Shown: piece after piece, positions 1 through 36,323 of the stretch
Numbering within the stretch: position 1 is the first letter of the stretch
How the letters are laid out: every line of letters starts with the position of its first letter
Origin: Gemella bergeri ATCC 700627
GTDB lineage: Bacteria; Bacillota; Bacilli; Staphylococcales; Gemellaceae
Direction of reading: 5' to 3'
Assembly: GCF_000469465.1 (NCBI RefSeq)
Contig: NZ_KI271860.1
Location: 1 to 36,323 of the forward strand
Length of the DNA: 36,323 nucleotides
Made by a program: the position numbers and the translations under genes
The notes under the pieces: generated by a model
Databases searched by the model: none
The model's input: only the letters and a program-made list of their open reading frames with translations
What the model was told of the DNA's origin: nothing

Positions 1-361
1 ATTTGTCTTAATAAGTGTTGACAATCCAATGTACTAGTCTTTAAAATACCGAAAAAACAGCCGAATTTCCCCATTTTGAACTGTTAACTATTAGTTTATA
101 GTTACTTTTAATTCATTTACAGATGTAATTGAATGTGATATACCATACTTATATCTCTAACAAATATTAAAATTTCTTTGACTATGTATCAAATACGGGG
201 CATGAGAAAAAATAAGGATAAAATGCTAAGCAGCTCAGTGTTACTTAGCATTTTTCAAATTTCTGAGTACATACCAGTTTTTTAAAGGTTTACTTTTTCT
301 TACTATCTAATAAAGTATAACTAGTTGACTTATTTATTAGTTATCACTTAGTTAATATTCA
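1..361. other. Intergenic region with no recognisable gene
   Basis: No reading frame of useful length and ribosome site is visible. The stretch holds a TTGACA box at 18-23 followed 18 bases later by TAAAAT at 42-47, on the plus strand, and a hairpin at 220-254 (separate entry). Together they could bound a short untranslated transcript, but in DNA this AT-rich such boxes arise by chance. The neighbouring gene upstream of the window is unknown. Confidence 0.4.
220..258. terminator. Probable bidirectional intrinsic terminator
   Basis: Perfect 11-base inverted repeat: AAAATGCTAAG at 220-230 and CTTAGCATTTT at 244-254, with a 13-base loop. On the plus strand it is followed by TTTTTC; on the minus strand it ends in TTTT. 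It lies about 107 bases beyond the transaldolase stop codon and could end that transcript or a plus-strand transcript from outside the window. U-tracts are short, so strength is uncertain. Confidence 0.6.
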
Positions 362-1015
362 CTATTCTCCAAATACTTTTTTATAGTCTTGTTTGAATTT
401 CTCTATACCGATTTCTGTTAGTGGGTGAGCAATCATCTGTTTTATCACTTTATATGGTACTGTGGCAATATCACAACCAAGTTTTGCACATTCAACTACA
501 TGAATCGGGTTACGAACACTAGCCGCAATAATTTCTGTATCTAAGTCATTATTGGCGAATATTTCTACAATTTCCTCAATTAACAATAAACCGTTGTGTG
601 AAATGTCATCTAAACGTCCTAAAAACGGACTAACATAAGTCGCTCCCGCTCGTGCGGCTAATAATGCTTGATTAGCACTGAAAATAAGAGTTACATTCGT
701 TTTTATACCTTCTGATTTTAATATCTTTACAGCACGTAGTCCATCTTCTGTCATCGGAATTTTTACAACCATATTCGGATGAATTTTAGCAATTTCTCGT
801 GCTTCTTTTACCATATCTTCCCAATGTTCAGTTGTTGCTTTTACTTCTCCACTAATTGGACCGTCTACTATTTCTGTAATTTCTTTAATAACGTCTTCAA
901 AGTTTCTTCCCTCTTTTGCGATTAATGATGGATTGGTAGTTACTCCACAAATTACACCTAAATCATTTGCCAGACGAATATCATCTACGTTAGCAGTATC
1001 TATAAAAAATTTCAT
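362..1015 (-). CDS. tal: Transaldolase, TalC/fructose-6-phosphate aldolase subfamily
   Basis: Small transaldolase of about 217 residues that interconverts sugar phosphates in the non-oxidative pentose phosphate pathway, in the cytoplasm. The protein starts with MKFFIDTA, has the TTNPSL motif near residue 26, and carries the Schiff-base lysine at K85 ([10 protein letters not shown]). At the position where true fructose-6-phosphate aldolases carry Gln59 this protein has Glu (SGEVKATT), which in the family favours transaldolase over aldolase activity; that is an inference from family knowledge. I place the start at 1015 and not at an upstream in-frame ATG (1033), because AAAGGAGA sits just before the 1015 ATG and overlaps the upstream one. 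The gene is monocistronic, with its own promoter at 1047-1075 and a hairpin beyond its end. Confidence 0.92.
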
Positions 1016-1046
1016 TATTTTATCTCCTTTCATGTACTACTTATAT

Positions 1047-1075
1047 ATCTTATCATACGTTGAAAGCTATTTCAA
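1047..1075 (-). promoter_or_regulatory. Sigma-A promoter of the transaldolase gene
   Basis: On the minus strand TTGAAA (1070-1075), a 17-base spacer, then TAAGAT (1047-1052) preceded by TGA, an extended -10. It lies about 32 bases upstream of the start codon. I saw no catabolite (cre) site around it. Confidence 0.7.
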
Positions 1076-1317
1076 ATCTTATTATTGTGCATAATATTTT
1101 TATTACTCCCCCTTAACAATACTATAAAATTATTATATTATTTTTTATACAAGTAGATTTATCTTTCAAAAATCAAACTAAATTTTAACTTTATTAATAT
1201 ACTATAACGCCTAATAATGAAACATCTATTTCTATACTAGAGATACTATAAACTTATATAATTCATAATTTATATGTTGATACTCTCAGCCTATTCCCAT
1301 TAAACAGCCGATTACAT

Positions 1318-1346
1318 TTGTCTTTTATTTCAATATATGATAGAAT
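1318..1346 (+). promoter_or_regulatory. Sigma-A promoter of the 121-residue membrane protein gene
   Basis: TTGTCT at 1318-1323, a 17-base spacer, then TAGAAT at 1341-1346 with an upstream TGA (extended -10). The start codon is at 1371 behind AGGAGGAG. Confidence 0.6.
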
Positions 1347-1370
1347 AAGTCTATATTTAGGAGGAGCATT

Positions 1371-1736
1371 ATGCAGAAGTTTTTAGAAAAAGTACCATAC
1401 TTGATTTTTTCTTTCTTTTTATTTATTATCTTACCATTGTGTTCATATTTTATATCAAATAAATCCGGGATGATTATTTTATTACTTATTTTTATATACC
1501 CTATTGTAAGTTTTTGTATATCGTTCCTATATGCGTATAGCAACCTTGATTTCAGCTATATCTTTTCAATTATAATTGGAATTTTCTATTTAATATCATG
1601 TACAATTATATTGAATTTTGATATTTTAATTTATGGTTTAGGATACATCTTCTTTAGCCTTTGCGGTCAAGGTGTGGGTTTTCTAATCGGACAACTTAGG
1701 AAAAAAACTAAAAAACCAAAAAAAACTAGAAGTTAA
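1371..1736 (+). CDS. Small integral membrane protein of unknown function
   Basis: A 121-residue hydrophobic protein with about four predicted membrane helices (roughly residues 9-28, 34-54, 62-80 and 84-106) and a strongly basic tail (RKKTKKPKKTRS) that should stay in the cytoplasm. It has a strong ribosome site (AGGAGGAGCATT before ATG) and its own promoter, so it is likely a real gene. I do not recognise a named family. Its layout and N-terminal half resemble the 106-residue protein at 27872, suggesting a common small-membrane-protein family, but this is only a by-eye comparison. Its stop codon lies inside the terminator stem shared with the dlt operon. Confidence 0.75.
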   Translation: MQKFLEKVPYLIFSFFLFIILPLCSYFISNKSGMIILLLIFIYPIVSFCISFLYAYSNLDFSYIFSIIIGIFYLISCTIILNFDILIYGLGYIFFSLCGQGVGFLIGQLRKKTKKPKKTRS

Positions 1737-1771
1737 ACAATGCGATGTATTGTTTTCTTCTAGTTTTTTAT
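1718..1771. terminator. Strong bidirectional terminator between the 121-residue gene and dltD
   Basis: Long inverted repeat: an outer stem of AAAAACTAGAAG (1721-1732) with CTTCTAGTTTTTT (1757-1769), and an inner stem AAACAAT (1735-1741) with ATTGTTT (1749-1755). Reading either way the stem is followed by a run of T (TTTTTT on plus, eight T on minus). It serves the convergent plus-strand gene and dltABCD. Confidence 0.88.
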
Positions 1772-1893
1772 TTTAAAAATTACTGTAAACAAACTCCTTT
1801 ACATTGGAAAAGTCCGTCATAAGACAATAAATAATTATTATCATAAGCACTGCGTAGAAAAATATCGTCCACAGTAAAAAGCTATATTTATCA

Positions 1894-3066
1894 TTAATTT
1901 TTTTTTGCAAAATTGTATAAATCTCGTTCAAAGTCTATCCACCCTCTCCAACCTAAATGCATAGTATCATATAAAAAATATTTTTCGTACTCTTTATCAC
2001 TATAATCAAACATTTCAATATTATTTTCTTTAGCAATTCTTTTTATGTTATCATAAGCAACTTTTCGACGCTCTTTAGTAATTCCTGTATAATCATTCCA
2101 TTTACCATTTGACGGAAAAAGTGCAAAACGCAATTCAATACCTAAATCCTTTGCAATGGAGATAAATATATCTAAGTCTTTATACTCCGGTGAATCGTCA
2201 TATACTGTATTTTTTGAAATATTTTTTAAACTTTCATACTTATTACGAATATATTTATTATAATAACTATTTTCTATGGTGTATTCATTGTTACTTGTTT
2301 GTTTTTTCGCTTCGGTTGTAAAATGTTCTTTAAGCTCTTCCCAATTATAATTAGGTGTCATAGTTCCATTTAATGAATAATTTTCAATGTTGTTATTTTT
2401 ATAAAACTTGTATTTTGTTTTAAATTCGGTAATATAATTATCTAATTCTAAAAATTTTTTAGTAATACCACTGCCTTTATTTTCTATAAAATATCTTTTG
2501 TAACTTTCAAATTTTTTAGCCATTTCCTTATTATTTGAGGCTAACTCTATGACACGGTTAATAAACTTTTCTTTTGTTTTTTTCGTTATTTTTGGATTAT
2601 TCATAGTATTAAAAACATGTTCTTCAGAAATTCTGGAAACAAAAGCATCTTTCTGAATACCGTTTTTATTATCAAACCACTGAATAGATTCAATCATAAC
2701 AACTTTATTGTTAGGTATAGCATTCCCTATTGAGCCCAGTGTCGCCGCATGAATAATATTTTGTGAATTTCCTACACCTATCTGCATTATATTAAAATCG
2801 TTATAATTAAAAATATTTTTTGGATGATACTTTTCATTAATCGTTGCCGTTAATTCTGATGAACCTAATAAAACGGCAGTGTTTTTTGTTATATTTTTTG
2901 TTAATATATCGTAACTTTTATATTTTTCCGCTGAAATATTATAACGAACTCTATTATCCTCCACTTTATAATAATTTTCTATTTTTTTTACATAAGTACA
3001 TTTTAGTATTGTCAAGGATAGTACGACTAATACACCAGCTAAAATAAATGCTTTTAATTTCGCCAT
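1894..3066 (-). CDS. dltD: D-alanyl-lipoteichoic acid transfer protein DltD
   Basis: Last gene of the dlt operon. DltD is a membrane-anchored extracellular SGNH-like protein that hands D-alanine to teichoic acid after DltB has moved it across the membrane. The 390-residue protein has an N-terminal uncleaved anchor (about residues 5-22) and a long outside domain. Catalytic features are visible: GSSE at 68-71, and DTMHLGWRGW near the C terminus (Asp about 367, His about 370). Length fits the family (about 380-420). The start lies 4 bases after dltC, and the ribosome site is weak (GAGTATAG overlapping the dltC stop), so translation is probably coupled. Confidence 0.93.
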   Translation of the reverse strand: MAKLKAFILAGVLVVLSLTILKCTYVKKIENYYKVEDNRVRYNISAEKYKSYDILTKNITKNTAVLLGSSELTATINEKYHPKNIFNYNDFNIMQIGVGNSQNIIHAATLGSIGNAIPNNKVVMIESIQWFDNKNGIQKDAFVSRISEEHVFNTMNNPKITKKTKEKFINRVIELASNNKEMAKKFESYKRYFIENKGSGITKKFLELDNYITEFKTKYKFYKNNNIENYSLNGTMTPNYNWEELKEHFTTEAKKQTSNNEYTIENSYYNKYIRNKYESLKNISKNTVYDDSPEYKDLDIFISIAKDLGIELRFALFPSNGKWNDYTGITKERRKVAYDNIKRIAKENNIEMFDYSDKEYEKYFLYDTMHLGWRGWIDFERDLYNFAKKN

Positions 3067-3070
3067 ATAA

Positions 3071-3301
3071 CTATACTCTATTTTTTAAATAACTAATAAC
3101 CTTATTCGGCGTATCAATTTCTTCATATGTTACTTCTGTCGGAGCTATCACTATACCAAAATTTTCCTCAATATGTGCCAACATTTCTACAAAAGCTAAT
3201 GAATCCATCAAACCTTCTTCTTTCATATTAACATCTAAATCTTCTTTCACAATTTCATCTTCACAGATTTCTTCTAACATATCTAATATTTCTTCTCTCA
3301 T
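3071..3301 (-). CDS. dltC: D-alanine--poly(phosphoribitol) carrier protein DltC
   Basis: A 76-residue acyl-carrier-like protein that bears D-alanine on a phosphopantetheine arm. The attachment serine is S34 in LMDSLAFVEML. Very acidic, as expected of carrier proteins, and close to the usual 78-81 residues. Ribosome site TAGGAG before the ATG. It sits between dltB and dltD, the standard order A-B-C-D. DltA loads it in the cytoplasm and DltB uses it as donor. Confidence 0.95.
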   Translation of the reverse strand: MREEILDMLEEICEDEIVKEDLDVNMKEEGLMDSLAFVEMLAHIEENFGIVIAPTEVTYEEIDTPNKVISYLKNRV

Positions 3302-3311
3302 TATTCTACTC

Positions 3312-4472
3312 CTATACTTTTAGTATCGCACGTATTACTTTCTCTGCTTCTCCTGAGAAAATAAATAAACCGATTGCAATTAAATTTAATGTAATGAACC
3401 AACTTACTATCTTGTACCATTTTTTGTTTCTATTTTTCTTATAAAATTTTGCTTTTTTCTGATAATATTCAAAACATGACATTAGTATTCCATGATAAAT
3501 ACCATATGTAATATAACTAAATGTCAATCCATGCCATAATCCCATTAAAGTCATATTAATCATATATGCATACACTGCTGTATTAAGACGAGTTTTAAAA
3601 ATTTTTTTCTTAGTAGCTGAAATAAATATTCTAGAAAATACAAAATCCCTAAGCCATATTGATAATGTGATGTGCCACCTATTCCAAAAATCTTTTATAT
3701 CTATACTTAAAAAGGGTTTATTGAAATTTAACGGTGTTTTTACACCAAGTATATTACTACTCCCTACAGCCATTAAACTGTATCCTGCAAAATCAAAAAA
3801 GAGATATAATGTATACAAGTACATATATTTTATCGAATAAAAAAATGTTCCATGATTTGCCAACATCACCAAATAATGATAACAATATGTCGATATTACA
3901 AGTTTGTACAAAAGACCAAGTATTAAACGATATATACCCTCCCCCGCCAACTCTAAATATTCTTTTTTTGATAAATTATTTTTTATATCTTCTTTAAAAC
4001 GTCGACTTCTATCTATCGGTCCTGAACTAATTGTCGGAAAAAATAATAAGAAATTTAAATATTCTATAGGTAATATTTTTTCTTTTATCACCCCGTCGTA
4101 TACCTCAACTATTATTTGAATTGTTTTAAACGACATATATGATATACCGATAAAAGCAAAAAGATGGATATTTATAAGTGTAAATATTTTATTAAACACC
4201 AACGGTGTTATTGAAATAAATATTAATAATTTCAATAATTTTTTATTATTTGTGTTACGTTGGGCAATAAATACTAACAAATATTCAAATATAATAAAAA
4301 TTACCAGCCATCCCAACATTGACATGCTTTTGCCATAAATAACACCTGCAAACACAATTGATAATAACAATATATAATATTCTATATTTTTTCTAAATAA
4401 TTTCAGTATAAAACCAACTAATAATGCTATGATAAGAAAAAAGAAAAATTCATTACCTTCAAAATAATTCAT
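3312..4472 (-). CDS. dltB: Teichoic acid D-alanyltransferase DltB (MBOAT family)
   Basis: Polytopic membrane O-acyltransferase of 386 residues that takes D-alanine from DltC and passes it outward for teichoic acid D-alanylation. About eleven hydrophobic stretches are visible. The MBOAT signature is in GLWHGLTFSY with the catalytic His at about 314, and a second His at about 327 (GIYHGI). The segment SSGPIDRSRRF and the DFWNRWHITLS motif are also typical of DltB. It starts 1 base after the dltA stop, with AAAGGGGA as ribosome site inside the end of dltA. It is a little shorter than many homologues (about 400), but no domain looks missing. Confidence 0.95.
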   Translation of the reverse strand: MNYFEGNEFFFFLIIALLVGFILKLFRKNIEYYILLLSIVFAGVIYGKSMSMLGWLVIFIIFEYLLVFIAQRNTNNKKLLKLLIFISITPLVFNKIFTLINIHLFAFIGISYMSFKTIQIIVEVYDGVIKEKILPIEYLNFLLFFPTISSGPIDRSRRFKEDIKNNLSKKEYLELAGEGIYRLILGLLYKLVISTYCYHYLVMLANHGTFFYSIKYMYLYTLYLFFDFAGYSLMAVGSSNILGVKTPLNFNKPFLSIDIKDFWNRWHITLSIWLRDFVFSRIFISATKKKIFKTRLNTAVYAYMINMTLMGLWHGLTFSYITYGIYHGILMSCFEYYQKKAKFYKKNRNKKWYKIVSWFITLNLIAIGLFIFSGEAEKVIRAILKV

Positions 4473-4473
4473 T

Positions 4474-5976
4474 TTACATCCCCTTTAATTTTTTCTTATC
4501 TATTTTCCCATTATTATTGAGCGGCATTTCATCTAAGAAAATTATTTTTTTAGGAATCATATAATCAGGAACCAATTTTTTTAATTCCAATTTTATTTTT
4601 TTTATAACTTCAAAGCGTTGTTCTATATTTTCATCATAGACTATATATGTAGTTAAACTATGAACTTTTTCATCTTTATAATTAGGTACTGTAACTGCTT
4701 GCCTTATTTTTCTATTTTTTAATAAGTTAGCATCAATATCCTCCAACTCTATTCTATGTCCATGTAACTTAACCTGAAAATCTATCCGCCCTTCACAAAA
4801 AAGCAAATCATCTTGAAAATAACCCATATCACCGGTGCGATAACTGCGATATACCGTATTATTAACTTTACCTGTTGAAAATTTTTCCTTCGTTATTTTT
4901 TTATTTTTAAAATATCCCTTAGCTACCGTATCGCCGATAATGACAATTTCTCCTTTACCGTTAGTATCCGGATTTACTATTTCTACCTGACTTCCTGATT
5001 TTATTATACCTACCGGTAAGTTAGTAGAATATTTTTTATTTATCTCTTCTGTTATTTCTATCCATGTAACCATAACCGTTGATTCTGTTGGTCCATAAGT
5101 ATTAATAACCTGTGCATTGGGAAATTTCTTGTGAATTTTCTCTACAGTTGTACTGAAAAGTTTTTCTCCACAAAAAATAAATTGTTCTACCTTCGGAAGT
5201 AAATTATGATTAAACCTTTCATCTGTAAAACACATTTCAATAAACGATGGTGTTGAAATCCAAATATCAGCATGAGAATTAGACAGTTCTATAAACATAT
5301 CTTTAAAATTTTTTTGATGCTTTTTATCTATTTGAATAAGAGTAGCACCTAAAAATAATGCAGGCCATAGTGACATAACCGATAAATCAAATGAAAACGG
5401 CGGATGACCTAAAAAAATAAGGTCTGTTTTTTCTTTATAATATCCTGTATACCACTTGAGAAAATTATTCAAATTATTGTAAGTAATACAAACACCCTTA
5501 GGTTTTCCCGTACTACCGGACGTAAAAATAATATAATATATATCTTCATCCTTAACATAATATTTAGGATTTACTCGATTTTCACCGGTAGCAATAATTT
5601 TTTCTGCATACTCTACACTTAAAGTTTCACATTCTAATTCTATGTTTTCTGTAATTAGAACTAATTTAGTATTAACAGTATCTACTATTTCTTCCACACG
5701 CTCTTTAGGAGTGTTAGTGTCAACAGGGCAAAAAGCTCTTCCTGATTTTACACACGCTAGAAAATACACTAACATAAACGGATGTTTATGACCATAGACA
5801 ACTATAGGTGTCTTATCATCACCTAATCGCTCTTGTATATAATACGCAAATTTGTCTGAATATTCTAACAGTTGTTTATAAGTAAGACTAACATTTTTAT
5901 AAATATTATTAATGTAAGCTGTCTTTAGGCTTTTTTCATATTCGTTTATTTTTTCTAAAAATTTATAGCTTTTCAT
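4474..5976 (-). CDS. dltA: D-alanine--D-alanyl carrier protein ligase DltA
   Basis: Cytoplasmic adenylating enzyme of 500 residues that activates D-alanine with ATP and loads it on DltC. Adenylate-forming signatures are present: YIIFTSGSTGKPKG at about 148-161, NTYGPTESTV near 295-305, YRTGDMGYF near 379-387, and the C-terminal catalytic lysine in NNNGKIDKKKL (about K493). It is the first gene of the operon. The usual small membrane gene dltX is not found upstream: the 216 bases to metI hold only a terminator and a weak promoter (TATAAT about 30 bases before the ATG, no good -35). Ribosome site AGAGAG is modest. Confidence 0.96.
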   Translation of the reverse strand: MKSYKFLEKINEYEKSLKTAYINNIYKNVSLTYKQLLEYSDKFAYYIQERLGDDKTPIVVYGHKHPFMLVYFLACVKSGRAFCPVDTNTPKERVEEIVDTVNTKLVLITENIELECETLSVEYAEKIIATGENRVNPKYYVKDEDIYYIIFTSGSTGKPKGVCITYNNLNNFLKWYTGYYKEKTDLIFLGHPPFSFDLSVMSLWPALFLGATLIQIDKKHQKNFKDMFIELSNSHADIWISTPSFIEMCFTDERFNHNLLPKVEQFIFCGEKLFSTTVEKIHKKFPNAQVINTYGPTESTVMVTWIEITEEINKKYSTNLPVGIIKSGSQVEIVNPDTNGKGEIVIIGDTVAKGYFKNKKITKEKFSTGKVNNTVYRSYRTGDMGYFQDDLLFCEGRIDFQVKLHGHRIELEDIDANLLKNRKIRQAVTVPNYKDEKVHSLTTYIVYDENIEQRFEVIKKIKLELKKLVPDYMIPKKIIFLDEMPLNNNGKIDKKKLKGM

Positions 5977-6049
5977 AATAACTCTCTCTTAAAAAATAAT
6001 TATTCTATTATATTACAAATTCTAACAAAGGTTATTAAAAATTAATTAA

Positions 6050-6102
6050 AAGGCGAGATGGAAATTATGATCTCAAAGAAATCTATTTTCAATCTCACCT
6101 TT
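6050..6102 (-). terminator. Intrinsic terminator after metNI
   Basis: On the minus strand AAGGTGAGATTGAAAA (from 6102 down) pairs with TTTCCATCTCGCCTT (down to 6050) with two G-U pairs, then TTTTAATTAATTTTT. The loop is rather large (about 21 bases). It lies about 90 bases after metI and before the dlt promoter region. Confidence 0.65.
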
Positions 6103-6192
6103 CAAAATTTATTAAACTTTAAAAACTTTTATTTAATATAATTCAAAGTCAAAAAATCACTCGTATTGATTATTGTTTTTTATTCAACTACT

Positions 6193-6855
6193 TTATCGTT
6201 TATCTATTACCTTAACAACCGCATCTCCTAAAAATTGTAAAGCAAAAACTATAATTAAAATTAGTATTGTAGCTACAAATGTCAAAGTATTATTATTACG
6301 TTGAAAACCGTCAAGATAAGCAAGATTCCCTAACCCGCCGGCTCCAATAATTCCTGCCATTGCAGTCGAACCGACAAGAGCAATAGCTGTTACCGTTATA
6401 CCTGAAACAATCGCAGGTAAACTTTCCGGTATAAGAACTTTTAAAATAATTGTTGAATTTTTTGCTCCCATTGCACGTGCCGCTTCAATAACACCCTTGT
6501 CTACTTCACGTAGACCAATTTCTACTAAACGTGCATAAAACGGTGATGCTGAAATAACTAACGCCGGTATCGCCGCTTGCACTCCTATAATACTACCGAC
6601 TAAAATTTTAGTAAACGGTAATAATAGTACAATCAAAATAATAAAAGGAATTGCCCTAAAAATATTGACGATTGCCGTTATTACAGTATAAAATCCCCGT
6701 CCGAACGTACTTTTACTATTTGATGTAACATACAATAACAATCCCAAAAACAACCCTATTATAAAAACTAATATCAACGACTCAAAAGTCATTATCAACG
6801 TTTCAACTGTCTTCTCTTGTACTTTTTCCCAGTTAATTCGTGAAAAATCAAACAT
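6193..6855 (-). CDS. metI: Methionine ABC transporter permease MetI
   Basis: A 220-residue inner-membrane permease with five to six predicted helices and the EAA loop that contacts the ATPase (IEAARAMGAKNSTIILKVLIP begins near residue 138; only part is quoted as the motif EAARAMGA...). It forms the channel of the MetNIQ importer for methionine. Its start codon overlaps the last base of metN, showing translational coupling. The gene is under the T-box leader upstream of metN. The periplasmic-type lipoprotein MetQ, which normally delivers the substrate, is not encoded beside it; the next gene is dltA after a terminator. Confidence 0.93.
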   Translation of the reverse strand: MFDFSRINWEKVQEKTVETLIMTFESLILVFIIGLFLGLLLYVTSNSKSTFGRGFYTVITAIVNIFRAIPFIILIVLLLPFTKILVGSIIGVQAAIPALVISASPFYARLVEIGLREVDKGVIEAARAMGAKNSTIILKVLIPESLPAIVSGITVTAIALVGSTAMAGIIGAGGLGNLAYLDGFQRNNNTLTFVATILILIIVFALQFLGDAVVKVIDKR

Positions 6856-7868
6856 TATAACACCTCCGTTAAAATTCCTAATTCATTTAATTTTGTAATT
6901 GCTTTTTGGATATTTTCATCTGTTCCCGTTAATTGAACAAATAAAGTTCCAATATTTGCATCTGACGTCTTATCAAGATGTCCGTTAATAATCGTAAAAT
7001 CAAAATCTATTTCTTTTACCAATGTACTTAAAATCGGTTTTTTCGAAGTGCTATTACTAAATGTAAATTTAATTATAACACCATCAGTAAATGTTTCTTT
7101 CCATTCTTTAATATTTTCTTGTTCCTCAGTTTGTGAAGCAAACGATGTTTGACTTAAGAATTTTTTCGTAACCTCTTGTTTCGGATGATAGAATACATCG
7201 GTAACTAAACCATTCTCCGCTATTCCTCCATTATCAATAACAGCCACTTTTGTACAGATTGTTTTTATAACATTCATTTCATGGGTGATAAGTACTACTG
7301 TAATATTAGTCTCAGCATGAATTTTTTTTATTAAATTAAGTACTTCCGCAGTTGTTTCCGGATCTAATGCACTTGTTGCCTCATCACATAAAAGAATTGT
7401 CGGGTTCCCCGCTAAAGCACGTGCAATACCGACACGTTGCTTTTGTCCTCCTGATAGTTGCGACGGGTAAGAATTTAATCTATCTTCTAAACCGACTAAT
7501 TTAGCAAGTTCTCTTACTCTTGGTTTAATTTCAGATTTTGATTTTCCCAAAATTTCCAATGGAAAAGCAATATTCTCAGCAACCGTTCTACTCCACAGTA
7601 AGTTAAAATGTTGGAAAATCATTCCAATTTTTTGACGTTTTAAACGACGTTGCTCTTCATTAATTTTATTAAAATCTTCACCATCAATAATAACTTCGCC
7701 ACTTGTTGCAACTTCCAAACCGTTTAACAATCTAACAAGCGTTGATTTCCCTGCACCCGAATAACCTATTATGCCGTATATATCACCTTTTTCCACTTTT
7801 AAATTAATATCTTTTAAGGCATGAACCTTATTGTTATAAATTTTGTTAACATTTTTTAACTCAATCAT
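6855..7868 (-). CDS. metN: Methionine import ATP-binding protein MetN
   Basis: ABC ATPase of 337 residues. Walker A is GYSGAGKST (about 35-43), the signature is LSGGQKQRV (about 139-147), Walker B is ILLCDEATSALD (about 158-169), and the switch His is in LITHE. The C-terminal 80 residues form the NIL/ACT-like domain that in MetN binds methionine and inhibits transport (about 255-337). Ribosome site AAAGGAG. Expression is likely controlled by the Met T-box leader at 7897-8150. Product partners with MetI at the membrane. Confidence 0.95.
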   Translation of the reverse strand: MIELKNVNKIYNNKVHALKDINLKVEKGDIYGIIGYSGAGKSTLVRLLNGLEVATSGEVIIDGEDFNKINEEQRRLKRQKIGMIFQHFNLLWSRTVAENIAFPLEILGKSKSEIKPRVRELAKLVGLEDRLNSYPSQLSGGQKQRVGIARALAGNPTILLCDEATSALDPETTAEVLNLIKKIHAETNITVVLITHEMNVIKTICTKVAVIDNGGIAENGLVTDVFYHPKQEVTKKFLSQTSFASQTEEQENIKEWKETFTDGVIIKFTFSNSTSKKPILSTLVKEIDFDFTIINGHLDKTSDANIGTLFVQLTGTDENIQKAITKLNELGILTEVL

Positions 7869-7896
7869 ATATTTCTCCTTTCAAATTATAATAAAT

Positions 7897-7934
7897 AAAA
7901 AAGACCCCCCTACTCTGCAAATGCAGAATAAGGG
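7897..7934 (-). terminator. T-box-controlled intrinsic terminator upstream of metN
   Basis: On the minus strand CCCTTATTCTGC, loop ATTT, GCAGAGTAGGGGGG, then TCTTTTTT. The 5' arm overlaps the sequence that would pair in the antiterminator, as in other T-boxes. Confidence 0.88.
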
Positions 7935-8150
7935 CGTCATCCGCGGTACCACCTTATTTTTTTACTTTCCCAGCTACCAACATAGCCTCTCCTATAACGT
8001 GGATACCCGAATAAAGTTCACATAACGTTTACTTCATTAACCACTCAAACCATTTTCCAAAATTTTATAATATGTCTTTTCAGCCACCGACACTCTCTAT
8101 TAATTATAGACATCTTGTACTTATTTGAGTTTTGGTTTTTATTAAGATTA
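7897..8150 (-). promoter_or_regulatory. T-box riboswitch, methionine specifier, controlling metNI
   Basis: Minus-strand leader RNA with the hallmarks of a T-box. The antiterminator core GGTGGTACCGCGG lies at about 7941-7953. A Stem I with AGAGAGTG and GGTGG elements lies at about 8080-8097. At the base of Stem I, CTCAAA pairs with TTTGAG (8044-8049). Directly 5' of that helix on the 3' side is ATG followed by a purine (ATG at 8051-8053, G at 8050), the position of the specifier codon; AGTA is present on the opposite side as expected of the specifier loop. This predicts sensing of uncharged tRNA-Met, which fits a methionine importer. Folding was done by eye. Confidence 0.93.
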
Positions 8151-8155
8151 CTCAA

Positions 8156-8184
8156 ATTATATCACTATAAAAAATTATTGTCAA
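8156..8184 (-). promoter_or_regulatory. Consensus sigma-A promoter of the metNI transcript
   Basis: Perfect TTGACA (8179-8184), exactly 17 bases, perfect TATAAT (8156-8161) on the minus strand. Transcription would begin near 8150, giving a leader of about 280 bases before metN. A full-consensus promoter suits a gene controlled by premature termination. Confidence 0.88.
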
Positions 8185-8217
8185 GATAAAAGAGTGAAAT
8201 TTTCTGATAATTTAATA

Positions 8218-11200
8218 TTATTTTCTTTCCAAAATTTTCTTTCTTAATTCTTTTTTGTTAATATCTACTTTATGTTTATATTCTAACCTTGTATCAGTAT
8301 TAGATGAATAGTTATATAGAGTTTGTTTTTCTGACGTATAGTTATCCAATACTTCATAATCATCCAATACATACTCAAATGTATAAATTTTTTCTAAAGC
8401 AACCATTATGTTATCTAAATTTTTAGCCGTTATTATTGAAAGTTCTCTACTGTTGTACGCTTTATGAACATCCGAACCATGTATTCCTTTTTTTGTAATG
8501 CGAAGATACATAATATCACCTGTAATTTCTTTAAACTCACTAAGATTTACTAAATCACTGTTAGCTATTCCTCTTAATCTAAACTTACTTAGCTCTTTTC
8601 CGATTTTTGCTATTTCTCTATAAAAAACACCGAAAATATCATCACTTTTTTTATTAAGAAGCATTTCACACGCCAGAGCATAGGTTAAAACCTGTGAAAC
8701 AAATCCCAATTCCAACATATCTAATTTAAAATTTGTTTCACTACTTTTATAATCTATAACCGAAATATTCTTATTTAAAACATCTATCCTATCTATTGTT
8801 CCGGTAAATTTCAAAGACGGAACATTATATGTTCTTTCTAATTGTTTAGTTATAACATTACCTGTTTCTAACTCCTTACAACTAATTTTATCTTCAGAAA
8901 TAACTAACTCAAATTTTTTCTCTAAAAATTTCGGTTCATATTTTGTCAAAGCAACATACTTAATTTCTATTGCAACAGCTAGTACTAAACGTTTAATTAA
9001 TATTTTTAAATTATAACTATATGTATTTAAAATCTTAATAAATTGTAGAGTTCCCAGTATATCTTTATTAGTAGAATTGTAAACTACACTCTCTATCTTC
9101 TCTTGAATATTAAATAATTCTATAGTTTCCGTATCTTCCAAATATTCTAAGTCTATTTTACTCGCCGATTTTTTTATAAAATTTATAATTTTTTCATCAG
9201 CTAACACCGCATGGAAAAATCTTCCTATTACTAAATTGTCAAGTTCTACTTTACTGTCTTCCTTAACTCCCAATATTCTTTTTATAAAAAATAAATACGG
9301 ATTTTTTTCAAAATCAGAAATTTTGGAAATACTGAAATTTGAAAATTTATCTCCACGAATCTCTAAAAACTTATTAATATTTTCTTCTGATAACTTAAAT
9401 TTGTAATCTTTTATAATCATAGGCAGATAATTTCTCACCGCATTATTATTATAAAAATATACTCTATCATTCAACTCTGAATAAACTTCTGTTTCTATCT
9501 TAGTTTCCTGTTCTCTCAAGCCAATATAGTTATTTATAAAAAACGTTATTAATTGTGATAATAGAAAAACTTCTTTTGTTTCGCTACCTTTCACCTCTTG
9601 GTAACGACGGTACATTTTTATGAATAAGTAATTAAACTCCTGCGCTGTGTAGATTTCATTTATATTCTCCAAATAATATTTATAATTATTAATATTAAAC
9701 TCCAATATTTTATCCGTTTCTTTTTCTGAAATATTAACCAACATAGATTTTACTACATTTAGATAAGTAGAGGCAAAACTTTCTTTAAAACTCTTATCAA
9801 TGCTACTGTAACTAATATATGTACATTCCTTTGCCCTTGTTAATGCTATATAAGCGACAAACTCTTCATCTATCAATGAAGCTTTTACAGTCGGGGATAT
9901 ATATAACTCTTTTGTAATAAAATATTCTTTATCATTATCATCTAATAAGCCACTTTTTTTAGATTTCGGAAGAACTTCTTTATTAAACCCAATAACAAAA
10001 ACAACTTTTTTATTTTCAACCTTTGCAAGATCCATTGTTGACATTATTATTGAATTATTTATTTCGGGGATACTACGATATTTTATTTTTGATAAACCTA
10101 TAGTTAATAAATCAACAAATTTATTATAGCTTAATACTTCGTTTTTAAAATTATTATTTATACTATCTAATAAAGTTAATGTTTTTTTGTAAACTTGACG
10201 ATCAATACTATCTATTTTCAGATCTTCTATATTATCATACTCACCATCTTCTTTATCTAAAGTCATTTTAATATCACAATAACTAAATAACTGTTCTATT
10301 TGTTTTATATAAGCTGTTATTTTTTTATTTTTTCCATTAACTATAGCCCGTATTTTTTCTGTTAGTTCAGTTAAAACCTCTGCCAACACAAATAATTGTT
10401 CTGCATTAAAATCAAAAATAGGTTCCGCAAAATAATCTGTTTTTAAATCTTCAAGTTTTGTTATTAATTTTCTTGTTAAAATATTATCGATGTCATCAAT
10501 AGAAATATCTCCGGTAATCGTACCGGTTAGCTTTTCTTTATCTAATAATTTCACCCTTTTATCAAACTCATTTTTACTTAACTTACTATCATTGAATAAA
10601 ATAACTGATAACATTTTTTGCTTATAAATATTTTCAATATTTGTCAAACGTGTTTTTAATATTTTTATTATACTATCTTTAAAATTTTTAGGGTCAAAGT
10701 TTAAAGACAATGTTAAAAATTTTATTAATCGATGATGACTTACATCTTCATCTTTATCAAGGTGAATGACTAAACCATAATCATTAAAAATATTAGCATA
10801 GTTCTCATAAGCATTATCCCGATATAGAATTGCTATATCATTTTCTAAAATATTTTTACTTGATTTTAATTTCAAAATTTCTCTTGCTACTTGTTTTACT
10901 TCTAATTCCTTATTTTTAGCACGTATTATTTTTATACTGTCGTCCGATTCTTTTAAAGACTTAAATGCTTTATAATAATTATTAGCTAAGTATTCATTAG
11001 ATACACCTTTAAAACGTCCGATATGAGTATTTATAATTTTAGACTTTATAACTGTATCCTCTTTTATTTTAAAATATAGTGTATCTATATTTTTATTTTT
11101 TACCATAGCAATGATATTAAAATCAATATTAGAATTTTTTCTAAGTATTTCATTCAAATTAGCGACTACCTCATGGGATTTTCTAAACATATCAAGTTTA

Positions 11201-11997
11201 TATTTATTGTCACTATGAAGATTCGCCAAATAAAATTTATTGTATTTAAAATTTTCTATTTCATAACCTTCTGCCACCTGTTTCAAATTTACATTGAAAT
11301 ATCTGCTTGCATCTGCTATTACACTAAATACTACTCTTTTAGAAAGTTGAATTAGTTTTTCTATATAACTGTACTCTTGCAAAGAAAAATTGTAAAAAGC
11401 ATCTATATAAAAAATATAATTACTTAAATCTAAATACTTTGAATAAAGTAAAAACTCATCTATGTAGTCTTCTTTATCCATTAAGAAAGATTTTTTTATC
11501 AATTTTGTGTATTCCAGATAAATTTCCAAAATCGCTTCAAGTTTATTTTTATGAGATTCTTCCAGATTTTTATTATTTTCTAAATAATCTTCCAATCTAT
11601 TAATAGTTATTTTATACTGCTTTAATTCTCTTATAATATCTTGTACCACTTCTATAAAACTACTATCTTGCAAAATTCTTCTTACTAAAAAATTATCACT
11701 GTCTTTTAAATTTAAGGCCGCTTTATAAAAATAAAATGGTTTAATATCATCTCCTAAAGAATTTGAAGTGTCCATTCCTAATTTTTTATATAAATTTTTT
11801 GTTAAACTGGAAAAATTCATAACATCAATGTTAAAAGTACCGCCAAATTTCTCACATAATAATTTTTCAAAATTATAACTGTTTTGCTCCGGCGTTAAAA
11901 CTATTATCTTGCTATTTTTTCTATTTTTATCTATATCATTAAGTATAAAATTAGTTTTCCCAAAACCGCTCGGTGAAATTAATAGATCTAACTGCAT
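8218..11997 (-). CDS. addB: ATP-dependent helicase/nuclease subunit B (AddB/RexB type)
   Basis: A 1259-residue protein matching AddB/RexB, the nuclease-and-Chi-binding subunit of the AddAB recombination enzyme that resects double-strand breaks. The N terminus has the Walker A-like PSGFGKT (residues 9-15). The C-terminal RecB-family nuclease shows GRFFHAVL (His about 929), the TGTIDRID motif near 1066, the catalytic DYKSS (Asp about 1082, Lys about 1084) and QVLTYA near 1102. The four cysteines that hold a 4Fe-4S cluster in Bacillus AddB are absent: the first falls at EKNPYLFF (about 897-904), and no CxxCxxxxxC is seen at the C terminus, which suits the cluster-free RexB type. Start ATG at 11997 behind AGGAGGTG. 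The partner addA is not adjacent; the next gene downstream is metN. Confidence 0.88.
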   Translation of the reverse strand: MQLDLLISPSGFGKTNFILNDIDKNRKNSKIIVLTPEQNSYNFEKLLCEKFGGTFNIDVMNFSSLTKNLYKKLGMDTSNSLGDDIKPFYFYKAALNLKDSDNFLVRRILQDSSFIEVVQDIIRELKQYKITINRLEDYLENNKNLEESHKNKLEAILEIYLEYTKLIKKSFLMDKEDYIDEFLLYSKYLDLSNYIFYIDAFYNFSLQEYSYIEKLIQLSKRVVFSVIADASRYFNVNLKQVAEGYEIENFKYNKFYLANLHSDNKYKLDMFRKSHEVVANLNEILRKNSNIDFNIIAMVKNKNIDTLYFKIKEDTVIKSKIINTHIGRFKGVSNEYLANNYYKAFKSLKESDDSIKIIRAKNKELEVKQVAREILKLKSSKNILENDIAILYRDNAYENYANIFNDYGLVIHLDKDEDVSHHRLIKFLTLSLNFDPKNFKDSIIKILKTRLTNIENIYKQKMLSVILFNDSKLSKNEFDKRVKLLDKEKLTGTITGDISIDDIDNILTRKLITKLEDLKTDYFAEPIFDFNAEQLFVLAEVLTELTEKIRAIVNGKNKKITAYIKQIEQLFSYCDIKMTLDKEDGEYDNIEDLKIDSIDRQVYKKTLTLLDSINNNFKNEVLSYNKFVDLLTIGLSKIKYRSIPEINNSIIMSTMDLAKVENKKVVFVIGFNKEVLPKSKKSGLLDDNDKEYFITKELYISPTVKASLIDEEFVAYIALTRAKECTYISYSSIDKSFKESFASTYLNVVKSMLVNISEKETDKILEFNINNYKYYLENINEIYTAQEFNYLFIKMYRRYQEVKGSETKEVFLLSQLITFFINNYIGLREQETKIETEVYSELNDRVYFYNNNAVRNYLPMIIKDYKFKLSEENINKFLEIRGDKFSNFSISKISDFEKNPYLFFIKRILGVKEDSKVELDNLVIGRFFHAVLADEKIINFIKKSASKIDLEYLEDTETIELFNIQEKIESVVYNSTNKDILGTLQFIKILNTYSYNLKILIKRLVLAVAIEIKYVALTKYEPKFLEKKFELVISEDKISCKELETGNVITKQLERTYNVPSLKFTGTIDRIDVLNKNISVIDYKSSETNFKLDMLELGFVSQVLTYALACEMLLNKKSDDIFGVFYREIAKIGKELSKFRLRGIANSDLVNLSEFKEITGDIMYLRITKKGIHGSDVHKAYNSRELSIITAKNLDNIMVALEKIYTFEYVLDDYEVLDNYTSEKQTLYNYSSNTDTRLEYKHKVDINKKELRKKILERK

Positions 11998-12016
11998 ATC
12001 ACACCTCCTATATCTT

Positions 12017-12045
12017 ATTATAATTAAATAACAAGGTCGAGTAAA
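12017..12045 (-). promoter_or_regulatory. Promoter of addB, overlapping the nrnA terminator
   Basis: Minus strand TTTACT (12040-12045), 17-base spacer, TATAAT (12017-12022). The -35 box lies in the 3' arm of the hairpin at 12033-12064. Confidence 0.6.
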
Positions 12046-12064
12046 TTATCATCTACCCAACCTT
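12033..12064 (-). terminator. Hairpin between nrnA and addB, probable weak terminator
   Basis: Minus strand AAGGTTGGGTA (12064-12054) pairs with TACTCGACCTT (12043-12033) over 11 positions with two G-U pairs. It is followed by GTTATTTAATT, a poor U-tract, so read-through from nrnA into addB is likely. Confidence 0.55.
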
Positions 12065-12073
12065 ATTTTTATT

Positions 12074-13060
12074 TTAATCTAAAATTTCATTTTCTTTTCT
12101 ATAGTCAGATACCAATCTTGCTAAATCGTCAAGTAAATCATCTAATTCAGCCCAATTTTTTACGGTTGCGCCGCTTGCCATAGGATGCCCCCCACCTGCA
12201 TATTTTTCTGCAAGTGTATTTATAATAGGTCCTTTAGAACGTAATCTCACACGAACTTTATTACCTTCATCTATAGCAAAACACCAAGCATATAGTCCTT
12301 TTAGATTACGGATTAAATTTACGCCGGTTGATACTTCCCCCGGATCTACCTTATACTTATCCATATCCTCTTTAGTAATTTTTAAATATGCCACCCCATC
12401 GTGATAAACATTATAATTATCAAAGATAAACGCTCTAAAACGCATAATATTGTCATCAATAATTTCCATTTTATCCAACAACTTACTCATATTAAAATTA
12501 TATTTAATAAGCTCTGAGGCAACCCTTAAAGTATCGGCACTTGTATTTGGGAATAAAAATCTTCCTGTATCTCCTACTATACCTAAATACAATAATTTTG
12601 CCGCTTCATCATTTAATACTATACCATATTTTTTATTTATATAAGTGTAGAAATTATAAATCAACTCACTACACGACGAAACTTCCGTGTCAACCAAATT
12701 TATATCAGCGTAATTATCCAACGGCGGATGATGATCTATTTTTATTAAAAAGTTATTTTTTGTAAATAATTTACCATCTACTCTTGGGAAATTTGCAGTA
12801 TCTGTTATAATTACCAACGCATCTTTGTAATCTTCTTCCGTTACTTCTTTATTTTCAAATAAAAAACATAATGAGGGTGAGTCTTTTCCAACTGTTATTA
12901 CTTCTTTTTCAGGAAAATTGACTTTAATTATTTGGTACATTGCTCCTTGTGAACCATAAGCATCCGGATCGGGTCTTTCATGACGATGAATAATAATCTT
13001 ATCACTCTCTTTTATTTTAAGAAAGATTTCTTCATATAATGTTTCATAATTTTTATTCAT
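12074..13060 (-). CDS. nrnA: Bifunctional oligoribonuclease/pAp phosphatase NrnA (DHH family)
   Basis: DHH/DHHA1 phosphoesterase of about 328 residues that degrades 2-5 nucleotide RNAs and dephosphorylates 3'-phosphoadenosine 5'-phosphate in the cytoplasm. The metal ligands are seen in RPDPDA (about 29-34), an Asp in ITDTANFPRVDG, and the DHH motif in KIDHHPP. The RNA-binding DHHA1 part carries YAGGGHPMASGA near the C terminus. I place the start at the ATG at 13060 (MNKNYETL): an upstream in-frame start at 13102 would overlap the preceding gene by 25 bases and lacks a ribosome site, while GAAAGAAG precedes 13060. It follows the ytoI-like gene by 17 bases, the same pairing as ytoI and nrnA (ytqI) in Bacillus. 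Confidence 0.93.
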   Translation of the reverse strand: MNKNYETLYEEIFLKIKESDKIIIHRHERPDPDAYGSQGAMYQIIKVNFPEKEVITVGKDSPSLCFLFENKEVTEEDYKDALVIITDTANFPRVDGKLFTKNNFLIKIDHHPPLDNYADINLVDTEVSSCSELIYNFYTYINKKYGIVLNDEAAKLLYLGIVGDTGRFLFPNTSADTLRVASELIKYNFNMSKLLDKMEIIDDNIMRFRAFIFDNYNVYHDGVAYLKITKEDMDKYKVDPGEVSTGVNLIRNLKGLYAWCFAIDEGNKVRVRLRSKGPIINTLAEKYAGGGHPMASGATVKNWAELDDLLDDLARLVSDYRKENEILD

Positions 13061-13077
13061 TACAATTCTTCTTTCTA

Positions 13078-14385
13078 CTAATTTCTTTGGAATACCTGAC
13101 ATGTTACCATTGCTTTAGCCACCAAGTCGGTTTTATCAAATACTTCGACATCAAACTTCGCAGTTTTTCTTCCTATACTCAAAATAGTAACCTTTGTAGT
13201 TATAGTTCTATCTAATGGAACTGATTTTAAAAAGTATAATGACGTATTTTGCATAAGCACTTCACTTCTGTTGTAATTATAGCTGGTTATATGAATTGAT
13301 TCATCTATAATACTTAACAACGCTGAACCGGAAAAAGTACCGAATTGGTCTAACATTTGCGGTATTACTTTTACCTGCAAGCCGTCGGCACGTGGCACAA
13401 TACCTTTTCTCATAATTTCATCAAATGTATCGTTATTATGCCCTTCTTGGAAACGATTATTAGTTAATAATGAGTTTATAACTATTTTTCGTGTTACAAC
13501 ACCTAAAAGAGTATTTTTGTTATCAATTACAGGCATTAATTCATACCCTTCAGAAAGCATTGTATTAGCTACTGAAGATATTGGTGTATCAAGCGTAGTT
13601 GTTTCTACTTTTCTCTCCATTACCTCCTTAATAAGAGAATCTTTCTCTTTTAAGAAAACATCACGTGCTGTAACTATACCGACTAATTTTCCGTATTCAT
13701 TAACAACCGGATAACGAGTATGACCTACTTGTAATTGAAGTTCATACCAATCTTTTACGGTATCATTCAAATTAATGGTATATAATTTTTCAACTTTAAT
13801 GTAAATACTTTCTACTGTAATAATATCACGTTTAATAATTTGGTCATTCGTAACACGGTTAATTAAATGCGTTACAGAAAAAGTATCATGCGGTGTAATT
13901 ATAAGCGGTAGATTTTTTTTATCCGCCATTGCTTTTATATTCTCATTAGGAATATAACCGCCTGTCACTAAAATGGCACATCCTTTATCTAATGACATTT
14001 CTATGATTTTCGGACGATTTCCGATAATTAATAGCGTTCCTTGTCTAATATGCTGCCCTACTTGTTCGGAATCCATCGCCCCTATCGCAAAATCTTGAAC
14101 AATTTCATGAACACCACCACGACCGGCAATTAATTGTCCACTTACAATATTTACTATTTCTGAATAAGATAATTTTTCTACATTATCACGTTCTTTTTTC
14201 TGAATACGAACAGTTCCAACTCTTTCGATAGATGATACAAACCCTCTATTTTCAGATTCTTTTATAGCCCTGTATGCAGTTCCTTCACTAACCTTTAATT
14301 CTTTTGCCACCTGTCTTACAGAAATTTTACTTCCTATAGGCAGACTTTTTATATATTCTAATATTTTTTGATGTTTTGATTTCAA
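13078..14385 (-). CDS. ytoI: YtoI-like regulator: HTH, DRTGG, paired CBS and hotdog domains
   Basis: A 435-residue four-part protein. An N-terminal winged HTH (about 17-60, VRQVAKELKVSEGTAYRAIK) is followed by a DRTGG domain (about 88-175), two CBS repeats (about 190-310, one with VVNEYGKLVGIVTARD) and a C-terminal thioesterase-like hotdog fold (about 335-435). CBS pairs often bind adenine nucleotides, so it may be a nucleotide-sensing transcription factor; its ligand and targets are not known to me. The start codon is TTG: AAGGAG lies 8 bases before TTGAAATCAAAA and no suitable ATG is near. A TATAAT lies at 14409-14414, with no convincing -35 box. It is followed by nrnA, suggesting a joint role in small-nucleotide metabolism. 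Confidence 0.85.
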   Translation of the reverse strand: MKSKHQKILEYIKSLPIGSKISVRQVAKELKVSEGTAYRAIKESENRGFVSSIERVGTVRIQKKERDNVEKLSYSEIVNIVSGQLIAGRGGVHEIVQDFAIGAMDSEQVGQHIRQGTLLIIGNRPKIIEMSLDKGCAILVTGGYIPNENIKAMADKKNLPLIITPHDTFSVTHLINRVTNDQIIKRDIITVESIYIKVEKLYTINLNDTVKDWYELQLQVGHTRYPVVNEYGKLVGIVTARDVFLKEKDSLIKEVMERKVETTTLDTPISSVANTMLSEGYELMPVIDNKNTLLGVVTRKIVINSLLTNNRFQEGHNNDTFDEIMRKGIVPRADGLQVKVIPQMLDQFGTFSGSALLSIIDESIHITSYNYNRSEVLMQNTSLYFLKSVPLDRTITTKVTILSIGRKTAKFDVEVFDKTDLVAKAMVTCQVFQRN

Positions 14386-14703
14386 TCTAATAACTCCTTA
14401 TTTTTTTTATTATAATACAATGTTAAAAATTTAATACATTTCCGCTTACTATCAATTATATACTTTTTATGTACTTATTTCAAGAAATTAAAAAGTGAAA
14501 CAGAATATATTTTCTTCTGTTCCACTCTTGTAATATAAGTTAAATCGGTAAAATAAATTATTTAAAATTTCTACACAGTTAGTATTTCCATACATATACA
14601 GAAATATAAATTATTTTCTGAAAAAATGTGACTAATTTTACTAAAATTTATTTTCTATATTTTTGTATAACACTTTTAAATTCAGTTAAAGTATAATATA
14701 TTT
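14386..14703. other. Intergenic region between ytoI and glmU
   Basis: It contains the ytoI ribosome site and TATAAT, and the terminator at 14487-14526. The 177 bases between that terminator and the glmU stop codon have no ORF; they include a small hairpin (CAGAAA with TTTCTG near 14599-14625) and otherwise look like an untranslated 3' tail of the purR-glmU message. Confidence 0.5.
14487..14526 (-). terminator. Intrinsic terminator after purR-glmU
   Basis: Minus strand AGTGGAACAGAA (14526-14515), loop of nine bases, TTCTGTTTCACT (14505-14494) with one mismatch, then TTTTTAATTTC. Confidence 0.8.
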
Positions 14704-16080
14704 CTATTTTCTCCCCGCAGGAAGTTTTTTAGCATAACCGATTTTATTTTCTTGTTTTGCCCTAGCTATTACCAACGCATCATCCGGTACATTTTTAGTT
14801 ACCGTTGTTCCCGCTGCAACAATAGCACCATCTCCTATTTCTACCGGTGCAATTAAATTAGAATTGCAACCGATAAATGTATCACTTCCTATGGTAGTGC
14901 GATATTTATTCTTCCCATCATAGTTTACAGTTATTGTTCCACAACCTATATTGGTGTTGCTACCTACAGTTGTATCACCTAAATAACTTAGATGTGCCGT
15001 TTTAGAACCGTTCCCATATTTTGTATTTTTTAGTTCTACGAAATTACCAATTCTCACATTTTCTCCAAGGACACAGTTGTTTCTAATGTGAGAATACGGG
15101 CCTATTCTCGTATTGGCACCGATAACAGAGTCTGTAACGGTTGATGATAATACTTTAACGCCATTTTTAATTATAGAATTTTCTAAATATGAATTTGGCT
15201 TGATTTGACAATCTTCTCCTATAACGGTATTTGATTTAATCGTCACATTCGGATAAATTGTCGTATCTCTTCCTATGACAGCATTTGGAGCGATATAGGT
15301 GTTGGCCGGATCAACCAAAGTAACTCCATTTAACATATGTTTAGTGTTAATTCTATTTCTCATAACATTTTCCGCATATGCCAACGCTACTCTATCATTT
15401 ACTCCAAATGTTTCATCAAAATCATTACAAAGATAAGTTTCGATTATCTCCCCTCGATTTCTAATTAAGTATAAGACATCCGGTAAATAATACTCACCTT
15501 GTTTATTATCATTTTTTACTTCTTCCAACATTTCAAACAATAATTTATTATCAAAACAATAAATTCCAGAGTTAATTTCCTTAACTTGTTTTTCCAGTTC
15601 TGTAGCATCCTTTTCTTCTACTATTTTTTCCAGTTTACCGTTGATATCTCGAATAATTCTTCCGTATGCGAAAGGATCATCCGCATATGCCGTCAATACC
15701 GTTGCTTTTGCCTTTGTTTGTTCATGATGATCCAACATATTATTAATGGTTTCCGGTCGAATAAGAGGTGTATCCCCATACATGACGATAGTCGTTCCGT
15801 TCTTATCCTTTAGCATATCTTTAGCTGCTTTTACAGCATGTGCCGTCCCTAATTGTTCTGCCTGCAAAACAAATTTCGTTCTATCTCCAAGTACCTCTTT
15901 TACTTTTTCGGCACCATGACCGACTACTGTAATTACCTCGTCCATTTTCAAATCATTTAAACTGTCCAACACAAGTTCAACCATAGTTCTGTCACAAACT
16001 TTATGCAAAACTTTATATAGTTTTGATTTCATTCGCGTACCCTTACCTGCCGCTAATATCACCGCATATCTATTACTCAT
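14704..16080 (-). CDS. glmU: Bifunctional N-acetylglucosamine-1-phosphate uridyltransferase/glucosamine-1-phosphate acetyltransferase GlmU
   Basis: A 458-residue enzyme that makes UDP-N-acetylglucosamine, the precursor of peptidoglycan and teichoic acids. The uridyltransferase domain begins with LAAGKGTRMKSKLYKVLHK (about 10-28) and holds QAEQLGTAHA and MYGDTPL. The C-terminal half (about 250-458) is a left-handed beta helix of hexapeptide repeats with the acetyltransferase catalytic region (FVELKNTKYGNGSKTAHLSY near 345-364). Full length for the family. Its start overlaps the end of purR by 8 bases, so both are co-transcribed and probably translationally coupled; the yabJ and spoVG genes that separate them in Bacillus are missing. 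Confidence 0.97.
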   Translation of the reverse strand: MSNRYAVILAAGKGTRMKSKLYKVLHKVCDRTMVELVLDSLNDLKMDEVITVVGHGAEKVKEVLGDRTKFVLQAEQLGTAHAVKAAKDMLKDKNGTTIVMYGDTPLIRPETINNMLDHHEQTKAKATVLTAYADDPFAYGRIIRDINGKLEKIVEEKDATELEKQVKEINSGIYCFDNKLLFEMLEEVKNDNKQGEYYLPDVLYLIRNRGEIIETYLCNDFDETFGVNDRVALAYAENVMRNRINTKHMLNGVTLVDPANTYIAPNAVIGRDTTIYPNVTIKSNTVIGEDCQIKPNSYLENSIIKNGVKVLSSTVTDSVIGANTRIGPYSHIRNNCVLGENVRIGNFVELKNTKYGNGSKTAHLSYLGDTTVGSNTNIGCGTITVNYDGKNKYRTTIGSDTFIGCNSNLIAPVEIGDGAIVAAGTTVTKNVPDDALVIARAKQENKIGYAKKLPAGRK

Positions 16081-16927
16081 TTTTTAATTCCTCATTTTCC
16101 GCTTGTCTTAATTTTTCTATAACATTACCTAATTTAACATCAAATGTTCCGTTGTATTCATCAATATTATTTATTTTTGATAAATATAAATAATCTTCCT
16201 CATGTTCCCTTACTGAATCAAAACATTGAGTAATAATTACTTTCCCTATAACTTCAGCATCAAATTCACTAATAAGACTTTCCATTCCGGTAAGAACACC
16301 ACCACCTCGCATAAAATCATCAACTAACAATACTCTTGATTGTGATTTTAAACTACGTTTTGATAAAATCATTGTTTCAATTTTTTTAGTAGAACCTGAT
16401 ACATAATTAATCGCAACAGTTGTTCCCTCTGTTACTTTATTATCACGACGAATAATAATTACAGGCTTATTTAGAATAGAAGCTATGGCATATGCAACCG
16501 GTATCCCTTTTGCCGCAACAGTAACAACAGCATCAATTTCTTTATTCTTATAAACTGTGGCAATTACACGTCCCAGCTTATTCATCAGACTTGGATTACC
16601 GATTATATCCGACATAAATATATACCCGCCGGCAAGAAGTCTATCTCCCTCTTTTATTTTTTCTACAAACTCATTAAGTATTTTTACCGCATCTTCTTCC
16701 ACTAAAGTAGGGGTAAAAATAACACCACCGCTCACTCCGGCATATGTTTTAACTTCACCAATCTTTTCTTCTTTAAAACCGTTTTTTATAATATAAATAT
16801 CTTCACTTATCGAAGATTTTGCTTGATTAAATTTTGATACAAAATAAGTAAGTGGAATTAATTTATTCGGATTGTTTAATAAATATTCCGTCATTACCAC
16901 TATTCGTTCGCTTCTTTTTAATTTCAT
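16073..16927 (-). CDS. purR: Purine operon repressor PurR
   Basis: A 284-residue Gram-positive PurR. It has an N-terminal winged HTH (about 1-75; begins KLKRSERIVVMTEYLLNNP) and a C-terminal phosphoribosyltransferase-like domain that senses PRPP rather than catalysing. The PRPP motif is RVLLVDDFMRGGGVLTGM (about 207-224). In Bacillus, PurR binds paired PurBoxes with a central CGAA and is released by PRPP. The promoter upstream (16959-16987) carries a CGAACAAT within its spacer, so autoregulation is plausible. Ribosome site AGGAGTATTAC before the ATG. First gene of a two-gene unit with glmU. Confidence 0.95.
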   Translation of the reverse strand: MKLKRSERIVVMTEYLLNNPNKLIPLTYFVSKFNQAKSSISEDIYIIKNGFKEEKIGEVKTYAGVSGGVIFTPTLVEEDAVKILNEFVEKIKEGDRLLAGGYIFMSDIIGNPSLMNKLGRVIATVYKNKEIDAVVTVAAKGIPVAYAIASILNKPVIIIRRDNKVTEGTTVAINYVSGSTKKIETMILSKRSLKSQSRVLLVDDFMRGGGVLTGMESLISEFDAEVIGKVIITQCFDSVREHEEDYLYLSKINNIDEYNGTFDVKLGNVIEKLRQAENEELKNE

Positions 16928-16958
16928 GTAATACTCCTAATTCGTATATTATATGTAT

Positions 16959-16987
16959 ATAATATCATTATTGTTCGTATTAGTAAA
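16959..16987 (-). promoter_or_regulatory. purR promoter with an embedded PurBox-like CGAAC and a flanking palindrome
   Basis: Minus strand TTTACT (16982-16987), 17-base spacer, TATTAT (16959-16964) with TGA before it (extended -10). The spacer contains CGAACAAT (CGAA at 16974-16977). A second CGAA in the same orientation lies at 16941-16944, and a 9+2+9 perfect palindrome (ATATTATAT, GT, ATATAATAT) occupies 16946-16965 across the -10 box and start region. Confidence 0.55.
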
Positions 16988-17050
16988 GTAAAACCTTATA
17001 TTTAACGCATAGTTAAAGTATTCAATTATTGTAATATTCGCTTTAACATT

Positions 17051-17082
17051 ATAAAACAGACCTCAGTCGTTAACTGAAGCCT
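17051..17082 (-). terminator. Terminator at the end of the CNNM/HlyC gene
   Basis: Minus strand AGGCTTCAGT (17082-17073), loop TAACG, ACTGAGGTCT (17067-17058) with two G-U pairs, then GTTTTATAA. The stem overlaps the stop codon. Confidence 0.78.
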
Positions 17083-18385
17083 ATTTATTGTCTTTCCAAA
17101 CCTCAAGAGTTCTTATTTGATTTTCTTCTACTTTTCTTACTATGAAAGTTAAGGTATCTATTGAGTACACCGCCCCAACTTTCGCTTCATATTTTTCTAA
17201 ATAAACATACGCACCGATGGTATCAACTTCTTCATGTGGTAATTGAACATGAAACAAAGCATTTACATCTTGAATAGGAACCCAACCGTCGATTAAATAA
17301 TGACCATTTTTTAATTTTTTTATTAAACTTTGTTCATCTTCATCAAATTCATCACGAATTTCACCGGTTAATTCTTCCACTATGTCTTCTAAGGTAACTA
17401 TTCCGCTTGTCCCACCGTATTCATCTGTTATAACAATCATGTGTTCACGATTTTGTTTTATTGTAGCTAATACTTGTGAAATCGGAGTATGTTCAAATAC
17501 CTTTATAGCAGGGGTAATGTACTCTTCCAAATCTTCTGTGGTTTCTAACTTTTTATCAGTAAACAACAATTTTTTAACGTTCAGTATCCCGATAATTTGA
17601 TCTTTATCTCCGTCTTCTATAACGGGATAACGAGTATACTCTTCTTGTTTTAGTTGACGCATTATAACAGCAAGAGAATCGCTCATATCAATAGCCTCTA
17701 CTTCTGTTCTCGGTGTCATAATCTCTTTTGCAATTTTATTATCGAACTCAAAGACACGTTCTACATAACGATATTCTATATCATTAATTTGTCCGTGTGC
17801 CCGAGATAATTTCATAATGGTACGTAATTCTTGTTCACTGTGAATATCATCATGTTCTGCCGCAGGTTCAAAACCAAATAATTTTGCAACAATGTTCGCT
17901 AATGAATTAAGCAACCAAACTAAAGGTCTCATCACCTTATCAAACATATACATTGGCCATGCGACTTTAAAACAAGTTTTCTCTGCCGCTTGAATAGCTA
18001 TTGTTTTAGGAACTAACTCACCCAGTACCACATGCAGTAATGTCATAAACGCAAATGAAACTACCAATGAAATAGTATGTGTTAAAGTCTCATTTAAGTG
18101 CACCAAATCGAATAACGGTCTAAATAACGCATGAAACGTTGATTCTCCCAACCAACCTAACCCAAGCGAAACGATTGTAATTCCTAATTGTGTAGCTGAT
18201 AAATAATGGTCTAACTGTTCCACCATAACTAACAATATCTTCGCTGTTTTATTCCCTTCTTCCGCTATTTCTTTAACACGAGTAGGTCGAAGTTTTACCA
18301 ATGCAAACTCAAACATTACAAAAACAGCCGAAGCCATAAGTAATAATATTATTATTAAAATTTTTATTAAGATACTGAGATCCAT
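17081..18385 (-). CDS. CNNM/HlyC-family membrane protein (DUF21, CBS pair, CorC/HlyC domain)
   Basis: A 434-residue protein with an N-terminal DUF21 membrane domain (about 1-195, with four hydrophobic segments and the ATQLGITIVSLGLGWLGE stretch near 61-78), a CBS pair (about 210-340, with MTPRTEVEAID and VITDEYGGTSGIVTLEDI), and a C-terminal CorC_HlyC domain (about 350-430). Homologues are called hemolysin C, TlyC, YhdP/YrkA, or CNNM, and are linked to divalent cation (Mg) transport; which cation is moved here cannot be told from sequence. It forms a single-gene unit ending in its own terminator. The likely ribosome site AGAGGT lies rather far (14 bases) upstream of the ATG. Confidence 0.88.
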   Translation of the reverse strand: MDLSILIKILIIILLLMASAVFVMFEFALVKLRPTRVKEIAEEGNKTAKILLVMVEQLDHYLSATQLGITIVSLGLGWLGESTFHALFRPLFDLVHLNETLTHTISLVVSFAFMTLLHVVLGELVPKTIAIQAAEKTCFKVAWPMYMFDKVMRPLVWLLNSLANIVAKLFGFEPAAEHDDIHSEQELRTIMKLSRAHGQINDIEYRYVERVFEFDNKIAKEIMTPRTEVEAIDMSDSLAVIMRQLKQEEYTRYPVIEDGDKDQIIGILNVKKLLFTDKKLETTEDLEEYITPAIKVFEHTPISQVLATIKQNREHMIVITDEYGGTSGIVTLEDIVEELTGEIRDEFDEDEQSLIKKLKNGHYLIDGWVPIQDVNALFHVQLPHEEVDTIGAYVYLEKYEAKVGAVYSIDTLTFIVRKVEENQIRTLEVWKDNK

Positions 18386-18574
18386 AACGGTTTAATTTAA
18401 CCTCTTTCTTGATATAACTTATTCATAATTTTACTATATATATGTTATTTTTTCAAATGTTACGACGATCTTGCTATTATTTTATTAATATTAAATTTAT
18501 TTTAAAATAACAGCATATATTTGCTACCATATTGTTAATTATTAACAAAAACTCCGTTAAATATATATTCGTTA
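18386..18574. other. Intergenic region downstream of the esterase pair
   Basis: It holds the upstream region of the CNNM/HlyC gene. A short minus-strand hairpin AGCA/TGCT near 18508-18522 is followed by GTTATTTTAAAAT, a weak candidate terminator for the esterase pair. Nothing else is recognisable. Confidence 0.35.
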
Positions 18575-19408
18575 TTAATTTCGTTCTGATAATTTCTTCA
18601 ATATAAAATCGTCAAAGGGATGTTGAAAAATTTCTTTATATTCCAATTTTCGATAACTAATTACTTCTTTATTTTTTAATAATGCTAAAAATTTTTCTTG
18701 GCAATTTTTAGGCGTTTTTACATCAAGTTGTGAAAAACAATAATATACCTTGCTTTCCACACTGACTACATAGTTCAGTATATCTATTTCGGCTAATTGT
18801 TTTAATAAATAATCTTCTTTTTCAGGATAATTTTTTGAGAATTTTCTTATTGCTAAATAATAATCCTCATCTTCATTTTCTTTATAAATTGTTTTAAAAT
18901 CACACAAAGCTATATCGGCGATAAACAGATTTTTAATATCTTTATTAAAAGCCGCACAAACTACACTAATTGCAGCTCCTTGCCCCACTCCAAACAACAA
19001 TAACTCAATATTGGAAAATTCTTTTTTTACTATCTGAACTATATCAAGAGCATCTTGATAAACAAATTTGTAATAAGGTTTATCATTAAAAATTTCTACA
19101 TACGGAAAATAGATTGACCCCGGTTGTTTATTTTCACTGTTTCCTGCCTGCCCTCGGACGTGAACACTTACTACTGCATATCCCAGTATTGAATATCGGC
19201 TAAGAGTTAAATAATCCTTGTTTTGCATTTCATATTCCGGAAATTCGATTATAACTCCTCTTATATTCCCTTTCGGAACGATCATGTCTGCATAAATATT
19301 CGAATTATCCACCGCTAAAAATTTTATACTAAAATAGTTTGCACCCAGATGTTCTAATTTTATCTTTTCTTTTGTATAAGTAAATTTCCTATTTTTAATT
19401 AATTTCAT
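18575..19408 (-). CDS. Acetyl-xylan-esterase-family protein lacking the nucleophile serine (probable pseudoenzyme)
   Basis: A 277-residue alpha/beta-hydrolase-fold protein, clearly a paralogue of the 311-residue gene just upstream. It lacks about 40 N-terminal residues of that protein. The nucleophile elbow reads FGVGQGAA (139-146) where the paralogue has YGASQGGA, so Gly142 replaces the catalytic Ser. The HGY oxyanion motif is also lost (EFPEYE at about 55-60). The later acid and histidine positions are kept (LD at 228-229, QH at 262-263). Start ATG at 19408 is 1 base after the upstream stop, with TTGGAG as ribosome site, so the two are co-translated. The frame is open throughout, so it is not simply decaying; it may serve as a binding partner. 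Function unknown. Confidence 0.8.
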   Translation of the reverse strand: MKLIKNRKFTYTKEKIKLEHLGANYFSIKFLAVDNSNIYADMIVPKGNIRGVIIEFPEYEMQNKDYLTLSRYSILGYAVVSVHVRGQAGNSENKQPGSIYFPYVEIFNDKPYYKFVYQDALDIVQIVKKEFSNIELLLFGVGQGAAISVVCAAFNKDIKNLFIADIALCDFKTIYKENEDEDYYLAIRKFSKNYPEKEDYLLKQLAEIDILNYVVSVESKVYYCFSQLDVKTPKNCQEKFLALLKNKEVISYRKLEYKEIFQHPFDDFILKKLSERN

Positions 19409-19409
19409 A

Positions 19410-20345
19410 TTATTTCTCCAATAAAAATTTGAATATTTCGTTATTATAAGAAGCTATCGCCTCATGGTCGTATTTTTTATAAAAACATAATTTTTTCTCA
19501 CAAATTAGATTGTTGAATACTGCATACTGTGTTTCCAAAGGACAATCACTATCCACGCCGCTCATTCCAAACAGTACCTTTGCTCTAACTTTACTGGAGA
19601 AATTTTTTGTATCAATATAAGCTAGTTTATCAAAAATTTCTTTATTACGCTTTTCATCATTATTAAACCAACGCGAGTATAATCTAAGTTCCCCATAAGC
19701 ACCGGTATCTCTATCTAAATCATAAACCTTTTTATAATCAGATAGAAACGGATACAACGAAATACATTTTTTAATATTTTTATTTAAAGCTGCGCACATA
19801 ATGGAAAAAGCTCCTCCTTGTGATGCACCATAAGTTACAAAATTATTTTTATCCACTCCATCCAACTCACCGGCTATTCTAACTAAAAGGCACATATCCA
19901 TTATATTTTTCACATAAAGTAAATTATCAATTATACTATCTAAACCTATTGTTATATGACCGAAGACAGTTGAACCGTAAATTCCACCTATATCTTCACT
20001 CTTTCCGCCTTGTCCACGAAAATCCATAGCTAATACCGAATACCCTAGGGAAGTATAGGCTGTTTTTTCTAACCAATTTCTACTGGACGCCGGATACCCA
20101 TGAAAATAAAATAATACAGGACTAGGTTTATTTAATTTTGATTTTATATATTTTGCGTATATCACAGCACCGTCAAAACTTGTAAAGTATAAATCATAAT
20201 ACTCAATATTTTTAAAATTAGAAAATTCTTTTTTTATTATTTTATAGTCCAAAGGAACCTGTCTTATCTCATCCAGTTTTCCATTCCAAAATTCATCAAA
20301 ATTATTCGGTTTTTTCCATGCCCCAATGTACTTTTCTAAATTCAT
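19410..20345 (-). CDS. axe1: Acetyl xylan esterase / cephalosporin-C deacetylase family hydrolase
   Basis: A 311-residue cytoplasmic esterase of the AXE1 family (carbohydrate esterase family 7 style), with no signal peptide. Catalytic residues line up with Bacillus Cah: nucleophile Ser175 in YGASQGGAF, Asp265 in SGVDSDCPLETQ, His294 in YDHEA. The oxyanion motif FHGYPASS (81-88) and the RGQGG loop (110-114) are intact. Members remove acetyl groups from short xylo-oligosaccharides or cephalosporin C; the natural substrate here is not evident, as no xylan-use genes are nearby. Ribosome site AAGTGGTG. It heads a two-gene unit with the serine-less paralogue, with a promoter at 20379-20407 that overlaps the atp terminator. 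Confidence 0.87.
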   Translation of the reverse strand: MNLEKYIGAWKKPNNFDEFWNGKLDEIRQVPLDYKIIKKEFSNFKNIEYYDLYFTSFDGAVIYAKYIKSKLNKPSPVLFYFHGYPASSRNWLEKTAYTSLGYSVLAMDFRGQGGKSEDIGGIYGSTVFGHITIGLDSIIDNLLYVKNIMDMCLLVRIAGELDGVDKNNFVTYGASQGGAFSIMCAALNKNIKKCISLYPFLSDYKKVYDLDRDTGAYGELRLYSRWFNNDEKRNKEIFDKLAYIDTKNFSSKVRAKVLFGMSGVDSDCPLETQYAVFNNLICEKKLCFYKKYDHEAIASYNNEIFKFLLEK

Positions 20346-20378
20346 ATTTCACCACTTCTTTATATTTTCTCTTAAATT

Positions 20379-20407
20379 ATTATAAACGTAAAAAAAAGAT
20401 GCGACAA
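20379..20407 (-). promoter_or_regulatory. Promoter of the esterase pair embedded in the atp terminator
   Basis: Minus strand TTGTCG (20402-20407), 17-base spacer that includes the terminator T-run, TATAAT (20379-20384). The -35 box is part of the terminator loop and 3' arm. Confidence 0.6.
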
Positions 20408-20424
20408 GCACATCGCATCTCTTT
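20390..20424 (-). terminator. Intrinsic terminator of the atp operon
   Basis: Minus strand AGATGCGA (20420-20413), 8-base loop, TCGCATCT (20404-20397), followed by a run of eight T. AAAAG precedes the stem, extending it by several A-T pairs. It begins 7 bases beyond the atpC stop. Confidence 0.93.
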
Positions 20425-20430
20425 TATCAA

Positions 20431-20835
20431 TTATTTTTCTGTAACTTTTAGACGAGCTAATGCTCTAGCCAACGCCAACTCTGCACGTCTTACATCAAGT
20501 GTACTTTTTCTTTCAGATAAGCGTTTTTCCGCTCTTTCTTTTGCTCTTTTAGCACGTTCTACATCAATATCATCAGCACACTCTGCCGTCTGAACAATCA
20601 CAGTTATGTCATTTTTATGTGTTTCCACAAATCCTTCACTTACAGCTATGCGTTCTTCTTTCCCGTCAGGAAACACCACCTTTAACGGTCCTATCGCTAA
20701 TGACGCAACCATTGGAACATGGTTTGCCATGATACCCAGTTGTCCACTGGTAGTTCCAAGAACAACCATTGAAGCGTCTTTTGTGCTGTAAACTTCTCCA
20801 TTAGGAGTGACAATACTTACATTTAAAGTATTCAT
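20431..20835 (-). CDS. atpC: ATP synthase epsilon subunit
   Basis: A 134-residue F1 stalk subunit with an N-terminal beta sandwich (about 1-85; begins LNVSIVTPNGEVYS, includes GQLGIMANHVPMV) and a C-terminal helical hairpin (about 90-134) rich in Ala, Arg and Lys that in other species controls ATP hydrolysis. Last gene of the atp operon, 19 bases after atpD and followed directly by a strong terminator. Usual length 130-140. Confidence 0.96.
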   Translation of the reverse strand: MNTLNVSIVTPNGEVYSTKDASMVVLGTTSGQLGIMANHVPMVASLAIGPLKVVFPDGKEERIAVSEGFVETHKNDITVIVQTAECADDIDVERAKRAKERAEKRLSERKSTLDVRRAELALARALARLKVTEK

Positions 20836-20854
20836 AATTTACCCTCCTATTGTA

Positions 20855-22285
<1,431 letters not shown>

Positions 22286-22309
22286 TTAATAGCTTCTCCT
22301 TTCTTCTTT

Positions 22310-23182
<873 letters not shown>

Positions 23183-23217
23183 TTAGTTCACCACCTTTTT
23201 CTACTGAATAATTTACA

Positions 23218-24720
<1,503 letters not shown>

Positions 24721-24747
24721 TTATGTCCCTCCTTGTTTCAATTTCTA

Positions 24748-25287
24748 CTAGATATTAGAAATTTGTTTTTTTATGCTATTTAATCTTGCTTTTATACTGG
24801 CATCAATAACTTTGTTATTATAAGTTATTTTCAAACCGCCGATTAAACTCTTATCAATTACATTACTAACTTCTACATTATCTAGTTGCAACTTAGCTTT
24901 AAGTTTTTCTTTTAATTCTGAAATTTGTTCTTGTGTAAGTTGACTAGCAGATTCGACTCTAACAAGAATATTTTTCGAATATCTATTAAAGCGTTCTTCG
25001 AACTCTTCCAGAACAAAATTTATTAAGCTGATTTGCAAGTTTCCTGCTAATATTTTGGCTACATTAACAACGTTTCGATTTACATTGATAAATGCAGCAT
25101 CTATTAATTCTATTTTCTGTTTTTTTTCTATATTAGGGTTGTTCATCAAAGTAATAAAATCGTCATTTGAAGTAATTGCTAAAGCAACTTCTTTCAAATC
25201 ATTAAGAACCTCTTCTAATGAGCTACTGTCACGTGCAACATCGAATAATGAATCTCCGATTTTATTAGCAAGCACTGATTTACTCAT
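24748..25287 (-). CDS. atpH: ATP synthase delta subunit
   Basis: A 179-residue peripheral-stalk subunit (OSCP type) that joins the alpha N termini to the b subunits. N-terminal helical bundle about 1-105, C-terminal domain with the signature SLIGGLKITYNNKVIDASIKA beginning near 146 (quoted only as motif: GGxKITxxNKVIDASI). Its ATG overlaps the atpF stop codon by one base (TAATG), indicating coupled translation. Confidence 0.95.
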   Translation of the reverse strand: MSKSVLANKIGDSLFDVARDSSSLEEVLNDLKEVALAITSNDDFITLMNNPNIEKKQKIELIDAAFINVNRNVVNVAKILAGNLQISLINFVLEEFEERFNRYSKNILVRVESASQLTQEQISELKEKLKAKLQLDNVEVSNVIDKSLIGGLKITYNNKVIDASIKARLNSIKKQISNI

Positions 25288-25808
25288 TATTTCACCCCTA
25301 CCTCTTTTATAACTTTTTCTACGAAATCACCATGTGACTCACTAAGTTCTTTTTCCAAAATTTTAGAAGCTACTAATACAGATAGTTCAGCAACTTGTTT
25401 GTTAATTTCTTCAAGTGCCCTTTTCTTCTCATCTTCAATATCTCGTTGAGCATTTACTTTTAATTGTTCCGCTTGTTTTCGAGCTTCATCAAGAATTGCC
25501 TGTTTTTCAATCTTAGATTGTTCACGTGCGTCTTCCATCATTGCCTTTATTTCTTTTTGGGCATTTTTTAATTTTTCTTGATTTTCTTCAAGTAAAACCA
25601 ATGCTTCTTTTTGATTTTTGGCTGCGTCATCCAGTTGATTGTTTACCAACTGTTGACGTTCATCCAACATATCAATTAATTTATCCCAAGCAAATTTTTT
25701 CAGTAATACCAATAAGATTAGTACAGCTATTATATTAATAGCCATATTCCCCAAGTTAAACCCTTGATGAGAAGAGTGTTCAGTAGCTAAAAATACTAAA
25801 TTTTTCAT
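25287..25808 (-). CDS. atpF: ATP synthase b subunit
   Basis: A 173-residue peripheral-stalk subunit. One membrane helix (about 22-39, INIIAVLILLVLLKKFAWD) is followed by a long charged right-handed coiled coil (about 45-160) rich in Glu, Lys, Gln and Ala. The domain order and length fit Bacillus-type AtpF. Ribosome site AGGAGC 12 bases before the ATG. Confidence 0.95.
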   Translation of the reverse strand: MKNLVFLATEHSSHQGFNLGNMAINIIAVLILLVLLKKFAWDKLIDMLDERQQLVNNQLDDAAKNQKEALVLLEENQEKLKNAQKEIKAMMEDAREQSKIEKQAILDEARKQAEQLKVNAQRDIEDEKKRALEEINKQVAELSVLVASKILEKELSESHGDFVEKVIKEVGVK

Positions 25809-25858
25809 TTGCTAACTGCTCCTGTTCTTCTTGTTGTTCTTTTAATCGGATATACTTA

Positions 25859-26116
<258 letters not shown>

Positions 26117-26161
26117 TTATTAATTTTACACATTTTTTGTGTTTATTATATAAAATGCAAA

Positions 26162-26890
26162 TTAATGCTCATCACTAATTTTATGTGATAAATATGTAAA
26201 TGTTAATATCGTAAAGATATACGCTTGGATAACACCAATAAATAGTGAGAATCCTTTCCACACTACTAGCCCGGCTATACCGGCTATTGCACCGAAAACA
26301 CCAACTGTTGCAAGTGATGCTAAAAGTGCTAATAAAACTTCTCCGGCATAAATATTACCGAATAAACGCATTGACAAGGTTAGAAGATTTGTAAACTCCT
26401 CTAATACTTTAAACGGTGTAATACCTATACCCGCAGATGTATATGTGCTAAAGTAATGTTTTGTTCCTTTGTACTTAATTCCTGCATAGTGAGTAAAGAT
26501 TATAACTAACAACGCAAGAGAGAAAGTAAATGTCGGATCTGCTGTTACTGAATTTACATAAACTACTTCATCATAACTTACTTCTATCAGAACACCAATA
26601 GTATTAGCTACAGCAATAAGGGAAATAAGTGTTAGTGCCGTTGCCCACAATCCTTTACCATACTTTTTCCAGTTTACGTTACCTTTGATAACGTTATCAC
26701 TAACAAAAACCGCAAGTAACTCAGCTGCATTTTGTCGTTTGCTATCAGGTCTTAATTTTATTCTACTAGTAATAAACATCACAAAAATAAAAGTAAGCAA
26801 CAGTGTAATTAAGGTTGTGATTACACTAGGAATATTGACCGTTATGTCATAGCCAAACATTTTGGTAATAAGATATGTATGCTCTTCCAT
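26162..26890 (-). CDS. atpB: ATP synthase a subunit
   Basis: A 242-residue integral membrane stator that forms the proton half-channels with the c ring. The essential arginine is R175 in SMRLFGNIYAGE; about six hydrophobic helices are seen. First gene of the operon: no atpI precedes it. Ribosome site AGAGGTGAG. A TATAAT lies on the minus strand at 26971-26976, about 80 bases upstream, but its -35 region (TGGTAA) is poor, so the main promoter could also be that of upp. Confidence 0.96.
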   Translation of the reverse strand: MEEHTYLITKMFGYDITVNIPSVITTLITLLLTFIFVMFITSRIKLRPDSKRQNAAELLAVFVSDNVIKGNVNWKKYGKGLWATALTLISLIAVANTIGVLIEVSYDEVVYVNSVTADPTFTFSLALLVIIFTHYAGIKYKGTKHYFSTYTSAGIGITPFKVLEEFTNLLTLSMRLFGNIYAGEVLLALLASLATVGVFGAIAGIAGLVVWKGFSLFIGVIQAYIFTILTFTYLSHKISDEH

Positions 26891-27000
26891 ATATTTCTCT
26901 CACCTCTTTTCTTATGTATCTTATATTTCTAAATCTGTTGTATGATAAATTCAAGAAATACCTATTGAATATTATAATACCATTTTAAAATATTTACCAG

Positions 27001-27046
27001 CCATTTATAAAATTTTATAAAATTTTATGAAAAAATCACTTTTTCA
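27001..27046 (-). terminator. Possible weak terminator after upp
   Basis: Minus strand TGAAAAA, loop GTGA, TTTTTTCA, followed by TAAAATTTTATAAAATTTTAT. The stem is only A-T rich and the following DNA is a tandem of AAAATTTTAT-like units, so it may slow rather than stop transcription into atpB. Confidence 0.4.
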
Positions 27047-27676
27047 TTATTTAGTTCCGAAAATTCTATCCCCCGCATCGCCTAATCCGGGTACAATGTA
27101 ACCATGATCATTTAATTTTTCATCTAAACCTGCTATAAAAATATCCACATCAGGATGTGCTAAACGTAATGCCTCTACTCCTTCCGGAGCTGCTATTAGA
27201 CACATAAATTTAATATTACTTACTCCACGTTGTTTTAATGAATTTATTGCCGCTATAGCGGATCCACCGGTTGCTAACATCGGATCAACAACAATAAACA
27301 AACGTTCTTCCGGTCTGCTTGGTATTTTTACAAAATACTCATGTGGTTGAAGAGTTTCAGGATCACGGTATAACCCAACATGCCCTACTCTTGCCGATGG
27401 TATTAAATTCATTAAACCGTCTACCATCCCTAAACCTGCTCTCAAAATAGGAACAAAAACTATCTTTTTACCGGAAAGACGTTTACAAGTAGTAACTTGA
27501 ATCGGTGTTTCAACTTCTACTTCTTCCAACGGCAGATCACGAGTTATCTCATAAGCCATTAAAGACCCTACTTCGTTGGTAAGTTGTCTAAAGTCTTTTG
27601 AACCCGTTCTCTTATCCCTGATAAAAGATAGTTTATGTTGGATCAATGGATGATCAAATACATGAACTTTTGACAT
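27047..27676 (-). CDS. upp: Uracil phosphoribosyltransferase
   Basis: A 209-residue cytoplasmic salvage enzyme that makes UMP from uracil and PRPP. The PRPP-binding loop is [12 protein letters not shown] (about 128-139) and the uracil-binding C-terminal signature is [13 protein letters not shown] (197-209). Full length for the family. The order upp followed by atp is conserved in Bacillales. Ribosome site AAAGGAGA; own promoter at 27711-27739. Confidence 0.97.
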
Positions 27677-27710
27677 AATTTCAATTCTCCTTTTTAGTAT
27701 TGTTATATTT

Positions 27711-27739
27711 ATTTTACTCTAATTAAACTTTTTTAACAA
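27711..27739 (-). promoter_or_regulatory. upp promoter
   Basis: Minus strand TTGTTA (27734-27739), 17-base spacer, TAAAAT (27711-27716), about 35 bases before the upp start codon. Confidence 0.65.
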
Positions 27740-27803
27740 GTTAAATCTGAAATATTTTCAACCGTTATCAAAAAACATTTTCCTACTATTCAACATAAAT
27801 TAC

Positions 27804-27832
27804 TAGACTTATTTGCATTAAACTATTAAAAT
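27804..27832 (+). promoter_or_regulatory. Candidate promoter for the two small membrane protein genes
   Basis: TAGACT (27804-27809), 17-base spacer, TAAAAT (27827-27832), divergent to the upp promoter. Confidence 0.45.
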
Positions 27833-27871
27833 TAGAGAGATATATATTTATATTTAAACCTAGGAGATGCC

Positions 27872-28192
27872 ATGAAAACTAAAAATGTTTTACTTACTTT
27901 TTTAATTACGAGTATTTTTTACTATGCTGTTCCGTTTTTATTTTTACATTTTTCTAAAGAAAATAATTTATCAAAAATGGGACTTATACTGATATTATTT
28001 TTTACCTTTGTATCATTTGCGATTAACCTTATTATTTCGTTCTTTTTAGAAAGAAATATTTTAATTCCAATTATTACTTCAGTCTTGGCAGTTCCTCTAT
28101 TATATACTTTTAACACCAGTGCTGTTGTCTTAATAATTATAATTATTATTTTTTCTTTTCTTGCTTATGGACTTTCCGGTCTACTCAAATAA
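27872..28192 (+). CDS. Small integral membrane protein of unknown function
   Basis: A 106-residue, highly hydrophobic protein with about four helices (roughly 6-26, 36-58, 63-80 and 83-103). The ribosome site TAGGAG precedes the ATG by 6 bases. No family recognised. It is followed 20 bases later by another membrane protein gene, with which it is probably co-transcribed. By eye it resembles the 121-residue protein at 1371 in length, helix spacing and the segment around residues 33-55. Confidence 0.7.
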   Translation: MKTKNVLLTFLITSIFYYAVPFLFLHFSKENNLSKMGLILILFFTFVSFAINLIISFFLERNILIPIITSVLAVPLLYTFNTSAVVLIIIIIIFSFLAYGLSGLLK

Positions 28193-28212
28193 TTAATTTT
28201 CAGGAGATTTTT

Positions 28213-28740
28213 ATGACTACATTAAAACGAAATTTACTAATATCTACAGGCGTTTATATGCTGTTTTATCTTGGCCCTATCTTAGTCAACCCGTTTGCTA
28301 TTCTTAACATTGCCGAAGCATTCGTCGTCGCTTTATTGGTTTATGGCGGCTTTTATCTGAGTTATATCTTTTTATATACTAACAAATCAAAACTTGATGA
28401 GCGGACTAAAAATACCATTATTACAATTATAATTATGATATTGGCACTTATTATCTATTATAATCCTTTCACATTCCCTACAATGTTTAATATTATAATC
28501 AATAAATATGTAGCAATTTTTTTGTTAGTTGGTTTATTAGTTGTACTTCTTCTAGTAGCTCAGCGTACAAAAAGCGTCTATATACTGGCAATTTTATTTG
28601 CACCGTCTATTATTCAAGGTATCTTAATGCGTTCATCCAATCGAGCAATGTTATTTTATCTTAATAACCCAAACTTTACATTGTACTGTATTGTAGTATT
28701 ATTTGCTATCTACTATATTTACTATAATAGACGTCGTTAA
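28213..28740 (+). CDS. Integral membrane protein of unknown function
   Basis: A 175-residue protein with about six predicted helices and short basic loops; the segment TNKSKLDERTKNT (about 57-69) is the longest hydrophilic loop and the C terminus ends in YNRRR. Ribosome site CAGGAG before the ATG. Second gene of a two-gene unit closed by a strong terminator. I do not recognise a family; the helix layout would suit a small transporter or a bacteriocin-immunity-type protein, but nothing in the sequence decides this. Confidence 0.7.
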   Translation: MTTLKRNLLISTGVYMLFYLGPILVNPFAILNIAEAFVVALLVYGGFYLSYIFLYTNKSKLDERTKNTIITIIIMILALIIYYNPFTFPTMFNIIINKYVAIFLLVGLLVVLLLVAQRTKSVYILAILFAPSIIQGILMRSSNRAMLFYLNNPNFTLYCIVVLFAIYYIYYNRRR

Positions 28741-28747
28741 TAACTAT

Positions 28748-28797
28748 ATTCCCCCTATATCTATAAACATTTTCATCAGATATATGGGGAATTTTTA
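28748..28797 (+). terminator. Intrinsic terminator after the small membrane protein pair
   Basis: ATTCCCCCTATATCT (28748-28762), 15-base loop, AGATATATGGGGAAT (28778-28792) with one C/T mismatch, followed by TTTTAT. Confidence 0.88.
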
Positions 28798-29012
28798 TAG
28801 CTGATTACATATACTAATCTTAACGATTTCACTATAATCTATATAACTATAAAATAGTTTTTTCAGATAATTTTAATGAACTTTTAAACAATTGTTAGTA
28901 ATAATATGAATATCCACAACAAACTCATTATTTAAGCAGATTTTTATAATAGTTTTATTTAATATTTTATTGTATAATAATATTAATTATTTAATGAAAG
29001 GGTGTACATATC

Positions 29013-30167
29013 ATGATAAATTCAGAAAACACATGGGCATTATGGGCAATTATTATAGCTATTGCAACGTTAAGTATCTATTTAGAAGAAAAATATCGTT
29101 GGGCCGCTAAAATTAGCGGAGCAATTATCGGTCTTATTATTGCCGCAACGTTAAGTAACCTACATGTTATTCCGCTTGAATCTCCGGTATATGATACAAT
29201 CTGGACATATGTTGTTCCGCTCGCAGTGGCGATGTTACTCTTCCAATGTGATTTAAGAAAAATTTGGCGTGAAAGTGGACGAATGGTTATTATTTTTCTT
29301 ATCAGCTCTCTTGGAACAATATTAGGTGCCATTTTCGGTTATCTTGCTTTACATAACCTCGTACCGGCGCTTAATCATATTGCCGGAGTTATGACCGGTT
29401 CGTATATTGGTGGCGGAGTTAACTTTGTTGCTGTCGCGAGTGCTTTTGAAGTACCCACCGATTTGATTTCCGCTGCAACGGTTAGTGATAATTTGCTAAT
29501 GGTATTGTACTTTTTCATACTTATAGTTATACCTACTCTTCCAATATTTAGAAAGTTTTTTATTACAACATTCGACAATAAAACGAATGTACAGCACCAC
29601 AGTAGTGATAACAGCAAAACAACTGTAGCAGTTAGAGATATTGCATTTACCTTTGCCACCGCGGTTGTTATAGTAGCTATTAGCTTTAGCTTATCGACTT
29701 ATCTTGCTTCCCTAGGTAAATCACCTTTGATAGCATTTATTTCTAACAAATATCTATTAGTAACAACACTGACAGTATTATTAGCATCCCTTTTCCCTAA
29801 ATACTTCACATCATTTAAAGGGGCTAATGAGATAGGAACTTTTCTTATTTATATTTTCTTTGTTGTCATTGGAATTCCTGCTTCAATTCAAGCAATTGTT
29901 GAAAAATCACCATTATTACTTCTATTTTGTGCAATAATGATAATTGTTAATATGCTTGTAACCTTTGGAGCGGCTAAATTATTTCGTTTTTCTATTGAAG
30001 AGGCTATTATTGCCTCAAATGCCAATATAGGTGGTCCTACAACAGCCGCCGCTATGGCTATTTCAAAAGGTTGGAATTCACTTGTTGCTCCGGCAATGTT
30101 GGTCGGTACCCTCGGTTATATTATCGGAACATATATAGGTATATTAATCGGACAATATTTAGGTTAA
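29013..30167 (+). CDS. DUF819 family membrane protein, putative transporter
   Basis: A 384-residue polytopic protein with about eleven hydrophobic segments, matching the DUF819 (YjcL-like) family. Conserved-looking glycine-rich spots include GVMTGSYIGGGVNFVAVA (about 125-142) and SNANIGGPTTAAAMA (about 331-345), which occupy similar positions in the two halves and suggest an inverted-repeat transporter fold. No substrate is established for the family as far as I know. Ribosome site AAAGGG; a TATAAT lies at 28973-28978 without a good -35. It is convergent with the prd operon, so a link to proline use is only a matter of position. Confidence 0.82.
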   Translation: MINSENTWALWAIIIAIATLSIYLEEKYRWAAKISGAIIGLIIAATLSNLHVIPLESPVYDTIWTYVVPLAVAMLLFQCDLRKIWRESGRMVIIFLISSLGTILGAIFGYLALHNLVPALNHIAGVMTGSYIGGGVNFVAVASAFEVPTDLISAATVSDNLLMVLYFFILIVIPTLPIFRKFFITTFDNKTNVQHHSSDNSKTTVAVRDIAFTFATAVVIVAISFSLSTYLASLGKSPLIAFISNKYLLVTTLTVLLASLFPKYFTSFKGANEIGTFLIYIFFVVIGIPASIQAIVEKSPLLLLFCAIMIIVNMLVTFGAAKLFRFSIEEAIIASNANIGGPTTAAAMAISKGWNSLVAPAMLVGTLGYIIGTYIGILIGQYLG

Positions 30168-30171
30168 ACGT

Positions 30172-30230
30172 AAAAAAGGATTATTATTTAACTTGGTAAT
30201 TAAATCAAATTAAATAATAATCCTCTTTAT
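30172..30230. terminator. Bidirectional terminator between DUF819 gene and prd operon
   Basis: Perfect 15-base stem: AGGATTATTATTTAA (30177-30191) and TTAAATAATAATCCT (30210-30224). On the minus strand it is followed by TTTTTTA, on the plus strand by CTTTATTATAA. The T-run is better for the minus strand, i.e. for prd transcripts coming from 30432. Confidence 0.75.
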
Positions 30231-30431
30231 TATAAATTTTCTTAATCAAATAATCTAAACTTCATAACCAACTATAATTTTTTAAAATAATCAAGTAAAA
30301 CATCTATATAAAAATTAGATATAAGTGTTTTCATTAAACCTTTATCAAAAAATTACTATTATATTTATTCTAACACACAATATTATTCTCCAACTTATTT
30401 CTTCAAAAAAATATTTAACTATTTTATAACT

Positions 30432-31676
30432 TTATAATAAGGAATGAATAACACCATCACGACATTGATTTACACTTATTACATAAGGTAAATTTCTACT
30501 ATCTCTTATATTGCGCCCCCCAAGTATTCCTCCCGGTTCTAAAGGAAATAACACTGTATCATACATATTTCCCAAACCGGATACTATTTTTACAATAACA
30601 ACTTTAGCTTTATCAGGTTTTCTTACATCATAATACTCATACTTTTTATATGGAATATTGTCTACCTTTACCAATACATCACGAATTTCTTGAACAATTA
30701 AGTCTACCAGTCGATGCGCACCGATAACTCCATCCGCTGTTCGACCTTCTCCGTCAAAAAACGAGAAATCAATATGAATTATATAGTCAGATGTACCGGG
30801 CGTCCCTGCTCTATCGAAATATACTCTGTCCTTTAATACACCTTCTGATGATCCGATATTGGCCGGTTGATAACCCGTTCCTATTTCTACTCCGGTTATC
30901 ATAACTGTAACACCATCTAATTCATGCGTTATACCTTCTCCTAATTCTCCGGAATATTTACATGCTATCGGCATGCAATCTAAGTTAGAATTGACAAAAA
31001 TATTATGTTCATGCGGTTTTATAATGTTTACTTTTATTTGTTTAATTCTCTTATCAAATGAGATAAATGTCCTAGCTATATTTTTTCTGATAATTAGCTT
31101 GTTATTAATCAGCTCCGTCTTTTCACCGAACGCTACTTCATTGATAGTAAATACTTTTTTGGTTAACTTTCCTACTCTTAACTCTTTATTGCTGTTTATA
31201 TTATTCAATCGTTGCCGTTTGCTTAACTTATTTTTCAAAATTGCCACTGCTTTTTTAGCATCATAATCCGTCAAGTTATTTTCGCCTACCATACATGATT
31301 CATATCCTGTTGTTCCCTTATTTGTATCTATGATACAATCTATATATTGATTTGTACATACCAATCGTCCTTGCAAACCGATAAAACTAAGACCAATACT
31401 TGAAATATCATTTTTTCCGAGATTTTCAATTATATTAACAAAATCAATATGATGATTTCCCCAACCGTCAATAGCTACTAAAGCACCGTCTACCTGCAAG
31501 GTTTTAGCTATATCGCCTACTCTCTTAGCCGAATAAACCTTGTCATCATAACTTTCAGAAACACCGCTTACTATAATTCCAACTATTTCAATATCACTAT
31601 CTTTTGTTGCTACCTCTACAAGCGGGCAGCGATAGTGATGAAGTGTTGTCATTTTTATACTCGGCCCCAATCCCAT
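30432..31676 (-). CDS. Circularly permuted PrdA paralogue: PrdE-like module fused to PrdD-like module
   Basis: A 414-residue protein built from both parts of PrdA in swapped order. Residues 1-158 match the C-terminal (pyruvoyl-chain) part of PrdA: for example GWGNHHIDFVN (71-81) against GFGNNHIDFIE, and GLQGRLV against AYQGQLV. Residues about 166-414 match its N-terminal chain: DCMPIACKYSGELGEGIT against DVCPIATKVEGKLGEGVT, and GSSEGVL, GGILGGR, NQCRDGVIHSLL. The first residues (MGLGPSIKMT) align with the PrdA stretch that follows the cleavage site (CIGPATKEMT), and the last residue ends where that site would be, so no pyruvoyl cysteine exists. In Clostridia, PrdD and PrdE are separate genes resembling these PrdA parts. 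Start is firm: AAAGGAG precedes the ATG. Last gene of the prd operon. Confidence 0.85.
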   Translation of the reverse strand: MGLGPSIKMTTLHHYRCPLVEVATKDSDIEIVGIIVSGVSESYDDKVYSAKRVGDIAKTLQVDGALVAIDGWGNHHIDFVNIIENLGKNDISSIGLSFIGLQGRLVCTNQYIDCIIDTNKGTTGYESCMVGENNLTDYDAKKAVAILKNKLSKRQRLNNINSNKELRVGKLTKKVFTINEVAFGEKTELINNKLIIRKNIARTFISFDKRIKQIKVNIIKPHEHNIFVNSNLDCMPIACKYSGELGEGITHELDGVTVMITGVEIGTGYQPANIGSSEGVLKDRVYFDRAGTPGTSDYIIHIDFSFFDGEGRTADGVIGAHRLVDLIVQEIRDVLVKVDNIPYKKYEYYDVRKPDKAKVVIVKIVSGLGNMYDTVLFPLEPGGILGGRNIRDSRNLPYVISVNQCRDGVIHSLL

Positions 31677-31697
31677 AGCTACAACTCCTTTCCAAAC

Positions 31698-31723
31698 AAA
31701 GAAGGAGGATACCCCCCTTCTTC
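31698..31723 (-). other. Strong hairpin between prdB and the permuted PrdE-D gene
   Basis: Minus strand GAAGAAGGGGG, loop GTAT, CCTCCTTCTTT: 11 pairs including two G-U, the most GC-rich stem in the operon. It is followed by GTTTGG and not by a T-run, so it is not a typical terminator. It may mark RNA processing or a partial attenuator that lowers expression of the last gene. Confidence 0.65.
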
Positions 31724-31743
31724 ATTTCTATATACATTCAATA

Positions 31744-32469
31744 TTACACGTTATGACGGTATTCATAAGGTAATATTTTTGTTTCATTAAAACTTGGACA
31801 ATCTCTTACCCATTCTAATGATTCTTTAACAATTGCTGTTTGCATAGGGATATTATTAGGTTCCCCTGCATTTGAGCCGATTGGCACGTGAGGTGCAGTA
31901 ATACGTGGTGCACCTTGTTGACGAGCAATTGGTGGTAGTGCAGCAATTACACAGCAACTCATTCCTTGTTCTTCACAGCAACGTGTTACGATAGTTGCTG
32001 AACGGTGACATGTACCACATCCACCTGTACATAATACAATATCTACACCTTGTTCTTTTAATTTTTTAGCAATTTCCGGTCCTGTTTCATTGGTGAATTT
32101 TTCGACGTTACCGCCTCCACCCATGAACGTATATGTTTCTTTTGGTAATGATCCGATAAATCCTTCTGCTACCAATTCATGTAATCTATCAATCGGTAAC
32201 ATTGCATTTGGATCTTTATTAATATCAGAGTTATCAAACCCACCATGTGTTACCATTAATTCACTAGATGGTGTATCGAACGGAATTGTACGATATGTAA
32301 AATCTCCTGATGTATTGAACGGTTCTTGTGATTTAATATGTATTCCACCTGCTGTAATAAATGCAACTTTACATTCGCTTAACGGTTTCTTTAGTTCTGT
32401 AAATATTGCTTTAGGTGTAATAGGCACGAAAATTTCTGATTGCATCCCTGGTTTTGTTGTTAATTTCAT
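31744..32469 (-). CDS. prdB: D-proline reductase subunit PrdB, cysteine form
   Basis: A 241-residue catalytic subunit of D-proline reductase, which cleaves the ring of D-proline to 5-aminovalerate in Stickland fermentation. The active-site motif reads CTGGCGTCHRSA, with Cys151 and Cys154. In clostridial PrdB the first of these is selenocysteine (about residue 152). Here the codon is TGT, and no in-frame TGA occurs. Length matches clostridial PrdB. Other marks are the GGIH(I/K) segment at 41-44, THGGFD at 74-79 and LPPIARQQGAPRI. Ribosome site AAGGAG overlaps the upstream stop region. With PrdA it forms the enzyme; with PrdC it receives electrons. Confidence 0.92.
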   Translation of the reverse strand: MKLTTKPGMQSEIFVPITPKAIFTELKKPLSECKVAFITAGGIHIKSQEPFNTSGDFTYRTIPFDTPSSELMVTHGGFDNSDINKDPNAMLPIDRLHELVAEGFIGSLPKETYTFMGGGGNVEKFTNETGPEIAKKLKEQGVDIVLCTGGCGTCHRSATIVTRCCEEQGMSCCVIAALPPIARQQGAPRITAPHVPIGSNAGEPNNIPMQTAIVKESLEWVRDCPSFNETKILPYEYRHNV

Positions 32470-32481
32470 TGTATTTTCTCC

Positions 32482-32919
32482 TTAAGCTCTAGCTAATGTA
32501 ATTTTCTTTTTTCCTATCACTCTCATGTGACTAAGATAAAATTCTACATCTTGATTTTCTTTTAACACCACAGTTGTAAACGCCCAACGTCTTGGTACAG
32601 CTATAGTACCCAATCCGTCCATTATTGCTACTTCTATGGCGGTATCATTTACTTGAGTAATTTTTCCTCCCAGTAAACATGGTTGCATTTCTTCATAAAA
32701 TATATCTGAACTATCATATTCATAAGGGTCTTCCATTACTTGAATATAACTAAAGTAAAATTCTAATACATGTCCCATCTCTAAAATATTATCTGTCTTA
32801 ATTAGTTTTGTCGGTACAGTAATCACGCCTAAACGACCGTGAAGATGAATTTTTACTTTATCTTCTTTTACTTCCTTAATTATGCCACCCATCATTACCG
32901 GATTTATAATATAATCCAT
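32482..32919 (-). CDS. Proline-reductase-operon protein with two internal repeats
   Basis: A 145-residue soluble protein made of two tandem copies of about 50 residues. MGGIIKEVKEDKVKIHLHGR followed by LGVITVP in the first half (10-36) lines up with LLGGKITQVNDTAIEVAIMD followed by GLGTIAVP in the second (82-109), and each copy then ends in VEFYLSHMRVI or LEFYFSYIQVM. The pattern of short beta strands suggests two small beta barrels. I believe related proteins accompany prd genes in clostridia (annotated there with a CBO2463/CBO2479 domain name), but I cannot verify this. It lies between prdA and prdB with 12-13-base gaps and a good ribosome site (AGGAG), so it should be co-expressed and may help assemble or mature the reductase; that role is a guess. 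Confidence 0.8.
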   Translation of the reverse strand: MDYIINPVMMGGIIKEVKEDKVKIHLHGRLGVITVPTKLIKTDNILEMGHVLEFYFSYIQVMEDPYEYDSSDIFYEEMQPCLLGGKITQVNDTAIEVAIMDGLGTIAVPRRWAFTTVVLKENQDVEFYLSHMRVIGKKKITLARA

Positions 32920-32932
32920 TATTACTCCTAAA

Positions 32933-34732
32933 TTAGTGATATGTTTTACTGTCTACTAATACTGTTTCCGGAAGACCTAAAAGTTTGTTATTAGCATTAA
33001 TAACGTCATTATTCCATTTTTTCTCTGCCGGTTTTACTTCTACACCCGCCATTTTGTTTTTCAACATTTGAATTGCACGTGCTGCTACTGACGGTGTTAC
33101 ACAAGAACATCCGGCTATATCATTTTCAAATCCGCCTTTATCGATATTTTCTTCTACCATAGCAGTAGCATATTTGTTACCTACTACTAACTGACCTTGG
33201 TAAGCACAGAATGAAACCCCTACTACCGGAATATCTCTTACTCCTGCTTGATCAATATGTTCAATAAAGTCTATATGGTTGTTACCAAATCCTTCTGTTG
33301 TGATAACTACACCATCCAAGTCTAATGATTCAAATAAAGATCCTAAACGTTCAGATACCCATAATTTTTCATCATTTACTTGTGGTGAACCGACACAGAT
33401 AACCCCGATTAAATCAAGTTCTGCATCTTCTGCTAATCCTTCTACAAGCGGTTCACGAATGTAGTGACGAGTCATTTCTTTTGTTGCAGGTCCGATACAA
33501 GTTAAAGCGTGGATAGAACCGTCACGTACTTGGTTCGGTGTTAAAATAATCGGCACGTTACCGCAGTCAACATTTTTTTGACCTCCAATGATACCACATG
33601 GTTCTGTCGGACAAATAACGTTATCGTGCATAGCACCTTGTCCCATAATTTCTTTAACCAATACAACACGTGGATTTCCACTTCTTCTTACATCTTCACA
33701 GATTTCTTCTCTTACTACTTCACCGTCATAATGTTTTAATTCTTCACGAATTGCTTGTACGATAAAGTCTTGACATTTGTGCGCTGCAAAAGGTCCCGGT
33801 CTTGTCATACCTGATAGTCGTTCGATTGTTGCATGGCAACGAATAATAATATCGTTTTCATCTGCACAACCTGGATGTCCATAAAACGTTTTTTCATCTA
33901 AGAACCCTTCTGAAGAACCGAATTCATGTACTTGAACTCCGTCTTCATCAACACCAGTTAGCATAAATACTACACCGTCTAATACTTTAGTTACACCTTC
34001 ACCAAGTTTTCCTTCTACTTTTGTTGCAATAGGACACACGTCCATAATTGTTTCAGTGTAAATGTGACGTTTATCAGGATAAATAACATCCAATTCTAAT
34101 TTTTTACATAATTCATCTTCACCAAGTGCAGCTTTTGCTAATTTTTTATCAATTGTGATAACACCATCTTTGATAGAAGTTTTATCTCCTAATTTTACAT
34201 CTGTTATTTTGATATGTTTTTTAGTTAATGTGCGGATTACTTTTTTCTCACCTAATTTTTCTTCTTTTTCAGCTGCTTCTGCCACTTCTGGAGCATTTCC
34301 GGCACCCACTACTACAGGAACATCTAATTTCAATCCTTCAAATTTTTCGGCTTTACCAATTTCTATATGAATCATTCCATTACCTCCGTGAGTTGTTTGT
34401 GTATAAACTGATGATTTAGCATCTTTTACTTCTTCAACCACGTTTCCTTGTTTTTCTTCTGTAATATCTTTTTGTACTTCGTTTATTTTATCCAAGTACT
34501 CTTTTTTTATCGGTGTTAAAGCTTCTACATCTTCCAATAATGTACTTCCTAACACTTCTTCTATAGTAAGTCCGTCAGGGCTTAATGTTAGCAATCCTGC
34601 ATCAATCATGTCTTCGAATAGACCCGGATCTTCTAAATCGGCAGCTCCGATTACTTGACCTTTCTCTCTTCTACAACAAAAAATCGCTGGATCTTTTAAG
34701 TGTTTTTCTAATGTTTCTACTGTAATAGACAT
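32933..34732 (-). CDS. prdA: D-proline reductase proprotein PrdA
   Basis: A 599-residue precursor that self-cleaves to give two chains, the C-terminal one carrying a pyruvoyl group made from a cysteine. The expected site is visible as ALTCIGPATKE, with Cys at residue 412; this gives chains of about 411 and 188 residues, near the 45 and 23 kDa known from Clostridium sticklandii. The pyruvoyl forms a Schiff base with D-proline. The N terminus SITVETLEKHLKDPA and CCRREKGQVI is typical. I start at the ATG at 34732: an in-frame TTG 5 codons earlier (34747) overlaps the ribosome site GGGAGG, which sits 7 bases before the ATG. Many Cys of the N-terminal chain are kept, unlike in the permuted paralogue. 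Confidence 0.94.
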   Translation of the reverse strand: MSITVETLEKHLKDPAIFCCRREKGQVIGAADLEDPGLFEDMIDAGLLTLSPDGLTIEEVLGSTLLEDVEALTPIKKEYLDKINEVQKDITEEKQGNVVEEVKDAKSSVYTQTTHGGNGMIHIEIGKAEKFEGLKLDVPVVVGAGNAPEVAEAAEKEEKLGEKKVIRTLTKKHIKITDVKLGDKTSIKDGVITIDKKLAKAALGEDELCKKLELDVIYPDKRHIYTETIMDVCPIATKVEGKLGEGVTKVLDGVVFMLTGVDEDGVQVHEFGSSEGFLDEKTFYGHPGCADENDIIIRCHATIERLSGMTRPGPFAAHKCQDFIVQAIREELKHYDGEVVREEICEDVRRSGNPRVVLVKEIMGQGAMHDNVICPTEPCGIIGGQKNVDCGNVPIILTPNQVRDGSIHALTCIGPATKEMTRHYIREPLVEGLAEDAELDLIGVICVGSPQVNDEKLWVSERLGSLFESLDLDGVVITTEGFGNNHIDFIEHIDQAGVRDIPVVGVSFCAYQGQLVVGNKYATAMVEENIDKGGFENDIAGCSCVTPSVAARAIQMLKNKMAGVEVKPAEKKWNNDVINANNKLLGLPETVLVDSKTYH

Positions 34733-34790
34733 TGTTTTACCTCCCAATATGTATTATTTTTATGTGTATTACTTTATAATTTTAAATATG

Positions 34791-34811
34791 TCAGCGAAAT
34801 TCCATATTCAT
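34791..34811 (-). CDS. Micro-ORF of six codons with a strong ribosome site between prdC and prdA
   Basis: Minus strand: GGGAGGAG (34817-34824), five bases, then ATG AAT ATG GAA TTT CGC TGA. The product would be MNMEFR. It starts 17 bases beyond the prdC stop and ends about 60 bases before prdA. The ribosome site is as strong as that of prdA, so ribosomes should load here. It could be a leader peptide or the 5' remnant of a lost gene; it may also be meaningless. Confidence 0.35.
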   Translation of the reverse strand: MNMEFR

Positions 34812-34827
34812 ATTTTCTCCTCCCGTA

Positions 34828-36123
34828 TTAGTTTTTAAATTTTCTTATTAGTTTATAGTTAACGAATCTTAATGCACCGTCAGTACAGTGATAAACCGGT
34901 AATTTTAATTGTGGAGCACAAGACATTACAGTATTCGTAAAATCTGTGCAGTTGCTAATTAAAACAGCCTGTGCACCCGCTTTTTTTAGCGACATTACCT
35001 TTTGTACTTGCCCTGGACAAATCCCCGGATTTAAACATTTTCTGGTTCCATTTTTCATCAATATAGCATTTTTACAGAACTCTACACCTACCACTTCACT
35101 ATTCATGCTGGCTGCTTGTTCACGAAGTCTTTCTTCATTCGCACCGCATGCACAGACCAATACTCCTATTTTTTCCGGACTTGGCAAGAATTTTTCTGCG
35201 GCAATTAAACCACCTGTAGTTTTTACAATCGGTGCTTCAACATATGTTCTTTTCCCTGTAAAAGGCCCTCCCATAATCAACTCACCATGCTCTTTATCTA
35301 AACCACCACATTTATCAAATAGCGAGCCGACCGATGACCCTAAAGGAACATCGAATAATACATGAATACTACCGGCATCCGTCAGCTTTCCTGCTACTGT
35401 TAAATCTTTATCAATCAACGGTTTTTTCTCTTCTACTATCTCTCTTACTTTTAACACCGTTTCTACATTAATTACTACAGCATCTGCTTCTGACGGTAAT
35501 TTATCCGGTTTTAACAATACTCCTAAACTTTCTCTAATAATAGCACGCTCTTCTCCCATCGGGTAGATATTTTCCAATTCAAAAATGGTAATATCATCAT
35601 CTTGAACCGCTGATTTTAATATTTGCACGGCTTCCGAATGAATACCTTTTAACGCTACAATTCCTTTTTTAGCATTAACTATATTCATTACGATACGCAA
35701 TCCTTTAAGAAGATTTTCCGGTTTATCCTCTATACGTGCGATATTATGTGATAATATCGGTTCACATTCTGCTGCATTAACGATCACTGTCCCGGTACCA
35801 TTGTCAAAACGTATTCCAAGTTTCACAGCTGTCGGAAACCCTGCACCGCCTAATCCTACTAGACCAGATTCTGCTATTAAATCTTCAGGTGTAGTAGAGG
35901 TTAACGGTTTGTATGTAGAAAAATCTGTGTCTTTTTCTTCGATGACTATTTTTTCTTCTGTCACATCAGTCACTATTCCATTAACGCTTGAAAATATATT
36001 ACTACCCAATGCAGAATCCGGTTTTTTTGCTATCATTTCACCTCTTGATACAGTAGAGTTTTTCTCTACTATTACTTCAGACGGAGCACCTACATGTTGC
36101 TTAAGCGGAAAAATATATTCCAT
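34828..36123 (-). CDS. prdC: Proline reductase-associated electron transfer protein PrdC (RnfC-like)
   Basis: A 431-residue RnfC/NqrF-related protein that is thought to feed electrons from NADH, directly or through the Rnf complex, to proline reductase. The glycine-rich nucleotide/flavin site GLVGLGGAGFPTAVK is at 87-101, NAAECEP at 116-122 follows, and CACGANEERL at 324-333 holds a Cys pair. Later cysteines (RKCLNPGICPGQ at 361-372, NCTD, CAPQ) may bind a cofactor. Clostridial PrdC is a selenoprotein; here all candidate positions are Cys and the frame contains no TGA. First gene of the operon. Start ATG at 36123 behind GAAGGGAGA. Confidence 0.9.
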   Translation of the reverse strand: MEYIFPLKQHVGAPSEVIVEKNSTVSRGEMIAKKPDSALGSNIFSSVNGIVTDVTEEKIVIEEKDTDFSTYKPLTSTTPEDLIAESGLVGLGGAGFPTAVKLGIRFDNGTGTVIVNAAECEPILSHNIARIEDKPENLLKGLRIVMNIVNAKKGIVALKGIHSEAVQILKSAVQDDDITIFELENIYPMGEERAIIRESLGVLLKPDKLPSEADAVVINVETVLKVREIVEEKKPLIDKDLTVAGKLTDAGSIHVLFDVPLGSSVGSLFDKCGGLDKEHGELIMGGPFTGKRTYVEAPIVKTTGGLIAAEKFLPSPEKIGVLVCACGANEERLREQAASMNSEVVGVEFCKNAILMKNGTRKCLNPGICPGQVQKVMSLKKAGAQAVLISNCTDFTNTVMSCAPQLKLPVYHCTDGALRFVNYKLIRKFKN

Positions 36124-36156
36124 TTTCTAAATCTCCCTTCTATAATTTTCACTGTT

Positions 36157-36186
36157 ATTATACAGCTGTTTTTTTTGATAACGCAA
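36157..36186 (-). promoter_or_regulatory. Candidate promoter of the prd operon
   Basis: Minus strand TTGCGT (36181-36186), 18-base spacer, TATAAT (36157-36162), about 34 bases before prdC. I found no sigma-54 type -24/-12 element, which clostridial prd operons under PrdR would need. Confidence 0.5.
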
Positions 36187-36255
36187 TATTTTATATTCTT
36201 AAAAAAATAGCGAAATGTTATTTTTTTATCATTTTCGTTATACAGCTATTTTTTA
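36157..36255. repeat. Direct and inverted repeats upstream of prdC, possible operator
   Basis: The 16-base motif TTATACAGCT(G/A)TTTTTT occurs twice on the plus strand, from 36158 and from 36238, about 80 bases (close to 8 helix turns) apart. Between them lies the inverted repeat CGAAATG (36211-36217) and CATTTTCG (36230-36237). The proximal copy overlaps the -10 box of the candidate prdC promoter. A third, partial copy (TTATACTGTTTAT) follows at about 36268-36280. Confidence 0.45.
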
Positions 36256-36323
36256 TTATTTAATTTATTATACTGTTTATCTATTTTTTTATTTTTATTA
36301 TTTTTTTCCAAATCCAACCCTTG

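Follow-up and report, generated by a model that had tools for sequence, protein, structure and literature searches.

A conserved PrdE-PrdD fusion in swapped order, with its termini at the pyruvoyl site of PrdA, in Cys-type proline reductase operons

PrdD and PrdE are encoded in most proline reductase operons, and their role has so far only been inferred. In PMC3091704, it is inferred that they may have a protein-stabilizing role like that of the GrdE pieces, for which Groebe 2007, on these pieces and GrdB, is cited; the same paper cites Bednarski 2001 on the in vitro processing of PrdA, with no mention there of PrdD or PrdE. For the PrdB family, Cys homologs have been listed (PMC2398784). The more distant GrdE and GrdG, of component B of glycine, sarcosine and betaine reductase, are homologous across PF09338.

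The operon types described here were drawn from about 60 loci. The classic operon (type I) is composed of prdC, prdA (~590-690 aa), a CBO gene (~80-130 aa), a Sec prdB (TAGUGTCHR), prdD and prdE, and its 3' part usually holds prdF and a transporter. Gemella bergeri possesses one such operon (G000 contig C49, L041, 7355-17323), of the Sec type, in the order prdC, prdA (650 aa), a CBO-like gene (96 aa), prdB with an in-frame TGA, prdD (245 aa) and prdE (156 aa), accompanied by a prdF racemase and three TauE-type transporters. The separation of PrdD and PrdE in classic operons, expected by the initial annotation, is therefore found in the same genome, and a 414-residue layout is not shared by every PrdD.

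The window, a stretch of 36,323 nucleotides of the Gemella bergeri genome, contains an operon of another type (Table 1). Its prdB has a Cys in the motif LCTGGCGTCH and no in-frame TGA. The open reading frame that follows is a real gene, with a good ribosome-binding site (GGAAAGGAG directly 5' of the ATG). Type II operons consist of prdC, prdA (579-607 aa), a CBO gene of mostly 139-155 aa (two domains), a Cys prdB, mostly with the motif LCTGGCGTCHR, and then the fusion, which takes the slot held by prdD-prdE in type I and after which prdF and a transporter occur in some operons. Among the operons read (~60 loci), no fusion was the direct neighbor of a Sec prdB, and no Cys prdB had split prdD/prdE directly next to it. 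In most type II operons, the CBO2463 domain is present twice in its protein; type I operons, like the basal type II members L094 and L096, encode a short form with a single domain.

Table 1. Features of the type II operon in the window
Feature	Position	Strand	Remark
Fused, circularly permuted PrdE-PrdD protein, 414 aa	30432..31676	-	Layout kept in 26 distinct sequences
PrdE-like half, residues 1-153	31218..31676	-	Corresponds to PrdA from the pyruvoyl Cys on; Gly2 at the Cys position; invariant Cys17
Linker, residues ~154-165	31182..31217	-	
PrdD-like half, residues 166-414	30435..31181	-	Corresponds to PrdA up to Thr416, the residue preceding the pyruvoyl Cys
Terminator-like hairpin	31699..31722	-	T-rich tail; between prdB and the fusion
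prdB, Cys form	31744..32469	-	LCTGGCGTCH instead of TAGUGTCH
CBO2463/CBO2479-domain protein	32482..32919	-	Domain present twice
prdA proprotein	32933..34747	-	Short Cys-operon type
Pyruvoyl Cys417 codon of prdA	33497-33499	-	Numbering from the TTG start
prdC, electron-transfer protein	34828..36123	-	Without Sec

The fusion contains the body of PrdA in permuted order and lacks its N-terminal domain. In BLASTP against the PrdA of the window, fusion residues 3-166 match PrdA 418-589 (34% identity, E 2e-32) and residues 162-413 match PrdA 159-415 (36% identity, E 2e-49). The part that follows the pyruvoyl Cys in PrdA thus comes first and the part that precedes it second, as the initial annotation had read it. 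At the start, MGLGPS aligns without gaps with TCIGPA of PrdA, so that Met1 pairs with Thr416 and Gly2 with the pyruvoyl Cys417; at the end, Leu414 aligns with Thr416. An N-terminal Met is normally removed before Gly; because of this and of the positions of Gly2 and Leu414, the mature fusion would start precisely at the position of Cys417 and finish precisely at that of Thr416. Judged from these alignments, both free termini lie, to the residue, at the self-cleavage site of PrdA where the pyruvoyl group is formed. The proposed cut at this site is retained, but with the first residue moved: it is Gly2, not Met1, that falls on Cys417. The split proteins are already cut at the same place, since the PrdE of the Sec-type operon of Gemella bergeri begins with MGIGPSTKET and its PrdD ends with DGAIRAMV.

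AlphaFold2 models were obtained for the fusion (mean pLDDT 79.6, pTM 0.84) and for PrdA (mean pLDDT 81.5, pTM 0.69). Their predicted strands and helices pair one to one in permuted order: helix 137-153 of the fusion, for example, corresponds to PrdA helix 552-566, and the next fusion strand, 166-177, to PrdA strand 167-180. The fusion model is least certain at both ends and in residues 367-392, regions taken here to mark the side where the cleavage site used to be. Neither sequence nor fold searches identified a solved structure resembling the fusion or PrdA.

Among the family models, TIGR04482 (PrdD) covers fusion residues 170-413 end to end, although with 257 bits it stays under the curated cut-off of 320; the classic PrdD of Gemella bergeri reaches 359 bits. 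TIGR04480 (PrdA) matches in two stretches, the best one from profile position 162, at 353 bits (cut-off 700), and PF09338 (Gly_reductase) also in two, at 71.5 bits, above its gathering threshold of 22.2. The fusion thus shares with PrdD and PrdE the homology of both halves over their full length, the slot after prdB, the termini at the PrdA cleavage site and the loss of the pyruvoyl Cys. In contrast, the classic operons read have two genes in the order D-E, PrdD being a stand-alone protein of ~246 aa, whereas the fusion is one chain in the order E-D, with the PrdE-like half in front. GrdE differs in being a self-cleaving proprotein with native order and its own Cys. None of the NCBIfam models matching the 19 aligned fusions describes the fused layout, and no fused or permuted form of PrdD/PrdE was found in NCBIfam or in the literature searched, which left many subscription papers outside its reach; the same literature gave nothing on point for proline reductases independent of selenium or for pyruvoyl proteins with a permuted chain.

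Phylogeny separates the origin of the fusion from that of PrdA. The fusion groups with PrdD in the tree of the N-terminal part and with PrdE in that of the C-terminal part, both against all 49 PrdA (SH-aLRT 100 in each case). This fits the proposed PrdE-PrdD fusion in swapped order; by descent, however, the protein is not the permuted PrdA paralog that had been suggested, and a direct permutation of PrdA was rejected on the N-part, C-part and concatenated trees, which all place the halves with PrdD/PrdE. A single row labeled E within PrdA is a PrdA truncated by a contig end (L103). The fusions are monophyletic with SH-aLRT of 99 (N part) and 94 (C part), and the concatenated tree again unites them (99), next to split D/E, for which monophyly is weakly supported (54); because several branches among the fusions are long, the order inside the clade is unsure. 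The trees indicate one origin for all 26 fusions found. Given this placement of the halves, an already split pair most likely passed the cut at the cleavage site on to the fusion. A likely path is a tandem duplication of D-E, after which the middle E-D pair would have been fused. Neither split genes in the order E-D nor a native-order D-E fusion was seen in the operons read.

Cys417, Thr416 and His374 are each 100% conserved among PrdA (Cys417 in 49/49), whereas the corresponding fusion residues are Gly, Leu (61%) and Tyr (100%), and Gly, Val and Tyr are the commonest residues of PrdE/PrdD. The catalytic Cys, on which self-cleavage into two chains relies, is indeed absent from the fusion, as it is from PrdE, Gly2 being conserved in 92% of fusions and 96% of PrdE. 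The loss of further cysteines had been cited as well, but it weighs less than proposed, since these are not general features of PrdA: at the Cys of VDCGN in the window PrdA, 100% of Sec-type PrdA have Leu and only 56% of Cys-type PrdA have Cys, and the conservation of the TEPCGII Cys is too low to be listed. Their loss as a mark of lost catalysis was therefore rejected. Asp70 and Trp72 are common to the fusion and PrdE, where PrdA has Glu485 and Phe487, while Met9, Cys17 and Asn273 are features of the fusion only. Cys17 is present in 19/19 aligned fusions, at a position with Glu in PrdA and Asp in PrdE; it is missing, together with Met9, from the two basal fusions of L094 and L096, and also from an extra fusion copy of A. 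octavius. In the main type II clade, Cys17 of the fusion occurs together with the extra Cys of LCTGGC in PrdB; L094 and L096 have neither.

The survey of genomes for fused and split genes found both, and the fusion is a conserved family that is not peculiar to Gemella bergeri. Scanning genome contigs gave 20 loci, of which 18 have the fusion layout end to end; in total, 26 distinct sequences have this layout. The genera include Gemella, Dorea, Mogibacterium, Peptostreptococcus, Anaerotignum, Lachnoanaerobaculum, Peptoniphilus, Aedoeadaptatus, Anaerococcus, Anaeroglobus, Mediterraneibacter and others. The layout extends over Gemella, Clostridia, Peptoniphilaceae and one Negativicute, with the gene nearly always in a Cys-type operon. 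In the class of Peptostreptococcus (391 genomes), 21 genomes have a match and at least seven a fusion among the candidates, of which up to four per genome were scored, so that absences there are weak. The fusion was found in 7 of the 130 genomes of the family of Aedoeadaptatus; 200 genomes from the class to which Anaeroglobus belongs yielded it in Anaeroglobus alone. The joint, measured between the conserved K150 and L171, has 17-23 residues in 19/19 aligned fusions.

In Anaerococcus, the genomes have a Sec-type core and no split D/E, and the fusion lies ~10 kb away near sel genes, as if replacing prdD/prdE. In two loci (L031, L079) it is located between selenium-utilization genes and not beside prdA/prdB; A. 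octavius (L080, 14212-16812) has two different fusions in tandem, and the only PrdB of that genome is of the Sec type. Since the fusion arose once, its link with Cys-type operons represents a single evolutionary event, broken in Anaerococcus, and the counts are not independent. Several complete operons have no adjacent fusion or D/E gene (L098, L099, L100-L102), two of which, L098 and L099, are of the Cys type.

The selenocysteine machinery was followed through SelB (TIGR00475), which scores above the cut-off in 22 of 26 genomes. The remaining four (Anaerotignum G064, L. saburreum G065, G391 and G414) all have Cys PrdB only; they are four of the five surveyed genomes with Cys PrdB only, the fifth (G076) having SelB nonetheless, and SelB is present in every surveyed genome with a Sec PrdB. 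Based on this distribution, the type II operon very likely is, as it appears, a selenium-free proline reductase. The fusion occurs in two of the four SelB-less genomes (G064, G065). It was not found in G391, nor in G414 among the four of five candidates scored; in some lineages, type II operons thus seem able to do without it. Such a widespread operon in SelB-less genomes would allow anaerobes to reduce proline without selenium, a point of consequence for models of Stickland fermentation in the gut and mouth, in which proline reductase counts as a selenoenzyme.

A terminator-like hairpin such as that in front of the fusion gene was detected in 13 of 14 distinct prdB-fusion gaps, compared with 8/17 prdB-prdD gaps, 3/28 prdC-prdA gaps and 0/42 shuffled controls, the shuffles preserving base composition only. 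Judged from the sequence, the hairpin probably lowers expression of the fusion below that of the catalytic subunits; it could instead stabilize the upstream mRNA without ending transcription. Together with the lack of a fusion in some Cys-type operons, this hairpin suggests that the role is accessory and possibly sub-stoichiometric.

The fusion probably acts as a mimic of processed PrdA, itself catalytically dead, and assembles or stabilizes a selenium-free proline reductase. The initial annotation proposed that it may pair pseudo-symmetrically with processed PrdA. It would bind PrdB, or sit in a PrdA-like position, and help the PrdA-PrdB enzyme to form or persist, by analogy with the GrdE pieces, which are reported to do so for GrdB. 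With the halves joined via their far ends, the cleavage-site face would stay open, as in mature PrdA, and the PrdE-like and PrdD-like parts would be fixed at 1:1, at a level that the hairpin probably keeps under the catalytic subunits. The complete operons without an adjacent fusion or D/E gene fit an accessory role of this kind. A maturation factor, which binds unprocessed PrdA, promotes its self-cleavage or pyruvoyl formation and then leaves, would likewise have the shape and termini of cleaved PrdA, and expression under the core, as the hairpin suggests, would suit such an assembly catalyst. We regard it as somewhat unlikely, as several operons have neither D/E nor a fusion nearby and PMC3091704 cites PrdA processing in vitro (Bednarski 2001) with PrdD/PrdE unmentioned.

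Invariant Cys17 in the main fusion clade could have a chemical rather than a purely structural role. As a redox partner, the fusion would exchange disulfides with the Cys-type PrdB through this residue, which is near the pseudo-cleavage end in sequence; its conservation, with Glu in PrdA and Asp in PrdE, and its absence from the same basal operons whose PrdB is without the extra Cys speak for this. However, the fusions of Anaerococcus retain Cys17 although the Sec PrdB there is without that Cys, the co-gain is a single event, and some Cys-type operons (L098, L099) have no fusion, which makes the proposal an unlikely one. An extended version is similarly improbable: a redox-active pseudo-PrdA within a distinct selenium-free proline reductase, placed beside processed PrdA with its open face turned to PrdB, in which Cys17 and the extra PrdB Cys partly replace Sec. 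If true, selection would favor the reversed joint, as fusing the halves in native order would shut the face that needs to be open. Very little weight is given to a subunit that, with PrdA or PrdB, alters the substrate reduced, for example to a proline analog: the window operon indeed has no prdF, and its nearest transporter is a convergent DUF819 gene and not the TauE type of classic operons, but a prdF proline racemase and a TauE transporter adjoin the fusion in the Cys-type operons of L025, L030 and L089, so that proline is the likeliest substrate. That the fusion arose by chance or through misassembly in a single genome, as the one-base difference at the start of the G. cuniculi copy might suggest, is refuted by conservation: the layout occurs in 26 distinct sequences across many genera, and the linker length is nearly constant. 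The natural E-D fusion hints at the ends that can be tied and those that have to remain free, and it offers a one-gene handle on the role of PrdD/PrdE.

Several minor observations concern individual loci. In Gemella cuniculi (L021, ~5998-6030), owing to the one-base difference, the expected ATG runs into a stop, and the open frame starts at the Met matching fusion residue 9; this is a sequencing error or a young pseudogene. In another genome of the family of Gemella bergeri (G010, L048, 7132-9757), the prd operon has decayed to fragments. The C-terminal redox center of the window PrdC (residues 392-395) reads CTDF (codon TTT); it is CTDC or a close CxxC in all Cys-type relatives read, including the nearest strain (L044), and CxxU in the Sec type. 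The second Cys thus appears to have been lost in the Gemella bergeri genome, or the codon contains a base error. The DUF819 membrane protein (29013-30167, forward strand), convergent with the fusion, is kept in the same nearest strain (G002) and was not seen in the other operons read. In many of the type II loci (L022, L023, L025, L026, L028, L029 and L030), a LysR-like regulator, recognized by eye, is present upstream of the operon in a mostly divergent orientation.
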